Assembly: GCA_004764695.1 (NCBI GenBank)
Contig: SMSO01000007.1
Location: forward strand, 575,501-639,500
Reading direction: 5' to 3'
Length of the DNA stretch: 64,000 nucleotides
From: Schizochytrium sp. TIO01
Lineage: Eukaryota > Sar > Bigyra > Thraustochytrida > Thraustochytriidae
Each line of letters opens with the position of its first letter. The first letter of the stretch is position 1. Under the pieces are notes generated by a model. The model was given only the letters and a program-made list of their open reading frames with translations, ran no database searches and had not been told where the DNA came from. Positions 1-64,000 of the stretch are shown here, piece after piece. A program made the position numbers and the translations under genes.

Positions 1-382
1 ATATGTTTGTGAGAAAGAGTTGATACGCCCACGGTCGCATCGTGACAATCACTAGTCGTTGAATAGGTCAAGACTAATCCAGAAGAACCTTCCGATCACA
101 AGGTTCGGTGAAAGGGAATTTTCTTTTGTTCTTCTCGGGACACAGTACTTGTCTTGACTTATTCTGTACTACGAAAGTCTACTTTCTCTCTTTTCATTGA
201 AGAAGAAATTTTACTAAAGACCATCCGACCTGATGAGAAACCCATCGCCACGAGAGCCGTCGCGAGAATGACCATATACAGAACGAAAAGGGGCTCGTCT
301 GCCATGCTGACAAAAGTCTCTCTTCCAAAAGAGCAAAAAACCCGCGCTTAGAACGCCTTGAAATTAATATGGGAGACTCATT
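1..382. other. left-edge flank, no gene recognised
   Basis: This stretch lies between the window start and the repeat cluster downstream of the Ulp1-like reading frame. The only open frame (about 154-351, plus) starts at a TTG codon, codes for 65 residues and shows no domain. The left end of the transposon may lie here, but I could not identify a terminal inverted repeat or a target-site duplication by eye. Confidence 0.4.
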
Positions 383-430
383 GGTGTTCTAGAACAGTGT
401 TCTCAAGGGTGTTCTGGAACGGTGTTCTGT
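383..430. repeat. four-copy GTGTTCT repeat cluster
   Basis: The heptamer GTGTTCT occurs at 384, 397, 409 and 422, a spacing of 12-13 bases. Two copies extend to GTGTTCTAGAAC and GTGTTCTGGAAC, which are nearly palindromic around TTCT.GAA. The cluster sits 30-75 bases beyond the stop codon of the Ulp1-like frame, so it may be a subterminal repeat of the transposon or a 3' processing element. Both readings are inference. Confidence 0.6.
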
Positions 431-458
431 TCTTAGTTCTTTTATATTATATGAGAGT

Positions 459-1205
459 CTAGCTAACAGTAACGGCGACTTGACTTGAAAACTCAGTCGC
501 TGAAATCTGAGGCGCTTGAGCTTGACTTTGACTTGACATTGCTTGGTTGGGATTTTTGATCGCGTCTAGGATTAACTTTAAATGAGTAGACCTCCTTGGG
601 CCATATTTGGCTGCCCAAAAGACCTGTAAATATGAAATATTGTAAACCCTCCAGATTCCACGAACAATGTCCATCGCAAATGCCCTACGATAAACTTCAT
701 TCATATGTTCATCTTGAATTTCCTTGTGAGCAACTTCTTCAGCTACGTCTCCACGCCATAAAGTATACATTAGAGTAGATACGTGATATCCGCAATTCAC
801 ACCGTTTTTTTGGTTGCCTCGCCTAATCTCGATCTCCCAGTCTTCAGCTCCAAAAAGACGGATGGCATCGCCAAATACTTTCATCACGTGGCTCGGTTTA
901 TGCAAGGTACTTAATGGGTCGTAAAAGACAACACGCGCTTGCCTTTGATTAAAATAAAGAAGCTGCCAATGACTTCCTGTACAAAACGGTAGCATAACAT
1001 ATTCAATGACATCTGGAATATAGATCGACCTCGCTGAGGAGCTGTCCTTTTGAAAATGGCCTCTTGGTGTGGCATTTGCAATCGCATTGCATACAGACGA
1101 TATAAATAAATCGTGTCGGTCATCTACCGAACTTGTGAGGAATTGAAGTGCAGTGCTAGGTACAAATGCGGTTCCGTGACACTTCTTTCTTTCTGCAGGC
1201 TTCAT
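459..1205 (-). CDS. Ulp1/C48-type cysteine protease segment of a transposon
   Basis: This 248-residue segment carries the hallmark order of Ulp1/SENP (C48) peptidases. It has His79 in the context GSHWQLLYF, Asp96 in FYDPL, Gln132 in RRGNQKNG (the oxyanion-hole glutamine) and Cys138 in NCGYH. The family cleaves SUMO or ubiquitin-like modifiers. Several large eukaryotic DNA transposon groups carry such a domain beside the transposase, with an unclear role in transposition. Here it lies downstream of a transposase on the same strand and in the same frame as the 1401-2231 segment. An ATG exists at 1205, but the family N-terminal region (a tryptophan-containing stretch, WMQGDAMDAW) lies upstream near 1480-1520. 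An intron, or a decayed gap containing a GCTT/GATT microsatellite, probably separates the two parts. The triad looks intact, and the segment alone could be active if spliced correctly. Confidence 0.8.
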   Translation of the reverse strand: MKPAERKKCHGTAFVPSTALQFLTSSVDDRHDLFISSVCNAIANATPRGHFQKDSSSARSIYIPDVIEYVMLPFCTGSHWQLLYFNQRQARVVFYDPLSTLHKPSHVMKVFGDAIRLFGAEDWEIEIRRGNQKNGVNCGYHVSTLMYTLWRGDVAEEVAHKEIQDEHMNEVYRRAFAMDIVRGIWRVYNISYLQVFWAAKYGPRRSTHLKLILDAIKNPNQAMSSQSQAQAPQISATEFSSQVAVTVS

Positions 1206-1302
1206 AACGCGATTTTCTTCGCAGCAGGTAGCACGGCATGAAAGATACTATGGCCCATCTTGCGAATTAATATGTATTTGACGCTCGTAATCGGCATCAT
1301 CG

Positions 1303-1352
1303 CTGCTTGCTTGCTTGCTTGATTGATTGCTTGATTGATTGCTTGATTGCTC
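1303..1352. repeat. GCTT/GATT microsatellite inside the transposon
   Basis: Mixed tandem tetranucleotides, (GCTT)4 followed by alternating GATT and GCTT units. The array lies between two coding segments that share a frame, which suits an intron or an insertion between them. Confidence 0.85.
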
Positions 1353-1400
1353 CTTGTTTACCTTCGCCGAGTCCTGCCCACCCTGCATGACAGCCTCGCA

Positions 1401-2231
1401 TCATCGCGTGCTGTGAGGTGCCTGGCGGACTTTCTTTCCTGGTGACAGCTTTCTTTCCAAGCAAGGCGAATTTTCGTTTGCACACCATGCATCCATTGCA
1501 TCCCCTTGCATCCATGATAAAGGTGCCCCGGCAGATTCGGGGTTGAAAAAGGTTTGTTGAGGTGCAAGGGGGAAGTTCTTCGTCATAATTGACCTCAACT
1601 CTGCTGTGTCAAATCGTTCCAGAGAGGGATGCCGAGAGAGGAGTTCTTCGTTTATGATGTTCGCTTCCAGATTGCAACGTGTTGAATAGTCCAGCTCTAT
1701 GATACTTTCCAATAGATGCAAGGGATGCACCAAAGCACCATCTGCAGTAACAGGTACGTCGACCAAGGGCTCAGTCATGTGCTCTAACTTGGACGCTAGC
1801 ATTAGTTTTCGATTTTTGGCAGGAATGCTATCTCTCCGCTTCAGAAAATCTGCATATTCCCTGAGTAGGTGCGCCGTCTTTGGTTTCAGATATTCCCTCA
1901 AGTCGCCCGGATGAGAGATCTGCACGGAATTAAGCTTCGGAAGGAAAAGACCGTCAAGATCCCCTCCAGGACAAGCGTATCTCCACAACTGTGCAAAGCT
2001 TTCGAAGCTGTTAGACATACCGGGCGCAGCTTTTCGATTGAATTTTTTAGTTCCTAGAAGATATGAATAAAACTCTTGCTCCACTTTGTCCTCCTGTTCG
2101 GGATTACCTTTCATTTTGAATGGGCAAGGCGTGCTAGCTCCTATGAGGTCCTTGGGGCGAGGTTGGCCCAACCAGAGCCTTTTATGCCGCAAGTTGTATA
2201 AGATGCCGACAGTACTTGCTGCTGCTTCTTC
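1401..2231 (-). CDS. middle coding segment of the transposase-Ulp1 element
   Basis: This open segment of about 270 codons has no ATG at its left boundary: the frame opens after a TAG at 2232-2234 and the first usable start is TTG at 2192. It is therefore more likely an exon or frame-shifted continuation than a separate gene. It is rich in charged residues (HLLREYADFLKRRDS) and ends with ...SWMQGDAMDAW..., which resembles the substrate-groove entry of Ulp1 proteases (W...D..I.AY). No other domain was recognised. It overlaps the frame-1 segment (2141-2596), and no GT-AG pair with the right phase was obvious between them. Either a frameshift or an unrecognised intron joins the two. Confidence 0.55.
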   Translation of the reverse strand, partial: EEAAASTVGILYNLRHKRLWLGQPRPKDLIGASTPCPFKMKGNPEQEDKVEQEFYSYLLGTKKFNRKAAPGMSNSFESFAQLWRYACPGGDLDGLFLPKLNSVQISHPGDLREYLKPKTAHLLREYADFLKRRDSIPAKNRKLMLASKLEHMTEPLVDVPVTADGALVHPLHLLESIIELDYSTRCNLEANIINEELLSRHPSLERFDTAELRSIMTKNFPLAPQQTFFNPESAGAPLSWMQGDAMDAWCANENSPCLERKLSPGKKVRQAPHSTR

Positions 2232-2596
2232 CTACATTCCACCGTTTGCTCGGCATCATCCCCACTATTTTCGCTGAGAACTCTCTCCCACGAGACGTCA
2301 TCAGTCAGAGAGGTTCCAGATCGATTTGGCAAAGGATCTTCACAGAATGCAATCCAACGGGTACGGTCAGGCCTTGCCTCTTTGGCAGGGAACAAGCCTT
2401 TTTTTACCCTTGGCGCAGAAGCAAGCTGCGCTTTTGGAAGATTTGTAATATTTTTTCGAACAGAACATCCAATGTGCAGATGAATATCAGCGTTTGAGCT
2501 ACCAACCACTAATTCTGGTATTGGGTCATCCTCGTGTTCAGGCGGTTCTAACTGTACGCACGATATTTTGATCCTTTCTTTAAATTCCTCAGAATC
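2141..2596 (-). CDS. acidic linker segment of the transposase-Ulp1 element
   Basis: This frame continues directly from the 3' end of the large transposase frame but one register away. Its upstream part overlaps the transposase terminus and reads as plausible coding sequence (DSDSEEFKERIKIS, then PPEHEDDPIPELVVGSSN). The switch must fall near 2590-2605, because a TGA closes this frame just upstream. Further on it reads DDVSWERVLSENSGDDAEQ, an acidic and probably disordered linker between transposase and protease. The start at 2509 is GTG, which argues against an independent gene. I read it as part of one long, frame-interrupted polyprotein. Confidence 0.5.
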   Translation of the reverse strand, partial: DSEEFKERIKISCVQLEPPEHEDDPIPELVVGSSNADIHLHIGCSVRKNITNLPKAQLASAPRVKKGLFPAKEARPDRTRWIAFCEDPLPNRSGTSLTDDVSWERVLSENSGDDAEQTVECRKKQQQVLSASYTTCGIKGSGWANLAPRTS

Positions 2597-5499
2597 AGAG
2601 TCTGTACTTCCTCAAGAATTTCTACACAAGTTGAAAGGACTCTCTGAACACCAATATCACCTTGAGGTTCAGGCTTGTCACCGTTCTCTCCTTTAGTGAA
2701 AAGGCTGCCGTTTACTAGTATATTCATTGCTATCAGGCGCAAGCTGATGTGGTCTTTCAATTTTTTATCGATGCCAACCTCGTCGAGGACTGATCGATCT
2801 GTTTCGGTGGGTACCCCTCCTCCCGTTAGTTTTCGAAGAACTTTCTGGAGGTAACTTATGGCTTTTCTTTTATGTTCAGGTCGTGCGAGAGCTTTTGCAA
2901 AGGCAAATATCACAGCAATGGCTTGCTCTACGGCATGCGCCAGTGTTGAGTTCTCCGTGCTGTCGAAGAAAATCGGCACCACAGTGGCTCGCGTCCTCAT
3001 TATATGATTAGACTCCAAAACAGAACCAACACTTGGCATCATGCTGAATCCCATATGTAAGTCATGAGAAACGCACAAAGGCAGTCGTGCATCTGGATAA
3101 GGGAGCTCATTATGCTCGATTTTACCATTGAACGCATCATTGACGAGGGAGTTTATCGTGAGGTGGTGGCTGAATGGTTGGTGAATTAAATACGAAGGTA
3201 AACCTTTTATCTCAATCATTCTGGAACGATTGTATTTAGCAACCACTTTGGTGAGTAGCGCGTCAGCACGAACAATACCAATGGTAGCACTTGCAACAGC
3301 CTGGTTCAACATACGATGGAACACCTCATTTGCATTAGTACCTCTATTTCCCACAAGATGATTTTTGCCATTGATTTTAGTCTGTAGAACGAGACCTGGA
3401 GGGTCGCTCAAGCAGCCCTTATGAACATGTTCAAAAAGGCCTGCAATATACTTGTCTAGGCCAACCCCTGTGGCGGTCTTAGATAAAAATAATCCATGCC
3501 GAAACCCATTTGGATAGGGTCCGAAATGTTCTACACAAGCGTTACTAGATCTTGGTTTGCAACGCTCTCGTACGCGATGAAGCAGGTCAGCACTAAGATC
3601 CATCTTCGAGTTCATAATATAGTGAGTCTTAAAAACTTCCATGATGCGCTTATATAGAACCTCTGGTTGTGGGATTCGGGTTTCAACAGCTTGATTGATA
3701 AGCCGATCTTTTGTGAAGTTGCTCTTACTCTTATGTTCCTGTTGAACCTGCTTCACTCGCTTGTGGTCGCGCTGAAGAACAGCATTTGCTAATGCAGTCA
3801 TGAATGCAGTACGAGGTGCTCGGCTTTCGTTGCTGCTTTTCACCATTATTTGCTCCCAACGCTTGAGCCAGTGAAACAAATCGAGCTTGATGGGGACTCC
3901 CTTGAAAATTTGTGATAGGCATTTATTTAATTTTCCACAACATGTATCTGTCCAAATACATTCAGGCCGGTAATCCCGACCATGCATTTCCTGGCGTAGC
4001 TTGACGAATCGTCCTAAAGCTTCTCTTATTTCCCTCTCGTTCTCACTGTTCGCCAACCCACAATAGAATATAATCTGGTTGTGTTCGTTACTGATTGTGA
4101 GTAGGGCTTGATATGGCTGGTATATCCTAAAGGATTTGTCTTGGTCTTGGAATCGAAGTTTACAGCGCTCGGGAAACCGGAACGTGCAATCGATAGCGAT
4201 ATACCTGGCGCTGTATGACGCAATTTCGCGAAGCAAAGGTCTTGCCTCTCCTTTAAACTGGTCAATACATAATTCGTCGAGAAATTTGGAGCTTAATCGA
4301 TATCCGTTGTACTCCATGTCGAAGTTGCCAAAATTTTCAGGAGCCGTGATTGATTTCTCTTGCGTTTCTTCTTCATTTGAGCACGATGCTGATTGATTTG
4401 TCTGGTCGACCTGTTTGCTCGCTTGCTCAGCTGCTTGCTCGGCAGATTCTTTATTGATCTTGTCTCGGGCAAGTCGCTCGTTGCGCTGCTGAATAACCAT
4501 TCGAGCATACTCCACGCTCAGTAAGTCCTTTTCTCGGAGTATCTGGTTGATTGTAGTCTCCAAAAGTTCTTTCCAACCCTCTATAACCCTCGTTCGGTCC
4601 CTCTCACGTCGAGCAGTGCTGAGTTGCTTAATTTTCTCGCCGTTTTTTGTATCTAGGATGTTCTTAAGCTCATGGAAGACATCAACAACTGTAGAGATAT
4701 TGAGAGCAGACTTTAGGATTTTAATCTTTTTTTCTCCCAAACTCTTGATTTGCTTTAAATCAAATTCCAGTAATTCACAAGCAGCCGTCTCCTTCCTCAA
4801 AACCTCAGCAGAATATTTTTGGGGCTGGAATTGAATTTTAGTTTTGAGCGTATTTGTCGAGTTCTCTGCTTGCTTTTGGAAAAGACTTGGGATTGTATTG
4901 GGGCCAGCTTCATCGAAGCGCCGAGTGTGTTCTCCTAAGCTTGATGCATAGTAAAAGTACTCTAGGCGATTGTGGTTCCGTACCTGAGCCTCATTGAAAG
5001 CTTCTGCAGCCCATACGGGACTTTTCAACCACAATTGGCTGAGACGTTGGCTAACCTCTGTTTCAATCCCGTGGCGTGGGGTCAAGGTCAGGCCAAAGCG
5101 TATCCGTACGTCTGCAGGGCACAAACGAAGAACAACTTCACTTGTGTTACGAAATTCTTCATTGCACATTTTACATTTATACTTTTGAGCTACGAGAAAC
5201 CAATTTCCAGTCGCACTAGCAATCTCTCGGTAATTTGGTGCCCAGAAGCCATCGTCACCAGAGACGCTGACAAGAGGTTCATCCAAATGCGCTTTTTGGT
5301 TGCAGTATGGACATGGCATGCGATTGTTCATCGACGCATACATTTTTGCTGGATGCCATAACCCAACGCTGCGCTGGTGAAAGTACTCTGGTGCAATTTG
5401 TTGACCTCTTTTTACTTTTGGCAGTTTGGGTTTCTGGAGCCAAGTGATTGTCCCATCAGGAACAATGTCGTACAGGGACTGGCATGTTTTGATATCCAT
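2548..5499 (-). CDS. large DDE/D transposase with N-terminal zinc-binding domain
   Basis: The 983-codon frame opens with ATG at 5499. Residues 35-115 hold paired cysteines (C63-P-Y-C66 and C109-K-M-C112) preceded by YFHQRSVGLWHP. This pattern resembles the DUF6729-like zinc-binding module of KDZ-type (Kyakuja/Dileera/Zisupton) transposases. Residues about 240-375 are helical, with an Ala/Gln/Lys-rich linker. The catalytic core appears to start at D437 (IAIDCTF), followed by D518 (IWTDTCCG), DLFHW about 25 residues later, and E725 (RGTNANEVFHRMLN). This is an RNase H-fold order with a long insertion before the Glu, as in KDZ superfamily enzymes. A downstream Ulp1 domain fits the same group. 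The frame also reads upstream of the ATG (to about 5615), and further remnants in other frames reach about 5755. The assignment to a transposase is strong; the family name is inference. Confidence 0.78.
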   Translation of the reverse strand: MDIKTCQSLYDIVPDGTITWLQKPKLPKVKRGQQIAPEYFHQRSVGLWHPAKMYASMNNRMPCPYCNQKAHLDEPLVSVSGDDGFWAPNYREIASATGNWFLVAQKYKCKMCNEEFRNTSEVVLRLCPADVRIRFGLTLTPRHGIETEVSQRLSQLWLKSPVWAAEAFNEAQVRNHNRLEYFYYASSLGEHTRRFDEAGPNTIPSLFQKQAENSTNTLKTKIQFQPQKYSAEVLRKETAACELLEFDLKQIKSLGEKKIKILKSALNISTVVDVFHELKNILDTKNGEKIKQLSTARRERDRTRVIEGWKELLETTINQILREKDLLSVEYARMVIQQRNERLARDKINKESAEQAAEQASKQVDQTNQSASCSNEEETQEKSITAPENFGNFDMEYNGYRLSSKFLDELCIDQFKGEARPLLREIASYSARYIAIDCTFRFPERCKLRFQDQDKSFRIYQPYQALLTISNEHNQIIFYCGLANSENEREIREALGRFVKLRQEMHGRDYRPECIWTDTCCGKLNKCLSQIFKGVPIKLDLFHWLKRWEQIMVKSSNESRAPRTAFMTALANAVLQRDHKRVKQVQQEHKSKSNFTKDRLINQAVETRIPQPEVLYKRIMEVFKTHYIMNSKMDLSADLLHRVRERCKPRSSNACVEHFGPYPNGFRHGLFLSKTATGVGLDKYIAGLFEHVHKGCLSDPPGLVLQTKINGKNHLVGNRGTNANEVFHRMLNQAVASATIGIVRADALLTKVVAKYNRSRMIEIKGLPSYLIHQPFSHHLTINSLVNDAFNGKIEHNELPYPDARLPLCVSHDLHMGFSMMPSVGSVLESNHIMRTRATVVPIFFDSTENSTLAHAVEQAIAVIFAFAKALARPEHKRKAISYLQKVLRKLTGGGVPTETDRSVLDEVGIDKKLKDHISLRLIAMNILVNGSLFTKGENGDKPEPQGDIGVQRVLSTCVEILEEVQTLILRNLKKGSKYRAYS

Positions 5500-5760
5500 T
5501 TTATCAAGTGTGTCTTTGTAGCTGTCGATAAATTTTTGTTGGATTAAGGTGATCGTAGTCTCGCGCTTCTCCTCATCTACATTAGCGCTTTCATTTAAGC
5601 CTTCCAGATCCTTTCTGATATCTCCTCATGACTCAAGGATTCCTGATCATTGTCCCCGGGAGTGGCTGTCGCCTGGCGAAGCTTGCAACGTGATGAAAAT
5701 TGCATCATTTTCGTGTTTGATGTTTACCTCGTTGTTGAGTTTCGCTACCTCAAAGTATCA
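5500..5760 (-). pseudogene. frame-broken N-terminal extension of the transposase
   Basis: In the same frame as the transposase, the sequence upstream of the ATG stays open back to a TGA near 5615 and reads DLEGLNESANVDEEKRE. A neighbouring frame continues the coding character with ATPGDNDQESLSHEEISER. A third frame (about 5665-5755) gives FEVAKLNNEVNIKHEND. These acidic, lysine-rich pieces line up end to end with single-base shifts, which suggests an original N-terminus about 85 residues longer that has since decayed or been split by very short introns. Confidence 0.45.
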
Positions 5761-6450
5761 TATAATATGCCTATCTGATCATGCAGTGAACATTTCCAAG
5801 TCTCTTTGCATATGTATTCGAGCCCAAGGAATAGGAGCTTAACCACCATCAAAGTCCAGTATTTAATTGCATCAGTGAAACGTCAGCATAGTATTCGTTG
5901 AGGTAGATGTGCCAGTTTACCAGAAATATGTAATATCCTTGTGAGGAGACCCAGTGGTGATACACTTAATTATTTTCAGTGGAATTAGAGGAAGATTATC
6001 ACTGAGCGTTCTTGCTAAAACCAGTAACAAAATTCATAAAGAGTTTTAAATTAAAAGCTAAATGTCATGCCACGTCCCACAGTCAGAGCCATCTATATCA
6101 TAAAATGCATATCAAAAAACTCGCCAACACAATGATTTTGTGAGGAAAAGTAGAATTTCCCCCCAGATTTTCGCCTGTTCTCTCCTATGTTCTTTCCCCC
6201 CCCCCGCGAGTTTTTTTTTTTGAGCTCACGTCAGCATTGCAGATGAGCCATGAAAAGTACATTCACTAGCCCGCGGGCTATATGGCATATAGATATAAAT
6301 TGTTGTTCAAGCAAGGCTAATATAAATTTACAAGTAAAAACATTTTCCCCTGTAGCAACGCAACGATGATAATGAGAACGGAGTACTGTGGGTATCACAG
6401 AATCTGGATGTATAGATGCAGAGAGTTATAAATGTAAGATATAAACTAAA
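5761..6450. other. spacer between transposon and PH-domain gene
   Basis: AT-rich sequence with no supported gene. It includes a C-run followed by a T-run (about 6198-6223). The right end of the transposon should lie here, but I found no convincing inverted repeat of the 380-460 region. The last few hundred bases probably include the 3' UTR of the minus-strand gene ending at 6451. Confidence 0.4.
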
Positions 6451-8694
6451 TCAGGTAGCTGCCGTCATGGGAAATGAAAGCATGTTGGTAGAGTTACTGG
6501 CATGAGTACTTTGATTGTTGGACCGCAGCTGACCCCCAGCATTGTCCACGGAGTCAGTTTCATCAGAGTTCTGGGTAAACGTATTATCTTCATCATTCTC
6601 TTCGTCGGTGTCATCATCACCATTATCGTCCTCATTTTCTACAAGGCCTTGTGCACGTGCAGCTGCCCAATGGAACGCCGAAAGCCAGTCTTGACGCTGG
6701 GACCCAAGAACATGATCGCGATAATGTGCAGGCATGTCTTTTGGAAAGCCAGGTATTTCAAGATTGAGCGAATAGTCTTCCCAAATCAGCGAAAAACAGG
6801 CGCCGACAGATTCATTATTGCCAGTGCGCTTGAAGATGTCAGTTTTATGACCATGCGCGATTTCTCGAATTCGCGAAAGGGCTAACTGAGTATGATCAAT
6901 CCTTTTCGAGTCAAGTTTGGCATAATATACATGCTCTAGAGCGGGATCGCAATATACGAGACGCAAATGAGGTTTTCCACGACGACCATGTTTTAGAAAT
7001 ATAGCACCCCGAGTCAAGCGCTGGCGATACATCTTCTCCTGAACTTTTCGAAGCTTGCGTTGTAATTTTGCTTCGCTGGATTCTCGTTGTTTCACCAGGC
7101 TAGCAGCATTTTCGGAGGCAAGTTTCGATGATTGCTTTAATTTGGCCTCAAGCCCAGCTATGTGTCGCTCCCGAGCTTCAATTGTTCGTTCTCGATCAAG
7201 AATGGTTTGTGCGAGATAAGTTTCACGCTTGTGATGATTTTTCTCAGCTCTCGCCAGCTTTCTTTCCCAGATCTGGGCTTCATTCTTCACTGCTGCCCTC
7301 ATGTCCCGTTCTCGAGCGAGCTGGGCTACTTTACTTTGTTCTAAGGCAACTTCTGCAGCAAGTTGGGAGTTCGAAGAAAGGGGAGATTTTTCTGAAATAG
7401 GAGTTGGTTCCTCTTGGCTACCTCTTGACTTTTCCTCCTCGGGATGATAATCCTCCTTCTTAGGTTGCGCCTTTTTCATACCATGGTTGTGCAAAAAGTC
7501 AAAGGGTGCACGTAGCAAAGCCAACGCACCGACATCATCGTTGTCGCGGTCACTATCGTTGCCTTTTTCATCATCATCCTCGTCCGATTCCTCGTTCTCA
7601 TCTTGACTATATCCGTCTTTAAGATCAGCAACTGTTGAGCCTTTAGAGGGGGATTTTCTAGAGAGCTTCCCTTTGCGTTGAGGTGTGCGCATGCTTGGGT
7701 CGAATAGACCTTGTCGGTTACGACGATCCTTCACAGGTATTTGTGTCTGAAAGGTGAAGTCCTGCATTCGATCTTCGAGGTCACGCTCGGAATCCTGTTG
7801 GGAAGCCAATGATGTTGTGGTACGCGTATGGCGGAACCATTTCATATACTTTGAGGATTTGCTTTTGTTCGAGTCTATTCGCGGTAAGCGAGCAAACGCT
7901 GAAGATTCACTGTGCACTGGGTTAAGTAACGAAACCCCTGCTTCCTCGTCTTCAAGATCTAGCTCGTTATCGCTTACCTCATAAAGCCCTGGGTCTGTTG
8001 AACGTTCTCCAGAGCGTACTAGAGAGGCCTCCAGCTTCCGGTCAAGCTCCAGGATCTGGGAGAGTCGGTCGTTGGGGTTTACATTTGCATTTGTTCCAGG
8101 AGACGAAATAGAGAACTCTGACCTTGTCGAGCGGGGCGATCTGGCCCTTCTTTGCGAGGTCTGAATATGTAGCGATCCATTGTTTTGTGAAAAAGATGAT
8201 AATGGTGGCTCCAGGTGATTGCTTCTCGTTGATGAGGACATCATGAGCGATTCGTTGTCCACAACGATAGGTACTGAAGTTCTTCTTGAGTCTCTACGCC
8301 TTTGCTCAGCCTTTACAAGACTAGAATCTGCTCTTTCAAATTTTCCATTTGATCTAGGATTCTCGTCTCCAAATCTCGATGCACTCGATGCGAATTCCGA
8401 AGAATGTGAAGTTCGTGCGTGGGAATGTAGATGTGCACGTGGAGAGCCATAAGATGCCGAGGAGAAAGCTGCCGCACTGCTTCGGCGAGGTGATACTGGT
8501 GAGACCTCTTCAAGCTGCAATATTTTAGAGCTTGCTCTAGATGCAGCCACAGATGACGACGATCCTGTGTAGGGTGCAAGGAACTGAAGATCCACAGAGC
8601 CGCTTCGGTGCACCTTTGCGCGAGTCGGGCCGACCTGAAGTTCCAGGCTCTCCTCGCTATCGCTCCATTCTAATGTCAATCCGCGCTCGTTCAT
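6451..8694 (-). CDS. coiled-coil protein with C-terminal PH-like domain
   Basis: This is an intact 747-codon frame with an ATG at 8694 and no need for introns. Residues 1-440 are low-complexity and probably disordered, rich in Ser, Arg and Asp/Glu, with an acidic block at about 361-386 and basic/serine patches that look like phosphorylation targets. Residues 445-558 form a strongly charged heptad-like coiled coil (ERTIEARERHIAGLEAKLKQ). Residues 559-678 look like a pleckstrin-homology fold: GAIFLKHGRRGKPHLRLVY (first strands), an I-R-E-I-A-H-G-H-K-T-D-I-F-K-R strand, CFSLIWEDYSLNLEI, and a final helix DWLSAFHWAA with the usual conserved Trp. The tail of about 70 residues is acidic. PH domains bind phosphoinositides or proteins, so a membrane or cytoskeletal scaffold role is possible. 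The function is not recognised beyond this. Confidence 0.75.
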   Translation of the reverse strand: MNERGLTLEWSDSEESLELQVGPTRAKVHRSGSVDLQFLAPYTGSSSSVAASRASSKILQLEEVSPVSPRRSSAAAFSSASYGSPRAHLHSHARTSHSSEFASSASRFGDENPRSNGKFERADSSLVKAEQRRRDSRRTSVPIVVDNESLMMSSSTRSNHLEPPLSSFSQNNGSLHIQTSQRRARSPRSTRSEFSISSPGTNANVNPNDRLSQILELDRKLEASLVRSGERSTDPGLYEVSDNELDLEDEEAGVSLLNPVHSESSAFARLPRIDSNKSKSSKYMKWFRHTRTTTSLASQQDSERDLEDRMQDFTFQTQIPVKDRRNRQGLFDPSMRTPQRKGKLSRKSPSKGSTVADLKDGYSQDENEESDEDDDEKGNDSDRDNDDVGALALLRAPFDFLHNHGMKKAQPKKEDYHPEEEKSRGSQEEPTPISEKSPLSSNSQLAAEVALEQSKVAQLARERDMRAAVKNEAQIWERKLARAEKNHHKRETYLAQTILDRERTIEARERHIAGLEAKLKQSSKLASENAASLVKQRESSEAKLQRKLRKVQEKMYRQRLTRGAIFLKHGRRGKPHLRLVYCDPALEHVYYAKLDSKRIDHTQLALSRIREIAHGHKTDIFKRTGNNESVGACFSLIWEDYSLNLEIPGFPKDMPAHYRDHVLGSQRQDWLSAFHWAAARAQGLVENEDDNGDDDTDEENDEDNTFTQNSDETDSVDNAGGQLRSNNQSTHASNSTNMLSFPMTAAT

Positions 8695-9060
8695 TGCTTC
8701 AGCATTGCTCTGTGAATAATAAGATTGGGTTCACACCAGTGCAGTTAGGCAGGAACCTCGGTATATGACGGACAAAGCGAGGTCTGAAGTTGCTCTTGCT
8801 GGATGCCCGCTCCTGTCCAAGCGCTTTTGTTTGCGACCTTTTGAAACCTCCTCGTCCTCGTCCTCTTCTGCTTGCCTACTACGAGGTCCCACCTTGTCTG
8901 CAGATCGTCGCCTTCCCTCCCTGCTTGTTGCAAGTGATCGGACGGGTTGTGACGAAGGCGCAGAAGAAGAGACAAATGCCAGATCGCGAGAGCGTTGAAA
9001 ATGCACAACTCTTATCAATGAGAAGAGCAGACCGCAGTATATACTAAGTGCCACTACGCA
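8695..9060 (-). promoter_or_regulatory. probable 5' region of the PH-domain gene
   Basis: This sequence lies immediately upstream of the minus-strand ATG at 8694. Short frames here on both strands overlap one another and use no recognisable domain. On the minus strand an AGTATATACTG word at about 9034-9044 resembles a TATA element, roughly 340 bases from the ATG, which would imply a long 5' UTR. This is weak evidence. Confidence 0.25.
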
Positions 9061-11070
9061 GAACTAGTGCCGCTCCTTTCTCATACACATTAAGTGCCTA
9101 TGATAGGTACTGGGTACTAGATACTCCTGTCTTTACGAACCCGTGTGTTGCTATTCCCACAATAGGCGCTGCTACATCGTATTGACCCTCTCTCTAAAGC
9201 GACTCTGATATAGCTAGGGAGAGCTAAGTACACACCAGGGCGCCGAGAACCCATTCTAAAGGAGAACCAACTATGAAGTGCCAAAATCGAAGGAAGTGAA
9301 TGCTGAGCTCTGAGAGATCCCGGGTTTGGACCGCAGAGGCTTTATCGGTCAGACTTCGACACGGGGATCGATCGTCGTGGCGAATGGCGGGTGCTTTCGC
9401 GAGGCCCTGTCTGTGTATTTACGCTGCCTCGTTGACTGGCTGTGGTGGAGGCGGCGTTGGATTTCTATTGGTCGTCGAATGGTAAGATGCTGATGATCTG
9501 ACATCTTGAAATTGGAATTGACTGGTAGGTTATTAGTTTCATACTTTATTGTGTTTGGGGGTTTAGTTCGAACTGTTCACCTGGCCAAAGGAGAGCAGGG
9601 GGCCAGGGTATTGAGGAGAGCAAACTTGTTGGACCGCGTCGAAGAACCTGCAGCTTTACAGAACCACCATTGAGGTTCATTGGTTCAAGATATGCGTCAC
9701 TAACGCGCGAGCTCTTGAAATGATGCTTAGTAAGGATGGTTCGGCTGGGTGACGTGCCACGCGCTATGTTTTAAGCCTGCTGTATTTCCCTCTAACAAAT
9801 TTCAGTATAACTGTAGAATTGGAGAAAACCTTCTATTATGTGGTTTTTAAACGAAAAAAATACTATCTCTGTCTTTAATTCTAGTTTTCATTTTCAGAAA
9901 TTTGTTCGAAAATTGAATATGCATGAAAGTATCTCCAATTTAATAAAAAATAATTATAGTTACTTTGAAACAACATGAAGATAAAGTTATACAACTTTAA
10001 AATGTTAAGAATTAGTGATTACTATTACTCTTATTATTTGATTTTACTTAGCGTCAAAACATTCTATTATTATGTAAAATTTTAAAGATGCTTTGAAATA
10101 TGAGAGAATAAAAAAGGCCAATTACGAGATTAACATTCAGTCTTTTTTGAATTGCGGTGAAAGAACCCCTTCTTAAAATGCGTGTTTTCTTCCGTCTTTT
10201 TCTCCCTCCTTTCCTAAAAGAAAATATAATTTCAAAAATCAGAAGTAACAATTACGCTATTATCTTTATTAAAAAAAAAAAAAAAAAAAAAAGGCCCAGA
10301 CAGAATTAAAAAAGCGCCACTAACAAGACGGGGGCCTAGCGGCCTCCGTCTAAACCTGCAAAAACGAAGCAGCAGCATCAAATGCCAGAGAAACGGGACC
10401 GCGGCCAGTGGCTCCAGCCTCTGCTACGTGTTTTCCTGCTGTTACACGCGAACTTGGAGTGCTGGCGCAGCGAGGGTTTCTTTCATGCCACCTTGCCCCA
10501 GCATCCTCGTTCGACTGTGCTCTGGTTCCGCCCGGTGAAGCGATCTCCAAGATGCTACAATGTCCGCGTAAGTCGGAGCGCTGGACCTTTCGCCAAGTGA
10601 GGTAGTTGGACCAACAACATGAACAACGCGTACGATACCAGCTACTCTTTATCATCATCAGAGGAACTCGAATGTCCAGAAGACAAAAAGAGGGAAGAGA
10701 AAACAGGAAGAAAAGAAAGCAATTGTTTCTGATAAATAAATAAAACTTTAATGCAGTTTTAATGCAGTCTTTAATATCTCTTTTTCAAAAAAGGATATAT
10801 TTAGGTCTTTTTACTGCTGAACTAAGAGCTGTTAGGTTCTTTTTGGAAAGATAGGGGAAAAGAGCCTTTGGAGGCTGGTTCAAACTCTTGTCCGGATCAT
10901 TTCCTTTCCAACTTAATGACGCGTTCGGCTGGACCAATTGGTGCCACTCTTGCGTTGCCCAAATCTCCAGTCGACACCATTCCGGCCAACGGAAGAAGAA
11001 GGCATCAGAGAGCGCCCAGAGAGGGCGCTAAAGGCGAAGGGGGCCTGAGTTCTTCTTGCTTGCTTAGTGC
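9061..11070. other. intergenic, no gene seen
   Basis: AT-rich sequence with a 22-base A-run at 10271-10292. Only short overlapping frames exist (about 65-130 codons), none with a domain and most without an ATG. Around 10340-10660 the sequence becomes GC-richer and several frames are open on both strands. That is expected from composition and is not evidence for a gene. Confidence 0.5.
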
Positions 11071-11198
11071 TGTTTGTTTGTTTGTTTGTTTGTTTGTTTG
11101 TTTGTTTGTTTGTTTGTTTGTTTGTTTGTTTGTTTGTTTGCTTTGTTTGTTTGTTTGTTTGTTTGTTTGTTTGTTTGTTTGTTTGTTTGTTTGTTTGC
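11071..11198. repeat. (TTTG)n microsatellite, about 128 bp
   Basis: About 32 tandem TTTG units with one GCTTTG interruption near 11140. All six frames are free of stop codons, so spurious frames reading CLFV on one strand and KQTN on the other cross it. Confidence 0.95.
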
Positions 11199-11609
11199 TT
11201 TCGTGCGCATTCATAGAGCAGGTGTGTGCTCTTCCGCCAGGCCTCGAGCCTTTTCTGCGATGAGTTCTTAGTTCTTTCTCTGCGCGTCTGCCTGTCTTTC
11301 TGTTGGTCTGTCTGTCTATATGTTCAAAACGTTTATTTTCTTGACTTTCTTTGCCCTCTAAGGATCCTGGGCGAAGAAGAGAGGGGAATGGTCTCAAGGA
11401 GGTGGACCTTATGAGCACTTGTTGGAGGCATTTTTTATTTTTCTCCCTGAGTTCTTTTGACCGGGCTCACTATGGGGGTATTCTTTTTTGTTTAAAGTTT
11501 TCTTTTTAATCAATTTTTTTATACATTTTTTTAAAGAAATTGCTTAAAAAAACAATTTACAATTTACAATAATAATGATGAATTAGGACAATAATAAATA
11601 GATTAACAA

Positions 11610-16465
<4,856 letters not shown>

Positions 16466-16492
16466 TTTTGAGCTTTGAGCTTTGAGCTTTGA
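16466..16492. repeat. GAGCTTT heptamer repeat
   Basis: Three to four tandem copies of TTGAGCT/GAGCTTT, a short-period minisatellite with a unit length unlike the tetranucleotide arrays around it. Confidence 0.8.
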
Positions 16493-17369
16493 AGCCTGCA
16501 GGTTTGATCTATCATTGAATGGATGGGACAGGCAATACATGCAAATGCCAGAGGCGAGCGAGGAGCATCTGTGTGACAATCCATGCATATGCGTCCATCT
16601 ATGGCACAAGGCGTCCTGGCACAAGGATTGAGAATGGGTTCTCAAGGCCAGTTAAAAATACGCCTCGTGCATTTCTTTGTATGCATCTATGCATCTATGC
16701 ATCATCTAGTTCATCTCTCTTCGCAGAGTTGGAGTCTGCGAGTGATTGATCGAGGGATCTCAATCAATCGAGCCTTTGTTTGCTTCATACGTTGAAGGCC
16801 TTCGGCTCGCGTGAAAAGACAGACCTATGGAAGCGTTTCCTTCCCACATTCAGCTTGACGAATCATGAAGGGAGCTTGTTAACGTGCTCAAGTCAAGTTG
16901 GGCTCGTGCTACAGATGCCGAACGTGGATTCGCTTCTTGCTCGTTCAATACTGTTTGGTTGTTTGGTTGTTTGGTTGCTGTGAGTTGGTTCCATCGGTGG
17001 GTTGGTTGCATGGACTTTTTTGATCCCCGAGAGCTTTCCAATGGAGCCGAACGAGAGCCATCAGCACCTGTTTGGAGAACTAGCTCGCTATAGAGGTGGA
17101 GAACTACTCGAAGAGAACCTTGCGCTGTGGCTTGCGTTTTGAAGGTTGTCAACCTTTGAACAGAGAAGTTTAAGGGGGCAGGCGGCATCCTGGAAGCTGC
17201 TCTCGCTAGTGGTTTGAGCACGAGAAGAGGCGAGGAAAGGCCGGCCTCGCATCGGCTGGCGGTTGAATGCATTCGATGCACACCTACGAAACACGAGCAC
17301 GCACCAACGCACTCATTTCAACCAAGAAGAAGCATTGCAGTTGCTCTGAAGCAGTTCCTACGTGTTCCC

Positions 17370-17521
17370 ACGCTTGCATGCCCTCTGGGCTGCAGGCCAA
17401 AACTCAGTTACCATAGTCGATGCTGGGCAAGCGAGTACCTACGCTTGCATGCAGGGCAGATGACCTCTGGGCTGGAGGGCAAAACAAAGTTACCATGGTC
17501 GATGCTGAGCAAGCGAGTACT
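17370..17521. repeat. imperfect direct tandem duplication, unit about 70-80 bp
   Basis: Copy 1 (17370-17440) and copy 2 (17441-17521) both begin ACGCTTGCATGC. Both share CCTCTGGGCTG, then GTTACCAT.GTCGATGCTG, and end CAAGCGAGTAC. Copy 2 carries about 10 extra bases near its start. The unit is not low-complexity, unlike the surrounding microsatellites. Confidence 0.85.
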
Positions 17522-17999
17522 GTAGGAAACCTTGCGAGAGACTCTAATGATTGAGCTGCTGCGAATTGATTGCTGTCTCGTCGCAATCGGATTCGCTATA
17601 AATGTAACATTGCCCAGATATTTTTCAACACTATCCCAAAAGTAATCCTTTAAAAAATGTTTTATTGGTCATTTGTTTTACTACACTGTTTGAGGGAACT
17701 TTGGACCTTAATCTTCGTGAAGCTATTCCGTCGTCTTCGGCGTGACTGAGGCTAGGTCGGAACTTGAAGTCACGGATAACCTCACGCATGTCCGGTGAAT
17801 CGCACCAAAGCTTTGTTTTATGGGTGCTCTTTTTTGTTTTTTGCTTTTTACAAAGCTCCTCTCGAGCTCCTCCCACTTCTCCGCTTTTAATCGTGCAATT
17901 GCATATTCGCTTGGTTGGAAGCGAGCTTCGAGCCAGCTGGAAAGAGAGTCCCCGCGGCCGACCCAGGAGAACGCAAACGCATTGCACTGGACTTCGCAC

Positions 18000-20900
18000 G
18001 CTCGCAACTGAATAACTAACAGCTTGACTCTAGAAATGTTCAGAAAGTAAACCATAAGACCCCTGAGTTTCTTGCCTATGTTCGAGCTCCCTTGAAGACA
18101 ATCTACTGGACTTGAGCAAATAGAATTGCCTCACCTCATTCCCCAAGTGGTAAAGTTTGGCAAAGTTGGGATGCTCAGTGAGCCTGTTGTACATGCATAA
18201 AAGATTCTTCAAAACTCCTAAGCTCGTAAAAGAGATCCAAGATGCACTTCAGGTGGTTCGTTCAAATATATTCACAAATCTTTCATTAAATGAGCGTGAC
18301 TGTCTAACGGTATATGTTTGCGGCCGTTGAGGTGCACATTTTCGACCTCAATTATGATGCAGGCCGAATTAATCATCTCTGAAGTAATTCACCAAAATTT
18401 CGCCTGATTCTCAAAATGTATGACTTTCGTATTTATGATCGTCCTTTCTTTGATCAAAAGGCTTTCCAGCCTCCTGTAACTGGAAAACATCAGCGGAGAG
18501 TATTATTTATACAACCATGGTCTCATGTATAACTTCCAACTCATAGTATGGTCTGCTACGCGCATATTCTACAGCTGTTAGCGCTGTCACAGAAATACTT
18601 CCTCCAAAAAAAATAGCTAAATACTCACTCTCCTCAATACGATTCATCTTCTCCATCAACGAATTTGGTGTAGAGAGATGCTCTCTTCAATAAGAGCTCG
18701 CTCATTTGTCCCAGAAGCTGCTAAAACAGAAGTAGTCTTTACTATCATTGAAATCAATTATTTGTAATCGCTGTATTTTTAACTCTTTACAAAGTTGACC
18801 CGGACCGCAACAGTATCTTCAAGTAAACTAACAACAACACAGATTGACAATAAAGGAAACGACATTGCTGCCTTTATCGGACATACTTGGTGACAGCTGG
18901 CTTTCGTCAACCATATTTGTCATGCATTGGCTAGTTAAGTTTGTTCGAATACGTGTATTGCTTTATAATTATAAATATATCAATAGCTTGGTCTTGTATT
19001 AATATTTTACTTCTGGAAGCTGAACAAGGAACGACAGAATCAAGGTGTAAACCCTCCCCTCAAGAATATGTGTATGGTGAAATCTATAAAAAGAACTATT
19101 AATTATTTTTCCAAGTCCAAGAATTGCTGCCTCAACTTCCGAAGCTGCTTCCTTTCTGCATATTCCCACTTGTTCCTATACAAGGTTCACTGACTGAAGA
19201 TAAAGAAAGTTGGCGTAAAAGTGAGTCATTGTAATGAATGAACAAAGCGTCTTCAGAGAAAGACATATGATTTTATGATTCTCAGAATGCCAAGGAAATA
19301 AATGAGTATTTTATTACTGAAATCCATCAATGAAACTGCTATTGAACTTGTCTTTTATCTCTTTATCTTTGACATCACAAGCATTTTTGAAATAGAACCA
19401 TATTGCTCCTTTATAAAAAAAGAAGCTTCGGACACAAAAGTACAAATAGCAGAAACTCTACTCATGTATTATGAACCGAAGATCAAATTAAAGAACGCAG
19501 TGCTATACTACCAGCCAGAAGTGATATCAGAATTCATGGCAGAAGTTGAGATTGAGGCTTGTCCCTGACCTTTTATAGTAGCGCAAACTGGATAGATTAA
19601 AGTCGTTTGGGCTTCTCTTACTTCAGTGCTGGTTCTTCATGATTCTACGCTACACATCGGTCCCGTCCTGGCTTTATTTATTCCATCTAAGGTCAGCAAA
19701 GTTCTCCAACAAGGGATATTATATCTTGTGAATTGCCGCAAATAAGCCACATTGAGAGTCCAGTACTCAGAAAACTATTGATTATCCAAGATTGGGAATT
19801 AAAGAGTTTTTGTCAAAATGTAGATGATATAGTTTGGTTGAGAACGGGGTTTATACGATGAGCAATATAATGCTTGGCAGTCGTATGGTGTAGGAATATT
19901 AGCATACAAGTTTTTCTTGCCTATCACATTTTATATAATTTATCTAATTAAGTGGACAATAAGAGCTCTGTTTGGTATGTTGAGCGATTGCCTAACAACA
20001 TGCGCATCACTTTAAAAGAGCTTTCAACAAAAGTTTATGTGATTCGGAAATCTTTGCATCACATCATTGCAATAATATAAACAGCAAATACGCTGGATTG
20101 GTACAGCTACGCTTAAGAGTAAAAACAGTCAAGCAAGTACTAGGCATTGGAAGACCAAAAACGTATTTTAATGATGCTGTAAACTGTTCATCATTCAATC
20201 ACCAAATCAGTATTGTATGTTACAGCAAATCCGGGTTCCGAAATATACTCTACTCCGACAAATGCTCATTATTATTCATAGGATATAAAGAACAGTATTC
20301 AAGAGTGAATGGCATATAACATAAAATCTTTCATTTTAAAGGCGCGGAATTCAGAAATTATAGACTTTATTTAAAATTAATGCGGAGCGAGAAGGAAGTT
20401 TAGATAAAAAGATTTAAATAACCAATGCTTTCAACTCCTAGTAACGAATGCTTAAAGATAAGTCGGGTCAGCAAGAGGTTTGGTAAGGGCTTAGAAAGAA
20501 CGGCTTGTAAATATTCGGTAATTTTAGCTTTCAGATGTCTATAAATATTTGGATTCCAAGGCCAGTTCATTCATGTTACTATTAGGAGACCGAGAAAGAC
20601 TTGATCTGTGCTAGATCTTATTTACAAGCTTAGGTTAACTCGTCTCTTCAACCATTAATTTAGATCCCACCATACTTAATTTTAGCGAATGTGTATACAC
20701 ATTTTTGGTTTGTGGGTTCAGAACCACGCAAGTCAGATAGCCTAGTTCATTTTCAGTACAAGTCCTTCATGGTTATTGAGGTCCATGCCAGAACTTTAGT
20801 AATGTCTCGCTCACAAATTCATTGAATACTATTATGATCTCGGCAACACATGTGTACCGTGAGGCTAAAGCATTCGATATATCATTGACACCAACCCAAT

Positions 20901-22700
20901 TCGGCAAAACCAGCTGCATATGATTTGCTCCTCCTTGCTTTGAGCAGCATCAACACTTTGACTGTGAACAGCAGATTCAGTTCAGTAGCGTTCTTGTGTA
21001 ATGGTATTGTATAGAACTATTCAAACCAGTGTATGTCCCTCTTTGATTTCATATCCAAAGTTAAATTTCTATCATCAGGACGGAATGCCAGAGAGGATAT
21101 GGAGAACCAACTCATTGATGGGATGATTCAGCATAGCGCAGGTGTTTTCCCTCATTAGCTAGAATTAAATCTGATTACACATAAACCCATTGATATTATC
21201 ATGTCTATAAAACTCTTATATTTCCAAGAATAGTGTGCGCCGCTATATCTTTTAGTGTGGGGGGATGAGTTTCAAGTAGATAATAACCTCTTCTTCAAAC
21301 AGTAGTAAATGAACCGACAGTCCATGTGGGGAGTTTTTGGAAACTCCCACAGCGGAAACATTATAATGTCAGTATTCATTTTTTAGATCAGCTTTTAAAA
21401 ACATTTTAAATGGTCACGAGTGGTTTTTATACTTTTAAATAGGTTTTTAAAGGGTCCTTACATTAAAAATAAATTCTTTTATTTAAAAAGATATTTCGAA
21501 CTTTTGAGTTTTGGTTTCGATGTCTTAAAAGTAAAAATATTTTTATTGTTAAAAGAAGTTGCATTCGCCAGAATACTTTAGCATGTTGTTCACAGAAAAA
21601 GATTAGAACCTGATATTTGTTCTTAAAAAGTTTAAAATATTCTTATTCTTATTATTTATATTTGTATTATATATGGAGGACATTTCATAAAACCTATATA
21701 GAACAGAGCACGCTATAAAATATTTATGGGTGCTGATCTCAATTAGTTCTGCCTATGGGTCTCTATCCATATGGTGATTAGAAACGAAGAGATGCATTGT
21801 TGGTTGATGCTTTATTCATTTGTATGTAGAAAATATAAAGCAGAAGAAGCGGATCAGGGAGAGTCCAACCAGCACAAGGATTCAGGTATAACTAATTATA
21901 TACTGGATTCATCAAATCTAATGATCGTTGTAAACAAAAAGTTCTGAAAGAGAATATACCTATGCATATTTTAAAATTCCTACGACGACACTTTGGCAAA
22001 AGGTCAGCGATAATTTTTCTTTTATTAAAGTTTTCATCAAGTTTTCTTAACGGTTGAAAAGGTAACTGCCCTATTAGATGTAACACAAAGCGGCTTTCCT
22101 CTATCCTGATTCTCGGTTATGGCGAAATGGTGGCGGATGACAGCTATACTGTAATTTCTTTGTTTCGGTTAAATCCCATAATTCGCGTGTTTCAAAGTGT
22201 CTGCACATGGGTTCACCTTTGTCGGTACAACCCTTTGCAACTCGTACGAAGTCTTCTTAGCAGTCTTACTATGGAACAGTCCCCAACATTTTTTCTATTT
22301 GATTCTCTTAAAGCAATCAGAGCTAGCTGGCCGAATTGTTTGGAGCAATATTTGTACCTAGAGAAGAAAGAATTAACCCGAAGAATGAGAATAAAGCGCT
22401 GGTCGCGGTAGTTATAAATCGGTTCGAGCACATACGTTAAACTACAGGTTTTATTTATCTATTTATTTGTTCAGTGGCCATCCCGGAAAAGGAAAGAAAG
22501 AATCCGCGTAAACATAAATTATTAAAAAAAAATATGGGAGGGAGAGAGAAAGTAAAAAATGAAATACGGTTCAAATATTTTCACCAGGCAAATAGCCCTA
22601 AACTTCTTGACTAGGGAGTGAGTGATTCACAAAAGATGGTGATGGCCATCTTCTTACTAGGCCCAGTGCTTAGAGTCTGATAGAGAGAAATTACCATTAC
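18000..22700. other. AT-rich block, few microsatellites, no recognised gene
   Basis: This block has few simple repeats, unlike the flanking regions. It contains short open frames such as 19302-19568 (88 codons, ATG; hydrophobic, then KNAVLYYQPEVISEFMAEVE) and 20098-20319 (about 73 codons, TTG start), plus 22127-22411. None matches a family I know. The mix of coding-like fragments in different frames would suit a heavily decayed transposon, but I could not identify reverse transcriptase, integrase or transposase motifs. Confidence 0.35.
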
Positions 22701-23215
22701 TTCTCTCTCTAAGAAGCTGTTGAAAATCCTGGTTTTAGGTTCTTGAAAGTCCAGCTTTGCTAACCACTATCATTCTTGAATGGCGTTCATGACGTAAGAA
22801 AGGATTGATTGGTGAGATGGCGTAGATGGCAGCGGCCTCCTTCAACTGTTGACAGAGAGCGAGCGAGAGAGAGAGAGACGTATCGGTGCAATTTACAAAA
22901 AAAGAAAAAAGGCCAGCAGCTCCGCATGGATCATTTCGATTGGTAGATATCTAGTTAGAGTTGTTTAGCATGCTAGGAGGAGACCCTCTGCTCAGTGCAA
23001 GAACAGCCAAGCAAGACTTTAAAGTAGTACCTGGTACCGCTTCTATACTCATTATCGCGCTGAGCGGAGGGTCCGCTCCTAGCCCCGCTTATATGCTTTC
23101 TACGCGTTCTTCAGAAGGCCAGCTTTCTACCTAGCGACCCTTTTACTCCATCAAGATGAACTCTGCCCTCGTTTTGCTTGCCAGCCAGGTAATGCAGTAC
23201 AAAACTTTCACGAGC
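22701..23215. other. intergenic, no gene seen
   Basis: Transition from AT-rich to GC-richer sequence, with a GA-rich run near 22857-22880. No supported coding frame. Confidence 0.4.
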
Positions 23216-23257
23216 AGCCAACCAACCAACCAACCAACCAACCAACCAACCAACCAC
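23216..23257. repeat. (CCAA)n microsatellite
   Basis: About ten tandem CCAA units ending in CCACCCG. Confidence 0.93.
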
Positions 23258-24200
23258 CCGCCCATGTCGATCCCCTGGCCCCGACTCAGGCCTTGAACTG
23301 CTTACCCCACCTCCGCTCAGCCACTCAATTCCACTCGCGGCGCCACTCCTGAAGAGCCCTCCTCCCCTTCAGAAAGCAAGCGCTACGAAGAAGAAGAGCC
23401 TGCCTCTGCCTGCCTGCCTTGGCTCCTTTGCGAATCGAATCGCCCAGTGGGCCTTATCTGGTTACTACTCCAACAGAAGAAGGAAGCGCGCGACACCGCC
23501 CAACTTCCCAAAGCCCACGCGACCTACAACTACGAAGCACAAGCAAGCGCTCACTTGCTCCTAGCGAGTCCGCTAGCGGCCCCTAGCCGCCTCCTCCTCC
23601 CTCCTCCTCCCTGTCCTCGCTTGCTTCTTGGCCTCCGCCCTGTACTGCCTCGGCCCGGCCCAAGAGCACTCGAGCCACTCGACCCGAGTCGACTCGAGCT
23701 GTGGCGACAAATCCTCAGGTCGCATCGTCCCAAACGAACCTCCAATGTCGTCATTCGGCACTGGCTGCCTCCTGCCTGCCTGCCTGCCTGCTCTCCGTCT
23801 CGGACGAGCACTCTGCCGCGGCGCAGCAGCTTTGGCCTCGTGGCGTACTATGCATGCATGCATTGAAGCATCGATTTAACCACTGCTTCGGCACAGGCGT
23901 TCACGAGCTTGGATTCTCGCATGCCTTGCGCGAGGGAGACGACTTGAACAACTGTGCGAAAGATGACTGAGGCAGAGATCATGCAGGAGGTGGCCATCGC
24001 TAGCTGACTAGAGTCTTTGCGTGCCGAGGAAAGCTTGCAGCAGGCAGAGAGGGATCGTGTCGAGGCAGTTTGCTTTCTGGTGCTTTTCTTGTGGGCTTTG
24101 CTTGTTAGCAGAGAGAGCTCGATCTTGGCTTGCTTGCTTTCATTCATTCAGTCATTCAGTCATTGTCTTTGTCTTTTCTCTCTTTGTTTCGTTGTTTCGT
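23258..24200. other. GC-rich intergenic block
   Basis: A local GC-rich island with several overlapping open frames on both strands (for example 23447-23866 plus and 23551-23863 minus). They are compositionally biased to Pro, Leu, Arg and Ala, overlap each other antisense and show no domain. I regard them as composition artefacts. Confidence 0.4.
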
Positions 24201-24231
24201 TCTTTCTTTCTTTCTTTCTTTCTTTCTTTCA
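24201..24231. repeat. (CTTT)n microsatellite
   Basis: About seven CTTT units. They produce the FLSFFLSF stretches in overlapping spurious frames. Confidence 0.92.
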
Positions 24232-26562
24232 GGGCGGCTGTTTTCCAGACGCTTGCAGTCGCTGTGTAGCGCGTCGAAACACGATTCTGGCCTGCTGTAA
24301 TGATCGCGCGATAGAAGGGGAGCGCGTTTTCGGTTCTTTCGTTGATGTGGAATCGACGATCAGAAAGTCTGCTCGTTCTCCCGCTTTCTCTCTTACTCAG
24401 GAATGGACCGTTAGAACAGAAGCATTCAAGTTCAGAGACTTCCTACAAACGCCAACAGATTGCGCGCAGGCATTTCAACTGGACGGGCAGGTAGGTACCC
24501 ATCAACCTAGCTAGCTAGCTAGGTAGTAGGAGCTATTCATACGACATTTGAGTGTCGAGTGTATCTTGTTGCCTTCTGAAGCCAGACATAGTTCTTTCAG
24601 TCTGAGTGAAAGTAAGGAAACCCAAATAAATTAAATACTACATACCTGAACGAAATGAAATGCCCGAAAGGAGTACGAATGCCAGCAGATCATTCACCAC
24701 CTTGACTCGCTTCCGCCACTGTTCTCGTTTATTGTATATATATACGATTTTGTGTATTCAGAACTTCCTGGCGTTCCGAGCGCACTAAATTCCGACACCG
24801 CATACCTCAGTGGCACCACTTCTTGGATACATACATAGATCATCTCGCCCTGCCGAGTGTGTTTGAGTTGTATTCAACAGAAACAAGGCTGCTTGCTGCC
24901 CAGGCTCTGCAGGGCGAGCACGGAGAACGGTACAGAGGAATCTCTCTCAGTGTGTTGTTTCTGTGTTTGTCTGCGTCCGTCTCTGTGCCTGTCTGCATTT
25001 GAGACCATGTCTGAGGCTGCGCTCGACGCGTTTTATAGTTTAGCTTGTTGTTCAGTGTACTGACTCATGGAGATAGATGATTGTCTGTCTGCATCTTTTG
25101 GTGGGCCGGCATACAAAAAAGTTGTTGGGGGGAAGTATGCTGAGGTCAGGACTTGCCGTCGCCAGGCTCGATGTATGGAGTCATTTGGATGGCGCGTCCT
25201 GTATTTTAACAAATGAACCACGTGGCTCGAAAGTTGTAACCTTGACCTTGTCAATTCACACAGCATTTACAATATCCTATCGGTCGAAGGTTTTCTTGAG
25301 AAAATCGTGTGTTTTGCAAAATCCTTTGGTATTACAATCGCCATATGGCTGCATTTGTCTATTCTGGAGAAAACGACAGGAGCAGAAGGGCTTTTTTAAA
25401 GTGCTGGATCTAGGTAGACCTTCGGCAGGAGGGTAGGTATCTAACGGATTTTGGGCTATGCTCCTCTATTACTGGGTTTTCTATGGTCGTTTAGCTGAGT
25501 TTGGGGAGTGCTTCTCTTTCCAAGTGTGCTCTTTCCTAACCAAAATAACGCTTTTCATCGTAACCTATGCCATATTATATAATATGTGATATCAGAACCT
25601 GCCTTTATGAGTTCTTGTGAGACCCAATCAGACCTGGAGTCACAGTGCTGGTTTTATTCATAGTAGATGCGAGAATGATGGCGAGGAGAATTGAGAACCT
25701 TTCATTAAATAATAATAATAATTTGTTTTAAATTAGTGAATTACATTTTAAAAAAAGAAGGAAAAAAAAAAGGCTTTCATCGAGCGAATCAGGAAAACTT
25801 GAGATACTTAGCAGATATTGTCCCCTAACATCATAATGTCTGTTCTACCGAAACATAGTGAACCTTTTGGTTTTAAAGATTCCTCCATTTGTTAAATTGA
25901 AATATATATATAGTATTTCTGTGCATACGGAAATACAAACAAGCCTTCATCAGCAAAACACCTCGTTTTTCTAGCTAGAGTAATGTTCATCTTACAAGGA
26001 ATGACACATGCTTTTTTGTTTTTATTTTATCTCCGCAAATATTTAATAATAATAATAAACATATGCTCTTTCCCCCCCCCCCCCTTTTTAAAATTTAAAA
26101 AAAGTGCATAAAAAATGTTTTTATAAATATTTAAAATATGAAAGCTCTGATTCTTCAAACAATTAAGAAAACAAAGTACTAACCTACAAGTATTGTAACG
26201 ATAGGAACCAAAGAGAAGAGTGAAAAACGAAACGAAGTAAAAGTGTTTCCAACTTCAATTTTTGTTTGAGTTCATGAATAACCACCAATAAGAATAATTG
26301 AGGAAGCAGAGTGGTTTAGGTAGGCATTACGAGCTGAAGTTAGAGCATGTGATCATCGCCACCATTGCAAACTTCCAAAACGTGACATTCCAGGATTCTC
26401 AGCGCAGAATCAATGGGTTGCTCTCTGTTTCGCTGGACGCATCTCTCGTTTTGAATTAAACGATGAAAAATCATATCATCCATTCGATCAAGGACCAGCT
26501 TCCTCTTCAATCAAGTTACTTCGTAGTACGTTCGCATTTATTCATTTCCCAACAGCAGGCAA
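24232..26562. other. intergenic, no gene seen
   Basis: Moderate GC to about 25.4 kb, then AT-rich. Contains (CTAG)n palindromic runs near 24508-24524 and a 13-base C-run at 26072-26084. No domain-bearing frame. Confidence 0.5.
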
Positions 26563-26632
26563 TCATTCATTCATTCATTCATTCATTCATTCATTCATTC
26601 ATTCATTCATTCATTCATTCATTCATTCATTC
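26563..26632. repeat. (ATTC)n microsatellite
   Basis: About 17 perfect ATTC units, giving SFIH repeats in spurious frames. Confidence 0.95.
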
Positions 26633-27076
26633 AGCCAGCTACACGAGTCACTGGCTAGAGAGTGTTCTCGAGCGAGCTCGCTCGTGTGAAACTTTGTTAC
26701 GCGAGAGCCTATAGCTTTCAAGACGAAAGACTCGTCGGTCCTGAAAGCGCGTCCTTCTTTGGGGCGTCTTTCGTTGCCTTCGCTCCTTTGTTGAGGACCT
26801 TGCTCGCTCGGCGGGGAGGAGTGTTCAGGAAAACAGAGAACACTGGAGAAATCCCTGCAACAAAAATACTGCTCCCCCTTTAAATAGAAACGAACAAACA
26901 GCTGCTCTCGTAAACAATCGACCAAACAAAGCAGAAACCATTTGTACGAAGCTTTTGAAAGAATAAACGAAAGAAAGAAAGAAAGAAAGAAAAGCACTCT
27001 CCCAAAGGTCAAGTGTTTCTGCCACTGCTGAATTTACATGGCCTCACATGCCAAGGCTGACGTGCGGACGACGATC

Positions 27077-27157
27077 TGCCAATCCATCTATTTGCCAATC
27101 CATCTATTTGCCAATCCATCTATTTGCCAATCTATCCATTTGCCAGTCTATCCATTG
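27077..27157. repeat. 16-bp minisatellite
   Basis: About five tandem copies of a 16-base unit, CCAATCCATCTATTTG. The last two copies have drifted (TCTATCCATTTG, then AGTCTATCCATTGG). Confidence 0.9.
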
Positions 27158-27912
27158 GCTTGGCCTGTCTTGTGTGACAGAAATAGGCGAGTGAGTGGCT
27201 AAGAGGGAGAGAGAGGGAGAAGCGCCGCGTCCTTCAAAGCTGCGCTGGTGTTTTTTTCTCTACATAAAGTTTCACTGTTTGGCAAAAGGAAGAGAGGAAA
27301 AGAGGAAAGAAGAAGGCAGCTTTCAGGGAAGCGTGTTTCGTTTCTTAAATTGAAATCACGAGACTGTCCTCGTTTCCAGTTCCAACACGCCCAGTTATTG
27401 TAGAGGGGAGAGGATGCAGGTAAACCCCCTCCTTCACGAAGAACAGAACGCGCGCATGGCGAAGTTGCAAAGGGGCTTTTTTAAATTGCTTCCCCATGGT
27501 GACAACGCGAGCAATAAAGAAACTAAGAGCGAAAGAAGCGAAGCATTCATTTATTGTCTCCAGAAACTTAGTTCGAAGTACTTCTCTGTTGTCGACCCAA
27601 ATGAACCACCAAAGGCCTCCTCAGAGAGGTCGGTCTCCTCAGAGAGGTTGGAGGCCATGCGCTATTGCTTTTGCGCCAATCTCTCCCTCACTGCTGCAAC
27701 CACTTCGTTCTGATAAAACAGCGCCCCTCATTTTGCTTTTTGTTTGTTGTTGGCGTCGCCGCTTTCCCTTCGATTTGATTCGATTGATCCGACTCCGACG
27801 GTTTTCTGGATTCGCTCGAAGGAAAGAATCTCTACTGTTTCATGCCGCTTCGACGCCCGCCTTGTTCGTCTTCTTCTTTTTCTTCTCCAGACTCAGCAGT
27901 CGTCAGCATCTG
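27158..27912. other. intergenic with one uncertain small frame
   Basis: A frame at 27414-27713 (plus, ATG, 99 codons) is open and not repeat-derived (VDPNEPPKASSERSVSSERLEAM). It has no recognised domain and overlaps another open frame. It could be an exon of an unknown gene, but nothing else supports that. Confidence 0.25.
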
Positions 27913-28093
27913 CAAAATGAAAGAATGAAAGAATGAAAGAGTGAAAGCATGAAAGAATGAAAGAATGAAAGAATGAAAGAATGAAAGAATGAAAGCATGA
28001 AAGAATGAAAGAATGAAAGAATGAAAGAATGAAAGAATGAAAGAATGAAAGAATGAAAGAATTAAAGAATTAAAGAATTAAAGAATGAAAGAA
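27913..28093. repeat. 8-bp minisatellite (GAATGAAA)n
   Basis: About 22 tandem octamers, GAATGAAA, over 180 bp. Scattered single-base variants (GAGTGAAA, GCATGAAA, GAATTAAA) group by position, with the GAATTAAA variants clustered near the right end. This suits local spread of variants by slippage. Confidence 0.95.
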
Positions 28094-28529
28094 CTCGCCT
28101 TTTTTGCTTCATTATCGCGGTATCTATGATGGAACAACCGCACTCACGTTCTTGAAAGGGCTGCTTCCAAGTTACCCACCCAGCTTTCGCTCGAACCCAT
28201 TACACAAATGAACTGACTGATTACTTCGGAATCCTCGCAGTTCGCGCGACAGACAGACAGACAGCAGAGCACAGCAGACAGACAGAGCACAGCACAGATA
28301 TGCCTCTGGGGCGTGAGGAGCAGCAGCCGTCGCATTGCCTAGCTAGCTAGCTCTCCCCGGTGCGAAACGCCAGCAAGAAGCAAGAAGGCGATGCTCTCTC
28401 TGTCTGCCCAAACGCCAACGCGATGACGATGCAATGACACGCTCTGATTTCGCCGCCATCCGAGTTCTCCCGTCTCTATAACGCCGCCGCTCTCGAGAGA
28501 AGAGACATACGACACACCAACAAACCCCT

Positions 28530-28681
<152 letters not shown>

Positions 28682-30164
28682 CTATCTCAGTATCTGACTC
28701 ATGTCAGCTGTAGCGGCTGATTCCATTCCTGTGCTTTCCTGGAATCTCTTTCTTTCTAGTTCTTTCTTTCTAGTTCTGTTCTTTCTTTCTAGTAGAGTAG
28801 AGTAGAGTTCTTTCTTTCTTTCTGGCACGAAGGAGCGCAGCTTTGTTCTGTTCGAGCAGAGCTGTCCGTCTTCAGGCCCACGACTGCGCAGTTCGTGCTC
28901 CCAATTACGCGCAACACCCGTCCACCCGTGCTCAGGTGCACCACACCCGTGTTCAGGCACAGCACAGCCGTGGCTTGTGCACGGAGTGCTGGGGCTTAGA
29001 GCATGGATTGGATTGCTCTCCGCTGGCGATGGCTGGGTCCACTGTTTCTACACGAGAGCTGTGAGCTTGCTTCTTGGGCAGGGGGAGTCGCGGGGCTCGC
29101 CAGCTCCAGAGCCAGGGCCAGGGCCATGAGTGAGCGAGGGCCGAGGCATGCGCGGCCGGGCCAGCCGCTCGCTCGTGCCCTGGCTCAGTCGGTCCTTTGT
29201 GCTTCAATGTCTCTATTCATTGGTTCTCTTGGTTGAGAATGGTTTATTTGGCGGTGTTTTTATATGTATTTAAAAGTTATTTTTGAAAATTACAAAACAA
29301 ATATTTTTCATTTTCAATTTAATAGGCAATTTAAAAAAAAAAAAAAGTAAAAGAAAAAAAGTAAAAGTAAATAAACAAATAAATAAACAAATAAATAAAA
29401 GTGAACATGAAAATAGATCGGCAGACGAAAAGGAGACGGACTGCTAAACCTCTAGCTAGAGTGAGAGGGCTCGGTCCACAACAATAAACAGTAGGCGGGC
29501 AGAGAGATAGAAAAACGCTGCCGCTTTAGACCAGCATCCACGAGAACACTCGAAGCGCCGACACTGTTCGTGGTCTTTTTTCTTTGGGGTTTTTCGCTCT
29601 ACTTTCTTTTCTCTACGGCTTTCCGGATCGATCGTGTTATAAATATTATATATATATATATATATAAACGGGTTGGCTGAATGGCCCTTCTTTCTCTGTC
29701 GAAGGTTGAAAATAACCATGAGCAATAGCTTCTCTTGAACATGATGAGCGCGCCTCATTCTAACCTTGAGCACATCTGCATGTTGCTGTGTTCGTGGGCA
29801 GTGCGTGAAAGCTCTCGAGCTGAAGATGATGCGAACCTGGCCAAGGAAGCCTCAGCAGCCCCCGTAACGCTGCAATGAGGTGCTGTGCTTAGTTCCTACG
29901 ATCCGCTCCGAGGAATCTCGAGAGGCTTTGGCTTCGAGTTTGGAGAAGAGGAAGAAAAAAATAAATGGCCATGATGTGACATGATGCTATAAAATATCTC
30001 TGTTCAAAGTATTAAAAAAAAAAAAAATGGGAGGGACCCATGAATGAAGAATTAATTTCATCAGATCTGAACGGCCAAACAAAGCTAAGAATTGGAAACG
30101 CAACGAATTAGAAAAATTGAATTAAAAAAATAAAAACAAAACCTTAACATGGAATAACTAGAAT
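28682..30164. other. intergenic, no gene seen
   Basis: Begins with TTTCTTTCTAG-type degenerate repeats (about 28745-28825), then a GC-rich patch (28860-29200) with antisense-overlapping frames, then AT-rich sequence with a (TA)n run near 29648-29666. No domain-bearing frame. Confidence 0.5.
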
Positions 30165-30385
30165 ATATATAACTAATTAATGAAATGAAGAAATAAATGA
30201 ATTATTTTCAATTAATTAATGAAATGAAGAAAGAAATAAATAAATATGAATTAATTAATTATAATTAACCAATGAAATGAACAAAGAAATCGAGAAATGA
30301 ATTAATGAATTAATTAATCAAATGAAGAAATAAATGAATTACTTTTAATTAATGAATTAACTATAATGAATTAATAACTCGATAA
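30165..30385. repeat. degenerate higher-order AT-rich repeat
   Basis: Three to four diverged copies of a roughly 60-base unit built from AATTAATTAATGAAATGAAG followed by AAATAAATGAATTA. The small words are repeated inside a larger period. Confidence 0.7.
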
Positions 30386-31246
30386 ATAGCATGCGGAGCC
30401 TGGCAATCTCTCTGCTATGACAAGTCTGAGTGAGGTCAGTTTGAGTAGTTCTTATACATAAATAACTAGATTGTGTCTCCGTATTTATTGTTACTCTACT
30501 TACGTAGATGGCGAATTAAAAAAAAAAAAACAGATCGTTTGTGAAAGCCTGCGCCGTATAAGGAAGGGTACCTTTTCTATTTCTTGAATCATTCCTTAGG
30601 CTAATTTCTTATTCTCTACAATCTGCTCCAGCAGCGAAAAAAAAAGAATGATGTTTTCTTGTTTGTTTCTTGGTTTCTTTCTCGAGATAACCACAACTTT
30701 TGAAGTTAGTAGGTACCTTCCTTCCTTCCTACATACCTACGTAACCATAAATTACAACACAGTGTGTCGTAGGTAATCAAGCGCTCTGCAAAGCCCCTTC
30801 AAGAACTAGTTTGATTGAAAAAGATAAACTTTCGCTGTGAGAGTGCTAAGCAATTATTCATCACGTAGGCATTTCAACTTGTTGGCTTGCTTTCCCTGGC
30901 GATCACGTTTTTCGCCAGAACTGTCTGTTTTCTTATTATACCGAGTCGTTTTCCCCAACACTGCCAAAGGTGAGGCAGACGCCAGCAGCCTCGCAACCCT
31001 CATTTTCGGCTGTCTTGTTGTGGCTTACGGGCCTTCTCTGCCAGTGTGAGTCTTCTCTGCCACTAAGAGTGAATGAATGAGACATGAGCAGCCTTGCTTG
31101 CTTCTTGCAAAGTCGATGCGAACCTCGATTCAAAAAAACGAAGATTTGAGGAGCAAAATCCATAGCTTTGGAAGAAAACCAGTAATGACGAGAGAGAGAG
31201 AGAGTAAGCTTGCCTGCTGTCGCATCAGACAGTCTGCCATTCCTGC
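30386..31246. other. intergenic, no gene seen
   Basis: Short overlapping frames only. A TTCC-type run near 30716-30732 and a GA run near 31191-31204. Confidence 0.5.
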
Positions 31247-31275
31247 CGTTGTTGTTGTTGTTGTTGTTGTTGTTT
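31247..31275. repeat. (GTT)n microsatellite
   Basis: Nine tandem GTT units. Confidence 0.9.
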
Positions 31276-33616
31276 CTTCATCGGTTTATTCCATCGCCAA
31301 AAGAGAGAAGGGTTGTTGAAGAAGAACTTGGCTCCCGAGTACTGCCTCTTCGAATCTTTCGTTTCTGGCCATCACATTCGATCCAGAAGATGTGTAAGAC
31401 TTTGTTGAAAACGCGCGTGACATGTTTATGATCATGATTTTGCTGGGTCTTATTGTCCTTCCGAGCACTTGAGTAGGGATACTCTTTTTTTTTCTTTTTC
31501 TTTTTTTTTCTTCCTTTTTTTTTTTCAGAATTCTCAATATGCGTTTCTTTCTTCTTTGGACGAGTCAGGCAGATAGAAATTGCCAAAGCCCAGGGGACTT
31601 TGCATCTCCTTCCCAGATGATAATAGAAAGGATGTCATTTGATCAAACAAAGTTATAAGCTTTTGAAGGTTATGTTTTAGAGATTATTCTTGTAGCTCTA
31701 GCTAGAGATGAGATACCTTTCTATTTCTCCTCGCCAAGTACGATAAATAGTTTGGATAATATAAACAGCTCTTCCAATGTTTTCGTACATGTATGTATTC
31801 ATTATTTTCACATCCAAACAAAGGAAAGTCTCACAACTGATCTGGCCTTTTTTTTTTTTTTTTTTTTTTTAAATTTTATTAACAATTTATTATTATTATT
31901 ATTAAAATAGTTTACTCTTTCATTCAAACATCATAGTGGAAGCAAATAAGAATGAAACAAACAAACCGACCTTTTCCAAATACATGTTTCAAGTCATAAC
32001 TTACTTTTTACTTTTCATAGAAGCAAAGAAGAAAAGAACCAAAGAAGGAGTAGAAAAAAAGAAAAGAAAGGAAAAGAAAAGAAGAGGGAAAATCCTCTGT
32101 AGTTCTCTTCTCCTAAACAGAATCTATACCTACATACGTACCGCCTGATCAATGAAGACAAAGAAAACGAAGTTGCTCCTTCTTCTCCTTCCTTTCCCTG
32201 CGCCGCCAAAAGCCGAAGAGGCCTTCTCCTCATGTCATGTCCTTTTCTGACACCTTCGCCACAGAGAGAGGGCCGTATCCCTCCCTACCGTAGCTAGTAG
32301 CTGTGAACTGACACTTTCTTTCACTTTGGGGAAGTGGCTTTCTAACAGGATGACGCACTATCTTCCTTAAATAAGCAAGGTTGGCTTAAGAAAGTTTTAT
32401 CTTTCGTCTTGGCGAAATGGCCTGGGCGTGCCCCTAGGATGTCATAACCTACCCCTACTGGGACGAACGATTGTGCCATGGCATGTCGCTTCCCAGTCAC
32501 CTCAATCGCGTCCGACTGAAGGAAGCAACAAGCACACAAGCAACCGGCTGCTTCTTGCCTCTACGCGGAGTGCTAGGGCCCTCCTACGGACTCCGCTACT
32601 CAAAGCTCGTTTGCTGGCACTGGGGCGTCTCGAATTGGCAATCTAGGTTGGTTATTCATTTGTTCTCCATGAGTGAGTGAGAGCTCTTTCTGCACAAGCT
32701 CCTCCTCGTGCACAACACAACAGTCCTTTCTCTCTCTATCTCTCTCTCTCTGTTTGTCTGTCTGTCTGTCTGTCTGTGTATTTGTTCATTTATTTCTTAT
32801 CAGTTTAGATTTTTGATCAGTATTCGCTCATATCGCAGATAGGCCATGTATGGGAGAGAGGTCGTTTGCATAATGAACACCGAGGTGTTTATGAGACTGA
32901 CTGTCAAGGGCAGGGCAATTTCCTTCTGTACTATAAGAAGTAAGTTATCTCTGGCTCAATGAGAGGTTGGTTGCTTGCGCTTTTATGGCTAATTAAAATC
33001 TTATTACGTCTCACAGCCTACTGAGAGTGGCGGAAACTCCAGTTTCGGTTGCTTGGATGGACCAATTCAAACAAATCAACCAGTAGCAGGTGGCTAGCTA
33101 GCTATAGGAATGGGAAGGAAGCGAGTAGAAAAATAAGTCACTCTCATTAGTCAGACGCCACTACTGGGTACGTAGGTACTTAGCACTCATATCGACTCTT
33201 GAAGAAGAAAATTACTTTTTCCTTCTATTCTTGTTTTAGTTCAAGTAAGAAAACCTGTTTTTTTAAAGGAGGACTACAGCAGGATTACCCCAGGGAGGCA
33301 TTACACCAGGGAGGCACGAGACTTATTACCGGTTAGTAAAGTAATTTGTAGGACAAGAAGAGAAAGCCACAAACAAGTACAAACAAATATAACTCAACAG
33401 ATAATTTTCATAGGAAAAACAGGAATTCAAAAGCAGCCTCTTCTTATGACCATATACATACATATTTATTACTAGTGGGCTAATGGTGATCAGGAGGAAG
33501 TTCATGAACTTTGGTTTTTAAGTATTGATCTCTTTTTACTTTCAATAAAATAAAATAGTACAAACAAACAAGAAGATGCTGCTTCGAGTCGAGCTTGTGG
33601 CTTCGTTCAACCTTCA
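31276..33616. other. intergenic, no gene seen
   Basis: Contains T-rich tracts (31485-31527 and 31847-31870), GA-rich low-complexity sequence at 32020-32095 and a (TCTG)n run near 32752-32778. No domain-bearing frame. Confidence 0.5.
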
Positions 33617-33741
33617 ACAACAAACAAACAAACAAACAAACAAACAAACAAACAAACAAACCAACCAACCAACCAACCAACCAACCAACCAACAAACAAA
33701 CAAACAAACAAACAAACAAACAAACAAACAAACAAACAAAC
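33617..33741. repeat. compound (CAAA)-(CAAC)-(CAAA) microsatellite
   Basis: An 11-unit CAAA block, then about 8 CAAC units (33660-33692), then about 12 CAAA units. The variant sits in the middle with pure blocks on each side, which is a symmetric arrangement. Confidence 0.95.
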
Positions 33742-33887
33742 ATGAAAAAGTTGAACTTTTCTCGATTACTTTGCCATGATTGCTTGTAGGTAGTGGAGAC
33801 AGCTCTAGCTGGCGCTTCCCTTCCAAGAATTCGTTCCCTCCGAATCACCCTCACCCAAGCCCTGCCTGAGGGTTGCGGTGCACTCTC

Positions 33888-33940
33888 TCACTCGCTCACT
33901 CACTCACTCACTCACTCACTCAAAATCAATCAATCAATTA
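33888..33940. repeat. (ACTC)n followed by (AATC)n microsatellite
   Basis: Tandem ACTC units pass into AATC units. A second ACTC-rich run occurs at about 37275-37340. Confidence 0.88.
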
Positions 33941-34011
33941 ATCACTATTTCCGCTTTCGTGGTGCCTTCGCCATATGACGAATCGCCCATTCACGGGTCA
34001 ACCCTCATGAG

Positions 34012-34106
34012 GACTTCCTTCTTCTTCTTTGTCCTCTTTTGTCTTCTTCTTAGTCTTCTTCTTCTTTGTCTTAGTCTCTTCTTAGTCTCTTCTTAGTCTT
34101 CTTCTC
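34012..34106. repeat. CTTCTT/CTTAGT low-complexity tract
   Basis: Pyrimidine-rich tract with CTTCTT runs and repeated TCTCTTCTTAG units. Spurious Leu/Ser-rich frames cross it. Confidence 0.75.
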
Positions 34107-34901
34107 GAGATCGTCCTTGCAGTGAGTGACTTGTGGCCAGCTAGCTAGCTTGCCTCTGCCCTCCCTGGCCCTGGCTGCTGAGAGTGCGCTAGGCTCCTTC
34201 ACGGAGTGAGTGCGGGTGTCGTCGTAAGCCCGCCGGATATGGAGCGACGCCAGCGTCGACTTGGCTTAGTTCTTTGGCTCTCTGCCGACGTTGGCGAAGT
34301 CAAACTGGAGCCTTCTGACAAGAAGACAAGAAAGAAGAGGCGCCAACCATAGATAGATCTATAGATATCATCAATCCATAAGGGCCCAAAACCCAAAGAC
34401 AGAGCTCGCTCTCTGCTCTGCTAGGAGTATCTAGGTCGGTGGCTAAGCCCGCCGTGCCCTGGCTAGGAACTGCCTGCCCTAGGAACCGCTAGGATGGGCT
34501 TAGGATGAGGAAGCAGCAGCAGTCGCATGATAGTTTTGCGGAGGAGAGGCCGATTAGGAGAATGGATCGATGAATCAATCAATCAATTGTCGGCGAGTCA
34601 ATCCGTTGCTCTTTGCTCTTGTGATGGATGGATGGATCGATCGATCGATCATGAGTCGGGGAGGGAGCAGAGCGCGATGCCGTGGAGGGAGGCACCGTCT
34701 GCTGTCGCTGCAGCAGAGGGGATGGACGGCCAAGGCGGCTCGGCGCCCCACTCGCTCGAAGTACCTCTGCTCGTGCATGCATGGTATATACTCACTCTCT
34801 CTGACTGCTGCTGCTTTTGCTGCTGCAAGTTCGCAAAACTGGTCTCCACAGTTTTGTCGTTGGTTGGCAGAGTTGACTTGCTTGCCTAAGGCAACGTACT
34901 T

Positions 34902-34902
34902 T

Positions 34903-34981
<79 letters not shown>

Positions 34982-35135
34982 CTTCGATAGTTGACTAGTT
35001 AGCTAGTTAGTTACTTTGCTAGTGGTTCGTTAGCTAGTTTAGTCAGTCATTGTTAGTCAGTCATTGTTAGTTAGTTATAGTTAGTTAGTTAGTTAGTTAT
35101 AGTTAGTTAGTTATAGTTAGTTAGCTATAGTTAGT
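34902..35135. repeat. (TTAG)n microsatellite and its decayed tail
   Basis: About 20 perfect TTAG units (34902-34981), followed by about 150 bp of diverged copies with GTCAGTCATT and TTATAGTTAG variants. It is internal, not at a sequence end, so I do not read it as telomeric. Confidence 0.92.
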
Positions 35136-35207
35136 AAGTCAGTTGGCCAGCTAGCAACATCTATCCACTTATCTGAAGTAAGTAAGTAGCCTCTAGCTAG
35201 AGATCAC

Positions 35208-35861
35208 ATGAAGTTGAAGCTGGCGATGCACGGACTTCCAAGTCGAGTCGAACAGAGACAACACAAAGAGGCCTCTGGTAGAAAGTGGCTAGTCGATATA
35301 GGTAAGGAGACAGTAATCCATAGATGTACTGCTGAGAGTGGGCAAAAGGTCTGTCGCAAGCAGTACCTGGAATGTGGCTACCCCCTAGCTAGCAGCAACG
35401 CTACAACAGGCCCTGATGCGGCGCTGTGAAATGAAGGCAAAGAACGCCAGCATAGCAGAAGATGTGAGCTGAGCTGATGTGATGCCTTGTTGAATGTGTA
35501 GTCGGAACAGGGTTCCAATAATTTGCCTACAACCTCAAAAAGCCAGTAAGTGCATGCACATCGACCATCGGTGGGGAGAGCAGAGGAGGATGGAGAACTA
35601 AGGAGTTTATTGCAATGCGTTCGTTCTGTTGTCAACAGCAAGATTGAGAAGGGGCAACAGCTACACAAGCCGCCGCCTCAGCATGATGTTGTGTATCTAA
35701 TAGGACGCAAAACCAATACCAACGCTGTGAAGTGTGACGAGTTGCCTCTTTTTGTAGATACGAACAGTCAGGTACCCTCGCTTTTTAAAATAAAAATTGC
35801 GGCTAAAAGTAGCAATAGAACAGGATTTTTACTAGTTTTAACTACCAGAACAAGAGAATAA
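35208..35861 (+). other. two uncertain open frames, no recognised product
   Basis: Frame 35208-35429 (73 codons, ATG) and frame 35550-35861 (about 103 codons, GTG start) lie close together on one strand in a patch without microsatellites. The second reads GELRSLLQCVRSVVNSKIEK and DVVYLIGRKTNTNAVKCDE, which has coding-like amino-acid composition. They could be exons of one unknown gene or pieces of a decayed transposon. I recognise no domain. Confidence 0.2.
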
Positions 35862-35944
35862 TAGAATGGGAAATAGCACAAGTGATGGCCAATACATATT
35901 ATATCTTTTTAACAACACGAGTAGAGAGTAAAATTAATTTTTGA

Positions 35945-36020
35945 ATAACTCTAAACTAAACAAAACTAGACTAAACTAGACTAGACTAGACTAAACTAAA
36001 CTAAACTAAACTAAACTAAC
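35945..36020. repeat. (CTAAA)/(CTAGA) pentanucleotide repeat
   Basis: About 15 units of ACTAA or ACTAG. CTAAA and CTAGA variants are interspersed before a pure run of six. Confidence 0.88.
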
Positions 36021-37982
36021 CCCCATCATCATCCCCCCTGCGCGTGCGCGACTACTAATGGGATGACTTGCCTTTTTTTCTATGTATAAACATTAACTGC
36101 CACCTCCAAATCAACGCATCGTAAGTAAGGAAGTACAACTCTAAATTAGGACCTTGCAAAGTAAGTTAAATCTTGTCATATAGCTCACACGTCTGAAAAG
36201 CACAGTGTTACATCTGCTAAAAAGAGTTTGATTTTATCATCATCAGCAGCAGATACCAAGATATAATCTGAAGTACCTAAAAAACTTAAGAATAGAAAGT
36301 GTGCTTCAGAACGAAATTTTTAGGTTTTGTTTCGGGTCGTCACTCTTTAATTGTTCTTCTCTTTGGAATTTTAATTAATGACGCCTATGCGTAGGTTCCA
36401 ACCTTCCGATCCCTGCTACGAATCTCACTTGAATCCCTGCAACTTGTAAAGTTATTAGTATCAGTGTTGTGAAGCGGCACCAGGTTCTGCCTCACGCAAA
36501 GCTATTGTCTTGCACTCCCTTTTTCTCGTCGGTTCGTTGTTGCACTACCCGTCTCTGATCTTGATGCGTATTTCCAGGATTCTGAATAATCAAATTACCA
36601 CTAAACTAGTCAGGGAGAAGTCCCATTTGCTATCGTCAACTTCTGCTCTGTATCAATAATAAAATTACGATTTTATACTTCTCCAGGTAAACAATCATAT
36701 CAAAGTTCAGAGAAACATCTATAACTAAGTTGCTTCTTTAAATTTCTCAGAAAGAAAGCTGACCTATCGCTTTACTTCTTCCAGAAGTAATTTCTTTCAT
36801 TTCTTCAACTAATATTGAAAAACATTTTCCCTTTACCTTCCCCGAAAGAAGTACTTTATATTAAAAAAAAAAAAAAAATAAAGAACTTCTTTCTAGACAA
36901 AGTTGTTTAATTTATTCAACACGATATGATTTGATGATTTGGATTTATAATATAATAAAATAAAATATTATATAATATAATACCAAATTAAAGAAGTTAG
37001 AATTAATTTAAAATTAACTTATTATTTAACAATTATAAAACTAAATCGTCAAATTTCTTCTTTCTCTCATTGAGGTGTAGTGAACCACCCAAAAGGCAGG
37101 CAGTTAAGCATGGACGACAGGTCCTGGCGCATTTCGGAATCGAAAATTGGAACGACCAGTAAACACGAAGATTGTGCAGTAACGATCCACGAAGAAGAAG
37201 AGAAGAGAACGCGAGCAAAGGTGGTGGTGGATGGCTGATCTGATGAGCGGCGAGAGTGCTCGGAATCTTGTTTGGCACTCGCTCACTCGCTCGCTTAAGC
37301 ACTCACTCACTCACTCCCTCCCTCTCTCACTCACTCACTCCTCCACACGTCCTCACCGCCACAGAAAGCACTTCAACAAGCAAGCGAGCAAGCAGGCAAG
37401 CAAGCAAGCAAGCAAATGGCCGCCTAAGCCGCCGGTTCACGCATCGGAGTTTTTCTCAGAGTTAACAGGCTTTCGGATGCGCTCCCGCGCGATTGCCATG
37501 CACAGAGCGCAGCAGCACAAGAGATGCATGCGGCCTTTGCGATCCATTGCCATCCATCATTGCCAGCCACGCTGGTGAATCACCATCCATCATCATCGAC
37601 GCAGTTCGCTGTCTGCAAAATACGCTCGAAATCGACGGAACGGTTTCCATGAAACTAACCTATGTCCGCCCACCCACCTACCCATCAGCTGCAGCTGCTA
37701 TGATGAAATGATGGATGATGATAAGATAGCAGACTAATTTGATTTCTAGTTGGCCTCTTCTTCTCCTTCCCTTCCTCTGCCTCACGAAAAGCTGCAAAGC
37801 CAGGGGCCCTGCATGCTACTCTGCCTTTCTGCCTGAATGTGAAGCCTCAAGTTAGCTCCTTTCGTACTGCACGCCAACACACACGGTCCGCTTCTTTCTC
37901 TGTTTCATTCTTTGTTTGTTTCTCCTTAGCTCTTTAGATAGAGAGAGAGTAGAAACCATTGCTGCCAAAGCTGCAACAGATC
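36021..37982. other. intergenic, AT-rich then GC-richer
   Basis: No supported gene. Contains A-runs (about 36860-36876), (TA)-rich sequence near 36940-36985, an ACTC-rich run (37275-37340) and an (AAGC)n run (37376-37414). Confidence 0.45.
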
Positions 37983-38053
37983 GATCAATCACTCAATCAA
38001 TCAATCAATCAATAGATAGATAGATAGATAGATAGATGGATAGATTGCGATAA

Positions 38054-38122
<69 letters not shown>
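37983..38122. repeat. stacked tetranucleotide arrays (CAAT), (ATAG), (GCTT)
   Basis: Three different tetranucleotide arrays lie almost back to back: CAAT to about 38013, ATAG to about 38045, and about 17 GCTT units at 38052-38122. Only a 6-8 base break separates the last two. Confidence 0.93.
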
Positions 38123-38123
<1 letters not shown>

Positions 38124-39424
38124 ATACGCGTGCATCGCAATCGGAGCTGCGGGTGAAATGAAGCGCGAAGGTTTCCAAGTTTTTCACGGCCACCGCCAAA
38201 AGTAAGATTTGAAACGGGTAGACCCTCGGAAGAAACCTCCTCTTCGCTGTTGCATCGCATCGGCAGCAGCTTTAACGCCGCCGTCGACTTGGTCACAAGG
38301 CCAAGCAGGCAGGACAACGCTCTCTCTCTATCTCTCTATCTATCTATTTATCTGTCTATCTATCATCGGTGCTGTCACTGCCGAGGCTGTAGGACAGAGC
38401 TCCAGGGGACTAAGGTCAGCAATTAACTCTGCACACGCTCAGCAAGCGAGCGAGTAGACTTTCTTTCTTTCTTTCTTTCTTTCTTTCTCTCCTTCGAGAA
38501 GCTCGCTTGGCACAGCGGACGCTTGGCTTGAGGGATCTGAGTTGCTGAGTTGCTGAGTTGACTGAGCGTCCTTTCATTGCGGGATAATAAGAGGAAGCAA
38601 CGTTTCGATTGTCGCCTCCCGTAAATAAATGCCAAATCTCTGCTTTGAACCAACCAGCGAGCCAACAAATTGTTAATCATTGTTGTACCTTGATACCTTT
38701 TGCAGACAATCTTTTCACCGGCTTCAGCACGGAGCGGATTCGAGTGGCTAGCTAGCCAGGAAGTTGAATGCGCGGCTACTTGGATCCTAGCTAGCTAGCT
38801 AGCTAGGTACTGGGTCGGGTGAAGGCCTATCTTGGAGTTATTTCTTTGTTTCTCTTGTTTGTTTGTTTGTTTGCTTATTTTTTCTTTGAAAAATAAAACA
38901 GAAACGCAAGTATATGTGTTAACGAACCCTAACTCAACAGAGAGATGGAGGCAAGGTTTCCAGTCTCGTGAAAATAAAAGTAATCCTATATATGATAGAT
39001 TTAACATTGTCGAGTAAGTTGAGATGTAAAACGAACCACAACTTACTTTATCATTTCTTTCTTTTTTACATTGTTACTTTGACTTAAAATAAATTGAAAA
39101 AAACGAATGCATTTTAAAAAATAAAAAATAAAAAATCAATATAATTACGCAACAAAATATTGTACGTGCAGAGTCATCACAAAGTTAGCCCTCCTTTCTA
39201 AATACAGAATGGTGCTGTCGTAGATGAACATTCATTTATCATACTATACATACCAAACGAATTCAATTTTTTTTTAACAGAATGATAAACCCCCCAAAAG
39301 CCCAGAGAGGCAAGCAAGCAAACAACGAAAAGAGTGAATACACCCACCTAGCTACATTGCGATCTTTGGAAGCTGGCGAAGTCCTTTTGAAAAAAGACTG
39401 ACTGGCTGACTGACTGACTGACAG
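38123..39424. other. intergenic, no gene seen
   Basis: Includes a TCTA-type tract (38322-38365), a (CTTT)n run (38458-38487), a (CTAG)n palindrome (38787-38806) and AT-rich sequence near 39040-39150. Confidence 0.5.
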
Positions 39425-39801
39425 CCAAACAAACAAACAAACAAACAAACAAACAAACAAACAAACAAACAAACAAACAAACAAACAAACAAACAAACAA
39501 ACAAACAAACAAACAAACAAACAAACAAACAAACAAACAAACAAACAAACAAACAAACAAACAAACAAACAAACAAACAAACAAACAAACAAACAAACAA
39601 ACAAACAAACAAACAAACAAACAAACAAACAAACAAACAAACAAACAAACAAACAAACAAACAAACAAACAAACAAACAAACAAACAAACAAACAAACAA
39701 ACAAACAAACAAACAAACAAACAAACAAACAAACAAACAAACAAACAAACAAACAAACAAACAAACAAACAAACAAACAAACAAACAAACAAACAAACAA
39801 A
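39425..39801. repeat. (CAAA)n microsatellite, about 377 bp
   Basis: About 94 tandem CAAA units with no interruption that I can see. CAAA contains no stop codon in any of six frames, so long open frames (up to 205 codons, reading CLFV or KQTN) cross it. They are not genes. Short GACT and CAGA repeats flank it on either side. Confidence 0.97.
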
Positions 39802-40605
39802 GCAGACAGACAGACGACATACGGCGAAGAACCACGCCCGCAGTCCTGTCCGTCTGCTTTGTACAGGCTTCACAGTTCAAGACTCAAGACCACCACCACC
39901 ACCTTTTGGCTCAGCCTAGCAGCGATGAGGAAAGCGCTCGATCGAATCCCAAGCATCTGCCGCCGCTGCTTCGTCGCCCTCGTCTTCCTCGCGAGCGTTG
40001 TTCATTCTGCCAGCCGGCTCTGGGCGGTGGCTCATCTTGGAACGCGACTATTCCATAGACAGCCAGCCACCCATGCCTGGCCAGCCACCTGGCCACCCAT
40101 GCAGTCGCAGGTGCCGCTCTTGTGACATGCATGCATGCATGCATGCATGGCAGCGTATCTGCGATGATGCCGTACCTCCAAGCAGATGAGGCAAATCAAG
40201 CCCACGCAGAGACCTGCGATGATGCCGATCCTCAGCTTGCTGGGCGACTCTGAACAAGTTCGACTTGCTGCTGGACGGCTTTCCCGCTTGTTTCACCAAC
40301 CCGCGAGACTTTCGAGCAACGCGGGAGTAAGTGAGTGAGTGAGTGAGAGAGTGAGTGAGTAAGTAAGCATGTATACGTACACGAGGCGAGATGAACGGAT
40401 CGAGCGGATTGAACAACGCCTCGTCAGAGCAAGCAGATCATGAACATATGATATCGCGGTGCTGCTTTGTTTAACTACTCGGCTTCCAAGTCCACTCAGC
40501 TCTGCAAGCATGCACGCACGCACACAGAATTCGAGTCAGCAGACCATCACTGTTTCGAACTGTTTCGAACTGCTTCGAACTGCTTACCTTCAACTTGGAT
40601 CAGCT

Positions 40606-40607
<2 letters not shown>
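39802..40607. other. GC-richer intergenic with short repeats
   Basis: Contains a (GCAT)n palindromic run (40127-40149), a (GAGT)n tract (40321-40367) and a CTGTTTCGAA decamer repeat (40550-40582). No domain-bearing frame. Confidence 0.5.

Positions 40608-40650
<43 letters not shown>
40608..40650. repeat. (CAAT)n microsatellite
   Basis: About 10 CAAT units running directly into the 13-bp minisatellite. Confidence 0.93.
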
Positions 40651-40651
<1 letters not shown>

Positions 40652-40823
40652 AAACAGATCAAAGAAACAGATCAAAGAAACAGATCAAAGAAACAGATCA
40701 AAGAAACAGATCAAAGAAACAAAAACAAAAGAAACAAAAACAAAAGAAACAAATCAAAGAAAGCAAAATCAAAGAAACAGGTCAAAGAAAACAAAATCAA
40801 AGAAACAAATCAAAGGAACAAAC
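40651..40823. repeat. 13-bp minisatellite (ATCAAAGAAACAG)n
   Basis: About five perfect 13-base units ATCAAAGAAACAG, followed by diverged versions (AAACAAAAACAAAAG, ATCAAAGAAAGCAAA). It is joined to the CAAT array without a spacer. Confidence 0.9.
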
Positions 40824-41069
40824 CAATCAATCGATCGATCACCGTTAGACTCCTTCAAGCAAAATGGGGGGCGCTTGAGTCTCTAGATAGAAATACCAGT
40901 TGCCTCAGACACCTCCACGAATCGGGATATTCTTGGCCACTCCTGCACGGAAGCGGGTTATTCTTTTTTTCTTTGTTTCTTTTCCTCTTCTGATTTGGAG
41001 GCTCGATTCCAAAGGCGATTGATCGATCGCTCGCGCCCCCCCGCAAGTGCCTACCTATACTACACTCGT

Positions 41070-41229
41070 AAGCAAGCAAAGCAAAGCAAAGCAAAGCAAA
41101 GCAAAGCAAAGCAAAGCAAAGCAAAGCAAAGCAAAGCAAAGCAAAGCAAAGCAAAGCAAAGCAAAGCAAAGCAAAGCAAAGCAAAGCAAAGCAAAGCAAA
41201 GCAAAGCAAAGCAAAGCAAAGCAAAGCAA
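41070..41229. repeat. (AAAGC)n pentanucleotide microsatellite
   Basis: About 31 near-perfect pentamers. No stop codons in any frame, so ALLCF and KQSKA frames cross it. They are artefacts. Confidence 0.96.
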
Positions 41230-44200
41230 ACCTTGCCACAGCGAGCGATAGCACGTTCATTTTCCCAAGAACGCACCCAACGCAGCAGGACCAAACCAGA
41301 AGCGAAGCGGTGAGCACCTTAGGATCCATCCACTCGAAGACCAGGTAGCCTCCTCCTCATTCGTTGCTGTACCCAGCTACGCAGCACTCGCTGTGTGCAA
41401 GACGCCAGCAGCGGTCACGTTCTGAGATTCGCAGCTGCGACATGGACCTGAGAACGCACTGGCGGCGTTTCAGAAATGCCGAGGAAATGCTTGGGCAGAA
41501 GAAGAGCAGAAGAATAAATAATACAATGAAGGCCGCAAAACCGTCAGAAGAAGAACTCAAAGAGATCGAATTAACTTGATCGAAATGGCATCATTGCACT
41601 TAAGGAAGGAATATTCAGTGTGGCTCGGACTGACATAGGTACTGATAACAACGTACGTACTAGTTGAGACTCGAAGGCCCTTTAACAACTCAACGCGCAT
41701 TCCTGGACGAACCTCGACAGGGCCTTTCTATTCGACCAATCATGGCAATCAATGCGAGGGAAACACACCAAGCTAATAGAATAATACGGAATGACACGGC
41801 TCTCACTATTCTCACCAATTCCAATGGAGCGAGTAGGTATCTTCTACACTTCGAGTAGAGCATTTCGAAGGGAATATATTTTACAGTAGAATATAGGCGT
41901 TTCTTTGCTAGACGACCCCAGGTGAAAAGTGATCATGCTTTTCATTCGTATCGTTTATCCCATCTACGTACATACATATTAGCGGTACTTTTCCATTTTC
42001 CATTTCTTTTCCTTTCTTCATTTTAGACAGACCACATGATGATGCGGAAAATACCTTTTTTAACATTTCTCTCTTTACCGTACATGTTATATATATAATG
42101 TAAAAGCACTATTTTTCTTTTATTTGGTATATTTTTATCTTTTTAACAAATAGTAATATAAGAGAGCACAAGTTCAATTTTGAAAAAGAAAAAAATCAAA
42201 CGTAATACAAATGTTTTAATTTTATTTTTATTTTTAAGGTTTAAAAAAAAATATCAGTGATGTTTTCTTTAATAATATTCTGAGTACATAAACCTTTTCA
42301 GTTTGTAATTATAATAAGTAATAATCCTACTTCGGCCTCTTGAAATACAGACATCGTGTATCCAACTTCATGAATCTGAGGACACCATGACTCTAAAAGC
42401 TCATTCAAAAATCGGATGGCCTACAACCCATTCAAAACCCTATGAGTGATTGTAAAGTTTTTTATTGGAACAAACCAAATAGAACAAAACCTTCCTATTA
42501 AATCAATCGCATCATAGAAACAAGTTCATCTTTATACGTACTTCGCAATCTGGCACTTGGAAAATGCCATTTCCGCCCTTTAATCTTGGTACTTTCCTGA
42601 AGCTGTATACTCTTCTTTTCCGTTTTGTTATGATTGACAGGATTATTATTATTATTACTAACTTAAAATATATTGTCTTTTCCTGTTATAAATAAGGTCG
42701 TTTACTTTACTTCACACACAAATTAACCTGGCGTAAGAAAAGTGTTTAAATATTGGCACCGGGACATGGCTTCTTCTTATGATCCTCCCCCTCCTCCATT
42801 CATCATCACCTAATGATAGAATAATTCCTATAAACTTTCGCTCCGTGCACGAACCAGCTTTATTAAATAATTATTTTTATCAGCGTTTTTTTCTTTATTT
42901 TTAATGTTAATGAGCTTACACGAAGTTTTGCAATTTATTTCGTGCTCGATTTTTCAAGGAGAGAAAACTGAAAACAAACCACATTTCACATGGAGAAAAC
43001 ATCAGCGGGAAGTAGGTGGTCGCAAACTTAACTCCTACTTCTATGCAATCTGCCTTTTTGCTCACATTTAATCCGCAGAAAGCTATCATTTTGTAAGCAG
43101 TCTGGTGAACACCAACGAGGGATTAACAGACAAAGTGCTGAGCGAGAAGACGTAGCTCTACTCTGTGCAATCCAAGTTTGCGGGTACAAATCCTTGCATC
43201 GTTTCAGATTGGTCACTCTGAATTAGGAGAAAGTCTATTCTGGACTGGATATAGCCCGAATACTGTTGCAGAGTGTAATTCCATCTTTCGAATTTTCTAT
43301 GATTACTATTATTATTATTCAGAAAATAGAAAGGAACCAATAAGTGCTCTTCCCAACCGAACCAAACGTTTGTACCTCTGCATCAGCAGGCATTCGGTGT
43401 CCCTGTATATAGTTAAAAATCAAACTCTCTCCTTATTAAATGAATACCCTTAGCAACTGCTTAACTAGATACATATGCTCCTGTCTAAAAGCTTCGTTGA
43501 AATGTACTTCTCTTTTTAATCCAAGTAATATGCACTTCATTGGGTCATTGAACTTTATTTATGCATACGCTGTATGTATCCCCCGTGATGTCCTGGATTG
43601 TGCCTCTTGCATCTGAGTTCTGGTGCGTTAGTGCATTAGAGCACAGAGACCTATCGCCCTCTTTGCATATTTTTTATTTTTATGCTTCCTGGTTCACTCT
43701 CTTGGATATCGTGCATGATCAAGAACGGGACAGTACAACAGCAAACCTCCATAACCGGGGTAAAACATGTAACGCTATCCATGACGGACTGAAGCGCATA
43801 AATTACATCCAGACAGAGACCTGCTCGTCAGGAAGCAGCCAAAAGTAGGCAATCAACCCAACTTCCGTGGGGGGGTGCCACACAACAGTAGTCGAATACA
43901 TTGATCACTTTTGAACCAAACTAAACATGCAAAAATATACATTACATCTCTTTCATTCGAAATGAGTGTTTCTTACAAAATGTACCCGAAGACTCATATG
44001 AATGTTCTGTAGATATAATCTTGTTCCCGATATTGGCGCATCTTAGGATAGTACAGATCTTCAAACACAGCAAGTTAATTCGTCAAATTAATCAAGCCAC
44101 TGCGACCTTACCAATTTTACTCTTGAAATATATATATATATGTTAACTTTTCCTAACAAACTTTATAGACAATTGTTTTTAGTTTGTTTTTATTTACTTC

Positions 44201-46223
44201 TTTTTAAATAAAATTTTAGCCATACAACTGTTTTCCTTACCTCATTTTAAATAAGAATAAAATATAGTGGAAAGGCTGGCTAAGATATATTCATTTAATT
44301 GAAAAGCCAAATTTTAAAAAATAATATAATATTAAAAAATCTCAGAACTCAGAATATTATATATATTCCTCCAAACCCTCAGGATGGGCCGGTTAGCCAG
44401 GTGCGCTTGTTTAGAACCAGACCATTTTATTTTTTAATCGTTTGAATTTATAAAAACCAAGACACTGATGCCTTTATCAAATATTTGACAAAGTTATAGG
44501 TAATTACCCAAATCATTTTAGACGTATATTTTGTATATATAGGGGATTTAATTTTAAAAAAAAAAAATAAGAAAATAAAAAGGAAAGGAAAGGGAAGGGA
44601 AGTTAAGTTAAGTTACAGTTCAACCCGAAAATAGTCAATATCATAATATTAGAATAGAACAACTGTAGTTTATAATGTCCAAAAGATCATGCATCAAAGT
44701 AATATTGCTACATTTTCTTGCACATGTCTCCCCTTATATCATATTCAATAACTGAACTATTTTAACTACGCGTAGGTTTGATCTTTTATTCTAAAAACTG
44801 GAATAACGAGTAGAACACAAGATTGGCGAGATGAGATGCATAACAGCATAACACACAGAAATACTCTCTAGTAGCTAAGAGTACGTACAAGCAACGAGAA
44901 TACTTAATAAGAACTCTATGAATAGAAAAATGCCCATCAATCCAGCTTTCTTCAACATGTACCTAGATTCATCCCTAGTGCAAGAAATCATTCCAAAAGA
45001 CAGAAGGTGCGATACATTCTTATATTATGTAACATCGATGTAACGCAAATTGTTGGCGTTTTAAATGTGCATTAACGCAAACGAAAGTCTCTTTCAATTG
45101 GTGATAAAGCTCAACAATTCATTATGATGAGAGGAGGAGCTGACTCTTTAGGTGAGGCAAAGCAGTCTTAGGTTTTTAGCAACTTTAATTCGCTGCCTAT
45201 GCAGTTTTTCATGGCGTAGAAATGATTTATTCCCTAACTTCTCAATGCTGTTTTGGGACTTCGAAGGGGTGTTACGACTCAATTATCTCTCTTGTTTGTT
45301 TCCGTAATCAACATCTTTGTATTATCAATTTAACAAAACACTGATTGCAGGAGAAAAGAAAAGCGAGCTCGGGCATTTTTTAATCATCATAGAGATAGCT
45401 CGGAATTCCAGGCTTGATCCATCGAAGATGCAACCCACAGCCCAAAGAAGAACCTTCATCGATTGCTTTTTTCCAAACTGATGTCCAGATAAGCACGTTC
45501 ATTACATCCAGTCCACGCAAACATCCCATCAGCAAAATTGCCCTTGGCCTTTGAAAAATATATATATTGCATTCTGATAACTTGATTTACTTTACCTGCT
45601 TTAAAATAACAGAGAATGTCTAATTTCTATCTAATTCCAATCAAAAGGTTGCGAACGCTGCAGCATTTCCAATGCTGCACTATTGTTCTGCGGTCCTTTC
45701 AGATGGTGAAAGCTACTCGCCCGTAGCTGAGTGATTAGGTACCCAATGTATTTGCTTGTATCCTATTCTATTCACATTCGAGATTACAGCTTTTATATAC
45801 ATACCAGTGTAATTTTTGGACAGAATGACTTAAGTTCAAAATAATAGAACATCCAAGCCATGGTAGTCGCATCGCCATGACGCCAACTAATTGACAAATC
45901 ATAGACTTTCATGTAATAACAGGTACTACACTGAACAAAAGTAGTTTCCTTAAATTGCAAAAACTAAACGTCAACTCACGCCTACTACAACTCTTTTCCT
46001 TTTTTTGGTACCAACCTTTTTTTAAATTAAGTATTAATAACTATAACCCACTTAGTTCCTTTTAACAGCATCTACTAATGAAGAAAAAAGAAGAAAAACT
46101 TACTGAAGATAGCTAAGCAGGGTAAAATGGTTGTGACAATAAATATGAAGTAAACCTCACCCAATTGTGGTCTGTGGAACCACAGGCTTGCTAGTCTATT
46201 TTTATAATAGCCCTGTTGGAAGA
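41230..46223. other. mostly AT-rich intergenic, no supported gene
   Basis: Few simple repeats. Small ATG-started frames such as 43561-43848 (95 codons) have no domain. Short non-repetitive coding-like runs (for example 41664-41858, TTG start) could be old transposon fragments. Confidence 0.4.
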
Positions 46224-46313
46224 AAGAGTGAGAGAAAGGAAGGAAAGGAAGCAAGGAAGGAAAGGAAGCAAGGAAGCAAGGAAGCAAGGAAGCAAGGAAG
46301 CAAGGAAGAAGGC
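46224..46313. repeat. (GGAAGCAA) octamer and GGAA repeat
   Basis: Alternating GGAAGGAA and GGAAGCAA units, becoming pure (GGAAGCAA)n towards the right end. Confidence 0.9.
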
Positions 46314-49190
46314 AGGGGTTTTAAGAGAGGGACGTGACGTGACGTTTTGGACGAACTTTGGTACAAATTCCCAAGCATGAGAAACTTGAGCCCAAACTTC
46401 AAGCCGAGAGGGACATCATTTATTGAGTGCTCTCTCCTTTTTCTTTTATTCTTTTCAATCTTAAAATTTGAGGAAATAATCAATACACCACAATAACAAT
46501 TAGATCTGAAGCGAGGCAGCTGCTGTCATGGAGATGAATCCACGTTCTCGCGTTCAATTAAAAGGCAAGCTCGTTATATCAAATATGAGCTTAACTTACA
46601 TAGTCTGTTTTAGTAGCTAAGCTGTTGCTACCTTATGAAACAGTATTCAGACATACGAATAGCTGGTCTTCAACAGAGTAGTCTACCAGTATGTGTAAGG
46701 CTGAAACAGCTAGTAGTGATGCACCTGCTTTGCGATGATAAAGGAACTATGTAGCAGAAATTAGTAGGTGCGTACTTAGTAGCCTAAAATAAAGAACTTC
46801 CTACTACCCCTAAATTGCTATTTATACAAAGAGGTGCGAGAAGCAGAAAGAACTAATAATGGCAAACTACGCCGCCGAGAAGTGCTTTTCAAAAGTTGCA
46901 TCCATATTTTGATCTACTTTGTTTGATTAACTGTAGAACAATACCTAATATCGATTTTAGATGATAAAATTCTAGATCTGAATGTTGATAAAATTGGCCC
47001 TTGCCTTTAAAGCAGGGTGCTCAGGGAAAATGCGTGGCAAGGAATCAATAATAATTACTTTCCATTGCAATAAATTCATTCCACGTTTTGCTTTCTTTAT
47101 TTATTTTACATCTAGGATTATGCAACATAACAAAAGTCTCTGCAAAACTCCAGTCAATAAAAAGAAATTCAAGCAGGTTCTCTTCCCAAACAAAGATGAA
47201 TAAAAAGAGTAATCACTTAGTAATATAGTGTACCCTAATAAACTACTTTTTCAATTTGTGGTCGTGGTGTTTGCCCGCTTCCTCTAGCCATGCGCGATTT
47301 GCAATCTTTAATGCACTCACGGCCATTAGGTACCTACCTCCAAATAAGAAATTATCAATTACGATGCTCCTAGGTCATATTAATTTCATGAAGTTGTCTG
47401 TGAGTGAATATGTTTCTCTTAATTGTGTGCCCCTTGTGGGTGAGACCTTTAAGCCTAACCAACGAGACGGAATTTGTAGTTTTGTGAAGAAAACCATCTA
47501 CGAGTCCGGTCGACTTGTAGACTAAGTTGGCTGTAGTGACAAGGTAGTTAGTTACCTCATGGCTTCTCACAACAAATATTACTATTTTTTTCATACGTTC
47601 AAAATGCGATAGCGACCGAGGGATGTGCGTTAAAGAAATCAGAGCATGCATCCTCAAATCGATTTAGTCAATATACTATTGCCTTGATAGTAGTATAATA
47701 TAATATATATTATATTATATACATGCTGGTACCACATAGTTGAGTTAGTAGCTCCTTTTTTCTTCTTTTTCTTTTTTTTCTCTTCGTTGGCATTTCTAAT
47801 GGTGTGATTACAACAGTTGGTTATTTTTTCTTTTTTGCGTTGTTGGTGGCATCCAATTCATTTATTTAATGCGATTAGGCCCTTAAGTTACCTCTAAATA
47901 ATAAAACATTAAAATAAAACATTAACTAATGGGATTATCTGACTAGGGATAGTACTAGTGACATACTCCAAAGTAAACAAAATTTATTTAAAGTATAAAC
48001 CTTGATAATGAGAGTACACACGAACAATGAGCCTTATATATTATCTTTTGGATTTCTGTAATTTTCTGTCTTTTCTTTTTTGTTTTATTGCCCCTCCACC
48101 CTATAGTACTAAATATTTGGAGGCTAATATCATGCTCAAAGTATTTCTATTTTGAAATAAATGCGAACTTGAAAATTAGAATGATAAAGCACCATTGGAT
48201 ACTCCTATTGAAGTGTTTTCTACTGATTGGTGGTAGTGTGCACACGAGCAGATCTGGCGTGCTGTGGAAACTGAACTGCCTCTCACCACTCAGACACCGG
48301 CTGCTCCTGAGTTTTTGGGCTTTTGCACAAACACCTATTTTTTAATTTCAAAATTGATCTCAAAAAGTAGTTTCCGGTTCCATTTTGCAAAAGCGTTATC
48401 AAAACCTAAAGTTTCGAGAAACTTTCTCGGGTTCAACTCAAAGAAGTTGGGCATTACATTGGTTTTTGAACCAGGCATTGTGCGATGTTTAACAATTATT
48501 TCGGTTGCACGACGCACTTGGACCGAAGAATAAAGTTAAAAGGCTTAAGGGGGGCGAGGATAGAAGGCCCACCTCAAGTTTATGGTTTGTTTCTGTTATT
48601 GTCTGTTTCTTATCATCTTCCTTTGATTTTCTTTTCTTTATTGAAGTTGTACGTACTATCATTTTCAGACCAACATACTTGAGCCCGGTACCTACCACAT
48701 AACTCACAAGCCGTTCACGAAGTTCACGCAAGGCCATCACTCTGTATATATAAATTTATAAACACAATATTTACAATGTGCAAACAAATTAATCAAAAGA
48801 GTATCTAATGGCCGAGATGTGCTCTCCCTCTGCTCCGATGAAAATACCCGAGCAAAGCTAGCTAGCTAGTTATTTGATCTAGGTATCTAAAATTTACAAT
48901 AACCGATATTTGGGTTAGTGGAACAACCCTTTCTCCATTTTGAGGCAATGAAAGTGAGCTTCCAGCATCCAAGTTGAGAAGAGCAAAAGGCAAAGGACGC
49001 AACAAAGGAAGTTTACCTAATTGGAAGGTTGTAGCAGTCAAGCGTTTTAATGTATATGTTTCAAACAACGAAGGTTTCTCTATTTTCTTTTCAAATAACA
49101 AGAAATAAGGTTAGAAACTTCAATCGTTTTATCTCCGAAAGAAAACGTAAAATTGCTTTTTGGTTTTTTCCTTTAAAGTATGTTGAAGAT
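46314..49190. other. AT-rich intergenic, no supported gene
   Basis: Only short frames without domains. Contains the perfect AT palindrome at 47694-47719, listed separately. Confidence 0.45.
47694..47719. repeat. 26-bp perfect AT palindrome
   Basis: TATAATATAATAT followed directly by its exact reverse complement, with no loop. It contains only A and T, so it could extrude as a cruciform or simply be AT-rich chance. Confidence 0.85.
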
Positions 49191-49340
49191 GTCCGAGCGC
49201 AGCCTCTTCTTCGTAGCCTTTCATAATTTGGAGTGTCCGAGAAATTAGCTAGTTTTTTTTTCGTCTTCCGAGTGCAGTCTTCTTCATGGCTTTTCATAAT
49301 TTGGAGTGTCCGAGAAGTTAGCTAGTACTTTTTCCGTCTC
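49191..49340. repeat. direct tandem duplication, unit about 75 bp
   Basis: Two adjacent copies (49191-49265 and 49266-49340). They share CCGAG.GCAG, TTTCATAATTTGGAGTGTCC and GAGAA.TTAGCTAGT, and each ends near a T-run then CGTC. They differ at scattered single bases. Confidence 0.88.
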
Positions 49341-52300
49341 AAGTTTCTTTTAGAGGAACAGAATCAATCTTCTGCCTCGCTGTCTCACGAACTTTTGAGG
49401 GATGTTGGCTTTAATAAAATGCCTCACCAAAAGTGTTCGCCTTCTCTCCATTTATAAACCATCAAAGTGAATCTGCTTGATTGACATATTTCAAAGGGTC
49501 TAATGGCCATGGTCTACATGAAACATGCATGATCAACTTAGAATCACTCCGCTCGTTCACATGGTTTTCTTCAAAGCGACACTCGATTCGCATACATACT
49601 TTTCTTCTTTCTTTCTTCAGCTTGAAATAACGACCCCGCGATGGGATTAAGTTGGTACCTGCCTACCTATACTACTTCATGTGGCAAAAGGTTGGCGAGG
49701 AGTCACACCTCAGGTAACTTGAGCTCCCCATAATGAGTAGCTAGTTTGAGTCTTTCCTCGAAAGAAAAGATGTTAACTCAATACATCCATCGGCCCAGGA
49801 GGATAATTAAAGCCCCCCCCCCCCCGCCCCCGAGTAACACTCATACGTAGAAGGAACCTACAGTAGTAGGTAGTATGCATTTAGCACTAGCATTTCAAGG
49901 AGTCAGAGAACTGCAAAACTTCACATTCAGAGGTCGGTACTACCTCATGCAAGTCATATCATGATTCGTGGTCTACACTGTAGATGATTCAAGTAAATCT
50001 GTTTTTGCACTTGGCTCCCACAACCTGTGCTTCAAATAAATCTTTATTTAGTGGGGTTCCAAAACTATTTGCAGATATCTGAGACATACAAGACCAGGGC
50101 CAAGAACGCCAGCATTGCTCAGCACCAGGTTTAGCCAACGAGCTTCTCCTGGCTAGGTACATACTTTCCTATAAATGATTTTGACAAGGTGGTGAAGAAA
50201 CAGAGCGTGCGCCTTGCGCAAACGCCAGGAGGGAAAATAGTTTTTAAAACTTCCTATCTAGCTCCTCTTTCCTTATCAACACTTTGTTTTGAATTATTAT
50301 GAGTTTAACTTTTTTTCTTCTTTGAAAGATAATTTTACATTTTAAATAAATGATAAAATGTATTGTCTTAGAAACCTCAGAACGTTTTTGTAGGCTTGAA
50401 TAAAAGAAATAAATATAGAATACCGGGAACACAGTCTGCACTGTGCTGGCATGATTTCTTGGATGGAGCTGGAGCGAGTGTAAAGAATAGCAATGTGTCG
50501 AGTTTTCCTAGTTGGCTGATATGTACAATAAAGATCTACCCTTCACCGCTAAAGGCTCAAGCATGCGAAAGTGGCTATTATGGACGACACTCAATCCAAC
50601 GAACCGGTCTCAATTTAGTTCCTCACTCCTAGTTCCTTTTCTTTTTTTCTTTTCTTTTTTTAAATTTATTTTTTAAATGACCATTGATTGATTAAAATTT
50701 TGAACATTTAACAAAGTTACTTTTTGATTTTAACTTTTTCAGATTCTATTTGCTCGGACTCTATATTTCTACATGATTAAGACAAGGACACGCATCTTCA
50801 ACAATAAAGAGATAACTTATCTATTTATATCCCATCCTCCAACATATAGCAAGGTGCAAAGCTACTCTTACGAGCTAGATCAACTCAAGGTATACAATTG
50901 TATTGCTCTAGAATTAGCTGGATTAAATCCCGTACCACCGTTCCAACTATGAGCTGTACGAATCTTTTGAATTTAAGTATATGGCAATCTTGCAGACCCA
51001 CTTTCTTTTAACTTTGGGAAAACGTAGGTTGTAGGGAGACGCCCCTGTCATTATTGATTTCTCTCTGAAGTCCAATACAGAGTTGTTATTCTTGACTCCC
51101 CCTAATTGAACTACCTGCCATATAATCCATGTTTATTTCATTTTCACTAAATGTGCCTATCTACCTTCTATGTGCAAGCAAACATTCATTTTCTAACTCA
51201 TGCAATCTGCTTCTCTTTCTTTCTTTTTTGTTGGTCTTTCTTTGATAAAAATTGTTGCCCGATAAGTTTTCTTAGGTTTCTATCCTCAATCTCCGAGTGA
51301 AAAGGTATTCCTTGGAACATCCTAACTCTTTCGAAGTTACGACGAGAAAAGGTCTACTTGGAGTGCTTGGAAGCATTGGTTTGCGACACCAAGAACATCT
51401 GAAGGAGAGAGAGAAGATAGTTCTGCCATTCCATTTCGCTTGAACCCAGGTTTGCTCGCTTTCCTGCGTGCTTCTTGAAGCTGCTTCTTGCGCCGCGGAA
51501 TCAATCATCAAAGCTTGATCTAACCATGGTGTTAAAAGAAGAAGCAGGCAGATCTCGCTGAGCAATTGAAAGAACGATGACGATCGGATCTCGCACTGGC
51601 TGGACGTGTGCATAAATGGTGGGCAGCGCTTGGACCACCGTGATGGTGGCGCAAGTTGAACGATGCGGGACGTCGCAGAAGCCTGCGTAAACGAGGCAAC
51701 AGGAACAGTAGCACTCTCACTCAGAGGCAATGTATTTCAAGATAAACTTTTCCTTTCTTTTCTTTTCTTTTCTTTTCTCTTTTTTTTTTTTGGTTAAAGT
51801 GAGCCTCTGGGGAAAAGCTAAAACACCCACTCAACAAGCTATATAGTCCCTACACTAGTACCAAATTACTTTCGAAGTAATGGACCACACACAACGCAAA
51901 AACGGTTGCCATCACTTTCGTTCGTACTAACTCAACTCATGTGAGTAGTAATTAAAGTTTCTAAACCTGTCTTGCCAATCTTCAGTAGGTGTCTATCTAT
52001 GAATTCATTCACTTTATTTCAGAATGAAATTCTATTCTAGGTAGTACCTACAAGCAAGCCGTGATCAAGCAAACGCCACAGCGCTAGCTTGATGAAAATC
52101 GAGATGCTTGATGAAATTTGAGATTTTATTTTCATTCTTTTTTTATCTTTTTCTTTAACAACCCCATCAAACTTACACGTACTCTATACTTTGATCCATT
52201 CAAAGGAAGTCAGTTCAAACTGATACGCGTATTCTGTCAACTTGTTCTGTCAATCTGAGCTCTTGAGGAGGAGAGAAGAAGTGGTTCCCATACGAGGATA

Positions 52301-54948
52301 AGACCAAGAACAAAAACCATTTGGTTAAGATAAATTGTGTACTTCAGTACCTGCTCGCTCATGACACTTCTATCGTTAGAGGCTCGCTGGGATTGATAGA
52401 ACCTAGCTATATAGCCATCTGGCTAGTCTCTTAATAATTTGGTTCAAAAACGAGAACAGAAGATTTTTAATCAGTTCTCGCATAGGAGACTCTTGCAAAG
52501 GTCCATGCATTGGCGGCACTACTGTTTGTTGGCAATTGCTAGTTGGCCTTTTCCTTCTCTAGCTGGCGATGATGACCTCGCAGCTGCAAAACTGTGGCAG
52601 GTGCTCCTCCAACCCGTTCGCGAGATGCTGGAGTAGGCCCCTCCCTACCTAGCGAGGGACCGTATCGTATGGAACCTCTTCATCATGGAATATCATCAGG
52701 AAAGAAATAACCCATCTCACGATGCGATGCGATGCGATGCTATGCTGGGTACCTACTATGGGAAGTAGATGCCGAACTCGGAATTCTAAAACTCATCTCC
52801 GAGTGGTCCATGCCGACTTCCAATCTTTCAGTAGGCAACGCAGCGACGGAGGCATGCAATCGAGGACTTCGCTGGCTGGCTGGCTGGCTGGCAGCCCAAG
52901 CAGGCGTACTCTCGGAGGACGCTACTCTTGGAGCACGCAAACACGCATTGGGCTCTGCTCTGGCCTGGTCCGGCCTATACCCGATGTCGCCTGTTGGCGC
53001 GATGAAGCTGCGTTTCATAGGTCGCGAATGAGCCCTACAAAAGGGACACAGGCGTACTTCTACATTTGACCACGGAATACCCCTTTTTCTTATTTCACAC
53101 ACATTTGGAAGTAGTCGATACAGAGCCTCTTCTTCCACGCTTGAATGCAGTTGCTCCCTATTAATTAACTATATACCTTTTTACTCTGCGTTTACTGATT
53201 TCAGTCTCCGAAACAAACTCGTATATTTTATAGAACTAACGAGATCAAACTGCGATTATTTCCGAATTATATGTATCTGTATGATGATGTTGTTTGATTT
53301 TAAATTTAAAAATTTGAATTGGCAGTTTTGCATTTATTGTTATATGAACTTTCAAAATTCTTGACGTGTTTTGTTTAGTTGGTTTTTTTGGTCGACATTA
53401 TTACTATGTGCATTACCGTCCGCCGGTGCCAGACCGATTAATCGGGAACGTATGAAGCCATATTGATTTCTTGTCTTCTTTGTGACGATAAAAAATCAGG
53501 TTTCCTGATATTCTTTTTTTTTAAAGCATATTACCACTTGCTTGCACGTGCGTTATTTAGAAAAACACTCTTCAAGATCTCCTTTTTGCTTTTTATATTT
53601 TCCCTAATTCAAATATGTTTTACTCTGCTCAACTTTCTTTTAAACTGCTCCTCTTTCCTTTATCAGGATACCATCGAAGCAATCTACCCGCTTACTATCT
53701 TTCGATTCAAACTTGCCTGCTTGTAGGGTGTGGAGGTGTCTAGCAACCATGGAAGCACAAAGCATGAAAACTCCAAGCTGAGATATCATTAGAATCGTCG
53801 GAAGTATGCGCTTTAGATCTTTTTTATTTTGCTTTTTATCCCATTATTCATTCACTGTATAACAGAATGTATTTTGCTGCGAAAGTAACTCATTTTACAA
53901 TATTTTTTTAATTACCTCCCAAACCACTTTTTTTTTTTCTTTAATGCCGCACACTGAATCGTTTACGAACTTCTATATTTTTTTAATCCTTGAAATTATT
54001 ATATTATTGATAGATGGGAGGATTCTTACGAAAAACAAACGCAGATGGATAGTTTGTTCAATCGCATCATTAGCGAAAAAGCCCGCAAGCCTTTTCGAGA
54101 GCTTTCTATGGGCCCAATCAGGAAGGGATGAATGCAGTGTACAGAGGACTGGGACCCCAGTCAGGAAGCGCATCAATACAGATCGCGTAACTACTGGCCT
54201 ACAAAACTGACATTATAGGATCTTCATCCTTTTAAATTGTCCAAGAGGGTTTTTATTTATTTATTAATCACGATTTCCGAGAAGTAATTTCTTATAAACC
54301 ACCTAGTTCATCTCGAAGTTTCTACAAACGCTTCTTGTCTATTGGGTGAACTTCATTTCGTTTTTTTTTTTAATGGAATCTGTAAAAAGAAAAACAGATG
54401 TTCCTCATCTAAGAAATTCAAGGATTTAAAAAAATACTGGAAATATATCACATTAAATTAAAATAACAAAGGAGGTCCTTTTTAATCAGTTGACCCCCTC
54501 GTTGAATCACTTCAATATTGACTAGCCAGCGTACTGTTTTCTGCTTTTAACGTTGTTGCCTTTTCTAAAACTTTTTAACAACTTCTAACACTTAATTTTC
54601 TTATGACAATTTAACATTAGAAAATATTATAATACTTGAAGGGGAAAAAATTACAATGTTTATGAAGAGGAAGGAAACGTTTCATTGAAAAATACTTTCG
54701 AAAGTACCCAGTTCCAGTACATTAATTTCTATATGTAGGCAAACTTGCCTACTTTCTTTCGCACGTGGCTCCATCTGCGGCCTCCTCTACTACGCTGAAA
54801 ATCTAGTCTTGAAAGGTTGTAGCGGCTGTACACAAGAGTGACAAGAAGTTTAAATGAAGACGATGGAACGATTGGTTCGAATTACTTGAGCACACGTCCA
54901 ACAAAGCACTCCCACCTACCATCCTATTCACGTGAAGCTGAGTACCTA
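49341..54948. other. mostly AT-rich intergenic, no supported gene
   Basis: Contains a C-run interrupted by one G (49813-49831), a (TTTTC)n run (51751-51782), a 19-base tandem duplication at 52087-52124 (GCTTGATGAAA...GAGAT twice), a GATGC run (52723-52742) and a GGCT run (52870-52893). The frame 51272-51730 (minus) begins at TTG and has no domain. Confidence 0.45.
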
Positions 54949-55437
54949 ATGGGAATCATTCACAGTAGTCTTCTTATCGTTTTTGAAGCTTCATTAACTT
55001 ATGCCATTTTTTGTTTATGCAACTCACCTATATTGCCGAAGTTATTGTCTGATGACAGCATCATTTATTCCGCACAACCAAGTACAAGGTCCTCTATCGA
55101 GGATTATGCCTTCACCACCACACACAGCGCCCTCAGATTCGATACTCAGGCTCTAATCCTCCCTGTTGCCAGCCTCTCCTTCCTACGCTTTGTTGTTGGT
55201 TTTTATTCTTTCGGAATTTATGTCACTCATATCAACAGAGAAACTTCACTGAAGAAGAACAAGGAGCACAAGAAGAAAGCTTCTGCTGAAGGTGTGGAAT
55301 GTACTACTAACTCCACAAATATAGATGCTCTGTTGTGGTTCATGCTTTTACAGGGCAATGAAATATATATATATATATGCAAACATTCACAGCTGGAATT
55401 CTTGAATCATTCAACGTCCGACAGTCATAGGGCGTAA
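54949..55437 (+). CDS. uncertain hypothetical protein, about 162 residues
   Basis: I cannot name this frame. The open frame reaches back to a GTG at 54838; the first ATG, chosen here, is at 54949. It is unusually long for its AT-rich setting and is not repeat-derived until a short (TA)n run near its 3' end. Two stretches are hydrophobic enough to cross a membrane: IIHSSLLIVFEASLTYAIFC near the N-terminus and ILPVASLSFLRFVVGFYSFG mid-way. A lysine-rich segment (KKNKEHKKK) follows. Splice sites, homologues or transcripts are needed before it can be accepted; chance openness is a real alternative. Confidence 0.2.
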   Translation: MGIIHSSLLIVFEASLTYAIFCLCNSPILPKLLSDDSIIYSAQPSTRSSIEDYAFTTTHSALRFDTQALILPVASLSFLRFVVGFYSFGIYVTHINRETSLKKNKEHKKKASAEGVECTTNSTNIDALLWFMLLQGNEIYIYICKHSQLEFLNHSTSDSHRA

Positions 55438-56675
55438 TTATAAGCGGGCAAAATGCCCTACAAAGGGTAAAAAATTGCTTCATCAATTTTTCTGAGAAGG
55501 ATTAATTTGATGCTCAAAGAAAGAGTGGCCTGTGTTGCGATTACTTTTTAAATACTACGAGAGAAAATAGTCAGACAGGTTCAATAATTAGGTTCAGACG
55601 AAGAACGGAAAATAAGCACAGCTTCTGTCCCTAGTTTTGTTATTATTATTCATGGTTTTACTGCGAGGTTTATTTTATTTCTTTTCAGAACTAGTCGTAC
55701 CGATCTGCTCACTACATAAATATTTCTTTTTTCAGATACTAATGGATGAAAATATGCGAAAACCCGATTTTGTTGTATTTTTTAAGTAAATGCATTTATA
55801 TCTTTTCTTTTCTTACCTTGAAGGCAATTTATACTTTTAAATTAATTTAAGTTTTATTTTAAAATATTAAAAACGTTTTAAATTATATTAGTAGTTTGTA
55901 TTGCTTTGATCGACATCTTTTTTCTTCTCTTTTGCTGCTCTGTCTTTTGAGGCGAGCGTGAATGGCCCTCTTTTTCATTTAATTTAAAATTAAAAAAAAA
56001 AAAAACTACCTAGGTTCTACTCCTTTGCAAATTGCCGCCATTGTTTGAACAGTTTTACTTTGATTTACCTTAGAGTATTTTTTGTCGTAGTTTTACTTCC
56101 GTTGCTGTTTTCTTCGCTTATCTACTAGTATTCTATATTTGGCTATCTGATCTTCAGACAAAACTAATACATACTATTAGTTTTATTATATTCCCTTTTA
56201 TCGTATTTTCTTTGTAAAATCGCTTCCAGAAAGGTATGTCTCATTTTTATACTCAAATGGAAAATGGTATTTTAATGAATTATTCATTCCTTTCGCAAAA
56301 AAGAAGGTATAGATACTATACTAATATATTATCTCCTCTCTCTTTATTTTCTTTTAAAGAAGACGATATTTTTATTGTTAAAAATTAAATACTATTTTTA
56401 TGAAAGCAATATTAAACCAGTAATTTCGCGAGGAAGGTTCAAAGAGAAGCTGAAGGAAAACCATCCACTCACTCGTCCAACATGCACCAAAACAACTCGA
56501 AACTTGTATTGGCGTCACCCCCCGATCTCTGATGAGGTTGTGCGAACCATCAAGTGAAATAGTGGTCGCCAAAACAGCGAACAGGTACTTTTAACAAGAA
56601 GGAAGGACCTTGCTTATTTTACCACCTTGTTTCCTTTCTTTTGCTCTTTGTTAACGTCCCTCAGTATAACACTGC

Positions 56676-56676
<1 letters not shown>
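55438..56676. other. AT-rich intergenic, no gene seen
   Basis: AT-rich sequence with A- and T-runs. The 60-codon frames near 56375-56572 on opposite strands overlap and have no domain. Confidence 0.5.

Positions 56677-56730
<54 letters not shown>
56677..56730. repeat. (GATT)n microsatellite
   Basis: About 13 perfect TTGA units. Confidence 0.95.
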
Positions 56731-57201
56731 TGTTCCTTCTTTCTATATCTGACTGGCTTTGGATAGAAAGGAGACCAATCCTTTCATAGAAAGGATAGAG
56801 GGAGGTTCTTTGCCCCTTTCAGCATAGTGCCTCCTTTTTTATCAAGAATGTAAAGGCGCCGGAGGACATCCTGGACAAACTCGGTTTCTCTCTCAGTCTT
56901 CGTCATCTTGACCTTCTTCTTTGTCCATTCGATGTGATGCCAATTTGTAATGATCTTCTAACTCCAATACTAAAGAATAATTCCGAAGGTCCCCCATTCT
57001 ATACCTCTCTAGTTAATTGTCTTTGGTCCCTTATTATGTATGTTTTATTTTGTTTCATTTTTCAATAATAAGTTAGAAGAAATTAGCAATAAATTATATA
57101 CCATAGCCTTTCAAAAATCGGGAGTGGGGAACCACGAATATGATGGATAGCATCAATCGAGAAGTTTTTCTTATTTAATTGATAAAAGATCAGCCAACTT
57201 T

Positions 57202-57227
57202 AAAAAAAAAAAAAAAAAAAAAAAAAA
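57202..57227. repeat. 26-base A-run
   Basis: The longest homopolymer in the window, after CCAACTTT. It could be the poly-A end of an old retroposed copy, but no matching element was recognised upstream. Confidence 0.9.
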
Positions 57228-57544
57228 CATATATTCCAATTCGAAAAATAAAAATAAAAAGTACTTATCTATTAAAGGTTTACTTGATAGTGTCATCAAT
57301 AACTTGGCTAAGAATAGGTAACTACTAGATGCAGACTAATGCTTTTTCTCACGGTAACTTTTTTGCTGGGTGGCACGAGAAGCATCTACTAGTTCCTTTC
57401 TTATAACATATTTCTCTCTGTTTAATAACTTCCTCACACTTCTTCCTCCTTCAATTTCTTCCTTTTTTTATTTCTCTGATTTCTTTCCTTCTTCATCCTT
57501 TCTCTCTTGTGGCTGTTCGATATTTTTTGTAAACATTCTCTGTC

Positions 57545-57780
57545 GCTGCTTGCTTTTGCTTGCTTTTTCTTGCTTTTTCTTGCTTTTTGCTTGCTTTTTG
57601 CTTGCTTTTGCTCGCTTGCTTATTTACTTACTTACTTGGAGACTTACTTATTTACTTACTTACTTACCTACTACATACTTACTTACTTACTTACTTACTT
57701 ACCTACTTACTTACTTACCTACTCAGAGACTTACTTACTTCCTTACCTACCTACTTACATTTACCTAATTACTTAGTTAG
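57545..57780. repeat. TTGCTTTT repeat followed by imperfect (CTTA)n array
   Basis: About 70 bp of TTGCTTTTT/CTTGC units pass into about 160 bp of CTTA units. The CTTA array is interrupted twice by GAGACTTACTTA (about 57640 and 57728), so it has a larger internal repeat. Spurious LLTYLLTY frames cross it. Confidence 0.9.
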
Positions 57781-58479
57781 ACTCAGGACTTTGAACAGAG
57801 CGAGTGTCTCTTGCGCTCGCTCCGCCTCCCGCGTGCAAAAACTTATTGGTCGATCAATCGTCGATCATCCAAGTGGCGTTCGCTCCCCTTGCGCAGGTTG
57901 GAAACACTGGCGCGGGAGACGAGACAAGCTGACGAGATTGGAGGCAGTAGACCAATAGCGAACGGAGGCGAGCAACAGCCAAGCGAGCGGTACGCTGAGC
58001 TGGTTGCGTCGTGTTGAGCTGGGAAAGCTCCTCTCCATCTTGTGGAGCCATAAATATCAATACATACAGACAGTATTTGGAGTGGAGTGGCCGCGTACCA
58101 CACCGCGTCTTGTGAGCTGTCTGCCGTGGCTTGTGGAACCCCAGAACAGGACTCAAACAGAACCGTATAAGAGGGACGAAACAACTGATTCACTGTCTTT
58201 TCTTCTCTTTGGTGGCCTTCTGGTTTTGACGAAAAATAAATTAAAATAACGCGGGACAAGCATATCTACAAATCTTCATCAGCAAGCAATGCGACCAAAG
58301 CTCCTCGTTTGATATTCGTAAGTATTTCAAGATTCAATCTAAGTAAGCACTGCTTAGACAGCTGAAGAAATACAACAGATCAACACAAAGCCCAGGACAG
58401 TCGTTTTCAAGGAAGCAAGAGCATTTCTGCTTCTCAAGAGTGTAGGGCAGCCAGCTTTCTCTTTCTGGGCACAAAGAGA
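57781..58479 (+). promoter_or_regulatory. upstream region of the 896-codon gene
   Basis: GC-richer than the sequence to its left. A minus-strand frame (57843-58259) begins at TTG, overlaps open frames on the other strand and has no domain, so I do not call it. The last 200 bases are AT-richer and should include the 5' UTR. No clear TATA element was found. Confidence 0.25.
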
Positions 58480-61170
58480 ATGCAGGGACATGGTTCAAGG
58501 GCTCGTACGACTGGACTCTCGTCGTCATCTTCAAGGGCAAGCACAGGGCTATCGTCAACCACAACTTCAATTACAAATTCATCATCGTCCTCATCATCAA
58601 CTAACAATTCTTCATCTGGAGTAAAGGTAGAAACTTCTCAAGTGTCACAAATAAATGAAGAAGGCCCAGTTCTTCAGATCGAGACCCCTGCTTGGCAACC
58701 ATCCGATGTTTTCGCTCCAAATAACATTCTCCATATCAAAGAGAAACGACCCTTGGGAGCAACTCGTGGGAACACAACTGTCCCTCAAGCACCAGAACTC
58801 ACAGTTCGAATTCTAGCTCAAGGTGTTGGTTGTGAGAAGAATTTGGCAGTTCGTGCTACATTATGGAGCTGTGGACCTATCTCGCAACAAGCCCGCTTTC
58901 TTGCTAAAAAGGGCTTGTCCAAACTCACTCCCAAAAATGGTGAACATTTTCGCACTCTTCGAGGTAAGACCACCATTGAATGTCAGCAAAATATTGCCCT
59001 CTTTGGCAGTGTCACAGAGGATGGTTATCGCACAGCTGTCTTACGTTGTGTTTTCTCACGTGCTGCACGGATTCCCTGTAAACGGAATTACATTACACTC
59101 AAACTAGAGTGTGTCCGTGTAATCGCACAGCAAGATAGTTCTCCAAATCAAAACTCCCTCAGTAGTCGAGGAACAACAAATACACCATCTGCCCGGCAGG
59201 AAAGCCCCCGTACTAGGGTGCGGGGAGGGCTCCCACCAACCCCACCTAGATCAGCAACAAGACCACCAAACGGAGATGCAGACGCCGCAACCTTAAACGG
59301 AGGAGCGCTTATAAGTGCTTCTTCCTCCTCCTCCTCCTCTTCTTCCTCTGTGCCCGTTCAACGAGGCCCTTCTCAACAGTTTCAACAACTCTCCAACACA
59401 ACGCAGCCAGTCTCTTCCCATGTACATCCTGCACGGGTTGAGTTGAGTGAGGAAGAGGAAGATGATGACGAAGATGATGACGAAGAGGAAGAGGAAGATG
59501 AGGAGAGCGAACACTCCAGCGATCCCCGGGGTTCTTCCCTTTCCCAAGACTCCCTTGCCAAATCCTCGGCAAGTAGTAAAACCACCACAGCGGAGATCGT
59601 TCATGTCGCTGAGGTTCCTGAAATTCTCACCTGTCGCATTTCAATCTCAGAAAAGGCCATGTGCCCTCGTGCATGCGATGCGCGTCGCAAGCAGGACCCC
59701 ACACGCGCCCGCATGCAACATCAATTGCAAGAACAACAGCAACAACAGGGATATGTTGCACAAGTGGTGCAGCAGCAGCAGCAGCAACAACAACAACAAC
59801 AACGACAGCAAAATCTAATTTTGCAACATCTTGGTCTACCTGGCACAAGCCAGGTTGTTCAGCCTTCAAGAAACACCGGCGCTACTGGTGCCTCTGCAAT
59901 GAGCTCACAAGGCCTCGATATGGCTTTCCTGCAAAGGATGCAAGCTGCTGCGGCTGCGGCTGCGGCTGCCACAGGAGCTACACCACAGTATTATCCTTCA
60001 TTACACACGGAACCTGCTTTACAAGCTTCCTCCGGCATTAACTCTTTAGAGCAACCTCAAGTAAAGCAAGAGATTCAGCAATATCTTCAGTATCTCAGTG
60101 GTCACACCAATGGCAATAATGAGATCCATCACATTAACAGAGATAATCATACTGAGTGGCTCCAGCAACTTTATGCCGCAAATAGCTCTTCCTCCATCAT
60201 TCCACAACAGCATCTTCAACAGCCTTATGGAAACGAGGACCATCTTCTTCGAACTCTGCATGCAACAGCTGCAGCTGCAGTGGACCCAACAACAAGAGAT
60301 ATCATTCTGCAAGAATTATGTGCAAGACTACAGAACAACCCAGAAGCCATGGCTGGATTTCTTGCTTCTTCTCTCCCTGCATCCTCATCCTCATCAGCTT
60401 CGTCTCAGCTTCCCCCTCTCTTATCACAACAACAGAGACAGCGACAACTGCAGTTATTGCAGCACAATCAAGGAGATATTCCCCCCTTTTCTCGAACTGA
60501 TGCCCCACATCTCTTGTCTTCTCAGCAGATGAATTCCTCGAGCTCAAATCTCACAACAGAGCAACCCTTATTCTCCACAAGAGAGGATAGCTGGCCATTA
60601 CCCTTTCCAAATCGAGAAAGAGCATCTTCACTGGTACAGTCTGCAGCGTCGTCAACTTCATCACCTCTGCAAAACCTGCTGCCGCAAAACTCACCAGTGA
60701 ACCCCACAAACGTCGCAGCTTCGTTATTCTCTTCTCAAAACGCTCGCTCCGCTTTAGGCTCGTCTTCTTCGTCGTCGTCATCAGCCTCGTCATCTCCGGT
60801 GCTTGAGGCCTTGGCATCAGCGCCCTCCACACGGATTCCATTTGGCAACACGCAAAATTCTTCGCTAGCAGGAAACCCTGCATTACGACTGTACCATTCA
60901 GACGCCAACCAATACACCCAGACAGGTGCTTTACAGCAGTTGATGATGTCCCAGGATAACGAGCAACAGCTTGGCCAGCAACAGGTCCAAAGCTTCCAGG
61001 CAACGCCTGATTTCCAAAACCTTTGGTCCAGGCGATCAACCATCCACCAGCAGCAACAGCAACAGAATATGTTTAATACTAGCAACAGCAGCAGCGGTAA
61101 CAATGGTGGTCTTCACAACCGGAACAATGATTACAACAACACATTTCCCCGCGCACCCCACCAACGCTGA
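58480..61170 (+). CDS. Ser/Gln-rich protein with one unrecognised globular domain
   Basis: This is an intact, intronless 896-codon frame with ATG at 58480 and TGA at 61168. Residues 1-60 are Ser/Thr-rich. Residues about 105-216 form a compact, non-repetitive segment with alternating hydrophobic strands: LTVRILAQGVGCEKNLAVRA, then ARFLAKKGLSKLTPKNG, TTIECQQNIALFGSVTEDGY, and AVLRCVFSRAARIPCKRNYI ending in KLECVRV. It looks like an all-beta domain with a basic loop, possibly DNA-binding, but I do not recognise it. After it come a Ser run (about 279-291), an acidic block (about 320-344), a Gln-rich region with a poly-Gln run (about 429-444), a poly-Ala run (about 487-498) and a Ser/Gln/Asn-rich tail. 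This composition is typical of transcriptional regulators or coactivators, so a nuclear role is inferred. Its flanks are non-coding. Confidence 0.75.
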   Translation: MQGHGSRARTTGLSSSSSRASTGLSSTTTSITNSSSSSSSTNNSSSGVKVETSQVSQINEEGPVLQIETPAWQPSDVFAPNNILHIKEKRPLGATRGNTTVPQAPELTVRILAQGVGCEKNLAVRATLWSCGPISQQARFLAKKGLSKLTPKNGEHFRTLRGKTTIECQQNIALFGSVTEDGYRTAVLRCVFSRAARIPCKRNYITLKLECVRVIAQQDSSPNQNSLSSRGTTNTPSARQESPRTRVRGGLPPTPPRSATRPPNGDADAATLNGGALISASSSSSSSSSSVPVQRGPSQQFQQLSNTTQPVSSHVHPARVELSEEEEDDDEDDDEEEEEDEESEHSSDPRGSSLSQDSLAKSSASSKTTTAEIVHVAEVPEILTCRISISEKAMCPRACDARRKQDPTRARMQHQLQEQQQQQGYVAQVVQQQQQQQQQQQRQQNLILQHLGLPGTSQVVQPSRNTGATGASAMSSQGLDMAFLQRMQAAAAAAAAATGATPQYYPSLHTEPALQASSGINSLEQPQVKQEIQQYLQYLSGHTNGNNEIHHINRDNHTEWLQQLYAANSSSSIIPQQHLQQPYGNEDHLLRTLHATAAAAVDPTTRDIILQELCARLQNNPEAMAGFLASSLPASSSSSASSQLPPLLSQQQRQRQLQLLQHNQGDIPPFSRTDAPHLLSSQQMNSSSSNLTTEQPLFSTREDSWPLPFPNRERASSLVQSAASSTSSPLQNLLPQNSPVNPTNVAASLFSSQNARSALGSSSSSSSSASSSPVLEALASAPSTRIPFGNTQNSSLAGNPALRLYHSDANQYTQTGALQQLMMSQDNEQQLGQQQVQSFQATPDFQNLWSRRSTIHQQQQQQNMFNTSNSSSGNNGGLHNRNNDYNNTFPRAPHQR

Positions 61171-62100
61171 TAATACAAAACGCATCTATTATATTAATGC
61201 GCAAAAATTCGTCAATCCTGCTTCTGTGTTTGATGCAAACACAACCGATGTTGATATAATTTGTCTTGGCTGTGAAAAGCAAGCATTCGCTACTTTTGTA
61301 CAAATGCTTTCTTTTTCTATTCTCAACCCTCCTTAAGAAATGATTCAGCCTTGAGGCATTGTTTTATCAAGGTCATGAAGGATAACATGATCACCATTCT
61401 CCTGTATGCTTTTCGTTCATCTATTCATGATATTTGCAAAATTGAAACTTGTTATGGTAATTCCGTTTTTAGACTCTTTTTTAAACATGGCTTCCTTTCC
61501 TTCCTCTTGTCTAATCGCCGTCCAAACTGAAATTTATTATCTACCACTTCGTCTCACGTTAGCCAGTACGACTAGATCCTAGAATCAGTGCGCCAAGGTA
61601 GCTAGCTATCACTACTTTCTTTCCAGTTTGCAATAGTTTACATCTCTGGAAAAATACGATTCAAAGCGGAGAGGTTGTAAATTCGCAGGCCAGCTTTTCT
61701 CCTTGAGATTATATTTTGAGAATGTATACCTCCTTTACTACTTGGATGTAAACTTATAGATTTATTTCTCTCCAATGAAATAATAGAAACAGCACCATAA
61801 ACCATGCTCTACTGCCACCTAATACCTAATGGTAGGTTTACACAGAATGGAAACCCAACATATATAGAACAACTTAAACTTTAAATTCAGTTTGAACAGA
61901 TACGTCAAGTGGTCTTGAGCCCAGCTCCCAGTTTCCTCAATCTCTCATACACATCACTCTGATAGCAGCGAAGGTCTGCACTTATGAAAAGGTTAGAACT
62001 TACAAGACCTCCACACGGTAGTGTCTATTCCATATTAATGATAGGCCTATATATTATAGTTATTCAGATCTTGGTTAAAAAATAGAGGTTCGATAAGAAA
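61171..62100. other. 3' flank of the 896-codon gene and left flank of the IS607-like element
   Basis: AT-rich sequence with no gene supported. The left end of the IS607-type element should lie here. This family has no terminal inverted repeats, so the boundary cannot be fixed by eye. Confidence 0.4.
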
Positions 62101-62650
62101 ATGGCATGGCCAAGGAACCACCAATCTCCAAACACTGCATGTGAAGCAAACCTTCAATACAAGCCAGCAAAGCACTTCAACCAGAAGTTTGGAATTCAGC
62201 GAGTGTCCTTCGGGGGCCTTCCCGGAGGCAATTGCATGTACGCAAGTGGCAACGTTGAGCATCCCTATGACTGAGGTTTCTTCCGGCGCCCGCGAGCTAT
62301 GCAGCACTGGCCGAACAATTATCTACGCCAGAGTGTCCTCCCGCCAAGAGAAGAGAAAGCTCCAAACGCCAGATTGCCAGACGTCCCCGCCGCCTACAAA
62401 GACATCGGTAGAGGGATTGACTTGAAAGGCCGGACTTGAAAGACCCTACTGGACACATATGACAACGGCGGATCTCGCCGAGCTGTGGTCAGGTACCGCG
62501 ATTGACTTCTACAAATCGCTGTCGACCTCCTTAAGGATCTTGTTTTCTAAAAAAATGCACAACTCGCGGCCAAGATGCACACGCCGGGGACTTCGACACC
62601 TTCAAAAAACTTGCCATCACCGTATTTGGACCGTCGCATTACGGAAAAGT
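62101..62650 (+). pseudogene. IS607-type serine recombinase (TnpA), decayed
   Basis: ATG at 62101 opens a frame that reads YKPAKHFNQKFGIQ and then PGGNCMYASGNVEHPYD. This is a recognisable MerR-like helix-turn-helix plus PGG wing of IS607 TnpA, with the middle of the winged helix apparently lost. It stops at 62272. One base over, the next frame reads RTIIYARVSSRQEKRKLQ (62312-62365), the N-terminal strand and catalytic-serine motif of small serine recombinases; the nucleophile is probably the first Ser of VSS, at 62336. A further shift gives DIGRGIDLKGR, LLDTYDNGG and RAVVRYRD (62401-62502), the usual order in this family, broken by stops at 62437 and 62503. It once catalysed excision and integration of the element through a circular intermediate. 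At least two frameshifts and two stops make it inactive. Confidence 0.85.
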
Positions 62651-64000
62651 AGCAGCGCAAAATAGACGGCAATGACCCAACGGGAAGAAGAGAGCGCGCG
62701 TGGAGGCACACAAGACGACCAAGAAGGAGTATCTAGTTTGTGCTAAAAAGGTTCGTGTCTATCCAACGAGAAATGGTTGGCGTCGCCAGAAATGCTTACA
62801 ACATTGGTGTTGCCTTTCAGTATGATTAGTCCAAAGGTAAGGACGAAGTCATGGCCCTGCATCAAGATACATGCTTCAGGAAGGGCCCTAACACAAACTA
62901 AGTCCTGAATGACGAAGGAGGTAATCCTAAAATGTTCGGCGATAGCAATGGAGAAAAGAAAGGATTGTGTCTTAAAGAAGGCTTACGCGCGCCTGGTTGG
63001 GTCTTCGAAGTACCACAAGCTGAGCGTAATTCAGGATTCGTTGATTTTTTCAAAACTTTCGATACTGACCAAGCCCAAAATGACAAAACAGCCGCCACCA
63101 AAAAAAAGGCACTCGCTCTTTTAACTGCAAAACGGGATAAAGCCCAGAGGTTGGGTCGCGCGATTTTTTCTCAAAAGCTTTCGTACCTTTATGGAAAAGT
63201 TTCCCGACCAAGCAATTAATTCAAACGAATCGCCTGGGTCATGTTCGCCTCTGCTTTTTGCATGAATGAAAGGTACGGTCTGAAGAGGAGGCACCCGATG
63301 TGCACCATAGTACCTTTGTCTTGGACCCAGGAGTACGCTCATGGCAGACTATATGACGACGCTGATGGCCAAGCCATTGAAGGAGAGACAAAAAGGAATA
63401 AAAAACATACTCTTTCTCTGTCACTGTGCTAACATAAATTATGTCGTCCAAGGAAAACTGGCTCAAAAGAAAAGAGATAACCTGCCTCAAGACGTGCATA
63501 CCTATGACACTCCTCAAAATTAAGAACAAGACCACCGAGATTCACCGCAAGCTTGGACGTTGCTTCCATATGGAAACTACCGTGCTATCATGTTGCCTAG
63601 ATTTGAAACCACTTGGGTGGTGAACAAGTTAACAAGTTAACGCGATGGGTTAAAAGCAAGTCAATTCGAATAATATTCGTTGAGACCTCTTCAGCTTCTT
63701 CCCGTCCAGCGCTCATCCACAAAGCCGGGGTTTTCCACTGATGTAAACTTGTGATTTGCCGAGAGGGTTATGCTTCAAAAACATGCAATAAACGCGGGTA
63801 TCTACAAGCTTAGAAACCGATTGTTTTCAAATGCCCAAAATGCAAACACGTAGCCGATCGACACCGGAGGCATGCTTTCGCGCTACCTACCCAAGGACAT
63901 GATTGTAAAAAAAATACGATCAAAAACTAACCTGCGATTGGGACTTAGACCTAACCCCCCAAGCACCGTATTAGGAAATGCGGGTTTTGCAAATGTTACA
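62577..64000 (+). pseudogene. TnpB/Fanzor-type RNA-guided nuclease remnant, truncated by window end
   Basis: Homologous pieces lie in TnpB order across three frames. (1) 62577-62770: lysine-rich lead, then CAKKVRVYPTR, the N-terminal strand; stop at 62673. (2) 62779-63219: GVARNAYNIGVAFQYD (the family GxxRxxYN), then APGWVFEVPQAERNSGFVDF, matching W..VP...R..A..D; stops at 62827 and 62899. (3) 63309-63341: STFVLDPGVRS, the RuvC-I motif with Asp at 63324. (4) 63342-63390: HGRLYDDADGQAIE, one frame over. (5) 63520-63640: NKTTEIHRKLG and NYRAIMLPRFETTWVVN, like the RuvC-II region of IS607-linked TnpB and Fanzor2. (6) 63763-63870: EGYASKTC then CPKC and DRH, the zinc ribbon and RuvC-III region. 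In active relatives a guide RNA from the element end directs DNA cleavage. Pairing with a TnpA remnant points to the Fanzor2/IS607 group. Frameshifts and stops make it inactive. Confidence 0.85.

Follow-up and report, generated by a model that had tools for sequence, protein, structure and literature searches.

A decayed IS607-Fanzor2 copy in Schizochytrium sp. TIO01, and a tnpB frame held open through tnpA that probably encodes an N-terminal extension

The right end of the 64,000-nucleotide stretch of Schizochytrium sp. TIO01 DNA analyzed here (the window; G000:C6:575501-639500, in an assembly of 64.06 Mb and 37 contigs) carries a decayed, nearly full-length IS607-Fanzor2 copy, and we consider it probable that, in the lineage of such elements running from cyanobacteria to eukaryotes, tnpB continues backward in the +1 frame through tnpA and there codes for an N-terminal extension of the nuclease. 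Taken alone, the window copy is ordinary. The evidence for the extension comes from its unbroken relatives in the same genome and from bacterial and viral loci, in which stop codons are strongly depleted from the +1 frame of tnpA, third codon positions within tnpA are constrained, and a protein motif encoded by the overlap persists after tnpA itself has gone.

The window copy and its relatives in the same genome

A 10-kb piece spanning the window end (L016) served as the sequence of the window copy. In a gapped blastn alignment it is collinear with the unbroken ~2.2-kb element at locus L027 across window 62049-64014 (1393 of 2175 columns, 64%, are identical and 244, 11%, are gaps), so the copy, which occupies 62049-64000 (+ strand) within the window, extends 14 bases beyond it to L016:4014; ~60 bases at the left end of the L027 element have no aligned counterpart. 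From this alignment, translation, and the right flank we read, all on the + strand, i) a tnpA (serine recombinase) remnant with a broken frame at 62101-62732, matching the alignment columns of L027 tnpA (L027:3370-4068) and carrying YARVSS near 62320-62337; ii) a remnant of the extension (the stretch of tnpB frame that overlaps tnpA) at 62563-62747, where the first TnpB match starts at L027 query residue 5, well before the core; iii) a tnpB/Fanzor2 core remnant with many stops and frameshifts at 62748-63905, from KVRVYP to the relative's stop position; and iv) a remnant of the 3′ noncoding end, a candidate guide-RNA scaffold, at 63906-64000 and continuing to 64014, placed by the alignment and by the strong folding of the relatives' 3′ end.

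An earlier note, written from the letters of the window, had recognized a TnpB/Fanzor remnant beside a recombinase in a series of short protein words, and these are indeed present on the + strand in the order given, distributed over three frames. They are no chance matches, because L027 TnpB matches the window copy in a tblastn-type search at G000:C6:638063-638647 (window 62563-63147; E 5.4e-37, 46% identity) and again at G000:C6:638855-639367 (window 63355-63867; E 2.1e-15, 35% identity); together with the collinear DNA alignment, these matches bear out both the family identity and the collinearity claimed. Both L027 genes have aligned counterparts in the window copy, and frameshifts and stops disrupt both tnpA and tnpB, which indicates that the copy is dead, as the note had said, and old. 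The proposed MerR-like helix-turn-helix (HTH) stands for L027 TnpA, where the match to NCBIfam NF033518 begins at residue 27; its counterpart in the window is degraded. The note's interpretation of the element is supported; the overlap between its genes, which proved to be the element's most unusual feature, could not be seen there.

Family profile scores were taken from the unbroken L027 relative rather than from the broken window copy. L027 TnpA scores 144.9 bits against NCBIfam NF033518 transpos_IS607 (cut-off 110) and 72.5 bits against Pfam Resolvase (cut-off 23.3), and its best PDB match is the ISC1926 TnpA; it is a serine recombinase of the IS607 family with an N-terminal HTH. L027 TnpB scores 51.1 bits against PF07282 (cut-off 26.3) and 37.7 against PF12323 (cut-off 21), lies under the cut-off for PF01385 (20.4 vs 30.5 bits) and for IS607_TnpB NF038280 (62.8 vs 350 bits), and, as a 491-residue piece, misses that for RNA-guided TnpB, NCBIfam NF040570 (95.8 vs 100 bits). 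Its TnpB-type RuvC, the DPG of RuvC-I (ALDPGVRSF), and a C4 zinc ribbon make it a Fanzor2, and its closest solved relative is the mimivirus Fanzor2 L79; LLPKFET is a candidate, chosen by eye, for the repositioned glutamate (E_alt) in RuvC-II. By analogy with characterized relatives, TnpA would carry out both cutting and insertion, with the element in double-stranded form, and TnpB/Fanzor2 would be a nuclease guided by an RNA that starts in the 3′ end of the element and continues into the right flank.

Full-length relatives, which the note had suspected elsewhere in the genome, do exist. A genome search found at least 103 TnpB stretches, a lower bound because 87 of 336 candidates were scored; at least 14 are full length and stop-free at 90-100% identity, and many are decayed at 30-60%. 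Twenty regions of ~9 kb enclosing the best matches to TnpB and TnpA were fetched, and 19 aligned with the L027 element (the 20th) as a discrete ~2.2-kb block or part of one, with no long shared flanks among the alignments. The 232-codon tnpA is unbroken in 10 of the 20 regions, the tnpB core in 14, and both genes in eight (L027, L028, L032, L034, L036, L038, L040, and L041); in the part of tnpB outside the overlap, dN is smaller than dS in 9/9 pairs compared. A transcript-derived predicted ORF from MMETSP (P0001) is 91% identical to L027. The best explanation is a family long resident in the genome, with recent unbroken members. The L027 family includes unusually well kept copies, and with recombinase and Fanzor2 both unbroken in individual young copies, this eukaryotic genome offers a setting for testing how such elements work in eukaryotes.

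Five copies (L031, L033, L035, L044, and L046) have in common an insert of ~294 bases near tnpA codon 27; their tnpA, with the insert and a TAA, is dead, and tnpB is open in three of the five. We did not accept the insert as an intron in a functional gene because its ends show no clean GT-AG and because the TAA interrupts tnpA in the same copies (and in others); this subgroup may have been mobilized by the TnpA of other copies. Three young copies (L034, L040, and L043) adjoin fragments of old copies, ~70% identical, and insertion sites might thus be marked as preferred. Another TnpA/TnpB copy, apparently a separate one, lies at G000:C7:513606-515330 and has an open resolvase frame of 222 amino acids and TnpB pieces at 68-82% identity.

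The right end of the element reads CTAAGAG in 17/18 copies and CTAGGAG in one, followed by A (11 copies) or T (7). The position of the left junction differs by a few bases among copies; CAG is found in the 9 bases preceding the conserved left end in 14/19 copies, compared with 11% of positions drawn at random from those flanks, L027 being one of the five copies without it. The 3′ 138 bases of the relative fold at -39.6 kcal/mol (z -4.37; 1 of 200 shuffles as good), and over 12 copies the pairing is kept in 96.5% of cells vs 36-45% when slid. Covariation gives this fold no support, because among the 12 copies no pair changed on both sides and compensatory changes are thus absent. We regard the 3′ noncoding end as a candidate guide-RNA scaffold. 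Rfam yielded no match inside the elements and five listed matches, mostly below threshold, near the bacterial locus L138; a CRISPR direct repeat match (L138:7235-7258) lies near the cyanobacterial pro-Fanzor element there.

The +1 frame through tnpA

The L027 tnpB lies in the +1 frame of tnpA, in which an open stretch of 662 codons begins shortly before tnpA and lasts until tnpB ends. Database relatives have the same layout, many with 160-230 residues ahead of the core. Under the arrangement we propose, tnpB would not start at the end of tnpA; its +1 frame would instead be kept open through most or all of tnpA. Profile searches supplied 80 viral and 80 genome loci among the matches listed (at least 80 of each); tnpA lies upstream in 92, is near full length in 73, and 53 were kept after dereplication (12 viral and 41 genome). 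These 53 bacterial and viral tnpA genes (9441 codons) contain 59 stops in the +1 frame (0.62%) vs 601 in +2, and 23 of them have no +1 stop at all, a state reached by none in +2. By comparison, stops make up 5.66% of the +1 codons in 145 other ORFs from these loci, where 2/204 windows of 170 codons are open. The imbalance survives clustering of tnpA at 70, 60, and 50% identity (+1 vs +2 stops 46 v 356, 34 v 266, and 11 v 91), the last level leaving 8 clusters. L027 tnpA itself has no +1 stops, where 4.9 are expected from tnpB codon usage and 6.8 from that of three window ORFs; none appeared in 10/2000 and 0/2000 draws, respectively.

Could the open frame be a by-product of codon usage or of the amino acid make-up of TnpA, attached to an ordinary window copy? 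Synonymous resampling by the local codon usage of other ORFs predicts 510 +1 stops in the 53 genes (p≤0.05 in 50/53 loci), and synonymous shuffling within each gene lowers this expectation to 224, so part of the depletion does sit in codon choice; 224 is nonetheless far above the 59 observed, and p≤0.05 still holds in 37/53 loci. Nor is depletion a general property of IS607 recombinases. Twelve IS607 elements outside the group, taken from differing hosts among 40 listed of 218 plasmid records, have 140 +1 stops in tnpA where 145 are expected from the codon usage of each element's own tnpB (of tnpA itself for L237). As in our elements, tnpA is followed by tnpB in 11/12 (listed as hypothetical proteins in L247 and L248), the exception being L237, for which no tnpB is listed; unlike our elements, the relative frame of tnpB is 0, 1, or 2 and +1 stops in tnpA are ordinary. 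With the suppression of stop-neutral third positions and the persistence of the motif beyond tnpA, both described below, these results largely refute the by-product explanation, which we now regard as quite improbable.

The RuvC-I motif does not cleanly mark the overlapping group. Six of the 12 plasmid controls have DLG or DIG, four have no motif by pattern, L237 has no listed tnpB, and L242 has DPG yet shows no depletion (16 +1 stops, 15.5 expected), so DPG alone does not predict the overlap, and we dropped it as a marker. Among 30 further IS607 loci, tnpA was found in 14; the seven with a DPG tnpB have 0-4 +1 stops, and the seven without DPG have 2-8.

Where the second base of a tnpA codon is C or G, a third-position change cannot create a +1 stop. 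At such stop-neutral fourfold sites, 208/680 differ in tnpA vs 689/1479 in tnpB (p=1.6e-12; 17 pairs, not fully independent in that three use the near-identical L050, L051, and L052), and at fourfold sites with T in second position, 70/422 differ vs 142/366 (p=2.6e-12). The same constraint is visible between L027 and L034, which differ at 15/715 sites in the overlap (4, 4, and 7 at the three tnpA codon positions) and at 69/1273 sites in the tnpB-only part (21, 17, and 31). Something besides coding could also suppress third positions, such as a regulatory or structural RNA or DNA element inside tnpA with the open frame incidental to it, and third-position suppression alone cannot separate protein from RNA constraint; but such an element would have to deplete stops tenfold in one frame only and leave a motif recognizable as protein where there is no tnpA overlap, and we find this scarcely credible. 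The overlap is best read as dual coding.

A more serious alternative is that ribosomes slip into +1 inside tnpA, programmed or not, to make TnpA-TnpB fusions, with no separate start for a long TnpB. It would fit with tnpB lying in +1 of tnpA, two exceptions apart (L171 is +2), in the placeable loci with a tnpA match, and with +1 openness reaching to or near the start of tnpA in many loci. A fixed slip site, however, needs openness downstream only; in-frame +1 ATG codons occur near the tnpA start in many loci; and two proteins discussed below, P0045 and P0055, keep the motif with a methionine of their own and without tnpA. We therefore think slippage rather unlikely, and that the long form is presumably translated from a start of its own. 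We rejected the idea that a long TnpB is obligatory in bacteria, which holds for ATG starts only: of the 53 loci, 24 have an ATG no more than 40 codons from the core and 29 have none there, and a GTG or TTG can be found at a distance of up to 48 codons in 53/53, leaving room for a short TnpB. In the 57 database proteins that have at least 100 residues before the core, the nearest methionine is more than 40 residues away in 26 and more than 100 in 14; L031, L033, and L035 lack the ATG that L027 would use for the long form.

A conserved motif in the extension

A motif profile, built exclusively on 48 overlap segments from bacterial and viral loci, was applied to 217 distinct proteins, drawn from 120 of 141 and 120 of 1094 matches listed. 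Among these listed matches, 116/217 have at least 60 residues before the core. Whether the other frame could still encode TnpA was judged by its H.DRL motif, a test that 7% of shuffles pass; a similar test for YxRVS was useless because 65% of shuffled extensions pass it. H.DRL is permitted in 83/116, and the motif scores of all 83 exceed the best of 5800 decoys (16.6 bits). The remaining 33 do not permit H.DRL, and in 15 of these the motif is above the best decoy; the motif is not universal, as 18/33 fall below the decoy limit and six of those lacking it have other N-termini.

An other-frame TnpA coding score was computed for 21 of the 116. Six overlapping controls score 229-282, as does P0148 (234), which the H.DRL test had falsely scored as negative; P0136, P0207, P0192, P0172, P0195, and P0088 score 67-129; and P0045, P0099, P0106, P0179, P0049, P0156, P0035, and P0055 score 34-56, inside the range of 24 shuffles (maximum 61). 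The last eight have no trace of tnpA in the other frame and nevertheless score 16.8-34.2 bits for the motif (P0049 barely over the best decoy), and so the motif outlives tnpA. We infer that the N-terminal extension of TnpB/Fanzor2 arose by overprinting of tnpA.

The conserved motif consists of one helix (P-F/Y-W..S..LW) and one strand (SWFS/T). AlphaFold2 predicts the core of the 618-residue L027 long form well and the extension with low confidence as mostly disordered, with helix 94-102, strands 111-114 and 134-139, and helices 121-128 and 156-183; in a model of the bacterial L138 long form, the two motif places are likewise occupied by a helix (123-133) and a strand (163-167), with disorder elsewhere. 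No match to the extension was found in Pfam or PHROG, and the motif profile found no solved chain of the TnpB/Fanzor family, mimivirus Fanzor2 included. As we picture it, the extension would comprise ~150-210 residues, mostly disordered around one conserved helix and one conserved strand, and our guess is that it may give the nuclease an extra contact with its RNA or DNA and act as a genetic lock on the two genes.

We lean slightly toward a broader proposal, in which an overprinted extension would set apart the IS607 TnpB group ancestral to Fanzors, later lineages without tnpA would have kept the conserved helix-strand part as a normal protein segment, and the N-terminal halves of Fanzors, which are variable, would go back to a second reading of a transposase gene. 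If overprinting did occur, the same DNA serves both recombinase and nuclease, which are not easily separated; and if the overlap is truly coding, it would explain why the nuclease stays with the IS607 recombinase, reveal a route by which a new protein segment arose, and imply that in bacteria this group's TnpB/Fanzor2 proteins have been truncated in annotation or expression, which bears on tests of their activity.

Known systems and the rest of the window

The elements resemble the eukaryotic and viral IS607-Fanzor2 elements described in passages of Bao and Jurka 2013 (PMC3627910) and Yoon et al. 2023 (PMC10711439) in having an IS607 TnpA adjoining TnpB/Fanzor2, DPG at the first RuvC motif, a zinc ribbon, and related cyanobacterial elements, and apparently also in lacking evident terminal inverted repeats. 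The word "overlap" occurs 0 times in the main texts of these two papers, and their relevant passages mention neither a gene overlap nor a tnpA-encoded N-terminal extension; passages of PMC11061315 likewise make no mention of an overprinted frame. No overprinted tnpB frame or extension was found in the open-licence literature searched, and as far as our searches go the overlap is undescribed.

ISDra2 TnpB (8h1j, 8exa, and 8bf8) and Cas12f align with the 618-residue model only from about residue 191, which leaves the extension outside the alignment. A fold comparison with mimivirus Fanzor2 (TnpB-like protein L79, PDB 9b0l) spans model residues 88-618, a range that gives end points only and barely tests the N-terminal part; the N-terminal part of 9b0l has no match to the extension profile, and since the profile does not find this chain, we dropped the structure as proof of the extension. 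Viral relatives were also sought by single proteins, and none was confirmed.

Elsewhere in the window, an 896-residue glutamine/serine-rich ORF at 58480-61170 (+) ends ~900 bases before the dead element, and the open frame around it has no Pfam match. Two perfect and very long microsatellites lie at 11613-11992, (TAT) x 126.7, and at 39426-39801, (CAAA) x 94. A 983-residue ORF at 2548-5499 (-) scores 34.0 bits against DUF6729 (cut-off 27), has a sub-threshold match to a MULE transposase, and is perhaps another mobile element.
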